This document shows positions 1-64,000 of a stretch of 64,000 bases of DNA, piece by piece; positions within the stretch are counted from its first letter, which is position 1; the number at the start of each line of letters is the position of its first letter. The position numbers and the translations under genes were made by a program. Source of the DNA: Acanthochlamys bracteata (lineage: Eukaryota > Streptophyta > Magnoliopsida > Pandanales > Velloziaceae). The DNA is taken from NCBI GenBank assembly GCA_019914995.1, contig CM034128.1:6264501-6328500 (forward strand), in the 5' to 3' direction. A model generated the notes under the pieces. That model had not been told where the DNA came from. It saw only the letters and a list, made by a program, of their open reading frames with translations, and ran no database searches.

Positions 1-147
1 TTTAATCTAATTATTAAATCGTTAGATTAGGATTAACAATTTTGATCTATATAAATATATTGGATGGGTTAGGATTGAGCGATTTTGGTCGGATATTAAA
101 TTGGATTGACCAGAACACGATCTGTCAACCTAAATTGCCACCTCTAC
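1..147 (-). repeat. Partial hAT-type non-autonomous element end
   Basis: Read on the minus strand, the segment starts with a GAGGTGGCAATTT-like terminus and continues with short phrases such as CAATCCTAACCCATCC and ATTTATATAG. The same phrases occur in the complete 535-bp element at 40370-40904, whose ends are TAGGGGTGGCAA and TTGGCACCCCTA. Only the part inside the window is seen, so the other end and the target duplication cannot be checked. It lies in the intron upstream of the first visible POT1 exon. Confidence 0.5.
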
Positions 148-335
148 AGAAGGATTAGAAGTTTTATTGTCTTAGGATTTCTTAGATGTCAAGGTATTTC
201 CTAATTTATGACGGCTAATTTTATTGGGGGAACCTGTCCAAATGGTTGCACTAATTTTGTAAGTTTTAGTTTTTTATGTTTATGTTTGATGCACCAAGTT
301 TACTACGGAATGTCTTGAACCTATTCATGCTGCAG

Positions 336-925
336 GTGACTCACAAGTTCAAGACTGTTGTGCGCTTTATAGCAGTATATCCAGTGCATCCTGAGCAATT
401 TCGCTGTCCAGAAGGATATTATCGACTTCGAGTGACTTTGGAAGATCCAACTGCAAGAATTAATGCATACATTTACAAAGAAGAAGGGGTAACTCTTACT
501 CTGTATTCACTTTATCCTTTCCCTCTTAATTTCTTTGTTAAATCAATAGTCAACTTTGGATTGCTCCACAACACAACCGTAGTCTTTTGCAGTACAGCAA
601 TTACTTAAATAATCTTGAGAACATGTTTTGGAAGCAAGCATTTTTTTCCTCTTTGTATTTTTAACCCTTGATTTTATAAGTTTAACAAAACATTTTTATG
701 AATTTTGTGGTCTCATAGGTGAAATTTTTTGGCGGTTATCCATCAGCCGAGGAAGTAGCTTGCAAGATGAGTTTGCTGCTTGGGATAACTGATGTTCGAG
801 GAGAGAGAATGCCTGATAGAAACCCACCATGGGTTTATTGCTGTCTGAAATCAGTTTATGCGGACAAGAATGACCCTTGGGGAAGTAGGGTATACCGAAT
901 CTTTGGCACCTCCTTGGTTGGTTGA
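336..925 (+). CDS. POT1: POT1 (protection of telomeres 1), last two coding exons, 5' end outside window
   Basis: Two exons, 336-488 (51 codons) and 719-925 (68 codons plus TGA), join in phase 0 across a GT-AG intron of 230 bp; acceptors are CTGCAG|GTG and CATAG|GTG and the donor is GGG|GTAACT. The joined product carries the carboxy-terminal signature of plant POT1: a VVRFIAVYP / YRLRVTLEDPTARI stretch, FFGGYPS, and the NPPWVYCCLKS ... DPWGSR.YRIFGT.LVG tail. POT1 binds single-stranded telomeric DNA or, in some plants, the telomerase RNP; the amino-terminal OB folds lie upstream of the window. The final residues LVG then stop match where I expect the family to end, so the 3' end is probably intact. 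Paralogue (POT1a or POT1b type) cannot be decided from this part. No disabling change is seen. Confidence 0.85.
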
Positions 926-1090
926 AGACTTTGCAGCTCTTCGTTCGTCTTTTATCAAGAGAGAATTGTATCTATGATCAGATTGTAAGTAATGATGTCA
1001 GGATATCATATTGAAAGACGGTTCAAGTTTCATGGTTAATTTCTTTCAGACATTTAGTTTCTTTTTATGTTGTACAGAGAATTTATATCG

Positions 1091-1247
1091 CATTCTTGCC
1101 TTGAACGGTGCATAACGATTCCCATTTCAAATTTATTAAATTTATTCAAATTTCAATGAATAGTTGAAGTACCATAAAATTATATCGCCCTGCTGACTGT
1201 TATGGACATTCTTGCCTTGAACGGTGCATACCAATTCCCATTTCAAA
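1091..1247 (+). repeat. Direct duplication (about 40 bp, offset 116) 3' of POT1
   Basis: CATTCTTGCCTTGAACGGTG with following sequence occurs at 1091-1131 and again at 1207-1247 with a few substitutions. This looks like a local tandem duplication in the 3' flank of POT1. The stretch 926-1700 holds no coding sequence I can recognise and includes the POT1 3' untranslated region. Confidence 0.75.
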
Positions 1248-1970
1248 TATTTAATCAACTCTTTTACAAATCGAAGGTCGATTGTGATCTGCGCATTATT
1301 TTGCGCATTATTGGTCAGTAAAGATTATATCAAGTAGGAGTTATTATTTCAGGCAAGGGATATTCATAGTAAAGTTAAGCATATTTACTGTGCATTATTC
1401 GTCAGTAATGATGCTGAATTTTACTACGAATACTTGTGGCCAAAAATAACCACTCACACTTGAACTCATATAAACAACATCAGGCCTCATATGTTTCAAG
1501 ATTTGTGTTTGTTGTGAATATACAAGGGCAGCCGTACTAGTGCAACACATTCGATGATGAGTAGAAACTGCATATATTGACTTGGGCTATCGGGGAATGA
1601 TTGTAGATCTTCAAAGGTCATATCATCGTACACATGTTGGCCCCTTATTTGCAACCCCTTGTTGGTTTGGTCACAGGAGTCTCTATTAGAGGAGACAAGC
1701 CCGTGCTTTGTTGTGGCTATGTTCTTTTTCTTCTTTTTACCTCAAAATTAAAAGAACAAAATTGTATAAGAAAAAAGTTATTTGTACATATTTCTACCGT
1801 TTAATACAATTGGTTATGGCCCTTGATTTATGTGCATGGAAGGCATCGCGGCGGAGATTGTTTGATTGCTCATTCTTGTATTGTTCCAGTGCCGCCTTGG
1901 AAGATCAACTCATTGAATTCAAACACTTGCACTAATTATTTCCTCCCAAGGCCGAAATCAAGATGGTGAC

Positions 1971-2134
1971 TTGAGTCTGAGAAGGATGTTTTTCCGTTTG
2001 GTTGTACGACTATTGCTATGTTTAATCCTACAACTGATAACTAGTTATATAAATTTTGGAATAATGGTAATCATGTCTGTCATTTGAGTCTGAGAAGGAT
2101 GTTTTTCGTTTGTCTTCCCAGCTATGTTTAATCC
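1971..2134 (+). repeat. Direct duplication (about 55 bp, offset 113)
   Basis: TTGAGTCTGAGAAGGATGTT followed by a CGTTTG...CTATGTTTAATCC block is present at 1971-2028 and again at 2084-2134, with small indels between the copies. No terminal inverted repeats are seen. The offset is close to that of the 1091/1207 duplication. Confidence 0.75.
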
Positions 2135-2379
2135 TTTCATGTTTTGTGCTTTCGTTCAGTCTCTTGTCGGAAAGAGTGGAAAAAGTCACCATTGAGTTAG
2201 ACCTAGCTTTGGCCTGCCATCCATCGATCTTCTGCTTTGACATCCAAAAGCACGATTTTTTAAACCTACTTTCGAAACAAAAAAGAGGGTAGTTGGAGTC
2301 TCACTACAGTCGCAACAATGTAGAATACGATGAGTGAGTAGCTGATTCCTTTGTTTGTCATTCCGGTTGATGGATTCCA

Positions 2380-3480
2380 TCAATCTTCTTACTTTAGTCC
2401 ACATAGTCCGTACTTCTAACTATTGCCTTCTTGTCTACTTGCAGTCCCTTGGCTAATTATTTGACAGGAATATCTCAGACAACACGCGTATCCTCATCTC
2501 TCTTGAGGAAGCTTACTGTAATTCTCCTAAAGATGTAAATAAGGATTGGTAAAAATTTGTTCCTCTTTCTCGTTCGAGTGCCTTTTTCTATTCCAAGTTG
2601 GTCATCCGTCTCCCTTCTTCAAAAGCACTTAACACTTTTACAGCTATTTTTGCCCCAATCAAGCGTACCAATCATTGAACGAAAAACTTCTATAAATTTT
2701 TTACAACTACTTGTTTCTCTTTGCATTTCGTTTGTCCGGGAATCTGAACCTCCCCATTCCTTTGACCAAGGGGTCCTCGAACCGGAGAAGAATGAATGTT
2801 TGGTAGCTTTAGTGTGCATTTGACAGTACGTTCCTCAAAAATTCTTTTCTAATTTTTATAACATTCTATATAATTTATTTAAAAATTTAGAAAGTATAAA
2901 ACTTTTTATATAATAAGATCTTATTATTGCTGATATTTTTATTATATTGTAGATAAAAAAATAGAGCTTGTTTATTCAAATAGGATAAAAATACTTTCTG
3001 TTCCATAAAAACATTTTTTGAAAACACTCCCAACATTTTCTTAGCCATTGGTTGAATGAAGCGAAGCGATCTTTGGGACCGAGATTTTCCTCTTTGATCT
3101 GAATCGCCGTGTTCAACCCCTCCAACTTATGGCTTTTCCTAGGTACAATGATAGGCTATCGCAGTTGAAACACTTCTTTCACTCTTTATAGAATACTTTC
3201 CTTTCCAAAGCTTTTCCTTGCGCCTGCGAATGCTCTACTAAGGGTGAGCACTATTGATGATGTACTATTTAAGCAAAAAATTGACCGATTGCAATTCGTG
3301 TTTAGAATAAATAGTCAATTATTTTTATTGAGTTTACCGTTTTGTGCAAGGTTAAGCAATGACCTATTACGCCTCTTAAAAATGAAAGGAATTGATACTT
3401 CCTTATTAAGAGAGAAAAGAGAGTCCGTTGAAGATTTACTCGCTTACTAAAATTTTTACTTGTTAATAGTTTTCCCTAAG
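2380..3480. other. More GC-rich non-genic stretch, possibly organelle-derived
   Basis: The stretch is less AT-biased than its flanks and contains short open frames without recognisable domains (for example 2557-2823 and 3244-3450 on +). Phrases such as CCTTGCGCCTGCGAATGCTC and CCAAGGGGTCCTCGAACCGG resemble plant mitochondrial intergenic DNA in texture, but I could not match them to a named mitochondrial gene. Between about 2826 and 3010 it is interrupted by very AT-rich DNA. The nuclear-mitochondrial origin is an inference only. Confidence 0.25.
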
Positions 3481-5097
3481 ATATTGATATGAAGTAGTAC
3501 AATAATAGTATAGAATCCACGCAAATGATTCCAATGAGTCTCTGCTTAGTTGTTGTTGTGTTCAGTTTTAGTACCATTAAATAAATTAATTAAATGCTTA
3601 TAAGGAAGGAAAATGTAGAAATAATGTAAATTCTTATAGAGAGAGTCGATGTTATGCTTTAAAGATTTCAATGCCAAAACATCACAAGAATGATTTTGTA
3701 ATAACTGTAACCTTATGGATTGTAAGAAATAGTGGCCATTACATGCAATGTTTCTTCCTTAGGGTTTTTTTTTCTTTTCTTCTTCTTCTTTTCTCATTTT
3801 TCTGCCCTAACCCATCAGCCGCCACTGCTCCGGCTCCTCTCCGGCGTGAAATCAACCCCTTTCCCGCGATATTCACTTCATTTCATCTTCTCAAGCCATC
3901 CTCCTTCTCATTTCTGGTAGTCCTTATCAATTCCGGCGAGCTACGCCGTGCGGAACAAATTTTTAAAATTTGTCCGGCTATTTTGCCGGCGTTCCGGCGA
4001 CGGTGAGTAGTTAGAAACATTCCTCTCAAATTGCTAAGCCTTTTCCATCATTTAATTGCATTGATTTTCAGCTCCGGCGATTGATATCGCGTGAGTTCGC
4101 CGCCGAACGTAATTTCGTCGATTCCGGCCACCGGCGACAAAATTAAAACTCGTCGTTCATTCTATTGGATTCTACTAGCGGTATTGGTCATTTTTACTGC
4201 CTTGAACGCATTTGGCCGGAACCCTAGCTAGCCGGAATCCGGCGAACTTTTCTGGTGAACTTTCCGGTGACCTAATTAGGTGAGTTAAAAATACCTGCAT
4301 CGCGTATTTGAGATTGTTGTTAGATAAATTATTAATTCGTTTCGTTTTAGAAAATCGTTGGATTGAAAATACGTGACTTGTTGCCGATTCAAGTCGTTTT
4401 AGCATTCGATCGTCTCACATCGTCGGTAAGCTTCTTGGATTCGTTAGTTAGTACTTATTGTGTAGTGGATTAGGAATTTGAATAAACCGTTGAACGAATG
4501 AAATTCTACAATGGTTCACCGTATGCTATTAAACCTTGGATTCAAACTTAGTTAGATATTTATTACAAGTATTTGATTTAGCTTTCATTAGCGTGCTTAT
4601 TATTGAATATGCCCGTATGCACGTTAGGTGGTACGAATGACTTGAATTCGGACGGTGCGGCTTAGAGTTGACAGTTGATATAAATACTTGCTTGGACTAC
4701 AGGTGAGGGTTACCGTGCCACCTTTTCTTCCTAAATTAACATTAGGCTTTCGGCACAGGTAGCATTCACTTTGGAAATTCCGGCGTACTTTGTCATTCTC
4801 TTTATATATTTTGATTTATCCTTCATACTACATATGCCTGTACATGCTTAGGTTTATTTTACATTATGTTTATAGTTAGTATTAGTATGTTTGCATATTA
4901 TAGATTATGTGGCATAATTATGAGAATATACTATATACATGTCAATATTGTTCTTTCATATATGCATAATTATGATCATGATAGCATTGAAGGCATTGGG
5001 CATAGCATGTTCATTGAATGAAAACCTATTATGTTGCATCTACTTGTTAAAGACTGTCGTAACCTATTTTATTATATATGTTGAATGAGATATGGAT

Positions 5098-5277
5098 ACG
5101 GTGGGTCCCAGGAGATACTGGGCACCGAAATAGATAGCCGATGGGTCTCAGGATATACTGGGCATCGAATTATAAGTTATGGATTGTCGGTGGGTCCCAG
5201 GACATACTGGGCACCGAGCTATGATGATATTATTTGCCGGTGGGTCCCAAGACATATTGGGTACCGAGCTTACCTGT
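5098..5277 (+). repeat. Four-unit hairpin minisatellite in left palindrome arm
   Basis: Four imperfect units of the type CGGTGGGTCCCAG-n-CTGGGCACCG are spaced by variable AT-rich linkers. Inside each unit CGGTG/CACCG and CCCAG/CTGGG can pair, so every unit is its own small hairpin. The array reads as an open frame by chance; nothing suggests it is translated. Confidence 0.7.
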
Positions 5278-6856
5278 AGTTTGATATATATAAACGTATT
5301 ACGTATGTATGCTTATATGATATATTCGATAGTGTGATGTGAATTGGAAAAGTGATATCACTCGATCACCTATTTTGTATGATTGTGACACTTGATGCAT
5401 CCGTATACATTATTACATATATTTGCTTGCATGGGTGCACTATATATATGTAAATGTATTATAGTCTTGAGAGTGTCGCATAACATTGTTTCATATTATC
5501 GTATATCTCTGCTAAGAACTGAGTCGGTATGGGACGATTCAAGACTTAGTAGAATCTGATCTGATCTATCGTTGCATCTGCTTCATGTAGATAGTACTAT
5601 AATGCCTATTTAATGCATTATCTAAATTAGGCATTCTCATTGCTTTACCTCACCGAGACCGGGCTCACCTCTTTTTCTCTTCTTTGGCCTCCCGGATAGG
5701 TCGGCTAAGGGCGCCGATTAGACTCGATATTGCTGGACCGAGAGCGTACGGAAGGTATTTGATAAATCTTCTGCCATGTAGTTAGCTCTGTAATTCTCGA
5801 AGGGCATTGACTTTTTTTTACTTTATTGTATTTGGTATTACGATGGTATTTATTTTGGATTGTAATAGGTCTTTGGGTACTCTGTAGCCCATAGATATTT
5901 TTTGTTGGTTTTAGTATTTATATGATTTTGTTTATTTGTTCTGCTTTTGTCGTTATTAAATGATTTATTGTGGTACAGTTTTTCACTTGAAATTATAGGG
6001 AAGATTTTATGAAATTTTATGTATTTTTTTTTTGGAGATATTATTTGGTGAACCGTTTATGATGTTTTGGGTTTTCACTTGAAAAAAAATACATAAAATT
6101 TCCGCAAAATCTTCCCTATAATTTCAAGTGAAAACCTGTACCACAATAAATCACTTAATAACGACAAAACAGAACAAATAAACAAAATCATATAAATACT
6201 AAAACCAACAAAATATCTATACTACGGTAGAGTCACCAAAGACCTATTACAATCCAAAATAAATACCATCGTAATACCAAATACAATAAAGTAAAAAAAA
6301 AGTCAATGCCCTTCGAGAATTACAGAGCTAACTACATGGCAGAAGATTTATCAAATACCTTCCGTGACGCCTCCTACCCAAAGAATATCGAGTCTAATCA
6401 CGCCTGCTAGCTTCCTCGACCTATCCGAGGAGGCCAAAGATGAGAAAAGAGGGTGAGCCTACCTCAAAGAGGTAAAACAAATAGAATGCCCAATTTAGAT
6501 AATGCATTAAATAGGCATTATAGTACTATCTACATGAAGCGATGCAACGATAGATCGATCGATTCTACTAAGTCTTGAATCGCCCCATACCGACTCGGCT
6601 TCTTAGCAGAGATATACGATAATATGAAATAAATGTTATGCGACACTTCAAGACTATAATACATTTACATATATATAGTGCACCCATGCAAGCAAATATA
6701 TGTAATAATGTATACGGATGCATCAAGTGTCACAATCATACAAAATAAAGGATCGAAAGATATCACTTTTTCAATTCACATCACACTATCGAATATATCA
6801 TATAAGCATACATACGTAATACGCTTATATATATCAAACCACAGGTAAGCTCGGTG

Positions 6857-7022
6857 CCCAATATGTCTTGGGACCCACCGGCAAATAATATCATCATAGC
6901 TCGGTGCCCAGTATGTCCTGGGACCCATCGGCAATCCATAACTTATAATTCGATGCCCAGTATATCCTGAGACCCATCGGCTATCTATTTCGGTGCCCAG
7001 TATCTCCTGGGACCCACCGTAT
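6857..7022 (-). repeat. Hairpin minisatellite, mirror copy in right arm
   Basis: This is the inverted counterpart of the left-arm array, again with four CGGTGGGTCCCAG...CTGGGCACCG-type units on the minus strand and a few substitutions (for example a TCGG/CCGA change in one unit). Unit number and order are the same in both arms, so the array was present before the two arms were combined. Confidence 0.7.
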
Positions 7023-9351
7023 CCATATCTCATTCAACATATATAATAAAATAGGTTACGACAGTCTTTAACAAGTAGATGCAACATAATAGGTTTTCAT
7101 TCAATGAACATACTATGCCCAATGCCTTCAACGCTATCATGATCATAATTATGCATATATGAAAGAACAATATTGACATGTATATAGTATATTCTCATAA
7201 TTATGCCACATAGTCTACAATATGCAAACATACTAATACTAACTATAAACATGATGTAAAATAAACCTAAGCATGTACAGGCATATGTAGCATGAAGGAT
7301 AAATCAAAATATATAAAGAGAATGGCAAAGTACGCCGGAATTTCCAAAGTGAATGCTACCTGTGCCGAAAGCCTAATGTTAATTTAGGAAGAAAAGGTAG
7401 CACGGTAACCCTCACCTGTAGTCCAAGCAAGTATTTATATCAACTGTCAACTCTAAGCCGCACCGTCCGAATTCAAGTCATTCGTACCACCTAACGTGCA
7501 TACGGGCATATTCAATAATAAGCACGCTAATGAAAGCTAAATCAAATACTTGTAATAAATATCTAACTAAGTTTGAATCCAAGGTTTAATAGCATACGGT
7601 GAACCATTGTAGAATTTCATTCGTTCAACGGTTTATTCAAATTCCTAATCTACTACACAATAAGCACTAACTAACGAATCCAAGAAGCTTACCGACGATG
7701 TGAGACGATCGAATGCTAAAACGACTTGAATCGGCAACAAGTCACGTATTTTCAATCCAACGATTTCCTAAAACGAAACGAATTAATAATTTATCTAACA
7801 ACAATCTCAAATACGCGATGCAAGTATTTTTAACTCACCTAATTAGGTCACCGGAAAGTTCACCGGAAAAGTTCGCCGGATTCCGGCTAGCTAGGGTTTC
7901 GGCCAAATGCGTTCAAGGCAGTAAAAATGACCAATACCGCTAGTAGAATCCAATAGAATGAACGACGAGTTTTAATTTTGTCGCCGGTGGCCGGAATCGA
8001 CGAAATTACGTTCGGCGGCGAACTCACGCGATATCAATCGCCGGAGCTGAAAATCAATGCAATTAAATGATGGAAAAGGCTTAGCAATTTGAGAGGAATG
8101 TTTCTAACTACTCACCGTCACCGGAACGCCGGCAAAATGGCCGGACAAATTTTAAAAATTTGTTCCGCACGGCGTAGCTCGCCGGAATTGATAAGGACTA
8201 CCGGAAATGAGAAGGAGGATGGCTTGAGAAGATGAAATGAAGTGAATATCGCGGGAAAGGGGTTGATTTCACGCCGGAGAGGAGCCGGAGCAGTGGCGGC
8301 TGATGGGTTAGGACAGAAAAATGAGAAAGGAAGAAGAAGAAAAGAAAAAAAAACACTAAGGAAGAAATATTGCATGTAAGGGCCACTATTTCTTACAATA
8401 GCTTCCTGCAGTCCATAAGGTTACAGTTATTACAGATTTCTTAGCTCATTTTATATGTCCTTATGAAATTATATATTTTGCAATTGATAATTGTTCTAAT
8501 CTATATAAATGAGAAAAATAAATCTTAGGAAATGGTTTTTAATGTGGTAACTTACCATTAGAATTTGTAGATTTGTAATTTTATGAAGTGTGACTATTCC
8601 TTATAAAAAAATTACATAATTGAATAGAAATTAAAATTATTTTAAGTTGTTACAACGATTCAAACTCATAATCATAAATAAAATTTCAATTATTTATGTG
8701 CTAACCATTAACACTAAACATAAATTGGACTTTATTATTTGAGTTCTATTGTTTATATAGAGTTTTAGAAAGTGAAATATAAAAGGATGTAAAACACATA
8801 AGCATCTTACCATTGACTCTATTTCTTTTACTACAATATATAAGGATGTTCTTTATTCATTTTGATAGTCATGTTTCAAGCAGAATTAAATTTGTTAACA
8901 AAACACATGCAATTTTAACTTCTAAGATAATTTCTAAAAATCTAAATGCCAAATTTCAAAAGTAAACATTAATATTGCCAAAATTGTTAGAAAATATAGC
9001 TTTTTGCGAATGATATAGCCTTAATAGATTTACGCATCAACACGAAGCTGAACTTCTTTTCTCTGAAAATTTCAAGATTTTTTGAGTACACTACCAATAT
9101 AAGATTTGAAGATTAAAGAAAGCATACTAACAGGGTAAGGAAATGTACAAAGAATAGAATTTAATATATATGCGAAAACTTGGAGGATTGGAAATGATTA
9201 AATTGCAGGGAACGACATATATCATGTATCAATACATTGTATAATATGAATTTCAAAAGATTTAAATGAGCTAAGGGAGAGAAATCATAGATAAAATTGG
9301 AAAAAAATCAAATGCGATTACTAAAGAATTTTAATGATTTGAAATGCTTGA

Positions 9352-9533
9352 CCTACGGATAGCAATATATGACCCGATCCGAAAATTCAACCGAAGACCG
9401 ACTCATTTAATTGGGATTAGGGTTGAAAAATTTGATGCGTATAAAATATATAGATTGAGATAGGGTTGAACGAATTTGTTCCGATTATTAAATAGGTTGA
9501 TCAGAAATTGATCCGCCAACCTGATTGCCATCT
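9352..9533. repeat. Short hAT-type non-autonomous relic
   Basis: The left side has GATAGCAATATATGACCCG and the right side ends CCTGATTGCCATCTCTT, an imperfect inverted pair related to the GGTGGCAAT...ATTGCCACC ends of this family. The interior has the same AGGGTTGAACGAATTTG and TTATTAAATAGGTTGAT phrases as 1-147 and 10050-10227. No clean 8-bp target duplication is visible. Confidence 0.5.
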
Positions 9534-10049
9534 CTTGAAGGAACAACTCTTTTCTAGTTTTTCTTTACCGTATAATAAACTTTTGACAATAAAAAAATAC
9601 GATAATAGTAATTTATAAATTATTAAATTATATTGTATTTATAATTAGTTTTTTACTTTCATGCCTTAGTAAAATAGTGTAGGATGAAAATTATAATATT
9701 ATCGAAAGTATTATTATATAGGTGTTTCTTTAATGACGAATTTAGATTCTGTATAGAAAAACTTTTTTCAAAAATTTGTTAGATAGCCATGTTTATTAAA
9801 ATTTTTATCGAAATTATTAATATGTATTTATAATCATAAAATTTCAGCTGTCACCACATATTTTTAAAAATAAAAAATAAAACTTTTTTGGATATTTTAA
9901 GAACCGATGAAGATATTAAGCAATGCACATCTTGAAAGACACTCACTATATCTCTTTAGTTAGAATATCGTGCACTTTCATTCCAACTAATTTTATAATT
10001 CGCTCAAGCTTGAAAGTGTAGTATCAAAAATTAAAAATTAAAAATTATA

Positions 10050-10227
10050 ATTATTAAATAAGTTGATCCGAATTTGACCCAGTTATTAAATATGTTGGAT
10101 TATGATTGATAATTTTGATCCGTATAAATTTATAGGTAGGGTTAGGATTGAATGAATTTGATTGATTATTAAATAAGTCGATCTGAAACTAATCCACACC
10201 CAAATCCATCCCTACTTAGACCACTAA
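10050..10227. repeat. Second hAT-type non-autonomous relic
   Basis: This segment carries the family phrases TTGATCCGTATAAATTTATA, GTTAGGATTGAATGAATTTG and a right end reading CCAAATCCATCCCTAC. It lies about 520 bp from the previous relic in the same orientation. The left boundary is uncertain. Confidence 0.45.
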
Positions 10228-11530
10228 TTGGATAGAACCAAATAAAGAAAGAAAAGAGAGAAGAAACAAAAAAGAGTTGTTAGTTAGTTGGAGCAAGGAG
10301 GTTTTCTTTTGTCTTTGAAGGAGTCGAACACAGGTTGGAAAAAAATCTTTTAAATGGACTTTGTAAAGCGAATATAATTTTAAACATAATTTGCAAAATC
10401 AATTTACTGCAAATAGAAATTACAAATTTTGTTACACTTGTGATTTGCAAGACACACTATTTTAAATAATTTACTATATCAATCACTTTTAGTTATAATT
10501 TATAAAATCGGGTGAGCTTTAGTAATGTAGCACAATACCAATATCTTCTAGAGGGAAAAGTTACCATGAGATTATGATTAATAAAATGAAACTGCACTTT
10601 GAAAAGAGATTCTTTTATACTTTATTAGAATTTTAGCCTATGAGATTTGGTCCAATACTTCTTTCTGGATTAAATGCATACATTGATATTACCTTTAAAT
10701 ATTAATAGATGACAGTGATATTTTAACTTGGAACTTACTTAACCAAGCATTCGAAACATAAGGCAAATGTGAAGGAAAATATTTGACTTGTATAGATAAA
10801 AGCATCATTAAATATTTATAGAGTTAATATTAAGTCGTCTTTAAAAGGATATAGGTAGAAATGCTCTTGTTGGTAAATTATGTTCAGGTTTGTTGCTAAA
10901 ACAAATTAATCATTTGGGGAGCAAAGGATTAAAGAGATCCTTTTCAATTTAGAAGTAGAATAAATAATGTGCCAAATTTATCATTCTTCTTATTGCTATC
11001 TTAGTAAATGTTAAGATGTTCACATAAATATCCAGATAATTTAGGTTTGATTATGCAAATATTGAGATATTTAGATTTGATACTAGCGAAGGATTATTTA
11101 AAATTTGTGTTTTCTTTTTTATTTTGACAGCTTTATCTAACCATCTATCCTAAAAAGACTAAAGTATTCTCAAGAAAGCTTTTAACATTCTCTAGATTTG
11201 CTTCTTTACATTGTGACATTTCAGCTACAAGCATTTATCTAAATATACAGAAATATTACGCAATTTAAGGAGACGAGAGGATCAAGTTTAGAATATGTTT
11301 AAGATTAACTGGGGAGCGTGACGTACGAGTTTGAGATCACCTTCATTTGAAGGTGTAATAAACCATAAAATATAACTTTGGTTGGTTTATATCATGACCT
11401 TTATTATTTTAAATAAATAAATAAATAATATTTATTAGATTACTCAAATACGATATTGAAGGATTTAGCGCACCATCCATTTAAAATTATCTTAACTGAA
11501 CTCTAGTTAGCTCAAGCCTTTTATGAAGTT

Positions 11531-11534
11531 TATT

Positions 11535-11573
<39 letters not shown>

Positions 11574-11630
11574 ATTATTATTATTATTGTTATTATTATT
11601 ATTATATTATTATTATTATTAGTATTATTT
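11531..11630. repeat. (AAT)n/(ATT)n compound microsatellite forming a palindrome
   Basis: About 45 bp of imperfect AAT repeats run directly into about 55 bp of ATT repeats, so the locus is an imperfect inverted repeat with potential for a long hairpin. No gene is associated. Confidence 0.9.
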
Positions 11631-11814
11631 TTTTTATTCTATTATATATGGCACGGGGAGTAAGGTTCTTATTAGAAAATAAACTATCAAATTGATGTGG
11701 AGATTAATCGTGAATCCTATTAATGAAAGAATTTGTTTACGGTATATCTCTGTAATTCCCCCAATCTAAATAAAGAGTAATTGTGTCAATGAAAATTTTC
11801 TTATAGTATGTTTA

Positions 11815-12045
11815 GGGCGTGTTTACTAATTAGGTGAAATTGAGTTTGAAAGATTTTGGAAAGTAAATTCTAAAAATTAAAATAAAAATTTAAAAATATT
11901 TAATAAAAAATAAAATTTTATATTAATAATAAGTTTTAAAATTAAACTAAAATTTTTTTAATAAAAAATTTATTTTAATTTTTTTATATTATATTAAAAA
12001 ATAAATTTAAAAAAAATAAAATTTAGAATGTTAGGAAACACGTAC
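11815..12045. mobile_element. MITE-like element, about 230 bp
   Basis: The left end GGGCGTGTTTACTAA and the reverse complement of the right end GTACGTGTTTCCTAA form imperfect terminal inverted repeats around a very A/T-rich core without coding capacity. TTTA is found directly outside both ends (11811-11814 and 12046-12049). The superfamily cannot be settled; hAT-like or PIF-like MITEs are the obvious candidates. Confidence 0.5.
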
Positions 12046-12550
12046 TTTAAACAAGTTACACCTGAGCTAAATGGGCTAAATCCAAGATGAACCTCTTCAC
12101 TTCTCTTTGACTTCTCCTGCTCCTTCCTTCCGGACTCTTCTTTCTTTATTTTCTTGTCCAGGTAGCTATGTTTCTTCTACCTTCTCATTCTTTTTCTTTT
12201 ATTTCCTTTCCTCTCAATCGCGCCGCATGCTGCCTTCCTCCCCTTGCCGCAGGTTGTCGATCCTATCTCTTGCTTTTCTTCTTCTTATTCTTCTTTTTAT
12301 TTCTTTTTATCTTTTCTTTCCTTTCTCCCCTTGCGCGGCTATTCTCGCTGCATTCCCTCCAGCATGATCTCTCTTCCCTGTTGATATTTCTCTTAATCGG
12401 GGCCGGATTAATTTCCTTTTTCCTCCGTTCATCCTCTCCTTGCAAATTGCTATGCTAATTACTACCAGAGAAGCGCAATTTCGCGCTCCCGCATGACTGT
12501 AGCTCCTTCTGAGAATCTGTCACAGATGGCAATCAGAGTCCTAAACAGAT

Positions 12551-12929
12551 TGTAACACGGCCACATAGGAAGATGAGCAGAAGAAAGGTGAATTGTGTGG
12601 GGTGCTCGTGTGCCTAGTGAAGTAATAGTAATGGTAGCAGCAGCAATAACAACTAAGTGGAGTAATAAGAGTTTAGGTTTTTAGTTGAATAATAAGAAGT
12701 TTGATTGAGTAGGAAGTCAAGGCAGATGTATTTCAATTGTAATAAGACTCTAACTACATGAGTCACAAGTAGTATAAATAAATAGATGCTCCTACAGAAG
12801 GGGGGCATTAGAGAATTGATCGTCTTTCTTGATTATTCATCTCACTTAGCCTTGTTTTCATCTTCTACTTGAGTCTTGTTCGTCTTCTTATCTCCCTTAT
12901 TTTCTTAATTTCCAATGTGAATTGTTACA
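12551..12929 (+). repeat. 5' LTR of truncated Ty3/gypsy element (left edge uncertain)
   Basis: The right edge is fixed by ...GTTACA at 12929, followed two bases later by the primer-binding site. A TATA-like GTATAAATAAATAG lies near 12770. The left edge is a guess at TGTAACACGG (12551); another TG start near 12595 is possible. No second LTR exists in the window because the element is cut off near 14880. The CT-rich open frames at 12107-12458 lie outside and are not considered genes. Confidence 0.5.
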
Positions 12930-12931
12930 TT

Positions 12932-12949
12932 TGGTACCAGAGCCATATC
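12932..12949 (+). other. Primer-binding site, initiator tRNA-Met type
   Basis: TGGTACCAGAGCC matches, with one change, the TGGTATCAGAGCC site complementary to the 3' end of plant initiator methionine tRNA. It sits 2 bp after the inferred LTR end and before gag, as in plant LTR retrotransposons. Confidence 0.75.
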
Positions 12950-13082
12950 ATGAAGAATCACCGCTCCTCATCTTCTGACTCGCCTAAGAAACCAGAACTA
13001 ACCATCACCATCGGGATTCCTTGCAAGTTTCTTCCACTCCGCCTTCCGCCAAGTCAGCACAACTTGATAGGGAGAGAGCCTC

Positions 13083-14161
13083 ATGTTAGAAGAGATGCGA
13101 CGCATGTCGGCCAATATTGAGAAACTCACATTAGCCTTCTTTGCTATGCACTCAGACAAAGAACAAGAAGTAATTGAGAATTTCCTCACTGATCAAAACC
13201 AGAAACAAGAGGGATGCACCTCCCTTGCTAGGCAACATTCATCTAGCAAATCCACAAGCTCCTATGCAGCTTCATTACCAACCAATTTCATAACAGCTGC
13301 ACTAACGTCTCACCATCAACCAGCAACCATACTGACTTCCGAACGATCTGCTACTCAGAGCTCTTTGTTGGGAACTTATGGTTCATTAGCAAACATCATG
13401 CAGGCAGTGATAGAAACTCAGGCTCTTATACCTAGGGAAAGACATGTCTTTCCGTTCTTTGATAGAAAGGAACCACAAGAATGGATATATTCTGCAGAAA
13501 GGTACTTTTGTATTATCGAACTTCTGAATTAGATCACATTGCCATAGCTGCCATGTATTTTCAAGGCGATGCCAATCAGTACCATCCACAACATTCGTTG
13601 GAAGTCTTGATAGCTGCACTCCTTCGTCGATTTGGGTCTACAACTTTCGCCAGTGCAAGCTATGCCCTACACCAACTCAAACAAGGAGGCTTAGTGAATG
13701 AACATCAAGCTGCGTTTGAAGACCTATGCGCCAGATTGCCTCACGCCATGGAGGAAGACTTGGTTGGACACTTCTATGGAGGCCTCTCAAAAAGCATTGC
13801 TGTGGAAGTGATGGCTAGACAACCAAAAAATTTACAAGATACCTTCATGTTAGCTCAGTTGTTTGAAAATAAGACAACAGGAGATTCAAATACCAACCGA
13901 TCAGCGCGTTTTCGTTCGGCATCAGCAATCTCACCTATGACACTCCATTCAGGCACAACAGTAAGCTCACTTTCGTCTGCAGTAACCACAGGAAATGTAA
14001 GACCTCGGCTCACTACAGCTGAGATCAACTTAAGAAGAGTTAAGGGCTTATGCTTCTATTGTGATGCAAAGTATGAAAAAGGCCACAGGTGCACAGCGCG
14101 ATTGTATTCACTTGTAGGCTACGATTCAGATGATGGGAAGAAGAGCAAATTGAAAATCTAG
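13083..14161 (+). pseudogene. Ty3/gypsy gag, frameshifted
   Basis: Two overlapping frames, 13083-13532 and 13481-14161, together give a gag-like protein. The first has an acidic/Ser-rich amino terminus ending in an FFDRKEPQEWIYSAERYF stretch typical of the retrotransposon gag domain; the second continues with FQGDANQ.. and LLRRFGSTTFASASYALHQL. A zinc knuckle CFYCDAKYEKGHRC (about 14049-14090), of the CxxC...GHxC type found in plant gypsy elements, lies near the end. A single frame change near 13500 separates the halves, and a stop lies before the protease. It would package element RNA in the cytoplasm if intact; here it is dead. Confidence 0.8.
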
Positions 14162-14250
14162 ACAGCAGTGACTTGACAGAAAAAGTCACCTTATCCTTGA
14201 GTACAATGAACGGTATGGTTGGGCCTCAAACAGTGAGGGTAGTAGGAAAG

Positions 14251-14598
14251 GTCAAGCGATAGGAAGTGTTTATCCTCGTCGATTCGAAAAGTACGCACAA
14301 CTTTATTTTAGAAAGGCTGGCCAAACACCTGTGCTTAGTGGCAGCTACAGTTTGGCCTCTCAAGGTTGAGTTGGCGGATGGATGGCCTCATTCAATCGAG
14401 GTCCTCTACAAGGAAATTCCATTGGAAGTACAAGAAGCCAAGGTAGTAGTTGATGTGTGCCCTTTTCCTCTAGGGGTAATGGATATCGTACTTGGCATTC
14501 AATGGTTGGAGAGTTTAGAAGATGTCATGTGCAATTGGCACCGCTTTGATATGCGACTCCCAGTGCAAGGCCGTGAGTTTGTCTTGAAAGAAATTTGA
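14251..14598 (+). pseudogene. Ty3/gypsy aspartic protease remnant
   Basis: The reading frame gives a retropepsin-like fold signature: a FILVDSKSTHNFI segment, then VELADGW, and DIVLGIQWLESLE. The family normally has Asp-Ser/Thr-Gly at the active site; here the glycine is replaced by lysine (DSK), which should abolish activity. It follows gag after a short gap with stop codons, as expected of a decayed gag-pol. Confidence 0.7.
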
Positions 14599-14689
14599 AA
14601 AGGAGGAATCTCGCAACTTATGAGCTTACACCCAGGTTACCTGTTGTGCTCCTTACGCCCACTGATCAGTCAATAGAAAAGCTACCCTA

Positions 14690-14876
14690 AGAAATGCAGA
14701 AAATGATTAGCCAATATAGTGCCGTGTTTAAACTAATTCTAGGCCTTCCACCTCGACGGTCACATGATCACGGTATTCCCTTGCTGCCAGGTGTCACGCC
14801 AGTGACTGCCCGCCCATATCGGTACCCCATGCCCGCCCATATCGGTACCTCGACGATCACATTGCTTTGCCAATAA
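14690..14876 (+). pseudogene. Start of Ty3/gypsy reverse transcriptase, truncated
   Basis: The frame has QYSAVF, then GLPPRRSHDHGIPLLPG and RPYRYP, the well-known approach to the RT domain in plant gypsy elements. It breaks off immediately after a 20-bp-scale direct duplication (GCCCGCCCATATCGGTACC occurs twice, near 14806 and 14832). Nothing of the RT catalytic core, RNase H or integrase follows; copia-type sequence begins instead. Confidence 0.7.
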
Positions 14877-14879
14877 AAA

Positions 14880-17800
14880 AATTCAGTAGATTTATTAAGA
14901 GAAACAAGTTTAGCAAAAGAAGAGAATATGGTAAGAACAATAGAATAGAAGAATGACAAGATGGCAACTACTATAACTGCAAAAAACTAGGAGATTTCAT
15001 AAATGAATGCCATATGTTAAAGAAATCCAGAGGTAATGGCATGAAAAATATAGAAAACATTGGCAGCGCAGAGTGATGATGATGAAAGCTCATTAGAAGA
15101 TATTCAGACCAAGCCTGCCAAACTTGAAGAAGTCAAACTGTGCTTAATGATAAATTATAATAAATCAAACGAGGTAAACTCAACCAAATACGATGGTTCT
15201 AATGAAGAATTACATAAAGTATTTGATGAATTATATGCAAAATACATAGATGTTAAATCAGACTCGAAGACTATGAAAGTTTGCATGCATAATATTAAGA
15301 AAGAAAATGAATGTTTAAGTAAGGAAGTGTTCAAAACTGCGGTAGAAGATAAAACAGATGTTATTAAAAATACTTTGCATATTGATTATGACCATATGAA
15401 TGCTCAACTTTATCCATTGTCTATTGAAAACAAAAGTTATTGCAATCTAATGAGAAACTGCAAGCTAAACTGAATGAGCATGCAACTGGCAAGATGACTA
15501 GTGACACTACTGCTTGTAAGTTTTCCCTAACTCAAGAAGATTCCGGAGCTTGAGGAGCTGAATTAAGCACAGAATTAGGAAGTGGAAAGGCTAACATATT
15601 CACCCATTCTAGATTTCAGACATTTTTGTATGACTACAATGAATATATTGGAAAGGTAATTAAATGACATGATGAGTATCTGAAATTAGTAAGTGAAAAT
15701 AAGACCTTGAAGAGCAATGTTAAGGACCTATCAAGCAAGACCAGTGACTTGCACGCATCCCTGGGGATTTGTGATAGGAAAGAATAGATTGGATGTAATG
15801 CTAGGTGCTCAACATAGTGTATACAAAATAGAGGGTGTTGGATTCACACCAACATTGACCGAGGCAGCAAGCAAGCAACCAATTTGAAGTGATAACATTC
15901 CCTTAACCAGTCTTCAGAGTTATAGGAATATAATGTATACCTTCTTCAAGCAAGCAAAACATTAGAAATATCTTCTACAGTGAGTATGCAGCTGATGTGT
16001 CATACTCTTCAACTCCTTTATTAACTACTCTAACTATGGTAGAAAGGGCCATAATATTAATTCTTACTAGTATAAAAAGAATGCTAATAAAGTAAAAATA
16101 ATTTCTTGTCCAAAAGGAACCATTAATAGCACTGACTCTCTAGGATACAAAGTAATTTAGGTACCTAATCATTGAAAATTTTTTTTCTGCAGAAGTAAGA
16201 GGAAGGTGGCAGCCTGAACAAGAACAGATGGTACTTGCATAGTGGCTGCTCCAAGCATATAACTGGAAATGTTAAATGCTTCATACACCTACAAAAACAA
16301 CATGTTGGCAATGTTATTCTTAGAGATAACAGCAAATACAAAGTAATAAGTATTGGTAAAATTAGTAATCCTTCATCTCTCTGCATAGAAAGTGTGCTAC
16401 ATGCAGAAGGATTATAATACAATCTACTAAGTATAAGCCAACTTAGCGACAATGGGTTTAAGGTAAATTTCAACAATCATTGTTGTTCCATTGCGAATCT
16501 TGCATCAGAACAAGAAGTACTGAACGGGAAATAAGACAGGTAATGTTCATGTTTATATATTAGTGATTTTCCTGATCACACAATGTATTTAGTTGCTAGT
16601 CAACATGAAAGTAGCTGGCTATGGCACTAAAGGTTTGGTCACCGTAGTATAAAAATTTTATCCAACTGGGTATGGTTAAAAGATTTCCTGAAGCAAAGTA
16701 TAGTCTCAAAATTTTGTGTGATGCCTGTGCAATAGGTAAGCAATTCAAATCCTCGTTTAAGCCCAAATCGAAAGTTACAACAAGCGAAGCTCTTCAATTG
16801 TTTCATAAAGACTTATTTGGACCTTCACGGTGTTGATGAGTACTCACGATTCAGGTGGGGATTCTTTCTTACGTATAAAACGAAGCCTTCAAAATTTTCA
16901 CAAGCTTTTTCAAAAAGCTTCAAAACGAATTCAATTTAAAATTAATGCTATACGAAGTAATCATGGTAAAGAATTGTAAAATTTTTACTTTGATGAGTTT
17001 TGTAATACAAATGCTCTATCACATAATTTCTAAGCACCTAAAACTTCTCAAGAAAATAGTATTGTTGAAAGAAAAAGTAGAGTGCTAGAACCATATTGTC
17101 GAAGCAAAACTTGCTTAAGTGATTTTGGGCTGAAGCCATTAATAAAACATGTCATATAATCAATGGAGCATTCATCTGACCAATCCTTAAGAAAACTCCA
17201 TTCGAACTTTTGAAAGGAAGAAAACCCAACATAGCATACTTTAACCTTTGGATGCAAATGGTTTATGCTCAACAATGGCAAAGTTAACCTTAGAAATTTT
17301 GATGCTAAGAATGATGAGCGTACTTTTCTTAGATAGTCATCTAACCTTAAGGCATACAAAATTTTTAATAAAAGAATTATGATTGTTGAAGAATCTGTTC
17401 ATCTATGCTTGATATAACTAACAATAGGCTGAGAAAGGAATTAGATTTTGATGCAGGATCCGAAGCAGAAGAACTATACCATTGACCAGACGAAAAGCCG
17501 GCTAAGATGCAGACAGCAAGTGAGGAACTCTCTAATAAGCAGCATGATCCACCTTGAAATGACGAGATAGGTCATAGACCCTTTAAACATAGATCTAGTT
17601 ATCCATAGGAGAACATCATAGGTAATGTAAATGAAGGTATAAGAACTATTCACAACTTAATAGCAATTTTATAGAATCTTATGCATTTGTATCAAAATTT
17701 GAACCCAAATGTATTCTTGATGCTGTGAAAGATGATTCATGAATTGTTGCTATGTACGAAGAATGAAATCGATTCAAATGAAACAATGTATGGCATCTAG

Positions 17801-19130
17801 TTAAGAAACTTACTAATAAATCCATCATGAAAAAGGCAACATCATTAGAAACAAAACTTGGTTGGTGGTTGAAGGGTACAATCAGGAAGAAGGCATTGAC
17901 TTTGATAAAATCTATACTCCTGTTGCACGCCTTGAAGCCATCAAAATGTTACTTGAATCTGCATGTCATAAAGACTTCGAACATTTCCAAATGGATGTCA
18001 AAAAGTGCTTTTCTAAATAGTTTTCTATAAGACGAAGCTTGTGTTGAGAAACTCCCTAGTTTTGAAAACTCCAATTTTTTTCACAACATACTTTCAAGCC
18101 ACATAGGGCACTCTATGGCCTCAAATAAGCTCTTAGAGCTTCGTATGAATGTCTAAGTGCCTTCTTAACTGAGATAGATTTTTGCCGTAGTAAACTTGAC
18201 TTAACTCTCACACTGCATGATGAAAATGAAATATTGATTGTACTGATTTATGTTGATATAATCTTTGGTGATATTGATGAAGTTTGTGTAGAAAGTTCTA
18301 TAAGTTAATGTAGGAAGAGTTCGAGATGAGTCTCATGGAAGAAATACACTACTTTCTTGGACTTCAGATTAGGCAACTAAAGATGGGAATTTTATCAACC
18401 AAAACAAGTATGTCAAAGACTTAATAAAAAGTACAATATGGAACGCAGTAAGGAGATAAGTCATTCATTATCTACCTCATGTAAATTGGATAAAGACGAG
18501 ATAGGTAAATCAGTAGATCGAAAAACATATAAAGGTATGATTGGATCTCACTTGTACTTAACAGCTAGTAGGTTAGACATTCAATTTAGTGTATATTTGT
18601 GTGCAAAACTTCTAAGTAATCATAACAAATCTCACATGAATGCAATCAAAAATATTCTTAGATATATAATAGGTACAAAAGAATTAGGACTATTTTATCT
18701 GAAGGCTGCAAATTCAATTTGTATGGTTGTGTTGATGCTAACTTTGGTGGATGTAAGTTTGATATTAAGTGAATAATGCCAATTTCTAGGAGGATGCTTA
18801 ATCTCATGGTTCTCAATAAAGAAATCATCCATAAAAATGTCCATTGCCGAAATAGAGTGCGTAGCTGCTAGAAGTTGCTGTGCCTGGGTACTATAGATTA
18901 AACGACTACTAGATTTTGGTTTTGAATTAAAAAAATGTGCATATACTCTGTAATAACACTGGTACAATCAAATTGACAAAAAGATTCAATTCAGTATTCT
19001 CGCATTAAGTATATTGATTTATGTCATCATTTCATTAGAGAGCATATTGATTGTAATAATTTCACTTTTAATTTTGTTGATTCTGAAAATCGACTTACAG
19101 ATATCTTTACAAAACCACTTGCATTTTGAT
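14880..19130 (+). pseudogene. Decayed Sirevirus-like Ty1/copia gag-pol
   Basis: Many short frames interrupted by stops follow the copia order. Near 15060 an acidic DDDESS tail and a coiled-coil-like segment (15060-15473) follow a gag knuckle relic. At 16225-16420 comes the protease/GAG-pre-integrase area with WYLHSGCSKHITG (normally DSGCSRHMTG) and a SIGKI segment. Integrase traces follow at 16600-17150. RT begins near 17850 with traces of DFDKIYTPVARLEAIKMLL and QMDVKKCF, then a VDIIFGDIDEVC relic near 18250 in place of VDDIIFG. The RNase H part at 18540-18900 has SHLYLTASRLDIQFSVYLCA and AEIECVAARSCCA. The wording matches the Sirevirus lineage. No LTR pair was found; the 5' end starts within gag. 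Confidence 0.8.
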
Positions 19131-19469
19131 CAGTTTTCAAGAATTTGTTATGAATTGGGTTTTTGCTTCATATGAATTGTTTCACCCTAATTTGCACGAT
19201 GTTTTACTTTACACTATCTTTTAGCCATTAGTTAGCAGTTAAATGATTGGCTATTTTTCTTAAACAGCAGTTGTAAAAAAAATCTTGATAGTTGAGAACT
19301 TTGTCCAACTATGTGTGTGTGTTATTTTCTTAAAACGACCTCTTTCTCCTTTCGTCATGCCGCTCCTAAGCCCTAGAACCATAACTTAGCTCGACGGTAG
19401 AAACCTAAACCCAAATCAAAATTTTCTAACCCTGGTCTCCCAATTCTCCAACGAAATTCCAGATAGAAG
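19131..19469. other. Non-coding join after the copia relic
   Basis: Possibly 3' flank or LTR remnant of the preceding copia relic, but no matching second copy was found to prove it. No coding signal. Confidence 0.4.
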
Positions 19470-19635
19470 ATGCCTAAGAAAATGTTGGCCAGAAAGAGAG
19501 CTCCACTTCTGAAGATGACAAGCACATACGAGAATTACCGTCACCGTTTACCCATTCTAGTCTTGCCACTAGCATATGCCACTAGGTTGAAGAGATTTCG
19601 AGGCACAGCACTATTTGTCACTCAACACACTGCCA
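19470..19635 (+). pseudogene. 5' part of interrupted plant transposon-type protein gene
   Basis: A short frame beginning ATGCCTAAGAAAATG ends where a minus-strand copia element starts (19636). Its continuation resumes on the far side at 24188 with a VEESVRVFYPNMT segment. The two parts together resemble the amino-terminal half of the plant-specific 'putative plant transposon protein' domain family found in many repetitive elements. Assignment is by motif memory only. Confidence 0.4.
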
Positions 19636-19851
19636 TGTATAGAGAATTGTACTCAATGGCTTATTTTTTTTATTGATATAAGCACATATGTATACACTCA
19701 AGGTTTGCAAAGTTAAATATTCCTAAAATTAAATTTTTCTAAAATTAAGCCAAATCAAATCTTTCTAAAATAAAATAAATCTAATCTTTCTAAATAAAAT
19801 CTTTATAAATTAAACACTCCAAATATAGGAAAGAATCAAATATCGTTATCA
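19636..19851 (-). repeat. 3' LTR of the minus-strand copia element
   Basis: It pairs with 23988-24187; both contain CACATATRTATACACTCAAGG and end in the CAAATATCNTTATCA block. The left copy is longer by small insertions in the A/T-rich middle. Confidence 0.85.
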
Positions 19852-20111
19852 TGCCCTCGCAAGATGAAGCTCCGATCAGAGATTTCAATTTTAGACCAAA
19901 GAAGAGAAAGCGCATTTGAGGAAGCGGTTTGGTACGTGCTTCAGCCAGTTGATCTTATGATGAAACATGAGTGACGCGTAAAACATCACTTATGTTTTAT
20001 CATAAAATGAAAAACTGACTTGGAGCACAAATGTGTAACACCAATATTGTCACAATATATGACAGGAGTAGTTAAAAGTTGAACACCAAGCTCAGATAGA
20101 ATAGAGCAAAT

Positions 20112-22615
20112 CTAATTGAGTTCTACAGTAGTGGAGGCAACAGAACGATATTCAGCTTCATTAGAGGAACGAGCAACAGTCCGTTGTTTTTTTAAACTCC
20201 AAGAGATTGGATTGCGATCTAAATACACCACATATGCACTGGTAGAGGTGGAGTCATTTTTGTTACTTCCCCAATCAGCATCCAAGAATGCATGCAAAGA
20301 TAGAAGTGATTCACGATATAAATGTAATCCGTGATTCAGTGTACCAGATAAATAGCGAAAGAGACGTTTGACGGCTATCCAATGCTTAATTGTTGGCCGA
20401 TGCATGAACTGAGAGAGCTTGTTAACTGTAAATTCAATATCCGGTCATGTGAGAGACAGATATTAAATACTTCAAACTACATTTTGAAATTCTGTTAGAT
20501 CAGATAAAATTGTGCCGGTATGAACTGTCAATATTGGACTGATTGATAAGGGAGTCATGACGGATTTGACATCAACCATTTTAGTTTGAACAAGCAGATT
20601 GGTAATGTACCATCATTGAGAGAGAAAAAGACCATGGTCGTGTGGAATAACCTCAACACCATGGAAAAATGACAATGGCCCAAAATCTTTTAATGAGAAT
20701 CGTTGGGCAAGAAACTCCACAAATCGTTTTATCATATTCTGATTTATCTCTTGTAATGATCAGATCATCAACATAGATAAGTAAATAAATGAGATGCCCA
20801 CCTGTGTTAAGAATGAAGAGTGAGGTGCGCATAAGAGTTGATGAAACCAGAGTCAAGTAAAAACGTTTTGAGCTCGTGATACCAAGCACGTGGTGCTTGT
20901 TTGAGACCATAAATAATTTTGCGAAGTTTGCGGATATGAGTGGGAAAGTCCGGATCAATAAATTCGGGTGGTTGAGTAATGTAGACGTCTTCAGATAGGT
21001 GTCCCTGAAGAAATGCATTATTAACATAAAGATAGCGAAGTGACCACCCCCTACTGATGACAAGACTTAGAACAAACCGAACAGTTGTTGGTTTGATAAC
21101 TAGACTAAATGTGTCATTATAGTCCACTTCGGACCGTTGATGAAATTCCTTAGCAACCAAACGTACTTTGTAAGGAGTCAAATTAAACAAGTTCCTAAGT
21201 GCCATTTTGAATAAGAGCATTAAACTCATCGGACATGGCCCGATGCCATTTGGATCTTTGAAGGCTTGGGTCGTAGTTGTTGGTTCTAATTCATCAGAGG
21301 CGGATAGTTGAGCTGTTAAGTTGAGTTTTTTAATAGACTTGTGGATGTTGTTCTTGGATCTAGTTTGCATAGGATGATTGTTGTTAGTTGAAATATGGGA
21401 TCCACTGAAAGACTGAGTAGTGTTGGTAGAATAAGGCATAAGTGATATAGGCGGTAAATTTGGATTGTCGGAGGGGTCTTCGTGCGGGGGTGGTGCTGCG
21501 TTAGATGGCGTTGTGAGTGGCACTGAGGAAGGGGTGGAAATTGGAACGGTGAAAACAGGAGGAGAGTAGGGAACCCATGTGTCAACAGTGGTGCTTTCAG
21601 GACGGGAAAGATTACATTGAAAAGAGAAAAAAAAAAAAACATATTCAATAAATTCAAAGTGGCGAGACACATAGATTTTGGAGGTAGAATTGTCAAGACA
21701 AAGATATGCATTTTGTGTAAGAGAGTAGCCGAGAAAAACACATGGTTTGGAGCGAGGGGCAAGTTTGTAAGGTAAATAAGGACGAAGCCAAGGATATCAT
21801 AAACAACCAAATACTCGAAGTTTGGAATAGTTAGGTGGATGGCAAAATATTTTTTCAAAACGAGAAGTGAATTAAAGTGTTGGAGTGGGTACACGATTAA
21901 TGAGATAAACGGCGGTAGCGAAAGCGTGAGATCAATATGTGAGTGAGAGAGATGCATGAGAAAGAAGAGAAGAGATGCGTGAAACCAATATGTGGCGGTG
22001 TCGTCGTTAAGAGTATCCTTATGTTTTAAAGTATGTGGGGGAGTGGTGAGGTGAGAAATATCATTGTTAGAGAGAAAATTTTCAAAACTTTGATATTCCT
22101 CATCATTGTTGGTGTAAAGACTAATAATTTTATGGGAGAAATAATTTTCTACAAGAGCTTTGAAGCGAATAAAGATAATGCACATTAGATTTTGTTTCAA
22201 GTGGGTAAAACTATATATACTTGGTGAAGTGATCGACGAAAATAACATAATATTTGAAACCATCATGAGATATAATAGGTGAAGTCCAAACATCAGAGAA
22301 AATGATTTCAAAAAATTTAGAGGAAGTAAGAATGGATTTGGAAAATGGTAACTTGTGACTTTTGTTGCAGCGACAATCGTTACAAAAAATTATTGTGGAT
22401 ACAGGAGTAGATAATTGTAACTGACCATTAGATATAATATCTTTGAAGATTTGAAAAGATGGATGCCATAGTCTATGATGCCATTTGGATGAAGAGGTTT
22501 TGACACTAGATAGAGCAAGTAATGATGAAAATTGGATTGGTGTAGTTAGCAACTCATAAACGCCATTTTTAATTTGCCATTGAAGAAGTTGTGCCTCCGT
22601 ACAAAGATTCTTCAC
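20112..22615 (-). pseudogene. Copia integrase, RT and RNase H, broken
   Basis: Reading leftwards, the integrase zinc finger HHRLWHPS...CNDCRCNKSH and a FSDVWTSPI segment (22211-22615) come first, then a proline-rich linker and HPMQTRSKN (20807-21670). RT follows with VYVNNAFLQGHL (normally DVNNAFLQG), YGLKQAPRAWY, and LLIYVDDLIITR in a shifted frame near 20770-20810. RNase H with DADWGSNKNDSTSTSAYVVY and SSNEAEYRSVA lies at 20112-20405. Several stops and frameshifts separate the parts, so the element is not autonomous. The HPMQTRSK and ISWSLKKQ wording fits the Ale/Retrofit lineage. Confidence 0.85.
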
Positions 22616-22919
22616 AAGAAAAAATATGGTAAGAATTAAACAGAAATATTATTGGTGATGTAAAATTAAGAAATAGAGATTTAAATTCTTTTTCATCCTT
22701 GGTACACAAAGAACATTATTTAGTGTAAAATTATGAGTAGAGTAAGATAAAAAAGTGGAACCAGTGTGGGTGATTGATAAACTCGTGCCATCTCCAATTA
22801 TAATATCGTCGGAACCATTGTAGGGAGAGTGAAGTGAAAGAATATTGAGATCGCCAATAATATGATGGGAGGCACAACTATCAAGTAGCTAAGAGGGAGT
22901 TTTTGTGCCGTTATTATTT

Positions 22920-23930
22920 GCAAAGTTAGCTCGTGGCTACCATGATGGAAGATTTGTTTCGGATCCGCGATTGATTAGCACTTGGTTTGTTGGCACTTGA
23001 TTGATTGGCACTAGACGAAAGGATGGGCACCGCTTAGCTGAGTGTCCTTGAATGCCACAGATTTGACAACGATCAAGATATGGTTTTGGTGAAGGGTGAT
23101 CACCATTAGATGTTGGCGCGGAGGACCTGGTGTTGGAAGTCTATGTGATCAGAGTTGAAAGTTGGATGGGGACTTGAATTTCTGTGTGCTGGATTAGCAG
23201 TCGCTAGTATTGGTTGAGCCTTAGACGTTACGTTGCGATGAGTGGCTTCAAGAGTAAGGAGCTTTTCATGTAGTTCCTCAAGGGAGATTGGGGTCTCGCG
23301 AGCTTGGAAAGTAACAATAAGATCATGAAATTCATCGCTAAGACCATCTAGAATTTTCTCAAGTAGGTCTTCGGCATTCATAAGGGTACCAAGTAGTGCA
23401 AGTTCATCGACGTACCTTTTAATTCTCCGTAATTATTTAGTGACACTTTGAGAGCCCTTCTGATGATTTTTTAGATAACTTCGAATTTGTAGACGGCGAC
23501 CGTTTGTTGGCTTGGCATAGGTATTGGAAAGAGTATGCCAAGCGTCACTGGAGGTAGTGGCACCGACAATGAATGGAATAATGTTTGGAGAGATAGATCT
23601 AATTAATGCATTGAGGATCAACTGATCTTGACTTTTTCAGTGAGTATAAGCTGGGTTGGTAGTTACTGAACTGTCTGTAGTAATAGTGGGTGCTGGACAC
23701 AGTTTAGATTCATTAATGAAGCCAAGGAGATCAAAACCAATACGAAGAGTGTTGAATTGAAATTTTCAGGAGAGATAGTTTGTATCATTGAGTTTTAATG
23801 GAGCTTGAGTGGCAACGTTGATGGCAATCAATTGTTGATTGGAGTATTGAGTGATGATAGAAGAGATACTAAATAATGTAGAGATACTGGTCATTGAGAG
23901 TATTTGAAACTACTGAGCTAAGGAGAAAGG
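22920..23930 (-). pseudogene. Copia gag and protease, broken
   Basis: The minus strand begins near 23895 with a Thr/Ser-rich start, then LNDTNYLSWKFQF and, at 23433-23621, SISPNIIPFIVGATTSSDAW. It continues at 23106-23381 with EDLLEKILDGLSDEFHDLI and a Pro/Ser-rich tail. A CxxC..H...C knuckle (CQICGIQGHSAKRC) lies near 23050-23090. Protease (LLDSCASHHI, normally DSGASHHI) follows near 22880. In-frame stops occur between the parts. Confidence 0.8.
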
Positions 23931-23987
23931 AAAAAAAAATTGTAAGAGGAGATATAGCTCGTTAGAACAATAGTGGCTCTGGTACCA

Positions 23988-24187
23988 TGTAGAGAATTAT
24001 ACTTAATGACTTATTTTTCTTTATTGATATGAGCACATATATATACACTCAAGGTTTCCAAAAGTTAAATGTTCATAAAATTAAGCCAAATCAAGTATTT
24101 CTAAAATAAAATAAATCTAATTTTTTTAAATAAAATCTTTCTAAATTAAGCACTCCAAATATAGGAAGGAATCAAATATCTTTATCA
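23988..24187 (-). repeat. 5' LTR of the minus-strand copia element
   Basis: This is the partner of 19636-19851. On the minus strand it begins TGATAAAGATATTTG and ends ATTCTCTACA, directly followed by the primer-binding site at about 23975-23987. Confidence 0.85.
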
Positions 24188-25284
24188 CCAAAAAGGTCGA
24201 AGAAAGCGTCCGAGTCTTTTATCCTAATATGACGGTAGCATGAACCTCCTAAAAAAAAATAATAGTGTACGGAACATGGAGATTTCTTGAAACGAGAACT
24301 ATGTCAATGCTGCTCGATCTGCCACACAAGGAGGAGATGGAGCCAATGAATGCCACCAAGCTTCAATACAAGAAACTAGCTCTGGATACTAAGGAAGTGA
24401 CGATTTGGGAGTAAGAATAGTAGCTCACCTCCCATTGTTACCTAGAGCCTGGTGTCACATAGCCTCAAATATGCTAGTATCTAGATAGGGAGTCAAATAT
24501 GATCACTATTCAAGATGCATACTTAGTCTGGAGACTAATGAAGAGACTGCAAATGACATATATGAAATCATGATACAACACATGATCAATGCATTTAGGT
24601 TAAACATCAAACATCTACCGTATCCATACATTGTTAATAGAAGTTGCCAGCTCAAATAAGTTGTTGTGGACACCCATGGACAAATTGAGGCTGCAAATAT
24701 ATTTCAGTTAGATGCAAAATTCTTAAAAGAGATCATGACTGCTGAATAAAACTTGAGGAGCAAAAGCAGCAACCCAAGCCACTAGCTGACCTTGTAGTAG
24801 TGATGCAACAACTTAAGGAGAGCTTTCAAAGTATCCACTTTGGAATACTATAGCAAGGAGATCGAAATGGGACAGGTAAAAAATGCTCTATGTCATGCAG
24901 CTTCCCATACAGCAAGGTCACCCACTTCAAAACCGGTTCTCACTGCAGTAGAAGGAACCACTTTGAAGGTCAATCGAAATAAACAACAGACCCCTCATCA
25001 TAGCCAAGAGAGAACTACTCCTGTTAAGGGCACAACTACTTCTGAAAACACAGAACCGCCCAAGTCCTATAGAAGACATTGAACCCTTGGCAACTGAACC
25101 TCCTATGAGTGAATCTCCTGCATATTCCACTGGTCAGCCATTGGGGCAAAAGTTCAAAGAGGAGCCAACAGCAAGGGATGCTAAGGAAGCAAACCAATTA
25201 GGAAAGAAGAGATACTTCACCCTGTTCCTCCCACAAAACCAAAAAGGACGAAAGAGAAAAGCTGTTCAGCCCACTCCACCTTAG
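24188..25284 (+). pseudogene. Interrupted plant transposon-type protein gene, continuation
   Basis: After the copia insertion the older sequence resumes with VEESVRVFYPNMT in frame with a typical domain of plant repeat proteins, then RAWCHIASNMLVS, IQDAYLVW, and MIQHMINAFRLN.KHLPYPYIV. Stops and frame changes occur throughout. The tail (24840-25284) is rich in Ser, Thr and Pro with KPKRTKEK-type basic residues. Host element type is not certain; this domain occurs in LTR elements and other repeats. Confidence 0.4.
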
Positions 25285-25289
25285 CCTAT

Positions 25290-26368
25290 TCAAAATGAGG
25301 AAGAAGATCTTGAGGCTCTTTCTCGAACTGCCTCAGCTAAACCCAAATATTGAAACCTAGTCTCCTGGCTGTAGAACCTCTATACATAGGAAAAACTAAT
25401 CTCTAAGCCTTCCATGGTCTTTTGGTTTTTGCATAGTCTATCAGATTACATCCAATGCTTTTATTTAACTATTATGCTTTTTTGTGGTTCGCTTAATGGA
25501 ATCCTTGAGTTTTGGTTTCTGGATTTCACATCGTATTGTATGCTAACTTTCTTAATGAATATGTTTTCTTTGAATTGCTTAATGCTCAGTAGTATCATTG
25601 TGAATTGTGAACATATTCAAAGTATTGTGCCGAATATTGTATGCTATGAGTGGAGTTACTGGTACGTGAATCCCTTCTTTTTCCGATGACGAAAGGGGAA
25701 GAGAAAGGACAAGAATTATTGTGCAAACAATATGTACATATAGTAGTAATGCATGTACAGCTAATATAGGCAACTAGTTCAAAGTCTATAAGGTCAAATA
25801 CGAAGAACATCTGCAAAGGTAAAAAATGCAAGACTTGCACTCTTTCAGCAAAGATGCACTCTATGAGGAGGACAAGAAAGCCCCACCGCTAGTAACCAAG
25901 TTTAAAGATGAGCATCATATATGAGGGAACTATTTCAGTTAAGACTATTTAGAATGCATAAATCAATAATTTTTAATTATTTTATCATCATAAAAAATGG
26001 GGAGGTTATTGAAACTCCAAGATTTATTTTGAAATAACAAGAAATTAAAATTTATAGTTTATGACCTAGCTTGGACAAATCAGCTAAATCAAGTTATGCA
26101 AGATGCTACAAAAAACAATCCAGTTATAGTATAAGAGAAACATCCTTCAACTACAATTAGGCGCCTAATAGCTAGCTACCTGTATGCGAGATACTTCATG
26201 ATGCGAAAGATCAAAAGTTTGGAGAACTACGGAAGTAGAGCATTGAGGCATTCGACCAAGAAAATAGAACATATAGAAACAAAGGAGCAACCAGCTAAAT
26301 AGATGCTGCATCCTTGATATTAAGCCAAAAAGTTAATCCGAAAATATCAATACCTTCAGCAACACTTC
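25290..26368. other. Repeat-derived non-coding DNA
   Basis: A T-rich segment (25400-25680) and a purine-rich GATGACGAAAGGGGAAGAGA segment near 25685 recall the internal spacer of plant retroelements of this class. No domain is seen in any frame. The following solo LTR interrupts this DNA. Confidence 0.35.
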
Positions 26369-28215
26369 TGATAGAGAAATCTGCGAAATATTAACTCAAG
26401 AGAGGGGGTGAATTAAGTTATGGCAATTAAAAATCACACTATTGTTCTGAAAGAAGTTACTGATGAGTAAGCAATCAGTCCATTAGGAGGATACTGACTA
26501 ATGACTAAAGGTGAACTGTACCCTGCACTGAAGTTGTTAGTACAATATAATTTAGATAAAATAACTATAAGTGCTATGAGATACAACCAGTCATCAGACT
26601 ACGTGGTTCGCACCACACTACCTACGTCCACGTCACTTGACATCGCAACTGAAATCAACTAATGTCAAAGCAACATATAACAATTGAGATTTGATGTTTC
26701 TCAAAACATCTCCACCTCAATCGAGTTTCCTCGCAAGGATAACTCACACTATCTTTCTAAACTTCGCAAAGTCCCTCTGATTACAACGCCCTTGCAAAGG
26801 CTTCGCACGAACCGGGTAACCTACACATCGGCAAGGAAACCCGATAACTCGTAAGTTCTCCTACAAACTCTCTCTCAAGGTTACAATGTGATTATGGGGT
26901 TAAGCTCATGTGATCTCCATTACAATGATGTCTAATCACTCAACAAGAAGGCTCAAGGGATCTCACACAAAAAAAATAAAGAGAATAAAACTGAATGAAT
27001 GCTCTCGATTGAAGTTGTTCCATTTGCAAGGCAGTAAGATGAATACTCAATTTGGTGCACTATAAAAATCTACTTATACTGTTGTTTTCTTCACTAGAAT
27101 TATATAGCAATGACTCCCCGATCTCAAGATGAAAGCTGCTCGGATTGATCAAGGGTGCAACGGCTACAAGGAATGTAATGGTCAAGATCTAATGCAAATG
27201 GCTACTTGATGTGCTCCAGTAGTTATATTTCTTTCTCTCACATTTTGTCTGATTTGTTTCCATGGGTGATTGTTGTTTGTTGATGTGTATATGTCTACTA
27301 AGTCTCAGGATGGCTCCTCAAAATTTGAACAAATTTGGATCTGATTTGAGACTGCAAAATCATCAACGGTTCAAGATGTCCTCTAAGGTTTCTATTGCTC
27401 TGTCATTTAAATTTTGTGGTAGATTTTTTCTAGTAACCAATATGATTTCTTTCCATAATTAATCTTTAGGATGTCCTCTTCAATCTGCTTATAAAGTCAT
27501 GCCCAAATTCAAATGGATGGCTGAGATATAGGCATTTGAACTAGATTGGTATTGAGTTGTATATATGCTAGAAACATTCCATATTTGTGGATTTGCTTAA
27601 TATTTTCCAATAATCTTTTCATAAAATCTCTAAACAAACATTCTGACAATCTTCTAGATTGATCTAGCATTTTCTGAAGGCACTTGCAACTAGTTGGCAC
27701 ATCTATGAATCCAAAAAATAAGTTAGGAATAGTAGATGTTTCAGTTGGTCCATCAGCTAGCTTATCTGTCCAGTAAGTTTGCCGATTTTTTAGACTTCGT
27801 TAGTGGATGAATCTGCCACAGATTTGAACTGAAGATAGCTCGTCATGTTAGCTTTCAATAGCAATAATCTGATCACCAAAATATGACTATAGCTAAGAAA
27901 TATCGATTGGGTTCACTCGAGTGCATCTAGAATTGGCACATACAAAATAGCAAATTTCTCCGATTTTTTAAAAATCATTTCTTTATGGAATGACATGATT
28001 TTTGGACTGTAGAAATTTCAAGATGTCTTCTATTCACAAAAAAAAAATTCTCTAAAATTTTATCCGTGTAGAGAGATATAGTATTTGCAAATTACTGTCT
28101 CAGGATACAGTTCTGTCCAGCTCTACATTCTATTTAATTCCAATATAGACATGTTCAAGGTTTAGTAAGGATTTTCAAATATGCGTTATCATCAAAATAT
28201 TTAAAATTTTCAACA
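26369..28215 (+). mobile_element. Solo LTR (1.85 kb) with 5-bp target duplication
   Basis: The unit starts TGATAGAGAAATCTGCG, ends ...TTTTCAACA, and is flanked by ACTTC at 26364-26368 and ACTTC at 28216-28220. Close to its start it has TTAACTCAAGAGAGGGGGTG and near its end TATGCGTTATCATCAAAAT; the same two landmarks bound the element at 41642-43077. A ACTACGTGGTTCGCACC...CTACGTCCACGTC block inside matches a motif common in LTRs of plant copia elements. No internal coding domain is present, so recombination between two LTRs is the likely origin. Confidence 0.75.
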
Positions 28216-28220
28216 ACTTC

Positions 28221-29780
28221 AGAATATCACACCAGCATGTTCAAGACTTCAACGAAACATATACACTGCATTAGAGCTTGAGCTATGTGCCAGTAACACA
28301 CTCTCATCAAGAGCAAGACCATTGCAATGGACAGGAGATTAAATTCTCCAACTGTAAAGCTGGCAAAGCAGTAGATATTGAAGTATCTACAAATCAACTC
28401 AAGGCAGATTTCTTACATTGGAGAGGAGTACATGATTCAAGCTATATAGAAGAGTAGCAAATTACATCAGCCAGTAGTCAGCTGCAGCAAGACAACAAGC
28501 CATACACTAAGTCAAGCATTCAGCTGTACTATGAAACACTGACTAGCTGACAGAGTGCGGATTTAAAAAATGCCAAATTTTATAGGAAGGAGCATAAGAA
28601 TAAGAGGAATAGCTTAGTACATTCAGAAGACCAATAATGATTCAATCTTCAATCTCATTCCACCAAAGAGCAAGTTCACGCTTTGAAGGTAAAAGTAGGA
28701 TCGAGTAACTAGTGATTGGTCAGAAGCTCCTCCAGCAAGGGGAGAACACCAACTCGATCAAAGCTCAAGCGGGAATTTTAAGTTCAACTCAGCCTCACAT
28801 CAGAAAAATGAAATGTGTCACTGTGGGCAACACCAAGGATGAAACCATCTTAGCTGGAGCAAGTAAGTAGTAGTTCAAGCGAAATTTTTAAATGTGCACC
28901 AATCGCATTCAATGCTGATAAACCCAAGACCAGTGAAGCAAAATTGAATGCTACAACATGGCTTACTTGAAGATCCACAAGGTATTTCAAAAGCAGTCAT
29001 CACCTCGCTTAAGAGCTCTAAAAGAGTGAAGAATAGTAGAACGAGATAGAACTCGGGAGTAGTAGCATACGGATGAGCTTGAATGGGAAGATTTCAACGG
29101 CTGAAATTTAGCTTTAAAGACTATAAACATAAAGTAAATATGTGGAAGAGAAAAGGTAATGAAAAAAAAAAAAAATTAGAAAATAAAATACATAAAAGCA
29201 TATACCGAGAAGCATATATCGCGTACAATTTCTCATCACTGCTAGTTACAAACAACAAACAAACTCTCTTAGCAGTTGCGCTACAGTTGTGCAGTTAGCT
29301 ATAGTAGTGAAGTTAGCTACAGTTGTGCAGCCAAAGGGACAAGTGTCCGGTACGCTGTGAAAGTTTATGTTACTTAAGAAAATTTGTAAAGTCAAGTGTA
29401 CTTGGTGAAGTACTTTGGCTTGGTAGGTGTAGCTTATTAAAGATTAGTGAATTTATACGGTTGCAAAAGAGATTAGTGGACGTAGGCACGAAGTTTATGA
29501 AACTGCGTAAAAATTCATGTTGCCTCTACTTGCTAACTATCAAAATTTTGTGATTTTTGGAGCTTTGCAAGAACTACTAAAACTTTATCTTTGCAAGAAT
29601 TGTTCTAGACATAGCTAACTCGGTTCCTGCTATCCGGCTAACCAGTATCTTTTGTTATTAATCCGAGCTAACAAGTATGCCCATAGCCAGTTATTTTGCT
29701 GCTATTCATAGAAAATTTTGTTAACCTAGATTTTAGATATAAACTCAATTCACGTATCCTCTCTTGTATTGATTGTGCAG
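28221..29780. other. Repeat-derived DNA interrupted by the solo LTR
   Basis: This is the continuation of 25290-26368. It has scattered GGAGAAC and AGCTGCAGCAAG segments but no recognisable domain. At 29280-29330 GCTACAGTTGTGCAG is tandemly repeated (offset about 36). A TATA-like ATATAAACTCAATTC near 29735 followed by CTCTCTTGT could be the promoter end of an old LTR, which I cannot prove. Confidence 0.35.
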
Positions 29781-29849
29781 GTTTTTTCAACAAAGTCGCT
29801 CTAGTTGAGAAGGTCGCATACGCAAAGGTTTCATAAAATTTCGATATTT

Positions 29850-32239
29850 TTTTAAAGTTTTAATCCCTTTAGTTGTTATAAAATTAAGTCTTTTATATAA
29901 AATTCTTAAGAATGTATAAATGCTTTGAATTCACTCGTCCTACCACGAAATCCAATGTTGTTTCTTTTAAGTCACTCTCACCGAGAAGGTCATATATCTG
30001 TAGGTTTAGTGACATGTTGAAATTATAAGAATCGAGTGAACAAAAAAACTTCTCATCAAAATGCCTCCAAACTTTACTATGCGCCGGATGTCTTAATAAA
30101 TTTTCTTCTGAGATATGGTCTTCCTTAACATAAATAACAGCTTCGGCGTTAGTGGGAAGTAAGCTACTTTATATCTTCTAAGCAATCTTCATGTCTTTAA
30201 CATCTATATGCTTCCACATTGATTCGTTGCAATTTAGAATCTAATTCAACTAGTTTGTTTCTATAAAGCACATAGTTATACTTGTATACATGTGTAGAAT
30301 CGCAACCCAATCTCAATGCGTAGTACCGTTTTAGTTGTGTAATACGATGATAAATTTGAGTGGCCCTAGGGAGTAGTATCATAAAATATCTGTAGAATAT
30401 CATCAATCATTTTATGAATTCTTTTATTTCGCACTTAAGTATTAAGCAATATCACGATGAATGAAAGAAAAGAACTCCCACTACTTTTTTAAGAATAGTG
30501 GTTTTTGAACATCTCTTAATAGACAATTGAACTTCTCAAATTCATCATCATTCTCTGTGGTCGGGATAGTATGTTCTGCATAGCTGATATCCACAAACAA
30601 ACTTCCATTGAAATTTACTTACATATTATCTTAATTTTTGTATATAAATTAGTTACAGTTGAGTATATAATTCTACCAAAAGTAAACATTTTTCAAATTG
30701 ACTTTACAATATAATAAAAAATAACTACAATAACACAATCAATAATGCTTAACAAATATAACCAAAACAACAACAATAACAAAATTTTCATAAAATTAGA
30801 GATCTAATTAGCCAAAGTTGAGGCAATCGACAGAAGCTACCGAAGTTAGAGATAGCAAGAGGCCGGGACGAAACCGAAGGAGAGAGGGCGAAGGAAGGAG
30901 GAGCAGAACCAGAGGCGCGGAGAGTGGCAGCTAGTCGTGGAGGAGGAGCGGTTGTTGGAGCAAATCGAGGGAGGAGGGGTAGAAGGCGAAGGGAGAGAGA
31001 AAAGTAAAACTTTATGTAAGCATTAGCGACTAAGCTCAACTTGATCGCTAATGCTATTAACAATAGTGACCGGTGTCAGGACGGTCGCTAATGCGTTGTA
31101 GTTAATCACAACATGGCTACTATTGTTTTAAGGTAATAGCGATATTCTGTAGCAAAACAAGTCGCTGACTTACAAGTCTCTATACTTTAAAAAATAATGA
31201 TTTAAAATTAATTAAAAAATTTTAGTTAATAGATTCTAAATCATCAGATTTGACTTCAATTCTTCATATAATATGCTGACAAAGATTTAAATCATCTGGA
31301 CAATGTTTTGTGCTCAATTATAATAAATAATTAGTGAACATATATGATTTAACAATTTATAAGCATAAGTAGAACACTAAATTATATGAAAATTTGATGA
31401 AATTTTGTGTGAACAATAATGTTGTAGTATTGAATATATCCAACGGTTTAGATAATCTATTTGAAATATAAAATGAGATAGTTTGCCGAAATAAAATAAT
31501 GTAAGAGTGTAAGCATCGTACTCATTAACTAAGTTAGGCTATTGTTGCTAGCTCGTTTCTCAGTTTGCACAACTACAAGAATAGAATAGTGATTTGAAAT
31601 ATTAGATATATTCTATAATACAACATTATTATTCAAATAAAATTTCATCAATTTTGAATATAAATTAATGCTCCGATTTATTTATATAAATTGTTAAATC
31701 GTCTGAGTGCATCAATAATTTATTATGATAGAGAATAAAATATCATACAAATGATATAAAACTTTGTCAATGGATAAATGAATAATCACATCCAACAATT
31801 TATATTTTAATAAATAAATTTTCTTAAATAAGTTTAATTATTATTTTTTAAATTGATAAAGACTAACTACATATTGGTCCCTATACTAAGTTATTAGTGA
31901 CCAGTCTTACGAGATTGGTCGCTATTGCTCTAGGTAATAGAGACCGATAGTTTAGTGGTCGCTATTACTCTAAGATAATAGCGACCGATTTTTAGCCAGT
32001 CGTTATTGCTTATGTAGATAGCGATTGTTTATTTAGTTAGTCGCTATTGATTTAGTTAATAGCGACCAACTCATGCGTTGGTCGGCGTTACCTCAACATC
32101 AATGCTTGATTTCTTATTTTTGTCTTATTTACCTCACTAATAGCGAGCATCATTTTTTGGGTCGCTATTGATTGTCATTAGCGATCATTTTCTTTTGGTC
32201 TAAAAGCTTGGTCACTAATAACTTATTTTTCTTGTAGTG
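29850..32239 (-). mobile_element. CACTA (En/Spm-type) transposon relic
   Basis: The + strand right end reads AATAACTTATTTTTCTTGTAGTG, that is CACTACAAGAAAAATAAG on the minus strand, the classic CACTA terminus. Subterminal regions at about 31030-31170 and 31880-32230 carry roughly ten copies of GTCGCTATT/TAGCGACC in both orientations, the expected transposase-binding pattern. A GC-rich leader-like block (30820-31060) and TNP2-like coding traces (about 30060-30460) follow on the minus strand. The opposite terminus was not found between 29000 and 30800, so the element is truncated. The 3 bases outside the end are AGT. Confidence 0.8.
30060..30460 (-). pseudogene. TNP2-like CACTA transposase fragment
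   Basis: The minus frame at 30197-30406 has LGCDSTHVYKYNYVLYRNKL, corresponding to the GYDSIHVCKYDCVLYWKE-type segment of plant TNP2 transposases. Further left, broken frames recall the following EENLLRHPAHSKVWRHFDE-type segment. Cysteines that precede the PTC motif are missing and stops are frequent, so it is dead. Confidence 0.6.
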
Positions 32240-32344
32240 AGTATTATAACATTACAAGAAAGTATAAATTGTTGTTGCTTCGACGGGATGATGTAAAGTT
32301 CAAATTTATCATTTCGGTCAATAATTACCCAATAGTTATTATTT

Positions 32345-33122
32345 CTATTGCAAGTGTACAAGTCGCACAAGTAATAAAATGATTAAAAAAGTACCATTCC
32401 CACGAGCAAAGAAGAATTTAGTTCATAATTTTTAAATCTAACAAAAAAGAGAGAATAAAAAAGCCCTCAACAAAGAGTGCTGTCGAGCAAACTGCCATCT
32501 CTTTTATTTGCTTCTTGCTGTCCTCCGTCCTTCTCTCCGTTCCAGCAGCAAGTATTCAAGAAAAACTATAGATTAGGTGCCTCTGGTCTCCTCTCCTCTT
32601 AGAAAATCTGAAAATTTAATGTAAAATCATATGACTTTTCTTTCTATAATTATGTTGGTGCAGTTCAAGCTACTCCGGACTTTCCGTCCACACAGTTTGG
32701 AATCCAAAGAATATGTAAAAATATGGGATATTAATATCAATATCGTATCTTTCCAACCATATATTACACAAATCATTTAAAAATCGGGAAGGCTTTCAAC
32801 TGCACTTATTTTCGAAATTGCACATGAGTCGGGTCTGTACTGGGTGTCAAATTCATCGTTGAATATGTATTAATTTGTTGGCCAGAAAATTTTGAAAAAT
32901 TTTAGTGAACCAACTTCAATGTATTGGCTTTCGAAGCCAATTGCCATTCGAAAAAACTCTACTAAAAGGTTAAATTTTCATAAAAAATGCTTAGACTGTA
33001 TAGAAATGTTGAAACTAAGAAAATAAAGAAATAAAATTTTTTTTAATTATTTTTTTATATAAAAAATTATGCATATATGATACAAAAGTGCATGATATTA
33101 TGTCTATATTTTAAGCATATCA
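32345..33122 (-). repeat. 3' LTR of Athila-like element, internally deleted
   Basis: It pairs with 36758-38087: shared blocks include GAATTTAGTTCATAATTTT, AGAGTG-TGTCGAG and, at the edge, TGATATGCTTAAAATATAGA on the minus strand. Relative to the other LTR it lacks about 550 bp (the counterpart of roughly 36835-37385). Its left edge is blurred and no GTGAT target duplication is found there. Confidence 0.7.
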
Positions 33123-34550
33123 AATACTGCACACCTAGCTTTTGCTCACCTTCAAGCAACAAATATATTAATGTACATGTAGCTTGGTTGGATTTCATAA
33201 CACATTATATCTTCAGATATGTCATTAAATGCATAACTCATGAAAATTTTCTAAAGCACAACCAATCATATTTTCTCGATCATACACATACTTGTTCACA
33301 TGTAAGTAAATGATTTACGGCAGGAAAGCTAAACACATGAATCTAAGTACTTAGATGGTCAATACGCTCATGTGCATATCTTGATCTCTTTGACCTTTGT
33401 AGTATCAATATCGAAGTTTAAATCGAGCAAGTCAAACTAACCAATCACTTGAATCCCCCTTTTATGTCCAAAATTTAGTCAAGCATATTATTATTTTTTG
33501 TTATTATTTTATAATTTGTATAAAATTATTTTGTTATTAAAGTAGTCGTTAGCTTTCACATTATCACAAAGGGAGCACTCATTACATAGGCCCTCTTTTT
33601 GACTGATAAGACTCACTAGTGCAATGTCTTTTATTAGGACAGTAGTTGGGAATAGAATTATAATGTACAGTCAATACCCAATATAACCTCTAAATCAAAA
33701 TCTACATTAGCTTCAAATCTCAAAATGGCAACAAGAGGAAGTCAATTCTCTAAACCACTCATGATCACGTTCAAGCTGACAAATACCACACTCATCACTA
33801 GTCAACATAAGAATTAATTCAATTGACTATTCGTTTAGTCCATCTCTAAGAATTAAAACTCAAGATAGAAAGTTTCATCAGAAGTGGTGTACTCCATCCA
33901 ACCAAGCAACAACAAGATTCGAATTACAAAAATTTTCTCTACGCCCACACTTAGAACTAACATTGTATTCAATGTGTATATCAAAAAATATAAATATAGA
34001 GGACAGGTTAGAAAACGTCTCTGACTTTTGTACTTCCTCACTCAAAATTCTTTATGTTTATGTCCGCTCGTCATGTTTCTCTCTATCATTAAAAATTTAT
34101 TAGAATTAAATAAAAAGAAATTAAAATAGAAAACTAATTGAAAAGTTTAAACTAGATGAAAAACTTGGGTTGCTTTCCAATAAACACTTTATGTGTAATC
34201 TATAACTTGACTTCTTCTTTTCCTCTATGCCGGCTTAAGCTCAAATGTAGAAGGTTTTCAGATGTGATGGTCTGGAAGGTCTCACAAGATCCTTAATGTT
34301 TGGCATTTTTCATATGGCGATGAAGGTTGCAAGTAGTCTACACGTGTCTTAATTTCTTCACTTTTTGTCTTAGTAGATTCAGCATAGGTACTACAAGCCG
34401 CAAGAGAGTCACTTGGCTGTGTCGGCCACCATTTGGTCCACTAATTCGATTCGAAAACAATTATCATGATTGGATGGAGACTTCATCACCTTAAACATAG
34501 TGAAAGTGACTTGCTCATTTTGTACTTTCAAAATTAATGTTTCTTACCGT
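33123..34550. other. Non-coding interior of the Athila-like element
   Basis: No frame with RT, RNase H, integrase or envelope-like motifs was found on either strand. The stretch lies between the protease remnant and the 3' LTR, where those domains should be. Confidence 0.5.
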
Positions 34551-34559
34551 ACATCAATT

Positions 34560-35012
34560 AGAGCTCCCATAGTAGCAAAGAATGATCAGCCTAAAATAAT
34601 TGATTTGTCTTGATCCTCATCGATATCTATTATAAGAAAATCAGTAGGGAATATGAACTTATCAACTTTCCCTAACACATTCCTCAAGTATGCCCTATGA
34701 ATATCTAGTAGATCGATCCGCCAATTGAAGAAAAATTGTGGTTGCTTTTGATTCTCCCAAACCTAATTTCCTGTAAATAAACAAGGGCAATAAATAACAC
34801 TCGCACCTAAATCACATAAAGCTTTTTCAAATTGAGAGTTTTGCAATAGTGCAAGATATAGTCAAACTCCCTGAATCTTTTAGCTTTGGTGGCAACTTAT
34901 TTTGCAAGATAGCACACACTCTGGTTAGCATCACCGTTTCATAGTCCTCCACTTTCTGTTTGTTGGATAAAATCTTTTTCATGAACTTTACATATCTTGG
35001 CATTTGGTCCAA
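34560..35012 (-). pseudogene. Athila-like aspartic protease remnant
   Basis: The minus frame at 34827-35012 has QMPRYVKFMKKILSNK and LQNKLPPKLKDSGSLTISC, the segment before the Athila protease. In other frames it continues with CDLGAS (34810 region), then LG.SFFATMGALIDV and VQNEQVTFTMFK. Stops separate these pieces. The motif order matches Athila gag-protease junctions. Confidence 0.75.
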
Positions 35013-35594
35013 CGCAACTTTTTAAACACATAAAGAAACTTAGAGAATTGCTTATCCTATTTGTTCTTTCAATGGTGTTGAGAAATGAAACCGGTGGCAC
35101 ATAAGCCTTGGTCAATACTGCTATTTGGGGCTGATTAATGTCTAGCTTTCTTCTTTAGCTGATCCAGTGTTTCCTTGCTATTTTGTTCTACTTAGCAAGT
35201 GATTTAGATGAAGAAAATTCAGATTGTTCCCTTAACTCATTTTCTTTATGTTCCAGTTAAGTTTGTTGTTCGCTCTTGGCGTTGTGAGGACCTTCCCACT
35301 TCTAAGTGCAATTGCATGCACTTGGTCCTTAGAATTTACCTCGGTATTGTTTGGCAAAAACCTTGTAATCTTCCAGATAACAAGCTTGCTATTTGACCCA
35401 TTTGCACCTCAAGATTTCATATAGGGGTAGCTTGGTTTTGCAAAGTTGTTTATGTTTTTATCATGAATTTGGAATGTTGATGGTGGGTTGGGCAAGGGCA
35501 TCTTCAAATAATGGTTTACTTGCTAGTTACTGCTAAAATCTAGGGGTTTTCTAGCTATGCTTTGATGATTTTTCTACGAAAAATTTAGATGATC

Positions 35595-36639
35595 TCACCA
35601 ATTTGGAGTGTATGTATTAGAACATGGATTGTTTGGTTGCCGGCTAACATTAGACACCCGTTGCGCTTGTTCCGTAGGAGATGGTGTGAATGGGATTCTG
35701 GCTTGGCAATCAACACCGGCATGATTTCTCCCACACATTTCACAAATTTGCCTAGGCGTTTGAATTACTTTATCGGTTAAGCTTCCGATCTGCTTGGATA
35801 GTGCCTTCATTTGTGAAGTCAATTCGGCAACGCCATCAACTTAGAGTACTTCATCTGCTCGTTTTGTCATTGAATGTTTTGAAAGCCGTTGGTACTTATT
35901 TGCCACCATCTCCTCCAGCAATTCATATGCTTCATCTTGCGCTTTACTCATTAGAGCTCCTCCCCCTGCGACATCAACAATTGTCCTAGTCGTGCACTCG
36001 ACCATTGTAGAATGTTTGAATTTGCAACCACTTGGGCAAACCGTGGTGAGGGCACTTCCTTAGCATGTCTTCATGCTTTTCCCATTTCTCGTACAAAGAT
36101 TCCATATCAAATTGAGTAAAGATTGAGATGTCGTTCCTTATCTTTGACGTCTTTGCAGGAGGGAAAAACTTGGCTAAGAATTTTTGGACAAATGCCTCCC
36201 AAGTTGTAATGGTGTTGGGAGAAAGTGAATTTAGCCATTCTTTTGCCTTTTCCCTCAATGAGAATGGGAAGAGTCTCAACCTTATAGCATCATCCGAAAA
36301 GCCATTATGTTTGAAGGTGTCACAAATCTCAAGAAAGTCAGCAGTGTGAGTGTTTAGGTCATCCTTGGGTAAGCTATTGAATTGGACTGAAGTTTTAAAT
36401 TATTTGGATGATTGTGGACTTGATCTCAAAATTATTCGCTTAAAGTGGCGGGCACCTAATACTTGACGGGGCACCATAGATAGTAGGCATGGCATAATAT
36501 GTCAAAGCTCTTCCATATTTTTTACCATAGCAGTTTGCACCTCGTTGAGAGCTTCTTTGTTTTTCTTGGTAAGCTTCCTAACTATATGTTCAATTTTAAG
36601 ATCAAAGGGCTCGAGAGAAATGCTTCTAGAACTTCGCAT
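35595..36639 (-). pseudogene. Athila-like gag
   Basis: A start at 36639 gives an Arg/Ser-rich amino terminus with LEPFDLKIEHI. The core at 35986-36279 has LRLFPFSLREKAKEWLNSL, WEAFVQKFLAKFFPP and CPHHGLPKWLQIQTFYNG, diagnostic of Athila-type gag. At 35595-35822 come MTSQMKALSKQI, a CEMCGRNHAGVDC knuckle, and a NNPCSNTYTPNW tail. At least two stops and frame changes interrupt it. Confidence 0.8.
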
Positions 36640-36757
36640 ACACTATGCAAAGAGCATGAAAGAAAGTAAAGAGATAAAAGCTAAAACTAAAACGAGAATT
36701 AATCAGAACCAATATTGAAAAAATTAAAACAATCACCGGCGACGGCCCAAAAAAAAT

Positions 36758-38087
36758 TGTTACTATAGCAAGTATAAGAGTCATACAAACAATATAATGA
36801 TGAGAAAAAGTATCATTCCCATGATGATTGATTAACTTATTAAGTATCGAATAATTAAACCTAAATTATTTAAACAACTGATCTAAAAAGAGTGATGCTA
36901 AAACTAAAGAAAATAAACAAGCAAAAATCACACTAGTGAGATTTCAATGATTTAAGCGTTAGGGCATTAGATTTTCCTATAACTAATTCAATTCAATTCC
37001 GGTTTCATGTTATCAAAAATTATAATATTTATTGATAGTTGAAAACCCCTATTTTTTTATATACTTTCTCAAGCTATACTAAAAATACTTTTATGCAATA
37101 ACTTACTATATCTCTATGTGAACAACATACAAAAAATGTTCATTAAGTTTTGTAGCATCCTAAATTAACTGCACGAACCATAAAAATATATCTTGGTCTC
37201 TATCATTACAAAGACTAATCCATACATTACATCTCTGTTTCAAAATGAATCTCAAATCGATTGAATGTTGGCCAGATACTCAAAAGCATTAAGCACGGTA
37301 ATAAATACTCAATAAGCAATTAAAAAACATCAATAGCATAGAATTAAGAATTAAATTATTATACTCCGGCAATAGAATAATCCTAGCAAAGAAAAATTTA
37401 GTTCATAATTTTCAGATCTAACAAAACAAAGAGAAACATGAGAGATAGAATAAAAAACCCTCAATAAAGAGTGTTGTCGAGTGAACTGCGGTCTCTTTTC
37501 TTTACTCTTTACTCTCCTCCATCCTTCTCCATTCAAGCAGCAAGTATTTAATAAATAAATTACGCGTATCTTGTCTCCTTTCCTCTCATAAGGCTTTTTT
37601 CCTATAATTAGGTTGGTGTAGTCCAATCTAATCTGAACTCTCTGTTCACCCAATTGTCTACTTGGAATCCGAAAAATACTTAAAAATATGAGAAATTAAA
37701 CATCAATGTCTTATCTCTCCAACCATATATCACACATGTTATTTAAAAATCAGGAAGGTCTTCAATTGCACTCGTTTTCAAAACTGCGCATGAGTCGGGT
37801 CTGCAATGAGTGTGAAATTCATCAGTGAATATGTAACAATTGGCTGGCCAAAAAATTATTAAAAAATTAGTGGACCAACTTCAACGTCTTCGCTTTTAAA
37901 GCCATCAGCTGTTCACAGAAACTCCACTAAAAAGTCATTGTTTCATAAATAATGCTCAAACTACATAGAATTACTGAAAATAAGAAAAATAAAGAAATAA
38001 TGTACTTATTAATTAGTTTTTCTATATAAAATCAAGCATATATGATACAAGAATGCATGATATTATATTTATATTTCAAACACATCA
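36758..38087 (-). repeat. 5' LTR of Athila-like element
   Basis: On minus it starts TGATGTGTTTGAAATATAAA and ends GCTATAGTAACA next to the primer site at about 36735-36752. It is 1.33 kb, a usual size for this lineage, and longer than its partner. Confidence 0.75.
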
Positions 38088-38092
38088 GTGAT

Positions 38093-39960
38093 GCAATGTT
38101 CTTTTCCTTCGAGTAGTTCACTTCAACTATTATCAGATATTGTCAACCGTTAGTCGAACATACTTTTTTATCGAACTCCATCCTTCTTCATAATGAATGC
38201 TTGTATTAATGGAGTAGTTTGAAAGTTAATAATTAATGCTTGTATGAATGGGTTGCATTACAAAATTCGAACAACAGTTTTTTTCACAGCTTTTACTATT
38301 GTTTGAACAACGAGGAAACAATGTCACATAATGGTCAGAAGGTCTTAGTTGACCTTAAGCCAAATAGATCAGCAGTCGAATAAACCACTTCTTTAAATGG
38401 CATTCTTCTTAGATAGACCAATATCCGACTAGTTTTGAAAAATAGTGGATGGACGAACTTTTCCGACCATTTGTTTTAGGTTGTTTGATATTTATAAAGT
38501 ACCATATACAATATTTTAGTTGGATAAGTCCGATGCTTATTAGCGGTGGAAGTTAGAAGCTAAGAAGTAAATGATATATTAATGGGTGAAATTACTAATC
38601 TCGTATGCGCTTCTATATACGTCTTTATAACCATCACAAACTATGAAATCTAGGAAGTAAACTTTCTTGATTTTATAGTTTGCGAAGCTTTTAAGAAACT
38701 TCCAATGACACTTATAAGAAGAAGCCAATGCTGCATTCCAAGGGAGTAATACTGAGTATGAACTATCGATTTGATAAAATTTTGCATTTCTTTTTAGGTT
38801 GCAAAGATGCAAATTTTATTAAATCAGGCAGTCTTACTCTTACCAAATGGCTTGCAACTGCATCTACTTTCTCAAAAGCCATGGTTTCTTGTACGTAAAC
38901 ATTAAGTGTCATCCACCGTTAGCATTGTATTCCTATTACATGCAAAGGTTTCATGTTAATGGTAAAAAAATATAGCAACCGAATCTAGTAATGTTGAGAA
39001 TGTCTTACTTGCAATTGCTATATATAGCTTTTGCATAAAAACCATACTTAATATTACTCTTTTAGATTATCAATTGTTCAAATTGCTGTCTTGAAATCAT
39101 ATAAATATAAATGTGTAAATATAAATACGTAAACATAAACATAAATGATATGTAAGTGAATTTGTAAATAAACATTTATAAATATTATCTTGTAATTACT
39201 ATAAATGTAAAGTCAGTGTTTTATGAACTTTTGTTTTAAATTACCGAATTGGACTTCCATGCCTGGTTGCTGCCCTTCACATATTAATTGACTATATGTT
39301 GAACAATAAATACGACTCGAACGTTATTGCGCAATATGGTTCAACAATATCTAATAATATACATAATTCACCGTTATTTGAGTATGTCTTCGACATTAAG
39401 TCGAAAACGACTTTTATCTGACCAATTATTGAGTTTTGGATTAGACTACAGTAGCCGGTTGCTACCCTTGTTCGACTATATTTCAAATAGTTAGTACTAC
39501 TTAATTATTACTTCACACATTACTATTTGACTGCTAATAGAAAGTGTAGGACTACTAGTTGATTAATCCCCTTCTTCGAACGACATTCTTCTTAGATAAA
39601 TCAGTATTCAATTCCTACTCAACTATTACTACAACCAAGTTGAATAACCTTCATCAATGATCACCTTTTCTGGTTCATCCCTTAACTAACCATTGTTTGA
39701 AAAAAGTAGAAGACCATCTTCTTTGAACAATTTATTTTTGAATTGTTTGACATTATGAGGTAATAGTTAGAATATCACATAGGCCAAATGGGCTCACCTG
39801 GCCCATGAACAGTAGTAGGACCGGGTCGGATTGGCCCGATCCGTCAGGCAGTACAGGGTCGACGAAGTCGACCCATTGGCGGCCCATCTGGTCACTGTAC
39901 AAATTGACTGGTCAACATTGACCAGTCAAGAACATACCATTGAACCTTGTCAATATGATA
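38093..39960. other. Intergenic DNA without recognisable genes
   Basis: Only short frames are present. A CATTCTTCTTAGATARA block occurs near 38402 and again near 39586, and a GACC/GGTC-rich segment with GGTCAACATTGACCAGTCAA lies at 39790-39960, perhaps the edge of the hAT element that follows. Confidence 0.5.
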
Positions 39961-40369
39961 GTTGACCTGTTACATAGAATAACATTTTAAAAAAAAATTT
40001 TAAACAAAAGGGTCATGCTAACGTCATCCATTACTGTTGGTGTGTTACTGTTGGCAATTAAGAGGTGTGTTACCGTTGGCTACCCTATTTTAAAAATTTT
40101 TTATTTAAAATTTAATTTAACCTATAAATACATCATATTTTCATTCAAATTTCATACAATAAAATTTTATCTCTCATTTTTATTCTCAAACTCATACAAA
40201 TTTATAAAAATCTTTCTTTCTTCCTTAATTTCTTAAACTCACATTTCTCTCATTCTCAAAAATTTTCAGTGTTTTATTCAAATGGATCCAAGTGTTCGTG
40301 CTAATATTGATATGGATGACTATGATATGTACGATCAAAATTTGAAGGAGATAGATATTGCATGTATGG

Positions 40370-40904
40370 TAGGGGTGGCAATCCGAGTATATGAATTAGT
40401 TTCGGGTCGACCCATATAATAATTCGGTTAAAATTGTTCAATCCTAATCCGACCCATTTATTTATATGGGTCAAAATTGTCAATATAACCCAACCTATTT
40501 AATAACCCGGATCAAATTCGGATTAACCCATTTAATAAATAAAATTATTAAAATAAAAATTATAAATATTAATTTCTAACAATAATATATAAAAATTATT
40601 AATTATGATATTTCTAAAAAAAATTATTAATTTCGATGACATATAAATTAAATAAAAATTAATTAAATTAGAATAAATTAAGATATATATATATATATAC
40701 AAATTAAATTCAAATTTTTTGCTATTATTTTCTAATTATTATGTAATATATACTATATAAATACTTAAACGGGTCATTTCGGGTCAACTTGAACTCGACC
40801 CAAATCCATTTAAATTTTATGGTCAATTTCCTGTCGATCCGAATTTGACCCGAACCCGATTTTTTCAAATCGGTTATGGGTCGGGTCGAAAATTGGCACC
40901 CCTA
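40370..40904 (+). mobile_element. Non-autonomous hAT-type element, 535 bp, 8-bp target duplication
   Basis: The ends are TAGGGGTGGCAA and TTGGCACCCCTA, a 12-bp inverted pair with one mismatch. ATGTATGG directly flanks both sides (40362-40369 and 40905-40912), the 8-bp duplication that hAT transposases make. The interior is A/T-rich with GGGTCGACCC- and GGGTCAA-type motifs near the ends and has no coding capacity. It sits about 30 codons into the hAT transposase frame. Related, more decayed copies are at 1-147, 9352-9533 and 10050-10227. Confidence 0.9.
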
Positions 40905-41641
40905 ATGTATGGAGGAAGGCGATGAAGTTTCCCCAATACAAAGAAGTTTCCATAAAAAAATGCAGAGAAGGTCCTCCAATTCTGAGTGTTAAAAGTAGTT
41001 CGGCTTCAGCGTCGATATCGACAACAACAAAATGTTCCAAAGCCATAACCTCTGAATTTTGAAGTTACTTCCCCATCGAATATACAATGCCAAATTATGG
41101 TACTAAATAGAAAATGGTGAGGTGTAAGTTTTGCAAAAAGTTTCTAACTACTAACTCTAGTGCTGAAATTCGAGATTTAATAAACATGATAAGAAATGTG
41201 TTTCTAAAAAAAAAAAATTGAGAGAGAGCCTTCAAAAACTCAACTTCAAATTATTAATACGGATGGTTAAGTAGTTAGCTGTCTGACCCTAATGTAGTTA
41301 GGGAATCTCTTACTTGTACGCTTCGTGCTATAGAAATTTGCCTATTAATGTGAGTCATCTTTTTATGAAGAGCATATTGTTACAATTTCAAAAAATTAGT
41401 AGAACAATTATTAGAAGTGATATTTTTACTTACTATAATAAAATGCGCACTATATTAAAATTTGAATTAAGTTTATTAAAATTTTCTATTGCATTAACAT
41501 CTGATATTTGAAAGGTAGAGCTAAACAAGATTATTTAAGTGTTGTTGTACATTATTTAGACTCACAATAGATTATGCATAAAAGAATTATTGGTTTTAGA
41601 CTTTTGATTGCGCACTTGATGCTACTAAGCACATTGTAAGT

Positions 41642-43077
41642 TGTTAGGTTTTCCTGTAAGATTAACTCAAGAGGGGAGGGGTGAATTGAGTTAGTTTTTA
41701 AAAATTTTCGTCAGGTTTAGTTATCCTACTGGCTGCAAGCTTACAGCCGGCTGTGTCAATTCTGTAACCTGCAGACAGAGAGAGTTAGAGTGTTTACTGA
41801 CATAAGTAAAAAGAGTAGTGCTCAGGATATTTAACGTGGTTCGGCAAAACCCCTTTGCCTACATCCACGGTCGCTCTATCACCAGAGCCAAAGCTTCACT
41901 AAACCTTTAGTAACCTACAAATACACCTAGAGCAAAGTGCTTCACCAAGCACACTTACTCTACCGGGTTTCTTCGCCAAGACAACCCCTAACAGCCTACT
42001 GGACACACCTGTCCCCCTGGCTGATTTGCTAGCTTTATTACAAGGTCTAAGAGCGTTCACCAAGCTCCACCTGAACTTCCTTTTCCAGTGCCCGCAGCAC
42101 CACCTTCACAATGTCGGTAAAAGGTTACAAGAAAAATAAACAGAAATTGAGCACAGGATCTATCTCATGAGGGTTATGTATTCATGAAGTATTTCAGATG
42201 AGATGATCATAGAAGTTGCTGAGAGAGATTTCTTCAGTGTGACCAGCTGCAAGATTTGTTTGTGTAAAGTAGTAGAGTTTTTGTGTATCTCTGTTTTGCT
42301 TGTGTTCTCTCTCCACTTTCTTCGTTGCTGTGACTCCCTTCTTATAGTGTTTCTTCTCTGTGCAGGAACCGTTGAGGACTGTTGCCGTTGGCGCTCTTTT
42401 TCATTGGTGGTTCTTCACGTCAGAGAGGAAGTAGTTTTGTCCACCGGTTAATCAACCGCTTCCAAATTTCTTTCGGCTGTCTTTGTGCAAAGTCTCCATA
42501 GCATTAAATGCATTGTAGAGATTTGAATTTGCCGCCAGTGGTTAAGAGCTTGATTTAGCTATGCTGCTGTCAGAAAATTGATGAGCTGATTTGGCTTGTC
42601 CATATTTAATGCATCCCAGGTTGACTGCTTGACTTGATTAGAAATCTTGACTTGTATGATGTGCTTTCTTCCCTTGATTGTAGAGCTTTCCTTTTCTGTG
42701 AAAAAGGAATATGATTTTTGCTCGTTGTAGATCCTCTATTTGAATTGCTTCAGTGCGTTGTGAGTCTAGAGGATTTCTGAAGTAAGGAAAGTTTTGTTGC
42801 CGTTGAACCCAAAGCTCTGTTTCAAAACAGAGTAGTCTTCTTATGCTTCAGTAGTCGAGCAGCTGATTGCAATGTGACTATGGCATCCTCTGTCCCGTAT
42901 GCTGTTTAATTTGTAGTAGCATGACAGTTGGTTGTATGATGGCTGTTCTTGTCTGCTGTAAATAAAATGATCTTTGTTTGTCTAATCCTGCAGAACTTGA
43001 TTTCAGATTATTAGTCTAATATAAATCATAGTTCTTAATTCTTTGTTATCATCAAAATTATCTTTATAGTTCCAACA
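41642..43077 (+). mobile_element. Solo LTR (1.44 kb) with 5-bp target duplication
   Basis: The unit starts TGTTAGGTTTTCC, ends ATAGTTCCAACA, and TAAGT flanks it on both sides (41637-41641 and 43078-43082). TTAACTCAAGAGGGGAGGGG near the start, AACGTGGTTCGGC...CCTACATCCACG near 41835, and TTTGTTATCATCAAAATTAT near the end are shared with the solo LTR at 26369-28215. It splits the hAT transposase between its catalytic and carboxy-terminal parts. Confidence 0.85.
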
Positions 43078-44330
43078 TAAGTGTACTTAAAAAGTTTGAC
43101 ATAAGCAACCATATTATCTCCATCACATTAAATAATGCTTCAGCTAAGCTCATATATGGCAGAAATTTTACTAGACCAATATTATGCTTGACATATTATC
43201 AATTTAGTCGTACAATCAAGTATGAAGTTGGTAAGTGAAAAGATTAATGATATTCATGTTATTATTTCTTGGCTTATTAGTTAAAACTAACGTTTAACTG
43301 AATTTAAGATATATTATATAACAGTTCATTTGAAGCCCCAAAAATTCAACCTTGATATGCCTAAGATGGAATTGCACATATTTGATACTAAAAGGTACTT
43401 TATGGTATACAAATGTGCTTATAATTTTTTATAGTATAAGAATGTATAACAATATCTTTACTGAAACTCATTGGGCTATTGCAAAAAAATTTGTAGAAAA
43501 TTTTTTTAAGATCATTTATGATGCTACTGTTTATTATATGGTATTTACTATCATATTTTCTGATTATTTTCACATTCAATTTTTAATACGGCTATTATAT
43601 TGCATTAGCATCTAATAGATAAATTATTTGGACCTATATTTACAACAATGATAAGCAATTAAAAAAATAGTCTTATTCCACTTTTATATTCTTTTTTCTT
43701 TATTTTAGATCCTAGGTTTAAATTTGTGTACTTTCCAATACTCTTACATATATTGGTATATATTTGGATATTTTCGACACTCAATTACAAATTACTGACG
43801 TTTGTAACAAGCTGTACGAAGTTTATGATCTTTATGAAGTTAGTTACGGAATCAACAATAACAAGCGACAAAGTCACAAACTCATCAAAACAATAAGAAA
43901 AAAATGATTAATTGGTTTTTTATTTTCATCAAGCCTAACTCAAGTCCAACACCAACTTCAACTTCAAGCAGCACGCAAATTTTATTGGATTTGAATAAAT
44001 AGTTTGAATGAGATATCGTCATTATCAAAGACGACGATAACTCAGAAAATTTTAATGTTTTGAACCGGTGGAAGACACATTCAACAAGATATCCATTTTT
44101 TTCTCATTAGCACGTGATATCTTTACTATTCTTGTCTTAACAATGTCTTCAGAATTGGTATTTAGCATAGCTAGAAAGATAACTGAATACCGAAGAACAC
44201 AATTAACTAGTGAGATAGTTGAAGTGCTAACTTGCCTGAAAGATTAGAAACTTACAGTTAAAAAATACAGCATACAACTCATAATGAAGACATGATAGAA
44301 CAATTTTTTTAATTATTTTTAAATAAAAAA

Positions 44331-45250
44331 TATTCCAAGTACAAGCCAAAATATATAATTATATACTATTGTAATAAAATTATTTATGTTTTACTTTTAT
44401 CTTAATAATAATTTTTTGAAGTTATTTATTAAATTTCATTATTTTCGTCCTTATTTATTATATAAAATAAAGTAGGCAAACGGATAGGGATAGGCTAATG
44501 GTCAAATTAAATATATTATTTGAGTAACTATCCAGTTTTCTATTCGACTAGATGATATAATTTAATTTTCGTCATACAATCAAAGTAGCATAAAAAATTC
44601 GTACTTTCTTCTTTAACTTTTTTTATACTTCTAGTAAATTCATGTTGTTTTTGAATTCTGGTCGAGAAACAATTAGAGTAAGTGGTCAAAGAATCATCAA
44701 AGAGATTGTCAAAGAATAAGCGAAGGGAGGTTTTGAGGAAAGAGTTTTTTTTATATTTTTGGTGAATTTTATTTTTTATTTGGATTAGGGTCAAGGGAGT
44801 AGTTGCTTGAAGAATTGTTGAAGAAGGTGATCGCATAAAGGTTTTGAAAAAATCTCGATTTTCTGCTTATGTTTTGTCTCTTTGATGATTTTCGTCTCCA
44901 AATCTTGTGTGAGTTTTGATGCCCCTTTTTATTGGAGATATAAAGAAACATCTTATTTTTTTCTAGAGCACTACTTTGGCGAAATTGTGCACATATGGTC
45001 ATAGAAATGCGTTGTAAAACTAACTGTTATTAGAAGAAGAAGAAGAAGAAGAAGAAGAAGAAAAAAAAAAAGCAGATTAAAACTCTAAAGATAGCTTCAT
45101 CAATTTAAGTAAAAGAAGTGCGAGAAAAATTTATTTTAAAAAGTCTAACTAAAATATTTTTTTAACTGTAAAATGATTAGTAAAAATAACTCTCATTTAA
45201 CTTGAACATAAGTCTAATTATCTTAAATTTGAAGCTGTATATCCTAAATT
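44331..45250. other. Intergenic DNA with (GAA)n tract
   Basis: Short minus-strand frames (44540-44836, 44769-45002) have no recognisable domain. A GAAGAAGAA tract lies at about 45036-45060. Otherwise nothing is seen. Confidence 0.5.
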
Positions 45251-45257
45251 TAAACCA

Positions 45258-46460
45258 ATATTAGCAAACCGATCCGCCCGTCGACCCGCAAATCTCTCCA
45301 AGTCGATGGGTTGTAGTCCAACCGTCGGGATCAACAGGTCGAACCGTGAGTCAATCTGTCAGAGAAAGAGATTATTAAGAACTCCGGTAGACTGAACTCC
45401 GGTAACCATCACTAGAAGTAGATAAATATGTTATCTATAATTTCACCTCAATTATTACTGACATCATGCATCTCAGCAGGTCAGCAGATTGAATATCACA
45501 AAGAGCTGTAGCTATGTGCTAAAAACCCACAACAACTTCTGTCTCAATCTTCATCTGCTTCCTTCGCAATGTGTGGTACTTACCAAAACTCATCCCATTT
45601 GGTGGCAGCACAAGTTTAGTTGCCAGCATCTGCGGCCTCGGTAATAGACGATCTTGTTCATCAATTCCACTCAACTGCTGATGTATTTCATGAATTTTTT
45701 TGACCTCAACAGCGTCAGTAGACGAAACATGACAACTGCTTCTACTATGCTCGCGAGAGAACGAGAAAGTGGGGACCATAGAGGAGGTCATGGTGATTGA
45801 GGAATTGATCAAACGGCAGAGATTGAATGGAGATGGTGGTGAACATGGTGATGAATAAGGGTTGAAAGAGAATAGGAGGAGGAGAGTGCGGCGAGTGGCA
45901 AAGCGGAGCATGGTGAGGTTGGAGAATGTTGGAGAAATTGAATTCGGAGTAGAGATGGAGATGGTGGGCATCAATGTTTAGATAATAACTATCAAGATCA
46001 CAAGAAAATTTTAAAAAGCAGAAAAGAAAAAACGGTGAAGGAGAAGAAGAAGACGAAGAAGAAGAAAAAAAAGGAGTGTAGCTTACCGCATTCGAGTTTG
46101 TTAGGATAGTTTTTAATAAAACTTGGGATTTGGGATTTTTCTTTTTTTTCAAATTTTTTTTTTATTTCTCTTAACATAATTGCACAATGGGGCTTGTAAG
46201 AATGTTTTAGCGAAAATAAAGGCTTAATTTTTGTTATTTTTTATCAAACTTGTGAAGTTTGTAATTTGGTAGACTGAAAACATCAAAATTGTAATAAGTT
46301 ATTTTTTTATTAACTTTAAAATAAAAATATATTTTTTAAATAGTCTGGGTCAATCCGATCACTTGCACGATCAGTCCTTTTGCAGACCGGATTGGTTTCG
46401 CATCCAAGTCGATAACTTTTGTACCGATTCGGACGGTATAACTTTTGCAGACCGGATTGA
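45258..46460. mobile_element. Possible gene-fragment-bearing repeat (Pack-type candidate)
   Basis: The left part (45258-45360) and right part (46340-46460) are rich in GGGTCAAYCC/CGACCCG words and frame an exon-like fragment. The right part (TAGTCTGGGTCAATCCG ... GCAGACCGGATTGG ... TCGATAACTTTTG) closely resembles 54217-54390. Terminal inverted repeats and a target duplication could not be fixed, so the class (MULE, CACTA, Helitron) is open. Confidence 0.35.
45519..45971 (-). pseudogene. First-exon fragment of phage-type organelle RNA polymerase (RpoT-like)
   Basis: From ATG at 45971 the minus frame gives a Ser/Thr/Arg-rich, acid-poor amino terminus of about 45 residues that looks like an organelle targeting peptide. 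The last third has VKKIHEIHQQLSGIDEQDR and then MSFGKYHTLRRKQMKIETE. Plant RpoT polymerases have a KY..LRRRQIKIETEAWE segment at the corresponding place before the conserved polymerase body. Here the similarity stops after IETE, followed by five unrelated residues and a stop; a weak donor GAA|GTTGTT is possible there. No further RpoT exon was found to the left. I call it a captured or retained exon fragment; a distant unrelated gene is possible. Confidence 0.5.
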
Positions 46461-46656
46461 TTTAAATTAGTATTGAATCAGTATTTCAATTTGAGAAGAT
46501 CTGAATCCGCAAGTACGACCAGCTAGCAGAAGAGTTGTAGACTACAACGTGCAATTCGTCAAACTTATTTTATAAAACTAAAAATTGACGACGAGACTGG
46601 CCGGCCCACCCAATTGTGTTTTTCTTTGGGGAAACAAAGGCAGCTCGTGGTTGCGA

Positions 46657-49600
46657 ATGTTCACGAACGAACGGCGGCAGGCAGAGAGGACGGGCCGCTA
46701 CGGCACCGCAAGACCTCAATACCTCCAGGCAGGTTACCCAGTTAATTACAATCCCAATGAATTTCTTCATTTCAATTCTTTATTTTGAACTTGATATGCA
46801 GGAACTTGTTGCTAAGTTCCAGAACGCATCCGATGAAGGTGATTGCAACAGATTTGTCTTCACAATGACTGAACCTTTCTATTGAACCTGCTTTTGATCA
46901 GTCTGATTAATTAATCGAAGATAAAGCTCTAGGACGACTCCTTGTTGTCGATTTGATAAAGTGCTACTGCTGTTCGAATTGTGATTTGCTTTTATTATAT
47001 CCTGGTGTGCACCTGCTGAATTCGGATTCACAAATATAGGAAGTTTTGATTAGTATAATGTCCCTAGTGTTCGGACCTCAGTATTAGCTTAGTATCTAGT
47101 TCAAATTTGAGTTTTGACATATTTTTCATGAATCAGGCTTCCATAAGAAAAGTTTCACTGTTCAGCTGTTGGAAGAATATGAAGCAAAGGACAGAGTAAT
47201 TCTGGTTTTGATTGAACTTTTAGAATTGCAAATTTAGCTTTGCTAGATTCCTGAATTGACAGCATACACCGTTTTGTTTGTTTTGTTGTAAATTGTAGAA
47301 TGACTAGTCTTGGGGATTTGGTATGGAGCATCAAATTGTACTCATTACATAAGCATGATTTAACTTATGATTTATGAATGCCATCAAACTTTCCCATTTT
47401 TTGCTAACCATCAGCAGAAGATTCTGGCCATTTTCTTTAGAACGTGGTAGTGTCAATTTGATATTAATCAGGTGTTTTGAATGCTCATGGCAATTTGAAA
47501 CATTCCTCTTATCTTTTCTAGTATGTGTACTTAGAATCTTCACTGTAGTTTTACCCTCTGTAATGTCCTGTTTAGTACGTGATCGCATAGTAGTATCTAA
47601 AATTTTAAAGATATTTCTTGGACCTACTAGATCATATGCAATAGTTGTGAGCTTAGGAAGTATGTCACTATAGACTTCCTTTTTAAGTAAGATGTTTCCA
47701 AATGATTTCACTGAAGTTACTTAGCGTAAAGCTCTCAACTATGTAGGATATATATTATTGGCGAGTTTCCTTTTTGTAAGTGTATATCAGGAATGAGTAA
47801 ACTGCACTGTCTGAACATATACATATATTTGTCTACAATCAGTTTTATTCTTCCATCACGTTTTTGGAATTCATGACTCTGGTTCCTTATATACTTCCTC
47901 TGTATTGCAGAAACAAAGGAGAAAATTGTTGCGAACTTGGCTAACTTCGCTTATGACCCATACAATTTTCCTTATCTGTGTCAGGTAGCAGTAGAAATTG
48001 TTAATATGCATATATTATTTTTCTGCACTACTAACTTTGTTGATGAGCAGCTTAATGTCTTGGAACTCTTCCTAGATTGCATAACAGAGCCAAATGAAAA
48101 ACTTATTGAATTTGGTGTTGGCGGGATTTGCAACTCATGTGCAGGTGATTGTTCTTTAACTTCATTTTGGTCTGATTTGTAATATCTCAGACTATTAGTT
48201 TCAGCACATAGATTATTATATGTGTTTTTTACCCTTGGTTGGAACATTTGAATTAGCAATATAGTAAAATATTAAGCTTTCTATCAAGTAAAGGAGGCAA
48301 TTTACCAGTAATGTATTTAGTTTAATCACATCAATCTCTTTAACAATAAAAAATGATGCCTTCAAGTTTCCTTGTAGTAAATATTTCAAGAAGTTAGTAT
48401 ATGCTAATTAGTGCAATGAGCATATCTTGGTTATCAATAGAGGCATTTTTTCTAAATTTTAGCTGCTGTAACCTATTAATTCAAATGTTCCCTTGATATG
48501 AATTGCATGGTTTCCATCTTTTTCCATTTTGTTTGGATTAACCTTGACAAAGTTTGATTTCAGTTCTGACCATAAGGTTGTATAAAATTTTGGACACCTA
48601 TTGTGGTTATGACTATCCATGCGATTTCATAGTTGATGGAAGCATATATTTGAACTTTAGCCCATCCTTGTGTTTAGCTTTTTAAGGAAAGAGCCAAGGT
48701 CCTAGAAAGTATGAACGGAAGAACTTCATTTTTTAGCAGCAACATGTGTTAGAAGCATATTGTGGAACAGATGTAATTCAAAGTCATACAAATTATAAGT
48801 AACTAACTGATAATGCTTTATGAGAATATATTGATTATGATAGTGGACTATAGCAATATTGTTTTTGTAATTGTAATGCATGGATAAGAGTTCCCTTTGC
48901 GACTAGGGTGCCAATCTTCTGTGGGTAAGCAGTGTTTGCTTGGTTTTGGGGATATTGGTTTAGGAGCCAACTAGTTGTCTATTTCCTTCTGTGGGTAAGC
49001 AGTTTTTTCTTGGTTTTGGGGATATTGGTTTAGGAGCCAAGTAATTGTCTATGTTGTTGACACAGGTATGGTGAAAATGCACCGTGAATCCATCTAGTTT
49101 TGCCTAAAGGCTAAGTAATTAACATCTATCTCGCCCATTTTCTATGTGTAAATCATTTAGGTTGTGTCCTAATACTCATGTAGAACTTCATTTCTAAGGT
49201 TCTGTTCTTTTGAACCACAACAAAGATTTTTGCACACTGTAGTTTTTCGTTCCTAAGACATTGGCTAAATCACATATCGCCCCTCACCATTTGTATTAGT
49301 TTCCATTTAGTCCTTAAGTCTTAAATAGTTTTAGTTTGACCCCTCAAGTTCAAATAGTTTTGCTTTGGCCCCTTATCATCAAAATTTCCATTAGCTCCGT
49401 CACTTAAAACTTTAGGCAGTTAAAATATTTTTTTTAAATATATTTTGAAAAGTAACTTTGTAGTAGTACCTCCATCGATATTTACTTATTCTAAAAGAAT
49501 TTAATAATACAATTATTCAAAATATTAAACTAACATTTATTGATTAAATTAAATAAATCTATTTTATTTTGTTCTTCTCTTTCGAAAGCTTCTCTACAAT

Positions 49601-52043
49601 ACAACGTTGATTTCGTCCATGTCCACGGTCAAGTAGATTATCTCTTAGTAGATAACTAAACTAAGCCAGTTAAACTAGCAACAAAGATTCTAGTTCAGTT
49701 GTTGCCACCGCATAAGCAAGGTTTTACGCATATTACAAAACAGACCGCTATTTTTTGGTCTGCTACGCAATTATCTCACGGCTGCAAGACCAAGTTGAGG
49801 ATAAAGGTGACACTCATAAATGTCACCCGACCTGGCAAGCAAAAGGTAGAAGATGAAAGTCATGGGATTGATAATGTGGTGATTACAGTAAAGATACCAA
49901 GACGAGGTGTTGATTAGTGGCAACATCGTCGGTATTGGAAACAATGAAGGAAAAGAGCTAGTAGGAAAGCAAACATGAAGGATGAGGACGCAACACCATG
50001 ATCATTGCTTGCTTCCATAAGCTATCAATTATCATCATGAAACTCTCATTCCATTCCATCAATTATTAAAACTTCAAAATAAAATTTAAACAGAGAAAAA
50101 AATAATAAAAGAGCGAAACCCAATCCAAACATATATGATAGATTAGGTAAGAAGAATGAGTAGTGGGCTTGAAATGATAATCTTTTAGTGAAAGTAAGCA
50201 GAATTGAACCACAATAAAAGAGAGGTTATGACTTAAAAGCAGGCGACGATGATGATGAAAGAGCTCTGCAAGAAGAAGAAGAAGAAGAAGAAGAAGAAAT
50301 TGTTTAGAATTTATTTAATTTAATTAGTAAATAATGTCTTATATGTTAAATAATTATACTATTAAATTAGAATATTTAGAGAGGAAAGTAGAATAGAGGT
50401 GGAAGTAGAACCCTACAGAACCTCTACATACAAAGAGCTCATGCTGAGTTAGGAGTATTTCCATATCGACGGACTATTTCACGGTCCTCGAGGCTGATTC
50501 TTTCTTTTCAGGCTTTGATGAATAGAACTACATTAGGCTTGATTCCCATCAACCTACTACAAATTTGGTAGAAAATATAGAATGTCGTAATAAAAGCGTT
50601 GCTCTTCAGCAAATGTAGTTTGTTACAAAAACTAAACAAGCCTTAGCACCTCTAGATGAGAGTGGGAACAACCTTACATGCAAACAGTAGTAGTACCGTT
50701 CTATGAAGCAGAATCGATTCTTTTAGTTAGCATGAATAAATTCTTGGTCTTAACTGAAGCGAGCAATTCTATTTTTAGAACTTTTTTTTGTACATTGTTA
50801 GAGGGTTCTTTTTTGGAAATGGGGTAAGTAGTACTATAAAGTTTCTTTTCTGATCAAAATTATATTTAAAAATTATATATTTTAGCTGCCATGTAGGTGT
50901 TAAGTGATAGAAATTTTGACAGAAAGGTGCCAAAAAGAAACTATTTTAAAAATTTAGGCAGTAAAACAAAACTGTCTAGGTTTAGGGACCAAACTGAAAC
51001 TAAGGCAAGGATTTAAGGGCCACGGTGATTTAGCCTTAGACCTTCCACACGATCATCCTTTGAGCGTTTAAGTAGTCATAATTTTCTGTCCTTTGCCCTT
51101 AGTCCCAACTCCCTAGCGCCCAAGCATAGTTTGCTTAATATGTTATATCAACTCATTATGTTGGTTCTTTGTTTTAAACCTTGTATTGTTAGCATTTAGG
51201 CTCATTTACTTTTTAATCTCATCTATTAAGTGAAACCTTCAGAGCTTGCCTTTTATTTACACTTTCTCCTTAATGACAAGACATCATATAAAAATAGTGA
51301 GTTTCCAACTTTTCCATCTTTTTGCTCTTCTTTCTATGTCTTCTTGATTGTTTAGTGGGAGCACTTTTATGTCTATACTCCATGAATTCCTAGAAAATAT
51401 TAAAATTTATTTTTCATGCTCCCTTATAGAGGATAATATGTAGTATTATAAACTTCGAGTAAGCATTTATTCATGTACTTAGTGATGTTGTTATTTGGAA
51501 ATGACATTTTATGTTTATTCCAGATCCAGAAAGTGCTGTTATTGTTGTCAACTCTGGTGGGATTCCATTGATTATAGAATGCTTGTCCAGTCCAGTAATA
51601 AATACTGTAAGTCTTTTATCAACTGCAAAACCTCAAACTGAAAATGGCATAGGTAAAGAATGCCAGTTACCTGGTTTTATATTCTTAATGGTTATGCCAA
51701 GCCCAGTGCTTGCATTCACATGTTTATGTAGAAATAACTTTTCATGGTGCAAGTATAATGTGAACATTGTCGAGCATTCTTCAAGACTTGACTAAGCAAT
51801 TAAAGCAGAATGATATGTGATACTGGTAATAGTTTCTGTTGTGCTATTACTATTTTGTTCATATTGTAGGTAAATTATGCCCTTGGGGCCTTATATTATA
51901 TCTGCAGCTCATCAACAAAGAAAGAGATATTAAAACCGGAGGTAGTGGAGCTTATAAAGAGATATGCTGCATCTGAAGCTAGTGTCAGCTTCAACAACCT
52001 TGCTAAATCATTTTTGGAAAAGCATGTATGCCAGCCATCCTGA
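46657..52043 (+). CDS. ARMC7: ARMC7-type armadillo-repeat protein, complete, six exons
   Basis: Exons: 46657-46728, 46802-46838, 47911-47984, 48051-48144, 51524-51606, 51870-52043 (TGA). They sum to 534 nt, 177 residues. The product begins [17 protein letters not shown], then [77 protein letters not shown] and [12 protein letters not shown]: three or so armadillo repeats. This matches the small ARMC7 family conserved from plants to animals, reported as a spliceosome-associated protein. Phases agree at every join. Intron 1 must use a GC donor (CAG|GCAGGT) to keep the frame; the other introns are GT-AG. Intron 4 is enlarged to 3.4 kb by a MULE-like element. No stop or frameshift is seen, so the gene is likely functional. 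The upstream 46570-46656 is probably leader. Confidence 0.88.
48916..49055 (+). repeat. Tandem duplication, 70-bp unit, in ARMC7 intron 4
   Basis: CTTCTGTGGGTAAGCAG...TTGGTTTTGGGGATATTGG...AGGAGCCAA occurs twice in immediate succession (starts at 48916 and 48986) with few differences, so the event is fairly recent. Confidence 0.85.
49263..51035. mobile_element. MULE-like element in ARMC7 intron 4
   Basis: Long terminal inverted repeats start GGCTAAATCAC at 49263 and, reversed, GGCTAAATCACC at 51035; similarity continues inward for more than 100 bp (YTTAGTTT, GTTTTRNTTTGNCC-type words) and, with interruptions, several hundred. The flanks are TAAGACATT (49254-49262) and TTAGACCTT (51036-51044), 7 of 9 identical, as expected of an old Mutator 9-bp duplication. 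The interior has one frame (49699-49917) without recognisable domain and a GAAGAAGAA tract near 50272-50300. No transposase is visible. Confidence 0.65.
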
Positions 52044-52885
52044 GAGAATATGTTAGTGGTCAATTGTTTCTCCGCATCTTCTTATTGAAGCTAATTGGTA
52101 GTAGAACTGTGCAAATATGTTATATCGTATGAGCTAAGCTGCCAGGTGTGAAATTGTTCCGTCTCTGCTTTCATTTAATAGTGCTTTCTGGATATGGAAC
52201 GTTTCATGTAATGTTGCTCAGATAGGATAACATGACCAGTTGTAGGAGCTTGTCTAACTTGAAGGCAATGATCTATCAGTGAATCACTCTAGAGGCTGCC
52301 GCAAAAACTAGAGAAATAGAGAATATTTCATTAATTTTACACAGGAAATTGTAATGGATGAATTAGTGTGATAGTATAAAATTTTTGTGAACTGAGGTTT
52401 TTTTTTTTTCAAGGCAAAGAGCAATTTACTTGGTGCATTCTGAAATTTGTCAGTTATTATAAGTAGACTGCTTTGGTAATGTGAGCTCATCTTTGTTTAA
52501 GACAACAGGTGATCATCGGAAATGAATGCCTATCAGGAATACGCATAAAAGCCATGATACCAATTTTGTAAAAGGCCCAAGTAAGAAACATTCTGCTCGG
52601 TTTATAACAAAGAAAAGAAATAGTATGGCGGTTACCTACCTCTTCAAGTACAATTTTCGTTTAAAGTTCATCCTTAACCCCTGAATGGGTATTATATCTT
52701 CCTATCAAATGTATATCAAAGAGATGGACACCAAAAAGATTACATAAGGATATGCAATTAGTTTTATTATTGGAAAAGAACGGATCTTGTTGCCTCCAAT
52801 CGAAATGATTTTGTTCTGATGCTATAGTAAATTTGAGTTGTTATTATGTGCCCCTTTTCTGCAAAATAGCAACTACTAGAATTAG
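52044..52885. other. ARMC7 3' flank
   Basis: This probably includes the 3' untranslated region. No second gene, repeat with clear ends, or coding frame is visible. Confidence 0.5.
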
Positions 52886-53512
52886 TATTTAGCATACTTG
52901 GCAGACCCGTACCCATCCGCTTGGGTCAATCTGAAAATCGTCAACTTGTCCGTCCATATTTGCAAATGATTCGTCTGTACAATCGATCCAGATTGACTAA
53001 GGTTAACGCGGGCGTTCCGAGTTGACTCGTCGACCAAACCATTCGTGTCAATTCGGGAAGATTTAGAAAAAAAGAAATTTTAGATCAGCCTATTTCATCG
53101 TCTTGGTTCGTCTGTGCTCGAGTTCGATCGATTCGGCACTCGAACGTCAAAAAAATCCTAGATTCATCACTGCTCCATCAACTCTGGTGCTCCACCTGCT
53201 CTACTTTTCCAACTTATGATCTTGTTGAGTAGACGCAATCACAGTTGTAAGAATCGAGCCGAACGTCGACCCAGAAAGCTGTCCAGATCGACGATTCCTG
53301 AGTTGACTAGGCGGGTAACTGGTTTGATCTGCCGGATTGATATGGCTGTGTACAGATTGCAATGGCCAGCTGTGAACACTATCACTCTAACGTCACTGCT
53401 AGCCTCCGAGCTCTCAAGAAAAAATAGGTAAGATTTCATCCATAATTCTTTTCTTTTTCTCAGAGATAAAATTATAGATCACAAGATTCATCAGAAACAT
53501 ACGAGTTCGCAT

Positions 53513-53665
53513 TTAAGCAAATAAATATTCATCATAACTCTTATAACATTCATCAGTAGTGGGTTCTCCTAGAGCATCAACAGCGGTTGATGATGATGCT
53601 GCAGCCGGAACATCAATAGCAGCGGTGTCATGGTCTAGTATAAGAATCTCCTCGACGCCTCTCAT
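53513..53665 (-). other. Small open frame of unknown nature inside the repeat
   Basis: ATG at 53665 opens a 50-codon frame with an acidic EEILILDHDTAAID start and an Ala/Ser-rich middle, ending YDEYLFA. I do not recognise it. It may be an exon piece carried by the repeat, or chance. Confidence 0.2.
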
Positions 53666-54180
53666 TCTATTCCTTACCACGCTTGTAATCAAAACTATTC
53701 AACTCTAAAATAGAAAAAAAAATCAAACTTTTCTTTAGGAAGAAATTTAATTTTAATTCAATTCAAAAAGAAACAAAGTAAGTGATCGAAGAAAAAGCAG
53801 TAAGCTTACTGGAATGCCTTATCTTCGATCGGCTATTGGTCCAAACTCTGGTGCCAACAAAAGCAGCAGACTTTCGTATTGGTCCAGACTCACTTTCTAT
53901 TGGCTAAATATCGAAACGTCTTCTTTTCGATTGAGATTTCTTGGCTGTCTACGCTTCGCCGAACGAACTCTCAATCTCGACGGAGGAGCAGCGACAACGA
54001 TCTCGATCTCGTCGAACGATACAAACTTATCCGAAAGAGGAGATAAGAAGTTTGTCGGATAACAAAATTTCACCAGATGAAGGACTCCCCGATTGGACGA
54101 GGAGAAAAACCCTAGAGTTCAGTTGGTCGCACGATTAAGCGAGGTTTTAGACGAATTGGTTCATCCGCGTTAACAAGCTG

Positions 54181-54184
<4 letters not shown>

Positions 54185-54212
<28 letters not shown>
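54185..54212. repeat. (AT)n microsatellite
   Basis: About 14 uninterrupted AT/TA dinucleotides directly precede the GGGTCAATCC block at 54217. Confidence 0.95.
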
Positions 54213-54215
<3 letters not shown>

Positions 54216-54599
54216 TCTAATAGCCCGGGTCAATCCGGGCGGGTGGGTCGATCGGTCAATCCTCGACCCGTTCGGGTCGAACGTGATCAAAACGGATCAT
54301 TGACATAGTCGAACTTTTTGCAGACCCGACCGCTTTACTGTCTAGATCGATAATTTTTGGATTGATCCAGACGGTCCGATTTGAATCTACCAACTATGGA
54401 TGCAATATCTTTATGTTAGTGTTGTTCGAGCGCTTAATCCTTTCGGCGGCGCCGAAGTGCATATCGAACTCCACCAATCCCCTTTGTCCATGTGCCCTTG
54501 CTGCTCTCGATTTCTTTGTTCCCACTCTTTTTATACCGGTAATTTCATTTTGCTTTCTATCGTAGCTTCCTTTGTATCCAAATTAGCATCTTACCACAA

Positions 54600-55700
54600 T
54601 GACAAGTCCGCCAATATTTAATCTGAAACACCTAGAATAAAAGGATCACTCAGTGGCTCAATAGTAAGCTAAAAAAATACAAAAGTCAATGTCCACCACT
54701 CGTCGAATTCCGACGAATTCTAAGATTCTGGCTAAAGGGGAAAATCAAGACCGAACAAGAGCGATAGTAGCAACAGCGCTCATAAAAGAAGACGACAAAG
54801 CTAAATGAGGTCACCGACAGCTAAAATCGACAGATCTAGTGGTGGCACGGTAAGCTCAAGCACCCATACAGTCAGACTGAAATTAAGGACTCGTCGGAAA
54901 AGAAAGATTAATAGGAAGATAGGGGGATGGATTGCTGTAGCTGACGGGGCCAAATGATTGGCGGTGAAGTCCGAGGGCATCTAAGGTTTTTCACCTACTA
55001 ACGCGATCGGCTCAATTGATCGCGTGAATGGCGGCGAAGCAGATGGCGACAATAAGAGAAGCAAGGAGGAGGTCGGAAGATACCATTCAAGCTGCGGCGG
55101 TACGAGAGAAAGGATTGCACCGAGCACGAGTGGAGTTATTCAAGCAGGGAAAAGCTAAAATAAAGTTAGGAGATGGATCTTAAAACATGAGGAGACGTAT
55201 TGAGGTATTACACATTGGCAGCCACCTACTATGTTGACCCGATTGGTTGATCCGTTGACTCGTCAGGTCAACCCACAAACCATCGACCAAGACAGAATTT
55301 TGGATCGACGTTCGGTCTGATTCTGCCAATTATAGTTAACCTAACTTGATCCAGATCGATTCGATCGAGTTCCGGATTGACTTATTGATCTGGACGAACG
55401 GGTCAACCCAAGAGTTTTCTTTATGCTCGATCTGCATCGCATTGCTATTCAGGTTCGATCCACCGCTGCTCTGCCTGCTCCTATGCTCCGACGGCTTCTC
55501 TGAACGCATTCATAATTGTGCTTGCTAGTCGAACCCACTCAGAACCCTAGATCTGCCACTTTTCTGTTGGCTCCGTTAATCCGCCGCACTTAGAACCTTT
55601 CTCTTCATTCTTTGTGTGGATGATGAGGAGAACAAAGAGAAAGGCCATGAATATAGGTCTACCAGAGGGTTCTACTCCCTAATATGGTATGTTTATATGT
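54600..55700. other. Repeat-like, GC-richer DNA with further GGGTCAAYCC words
   Basis: At 55228-55400 TTGACCCGATTGG, GACTCGTCAGGTCAACCCAC and ACGGGTCAACCC occur close together, recalling the two repeats described above. No coding domain is recognised in 54600-55220, though the purine-rich stretch near 55020-55110 could be leader-like. Confidence 0.35.
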
Positions 55701-55995
55701 TTAGTGTTTTACTTTTTTTCTAAAAATGATCGTAGATTGAATGCTTGTCTACTGCTCATCAGCGTTGTCATGTATTCAACTTTCCTTAGAAGATTATGTA
55801 TGTTAATCATGGCTATAATTAAATGGACTATGGCAAAGGCTATACGGTTTCAGTCATACAAATAAACATGCATGACTTGAAGTTGAGGAGCTATTTCAGT
55901 TTGATTGATTCACACCTTTTAGCTACTTATTTAATGATTGTTGTAGTTAAATGGACATATAAGGTTTCTGTAATATATAACAGCTCAACCTAATT

Positions 55996-56600
55996 TCAGT
56001 TCTTTTTTCTAACGAAGGATGTTGGTGAACTCTTAGGGTGGTTGTATATACTATATAGAATATCAATTGCACCATAGATGTTTTCTTGCTTATAATAGCT
56101 ATAAATTAAAATGTTATAAGTATACTCATCTAGCACCAAACCCTTGTTTTTCATTTCAGTTAATAGAGCCCCAGCCAGAGAAATATTCTCAATCTTGACG
56201 AGATGAGATATAAGAGTATTATATAGGGGTAAAGAAGTTGAGTTGATATTATTTCTCAGCAGTCTCTCAAGGTTCAGAGCATCCTTACCTTTGTTTTGTA
56301 TACACATTTCTTGCACAAAAACTTCTAAAATTGTTGAAAGAAAAGTCAACGTGTCTCCTTAACATGACACAAAGTACCTCCATCAACTTGTCAAGAATTT
56401 TCAGTTGACAACATCGTTGCACCAATGCATTCAAATTCTTACTGATAGGGAAGATCCCACAAGCAAGCATTTCAACTAGCAGCCTCCTTGAGTTTAGTAT
56501 TCTTACATAACTCGAAAATAAGAATATAGACAAATGCAATGTCTTGTGATCTATGATTTATAAATGATGCCTTCAAGTCCAAGCCTTTTCCAACCTGTCT
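55996..56600 (-). pseudogene. Pentatricopeptide-repeat (PPR) gene fragment
   Basis: The minus frame at 55996-56349 has NTLISHLVKIENISLAGALL followed by TEMKNKGLVLDEYTYNILIY, which is a clear PPR unit (YNTLI..., A..LL.EM...G...DE.TYN.LI). A second frame (56285-56539) upstream has RRLLVEMLACGIFPISKNLN and ALVQRCCQLKILDKLMEVL, further degenerate repeats. The two frames overlap out of phase, so at least one frameshift separates them. No start, targeting peptide or long repeat array is present. PPR proteins bind organelle RNA; this piece is a remnant. Confidence 0.7.
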
Positions 56601-57139
56601 TGCTGAACTAGTTGAGGTATTAAGACTTGACATGCATCAGCAAATGTGCACATCTTCTTATGGTCGCCGTCTACGAGCAAATGAAAACCCGCAAAATTAT
56701 TATGTCATAAGTCTATAAAAGTATAGTATTTGATTTTATCAACTCATTTATACATGATGATGTTATCTATACTTCATTGTATTCCTCTGTTCTTATCAAG
56801 TCTTTTTATTTGTCCCTTGACAATTGAGTGTGTTGGAGGAGATTGAGTGGTGGAAAGCAAGCTATTAGTAGACCAGCCACCGGGATTAGGTGTTGGCTTA
56901 TTGACACTGACTTTAGTGTTGCTTGGCATTTTGTTGATGTTTGTTGTAACATTCTAAGTTGATCAAGTCTTATTAAAATTTAAAAAAATTTTTTGTAGAT
57001 GTTGTTGATGTTATTTATGTATTTTAAAGTTTTATTTGAAGTTCAAGTGATGTTATTGCTTTTAAATGATTGTTATTGCTGTGTAAGGTGTTAGCCTCTT
57101 ACACAATTGCACCGGCTGCAGTGCTACTGGCAAACAGAC

Positions 57140-57560
57140 TAACACCAGGTTTTGGGTCTCGTACGGATCGATTCTTATAAGTGTGGTATTTAGGCAGCTG
57201 AAAATCTTTCAGGTTCTGTCGGGACCAACCCATCTGCTCTCTGCCCAACCTCGACCCAACCCTACAGGTCCGAAAGCAAAGTGCTCTTCGCGAACTTCAC
57301 AGGCAACAAACGCCACACGTCATTTCAGTGGGTCCCACTCAGATAGTGGTGGTCCAATGTCTTTCCTTTCTCCTCACAAGCATCCAACCAACGGATGCAT
57401 CCCACCTTGTGGCTCAATCCTCGCCACCTCATCTGACCAAAAGCGTTGTCCCCTCACCCGACCTACTGCCACGCGGCATCTCTAATCGGCTGCTTCGCTC
57501 CCAGCCTCAAGTCCCCTTCCCTTTAATTTTCTTAATTTTTTAAATTCTGACCAGAAACAC
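57140..57560 (+). promoter_or_regulatory. LHY: LHY proximal promoter region (inferred)
   Basis: This GC-richer stretch lies directly upstream of the presumed LHY leader. It contains a TCP-type palindrome (57328-57338) and an ACACGTCA bZIP-like core (57315-57322). I see no perfect evening element (AAAATATCT) and no clear TATA box; the transcription start cannot be fixed. Confidence 0.45.
57328..57338. promoter_or_regulatory. TCP transcription-factor site GTGGGTCCCAC
   Basis: The perfect 11-bp palindrome contains GGTCCCAC on both strands, the class-I/II TCP site. In Arabidopsis the TCP protein CHE binds a GGNCCCAC site in the CCA1 promoter, so such a site upstream of LHY is plausible as a functional clock input; that use here is inferred. 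Confidence 0.5.
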
Positions 57561-57776
57561 CCATGGAAAATGTTAGTGGCTCACGTTTCTCGTTCTCATT
57601 CCACGGACCCAAATTCCTAATTTGTATCTTCTTTCTCACTGCTACTCCCTCTCCCTGTTAGAGCTTTCGCTTCTGTTCTCTTGCCTTCTACTTTATTCTT
57701 CTGCTTGAACTCTTATTCACTTCTTTTTTAGTCGGCTGAAGATCATCAAAGTTGGTTTTGATCCAGTAATAGGGGG

Positions 57777-58080
57777 ATGAAGGAATCGGAATGGCGATTT
57801 CTGCTCTGAATCCCATTGGAATTACTGTTAGATTGGTGCGGCTTCTTTGCTGGATCTCTACGCTATTTTCGATTTAATGTTGGGGATGAGGGTTTCAAAC
57901 AAGATCCTGGAATTTTTAATCCCCTCTTGACCAAGTGTTTACAGAAATAGATTGTAGATAGTGTTGCTGTGGATATAATACATACACTAGATTAGATTTG
58001 CCATGCACGGATTACTGTGTTTATGATTAGAGATATGGAGGAGGGAGCTTTGCTTTCTGCTGAGGGTTGAAGTGGAGCTG
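57777..58080 (+). promoter_or_regulatory. LHY: LHY leader with several upstream ATGs
   Basis: Upstream frames include ATG at 57777 (10 codons then TGA at 57807) and an overlapping ATG at 57791 (28 codons), with further short frames at about 57882, 58003 and 58027. Part of this stretch could be a leader intron, since LHY genes usually have non-coding first exons, so not all ATGs need be in the mRNA. Confidence 0.4.
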
Positions 58081-58092
58081 ACTTGTTTTTGG

Positions 58093-61000
58093 ATGATGGA
58101 AGCGTACTCCTCTTGGGAGGAAGTGGTAGTGAAGGTCATCACTTGATCCCAAATTGAACTTCTTGAATCTTTTACTTGTTTACTTTTTGGATTAGTTGTG
58201 CTTTTTTTTTATGCTTTTTTCTTGCATATGTGATGCAATGGGTTTTAGACAAGGAAGCCATACACGATCACGAAGCAGCGGGAGCGATGGACAGAGGATG
58301 AACATAACAGGTTCTTGGAGGCCCTTAAACTCTATGGACGAGCGTGGCAGCGTATTGAAGGCAAGTTCTTAGTTCTTACTCAAGGCAGTTGTGGGTTTAC
58401 TTAACGTCTAATTCTTTTTCTCTGAATCCTTAATGTCAGTAGCTTTCTGGTCGCAATAAATTTTATTCATCTCATTTCTGTGTTCAAATGGTGGATTGTA
58501 GTTGTGTCATAATACCTGTGATATCAATTTATCACATAGCGTCTCTCATCATGATTTAAGTACAGCTTACTATATGTAATGTAATTTTGGCAAAACTGTG
58601 TTCAAATAAAGCTCCATTTTAGATGTATTTGTTAGTTTTCTCTCTCCACAACACCAAAATTCTATGAATGCATTAGCATGATTTGTCTGTCTTTCCTAGA
58701 CAAGCTGTTTCAGGACTCTTCTGGAAACCCACGAGGGAAGGTCAATAGTCATTGAACACCTTTCAGGTTAGTGAAGATGGAGATGTAAACAGCTATGAAG
58801 TTTACTTTAATTTCGTGAAGTGAAGACCCCAAAATCAAGATAACGCCAGACCAAATTTGTAAGAGAAACCAGACTGTAATCGAAAGAGAGTACGGTAAAG
58901 GTCCAATAGTGACAAGAACAGATTAAAACACATGAACCCTCTCACCAAAATACGCTAGGCATCTAGAGGATGAATAAGGCCTTATTTGGAAATCTATGAG
59001 ACATACAGAAACTAGTTATACTATCAGTATTACTGAAACATGTCATGACTGATTTCCTAAAACCTGTTTTATTTTTTGAGTTGACTGACTTGTATATATG
59101 CTGGTCTTATCAACTCTTTTGCTGGCTTGTAATAAAAGGTAATAAAAAATCTGAAAAGGAAAATAGACACATGAAGTACTAAGTGTAGAAGTTTCTTTCT
59201 TGCATATCAAGGAAGAAACATATTCTACTAGATAAGATTCACTTGTGTATATATGTTCACTCTTGGCTTGACTTAGGATATCGTTCCTAATAGAGAATGA
59301 AAAAATCCATGGTGTGTAGAAATAGATGTAGCAGATCCCCCTCTAATCGGATAAGGCTTACTTGTTGTTGTTTGCTTCAAGTTTTTTTCCCCCTGCAAGC
59401 AAGCTAAGTTAAGTTACTATACTTGGGTGTTTTATATAATTTGGTAAATAAACTTGGGTGTTTTTTATAATTTGGTAAATATCACCAACCATTACTGAAA
59501 TTTTAGGTTAATGTCGTATGTTCCGCCAATGTTTAAAAAGCTTTAACATTGGATAATGTCAATCTTTTCATTTTGTTGTGTGCCACTGATGTTAGGTTTT
59601 CATTTCATTGGGTGCCACTCCTTTATCTTCTTATGTAGACATCAACTGCAAAATTCTACCAAGCTAGCCAATCAGCAAAATGCACTCTTAAACATTCGCA
59701 TTCACCACAGATTTGGGTTTTTTATTTAAGACAAAATTCCTTTGCATTTTTAAAATTTTACTTTTCCCGGTGGTGCAAGTTTTTCCTCTTATATCTGCCC
59801 AATTTGCTTAGCTCTAACTTAAATTATAATTGAAAATATGCTTATGCTAGTCCACATAAACTTATTATAAGATTTGTGTAGTTCATGGATGTTGAAGTCG
59901 ATTTAGTTTCTGTTTCCTTAAGTGTTAAGGAGTTTATTAGAGAGGTTGTTATAGGCTTTTTTAGGTGAGGGCTCTCCTTCTATCCTTGTATGATTTTTAG
60001 TGATTTTTTTGCAGTCCTCAGTGGTGATGGTGTAATAATAAATCGTAATAATTTCTTGTTTGTGACTCGTATTCCTATCAAGCGATGATCCGCCCACAAC
60101 TTTTCGTTGAGTATGGCTATAAGTAAGACAACCTAATTTCTCAGCATACTATCTTCAAAATAGAAGATAAATTTGCCTTAAGATAATCATCAATTAATTT
60201 GAATAATATTTATAATGGTATCTCTGTATGTTGACAAGATTTTGAAACCTATTATATCTTCAACTCGTTGCCTGTGAGTTTACACCTTCAATACATGTAT
60301 CGAATCACCTACTTTACAAGAGTGTTTCAACACCTTTCCTTTTTTTTATAAAAAAGACCCTTGGCGTGCTTGAAGATTATTCACAACATAGCACGATGAC
60401 GTGAAACAATCCATGTGGCGGACCTGCATAGTGGGGTGAGGCTTCCTTGTTAGTTATTTGATAAATGCTAGAAACCTACCTTTTTAAATATGCACGCTAA
60501 CCTTTTTAAGATTTCTAATAGAATGTTAGGAACAATTGATATAAGCTATGTGATTATTATAATGCATCAGCTTAAATAATTGATTTTTTGTAAGAATTTT
60601 GAAGTTTGAATCCCATGCACTCGTTTTTTTAAAAATAGATTTTCACTAATGAAGAAATATATTCGTGTGTGCATATTCATCAACCCAAAAGAGTGTTTGT
60701 GAGAAGTCGTGTTGGGAATATATGAAAAACTAATATAGTGAATCTAACTCATCCGCATAAGCTTTTGGATTGAGTTGTTAATTCATATAGAATTTGGACT
60801 TTAGATAAGATCCGATAATAAAAACAAAATGTTCTACAACTTAAACTCATAAACCAAGTATAATTTTTAACTTCCTTTTTCAAGAAACAGTATTATTCTT
60901 ATCTTTATCCTATATTTTCTTTACCATAAAGTCATCTACTAACTAAAATTCTTATTAAATAGTGCTCTTTTCTGGTGCTTTAATGCTCAATCTAGTGACT

Positions 61001-63816
61001 TTCATATGAGAGTGATTTTAATAAGCCAACTCTTTAAGAAAAATTTTACAAATACGATTGTTTGGATGCCTTATAAAAGAGGTATTAGTAAGAATTTATT
61101 TTTATAAAAATAAAAAAAGTAAATTAAAACCTCAAATAGTTTTTTTTTATTTTTTTTTATTTTTAAAACTAGTGTTTGGAATCTAAACCAGGTCTAGGAA
61201 GAACTTGTGAATTATTAAACATGGCCTATTTCTTATAAGTGGTGTTAGGTGGTTCAGATATATCAACATTACGCATTTAAGTGAAAGTGATGGAATCAAT
61301 TACATAAAAGGTAGGGAGTAGGTTAATTAGATGTAGTGGTCAAAGAGGTTGACTTTATGCATGGCTAGATCCTCTTCTTAATGTCCTTGATTAGAAGAAC
61401 GCATAAAAGTGTAAAGCCGAATAAGTTCCAAAGGCATTCTAGAAATTTTTATTTTTCGAGAGGTAATCACTGATAATTTGACTATGAATCAACAACTTGA
61501 ACTGCTTACTACTTCTTTATTGGCATAGATTAAGCTAAATACTTGGTTTAGGTTATCATTGGCCATGTTCCCATTTTAGGGTGGACAAACAGTAAGGATC
61601 GTGCTTTTGAACGGTCTTTCTATGGTTAGCATTCAAGATACTAGTCGCATGACAGTCCAAGATGGGGCTATATGCTCATGTTCCCTAGCATATACTCCAA
61701 GCAAAACTCTTGTTTTCACAATTTAATTGTCTTGCTTGGTATGTATAGCAACGCTTGTTGCAACAAATATATCCGTGATAGTTATAACTGATAATAAGAA
61801 GAGAGCATGCAGTAGCAATTTGACCAATCGTGACAAATATGTGTCGTAATGAGATATGACTAATAGACCATGTATCATTAATTATAGCAATGCAAATAAC
61901 TAACTCAGCTGATACGACCAATCATAACATTCGAGAACTCACACCTTGAATTATTTAATGGGTCAAAGATTCAATCAAAAATGACCCTTGAACTTGATCC
62001 GACCCAAATTCAGTTAGTGACGTTTTCTGAAGGCAAATACGTCATTGATTTTTTTTTATTGAATCCTTATATATATTTGTTTACATTTTACAAGTTTCTT
62101 TCTTGAGCAAATTATGCTTATCCCAACTCATCTATAAGTCATTTTTACTTTACCTACCTGGACTTAACTTTGTTGCCACTTGATTTACCTCCTTTGCCGG
62201 TAGCTAGTTTTTTTTATAATGTATTTTGTTGATGTGGCATTATGATAATGTTGATGTTATTTGTACATAAGCACTATGTCAACAATTTTTTATTGAACCT
62301 AATGACTTGAAAGAAGGCGGTGGGTAACGTGAGAGTAAAGTTTAGTAGGTAAAGTGATAGTTTCTAAAAGGGAGGTCAGCAAAGTTAAATGACTCAAACG
62401 TGAGGTGGTTAAATACAAGTTACCCTTATTTCTTTTTTTTATTTTTATTTTTTTTTGTTTCTCTCTCCCATGGGCAGTACAGCTTGTTCCCTGATGAGGC
62501 TAATTTCAGCACCCACCACTAATGTAAAATTTGTATCAACAAGACCCTATCATGTAAGTCCCCAATTTGGGTTTAGAACATTCGGCATAGACTGCGAGTT
62601 GGAGATAAATTTGATGGAAGTTGATCAACGGCCAATGGACAGCGTAGGAAGCTAACGTGTCAAACTCATGATAAAGCTAAAAATTGAGGTTCTATTCCCT
62701 CTATGCAGACATGCTTAAAGTGTAAGGTCTAAGATGCCCAATTTGGATAGAAGAATGTGAAATATAATGGACAAAGTATTTGAAGAGGTTCAACCATCCA
62801 TTGCTTTATTATTAACCACAGTAGCTTCTCAAGCTTTGAGCTTAAGTTAGAAAGAATGAGTGTGAAATGAAGGAAAAATTGGAAAAGTAGCAAGACCTTG
62901 TGTTAGTTAAATGGCACATGCACATGAAGCATGAATAATACATGCATGAATGCTTTGATTAATCTGGAAATCAATACATGTAATTGTACGTATCCTTTTT
63001 ATATTAAATCCATATATTGAACTCTTTCTATCATACAAAATTCCAAATCATAACTTTTGTAAATATATACATACTATGATTTCATATAAAATTCTAATTT
63101 ACTATTTGGCGTGCCCCTAAAAGCTCCTTTAATCAAATCATAGCTACTTATTTAGGAATGGAAGCAATTACATCAAGCACCTATAAGAAACGAGGCTAGT
63201 ACATTTTTTCTCCAAAAGAGACGTTGAGGGTTCAAATCGAGTAGTGCTTATTTACTCAAAAGATAGGAATTGACACAATTGCTTCACTACCCTTAAAGGA
63301 ATAACATGACCACTAACTAGTAGGTAATGTCTTTCTATTTAGTTTGCAAGCGAAAGAGTTAACCATAAAGGAAAGCCCTTCTCCTACTCCTCTTTTTATT
63401 TGCTTCCTCTATTCTTCTTTGCTTGTGGAGATTGGAAATAACCGTCAATGTCATGCCCACCTTGGCCTTCAAGATATTATTAGATATCATAGGACTATGC
63501 TTTGACACTTGATCAGATGCATGAACATTGCACAGACTACCTCTTTTCTTGTAGGTTTTTTTTTTTCCTTTTTTTAATTTTAAATAATTGATCATAATTT
63601 TGTTTATTTTTCGTTTTTCTTCTAATTAGAAGGCTTTTAGTATGCGAACTTACTGTTTGTATATTCCTTGCGGATAGATATAATCATTTATGTTATTTTA
63701 TTTTGTATAAACTTATCTAGGGAAATTTACCGCAGCTTCTCATTCTTAATACAGAGCATATTGGAACGAAGACTGCTGTGCAGATCAGAAGTCATGCTCA
63801 AAAGTTCTTTGCAAAG
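58093..63816 (+). CDS. LHY: LHY (LATE ELONGATED HYPOCOTYL), first three coding exons, 3' end outside window
   Basis: Exons: 58093-58134, 58249-58360, 63755-63816. The first encodes (M)[13 protein letters not shown], the second [20 protein letters not shown] then [17 protein letters not shown], the third [20 protein letters not shown]. This is the single SHAQKF-type MYB repeat of LHY/CCA1, with the MEAYSSGEE-like start typical of LHY; a Gly-to-Trp change at residue 7 of MEAYSSW is unusual. LHY is a nuclear repressor of evening genes in the morning loop of the circadian clock. Phases agree (0, then 1). Intron 2 is 5.4 kb and must use a GC donor, GAAG|GCAAGT, with acceptor ACAG|AGC. Start 58096 is equally possible as 58093. 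The next exon is not in the last 180 bases. RVE1-type paralogues share the MYB repeat but not this amino terminus. Confidence 0.88.
58361..63754 (+). other. LHY: LHY intron 2 (5.4 kb), GC-AG type
   Basis: Donor GAAG|GCAAGT, acceptor TTAATACAG. The interior has no coding exon I can recognise on either strand. It contains a 31-bp tandem duplication (ACTTGGGTGTTTTNTATAATTTGG at 59421 and 59452) and A/T-rich repeat-like stretches around 61080-61170 and 62100-62450. A frame at 62455-62655 has no recognisable domain. Confidence 0.75.
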
Positions 63817-64000
63817 GTTAATACACTTATTTTGGTTGCATGTTCTTCTTTTAGAATAAAGAATTTCACATTACAATAAGCACTTGTTTAGGTTAATAGT
63901 AATTTCATTTAGTTTGTGGTATTCCGTAGTGATATTTATTTGCTTTATTTTAATATTTCATTATTGTTTTTCTTATCTATCTGAAGTCATCAACGCTATT

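Follow-up and report, generated by a model that had tools for sequence, protein, structure and literature searches.

In this work, a palindrome of two inverted arms was found at positions 3697-8434 of the window (the whole 64-kb stretch of DNA analysed), with GATTT on either side as the left (3692-3696) and right (8435-8439) copies of a 5-bp target-site duplication. The left arm (3697-6072, + strand) is an LTR copy with its U3 end outermost. It starts with TGTAATAACTG at 3697, has a 13-nt deletion near 3718, and, compared with the reference copy L014, stops 87 nt before the end of the LTR. The right arm (6082-8434, - strand) is an inverted LTR copy, also with its U3 end outermost, which ends with CAGTTATTACA at 8434 and lacks the last 124 nt of the same reference. 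The initial annotation had described arms, ends and flanks at 3692..8439, and TGTAATAACTG, CAGTTATTACA and GATTT all lie exactly there. The arms are 95.5% identical over 2334 aligned columns, and the longest ungapped block given is 1752 nt with 98% complementarity, with more blocks towards the centre. The description of the palindrome as near-perfect holds for the outer 1650 nt of the arms, with 27 differences (K 0.0166, 98% identical), but not for the inner part, where 68 differences were counted at 641 compared sites (K 0.115). Using 20-nt exact seeds, two inverted-repeat pairs of at least 100 nt were detected in the window, and both are part of the palindrome. Four 37-nt repeats are present within the LTR at 5095-5270 (+) of the left arm and have mirror copies at 6848-7023. 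Furthermore, TATAAATA is the putative TATA box of a presumed promoter in the left U3 (4679-4686, +) and in the right U3 (7432-7439, -), in both cases directed towards the centre. At the centre, positions 6070-6084 form a 15-nt templated filler in the sense of the left arm (+). It is a piece of the same LTR as the arms and matches the right-arm segment 6122-6136 exactly in reverse complement. Up to 3 nt of the filler (6070-6072) also belong to the left arm, and 3 nt at its other end (6082-6084) also belong to the right arm. Both arms are cut off at most 124 nt before the LTR ends in U5, and in LTR coordinates the two cut-off points differ by 37 nt. The palindrome contains no internal element sequence and nothing that matches the final part of the LTR. 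Its centre has the anatomy of template switching or end joining.

Both arms can be aligned with a Ty3/gypsy-type LTR of 2.49 kb, and the evidence supports that they are true LTRs belonging to a family that includes a gag-pol element. One longer copy, L040 on C13, has matches to Retrotrans_gag, RVP_2, RT_RNaseH and SH3_Tf2-1 between two family LTRs, together with a PBS-like TATCAGAGC, whereas the two pieces of it chosen by visual inspection as RT and integrase core had no Pfam match at 1e-3. This copy supplies what the initial annotation had proposed to look for, an arm beside gag-pol as the mark of the parent, and the arms, until then only "LTR-like", are homologous to the LTRs around its gag-pol-type domains. 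The domains detected in the parent element are of the Ty3/gypsy type; DIRS elements have a tyrosine recombinase, and Penelope elements a Penelope-type RT with a GIY-YIG endonuclease. Of the other fetched copies, 25 have both LTR ends, and 19 of these stand alone within an exact 5-bp duplication. In four of the remaining six the 5' flank finishes in TTATAT, as does the internal region of the long element, and these four look like 3' LTRs. The palindrome shares with a Ty3/gypsy solo LTR the LTR sequence, the TG...CA ends, the 5-bp target duplication and the lack of an internal region. However, a solo LTR has one U3 and one U5 terminus, whereas the palindrome consists of two tail-to-tail LTRs with a central filler, and both of its outer ends are U3, with no U5 end.

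In four genome searches the best 40 candidates were scored out of 738, 252, 580 and 291 first-look candidates, respectively. Among the 52 U3 ends found in 195.5 Mb, the palindrome is the single tail-to-tail pair with a spacing of up to 20 kb, and no other copy spans the centre among the best 40 of 252 candidates. Foldback DNA elements (FB, Galileo) have long inverted repeats, and the palindrome is similar to them in its long inverted arms, short spacer and flanking duplication. A DNA transposon of this kind would be expected as several copies that share one inverted structure and one centre. No second copy was found here, and an identified retrotransposon accounts for the arms, which are its LTRs. 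The unknown foldback class suggested at first is not supported, since the searches with the arm and the centre, which were to reveal further palindromic copies, left the palindrome as a single case. No empty site was found in the same assembly, and the flanks adjoining the element have no second copy there. A protein search with a POT1-like exon gave no match.

The relationship of the two arms was examined in an alignment of 41 rows, comprising the two arms and 39 fetched loci, of which 38 were placed by the arm search (best 40 of 738) and one by the centre search (best 40 of 252); L040 was omitted. The trees included 24 of the 41 rows, and the wider counts of exclusive states and private changes included 20, the omitted rows being mainly more divergent or broken copies. 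The copy L033 served as context reference in the 20-row count and was not itself scored. In the tree of the outer 1650 nt the arms are sisters with support of 100/98, and their end branches are 0.0097 and 0.0066, those of the four nearest copies being in the range of 0.013-0.019. The inner tree also pairs the arms, with weaker support (94/89). Within the eight-row clade, 15 states are exclusive to the two arms, five of which are also missing from the 33 rows outside the clade; in the wider 20-row set only seven states are exclusive to the arms, three of them inner. Moreover, G at position 11 is present in both arms and in none of the 50 other U3 ends found. Given the tree and the shared states, a separate donor copy for each arm was rejected across the outer 1650 nt. 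The outer differences between the arms are 25 transitions and 2 transversions, and 16 of 21 private outer substitutions in the left arm and 11 of 17 in the right arm are C>T or G>A, a pattern that is expected from ageing after insertion.

The inner block of the right arm (6082-6780, -) has 52 private changes, compared with 8 in the outer 1650 nt, and 28 of these 52 are near CHG trinucleotides, an enrichment in the 20-row set. Patches shared by this block with L009 and L021 gave a first hint of two different donors. However, L021 belongs to another subclade in the outer tree, so such patches recur, and similar changes occur in a copy from another subclade. Among the patch foldings listed, some in the right arm yielded perfect hairpins and others did not, without a uniform rule; a perfect-hairpin outcome of this kind is reported for quasi-palindrome template-switch mutation (PMC3820800). 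A literature search for long-read errors tied to CHG methylation found nothing. The odd block of changes in the inner 0.7 kb of the right arm is probably a consensus error. Because of this anomaly, the consensus at the centre may be unreliable.

We hypothesize that the palindrome arose when a Ty3/gypsy-type LTR retrotransposon made one aberrant insertion, with U3 at both integrated ends, through a strong-stop template-switch route, and we regard this origin as reasonably probable. As the initial annotation had proposed, the palindrome was most likely integrated as one unit. We infer this single event from three features: the arms are sisters, they share private variants, and the 5-bp flanks match beside U3 ends that are both exact. 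Within a single particle, reverse transcriptase would extend plus-strand strong-stop-type DNA (U3-R-U5). About 90 nt short of the end it would slip back 89 nt, copy about 15 nt, and then, by a 3-nt A/T match, move to another plus strand from the same source element, which would be copied back to its 5' (U3) end. Reciprocal synthesis would turn this into linear duplex DNA, a palindrome that terminates exactly in U3 on both sides, and integrase would process both U3 ends and insert the palindrome into GATTT. The locus thus suggests that mirror-image DNA from faulty reverse transcription was inserted by integrase, the form of the inserted DNA and the template switching by reverse transcriptase and not by a host polymerase being deduced. 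Among the literature matches listed, there was no precedent for such a two-U3 palindrome insertion. Autointegration had also been considered at first, and it likewise produces inverted LTRs by the element's own machinery. However, the products described for retroviruses and Ty1 in PMC4751563 are 2-LTR inverted circles and truncated circles, whereas the locus is a chromosomal linear palindrome with a target duplication and a centre of the template-switch or end-joining type, so there is no specific indication of this route.

In an alternative pathway, two separate cDNAs would each be joined by integrase, through the U3 end, to one strand of a common target site. Their far ends would later be fused by host end joining of the polymerase-theta type, the remainder being lost. 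This pathway would yield the same matched 5-bp flanks, and a templated filler with short overlaps, such as the 15-nt filler with its 3-nt overlaps, is typical of such joining. The evidence does not distinguish the strong-stop route from host end joining of two donors that were integrated separately. The donors, however, are about 10 kb long, and it would be a coincidence that both fused ends came to lie so close to the U5 end and to each other, so we consider this pathway unlikely. Slightly less credible is the integration of a larger palindromic cDNA (LTR-internal-internal-LTR, inverted) whose centre was deleted later. Palindromes are described as fragile sites (PMC7999016), and the asymmetric centre fits a repaired break, but both ends of the deletion must then have fallen just inside the LTR, with no internal sequence left. 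An assembly artefact, such as a long read folded back on itself or two LTR copies joined in error, would agree with the inner right arm, which resembles a poorly polished consensus in its CHG-associated changes, similar to those of the other-subclade copy, and palindromes are reported to hamper sequencing (PMC4057610). It is nevertheless improbable, because a foldback read would carry the inverted left flank and the right flank is different, and because GATTT is matched and the arms are sisters. Moreover, each arm has its own ageing changes among the 27 outer differences, so neither was copied from the reads of the other.

Another possibility is that two LTRs inserted independently in opposite directions and that a deletion later connected their U5 parts. 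This would need only common events, and a few tail-to-tail pairs within 5 kb are expected by arithmetic if all 738 first-look candidates are LTR copies. Applied to 195.5 Mb with 52 recognisable U3 ends, the same arithmetic gives about 0.02 pairs, and the flanks (as two random 5-base words) would match by chance in 1 of 392 cases. The arms are also exclusive sisters, although gene conversion between them could explain this, and on balance independent insertion is very improbable. The same low probability is given to chromosomal template switching at an ordinary solo LTR that created the inverted copy. The 3-nt overlaps at the junctions fit replication-repair switching, and U5 and the inverted U3 both end with ACA, which is itself a 3-nt overlap. 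However, the second switch must hit the boundary of LTR and GATTT exactly among about 2.4 kb of possible positions, and the inverted left flank, into which the inverted arm should continue, is absent. A nested arrangement, with one LTR inserted into another, was rejected, since the remaining U5 of the outer LTR is expected beside the right GATTT and no match is present there.

The palindrome may be a ready-made hairpin against its own family. Mu killer, described by Slotkin et al. in 2005, is reportedly an inverted transposon duplication. The palindrome likewise doubles a transposon sequence in inverted form, and its transcript could form a long hairpin, but it consists of LTRs with a putative promoter in each arm. 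It is a speculative and rather unlikely idea that particles of LTR retrotransposons make and integrate strong-stop-derived two-U3 palindromes, which are at once promoter-bearing hairpin loci silencing their own family, as a one-step LTR counterpart of Mu killer. If the origin hypothesized above is right, the locus would be a natural record of two-U3-end integration, which would mean that this integrase needs no U3-U5 pair, that malformed strong-stop-type products can reach the chromosome, and that a long LTR hairpin can originate in one step, with the putative TATAAATA TATA box in each arm pointing inwards. Head-to-head or tail-to-tail LTRs have been proposed as a source of LTR hairpins that might help to start silencing (PMC11624286). 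As RNA, the inner 1480 nt of the palindrome reach -1040 kcal/mol with 91% of bases paired, as for any such palindrome.

The two inverted arms described in the initial annotation were confirmed at 3697-8434 between copies of GATTT (3692-3696 and 8435-8439), each arm being a Ty3/gypsy-type LTR copy placed tail to tail with the other. Both termini of the palindrome are an exact U3 end, and the normal U5 terminus was missing when the arms were compared with other LTR copies. Relative to the reference copy L014, the left arm (3697-6072) ends 87 nt short of the LTR end and the right arm (6082-8434) 124 nt short. A 15-nt filler at the centre (6070-6084) overlaps the arms by up to 3 nt per side (GGT, AAA) and is a copy, in left-arm sense, of L014 positions 2314-2326 (BLAST aligns 13 nt, and against the right arm itself the match is 15 nt). 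The plus-strand path at the centre reaches LTR position 2403, returns to 2314, continues to 2326 and, with a reversal at 2366, runs to the U3 end. A search of the window with 20-nt seeds found no inverted repeats of 100 nt or longer apart from those of the palindrome.

When each arm was compared with the whole genome, 46 matches were obtained among the best 40 candidates of 738 and 580. The copies share a common unit, an LTR about 2.49 kb long, which starts with TGTAATAACT and in most copies ends with CTTGACA. Of the fetched copies, 25 have both LTR ends, and 19 of these are flanked by exact 5-bp duplications. Four of the remaining six resemble 3' LTRs because TTATAT closes their 5' flank, as at the internal end of the long element on C13, and for one of them (L011) a longer flank was inspected; the flanks of the other two have one mismatch (L016) or do not match (L027). 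The arm search suggested in the initial annotation did recover a parent-type element, since this long copy on C13 carries gag and further domains between such LTRs, which are 91% identical to each other. Its matches to gag, protease, RNase H and the integrase C-terminal SH3 domain follow the Ty3/gypsy order, and a PBS-like TATCAGAGC lies after its 5' LTR. No Pfam match at 1e-3 was obtained for two pieces of it picked by eye as reverse transcriptase (RT) and integrase core.

The outer, U3-side 1650 nt of the two arms show 27 differences (25 transitions and 2 transversions; K 0.0166), and K was 0.023-0.033 in the four other pairs measured there. The arms are sisters in the outer tree of 24 aligned copies (support 100/98), with end branches of 0.0097 and 0.0066 versus 0.013-0.019 in the four nearest copies, and the tree of the inner part also pairs them (94/89). 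Within an eight-copy clade, 15 states are exclusive to both arms, ranking behind the pair L027/L028 with 16; five of these are also absent from the 33 aligned copies outside the clade, and 10 are present there. In a set of 20 copies, 7 states (4 outer, 3 inner) are exclusive to the arm pair. Furthermore, a pattern scan for U3 ends with up to 2 mismatches gave 52 matches (reversed control, 0), and G at LTR position 11 occurs in both arms and in 0 of the 50 other ends. Among the private substitutions of the outer part, C>T or G>A account for 16 of 21 in the left arm and 11 of 17 in the right, as in ageing methylated DNA. At a substitution rate of 1.3e-8 per site and year, the palindrome would be about 0.6 million years old, provided that arm-to-arm conversion caused no reset.

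Insertion as one unit, as first proposed, is favoured, given that two 5-base words drawn from the flanks match with a chance of 1 in 392 and that the palindrome is the only tail-to-tail pair within 20 kb among the 52 U3 ends. The number of tail-to-tail pairs within 5 kb calculated to arise by chance is about 0.02 for 52 ends in 195.5 Mb, and a few if all 738 first-look candidates were real copies, but these would additionally have to be fused, sisters and flank-matched. The foldback class raised in the initial annotation is unsupported, since there is no second pair within 20 kb and no other candidate among the best 40 scored in the genome crosses the palindrome centre. The genome searches made gave no second copy of the immediately adjoining flanks, and no empty site was identified. 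Farther from the palindrome there are repetitive matches, on the left at 2900-3049, a stretch of about 130-150 nt with at least 44 other matches elsewhere in the genome, and on the right at about 9344-9400; a single weak match falls at 8695-8824.

The palindrome is read as a single aberrant insertion. Two-donor concerted integration occurs in vitro, and the main rival explanation, two-donor integration with later end joining by the host, predicts the same flanks, but the position of both truncations near the U5 end would then be a coincidence. We favour template-switch dimerisation of two plus-strand strong-stop-type DNAs, because the insert is LTR-sized, has a U3 end at each terminus, shows no PBS or internal sequence, and breaks off near the U5 end in both arms. 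Template switching would join the two DNAs into a dimer, which, with U3 at both ends, would then integrate. Minus strong-stop transfer is described for Ty3 in one source, whose reference list includes a title on plus-strand strong-stop transfer in Ty elements (PMC5371799), and others state that RT can slide, switch orientation and come off its template (PMC3187697) and that autointegration yields inverted 2-LTR circles or truncated circles (PMC4751563). None of the open-access literature matches listed describes an integrated palindrome of LTRs that has U3 at both ends.

The right arm has 52 private changes in its inner 640 nt versus 8 in the outer 1650 nt, and for 28 of the inner changes a CHG site is no more than 2 nt away (expected 21%; binomial 2e-7). 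In the left arm, 8 of 17 inner private changes are near CHG (p 0.015), and the share in 15 other copies is 14/74. Clustered private changes like those of this inner block were also observed in L021 (C1:7536997-7541136), with 13 of 34 inner and 15 of 28 outer changes near CHG. This copy, placed in another subclade by the outer tree, has 5 exclusive inner states and 0 outer ones in common with the right arm. In L009 the changes cluster at 2000-2100, and 20 of the 56 private outer changes of L018 are near CHG. The changes are enriched near CHG in L021 and L018, and the clusters in these three copies are possibly unpolished assembly stretches. We read the changes of the inner block and of these copies as recurrent consensus error, likely tied to unpolished methylated contexts. 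A literature search for a link of long-read errors to CHG methylation gave no match. A real template-switch mutation is also possible because some of the patches convert imperfect hairpins to perfect ones. The inner block is unsuitable for dating and makes the base-by-base sequence of the palindrome centre less reliable.

Each arm contains TATAAATA directed inwards, and a read-through transcript of the palindrome is predicted to form a hairpin. Folding of the inner 1480 nt gave -1040 kcal/mol with 91% of positions paired, calculated without a shuffle control. Tail-to-tail LTR arrangements have been proposed as a source of LTR hairpins (PMC11624286). The LTR also contains four 37-nt repeats (GGTGGGTCCCAGGA...TGGGCACCGA) at 5095-5270 and 6848-7023, which look hairpin-capable. 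Exons at 321-497 and 719-874, some 2.8 kb upstream of the element, match Pfam OB_POT1A (POT1A-like telomere protection protein), and no further OB_POT1A matches were found in the genome. These exons, the type of element and its PBS-like sequence suggest that the DNA is probably from a plant. Pieces of a second Ty3-type element are located at 13466-14598, with an RVP_2 protease match above the cut-off and weak Ty3_capsid and gag matches below the cut-offs. Moreover, 132-nt direct repeats at 19720-19851 and 24056-24187, 90% identical and 4.3 kb apart, may be the ends of another element.
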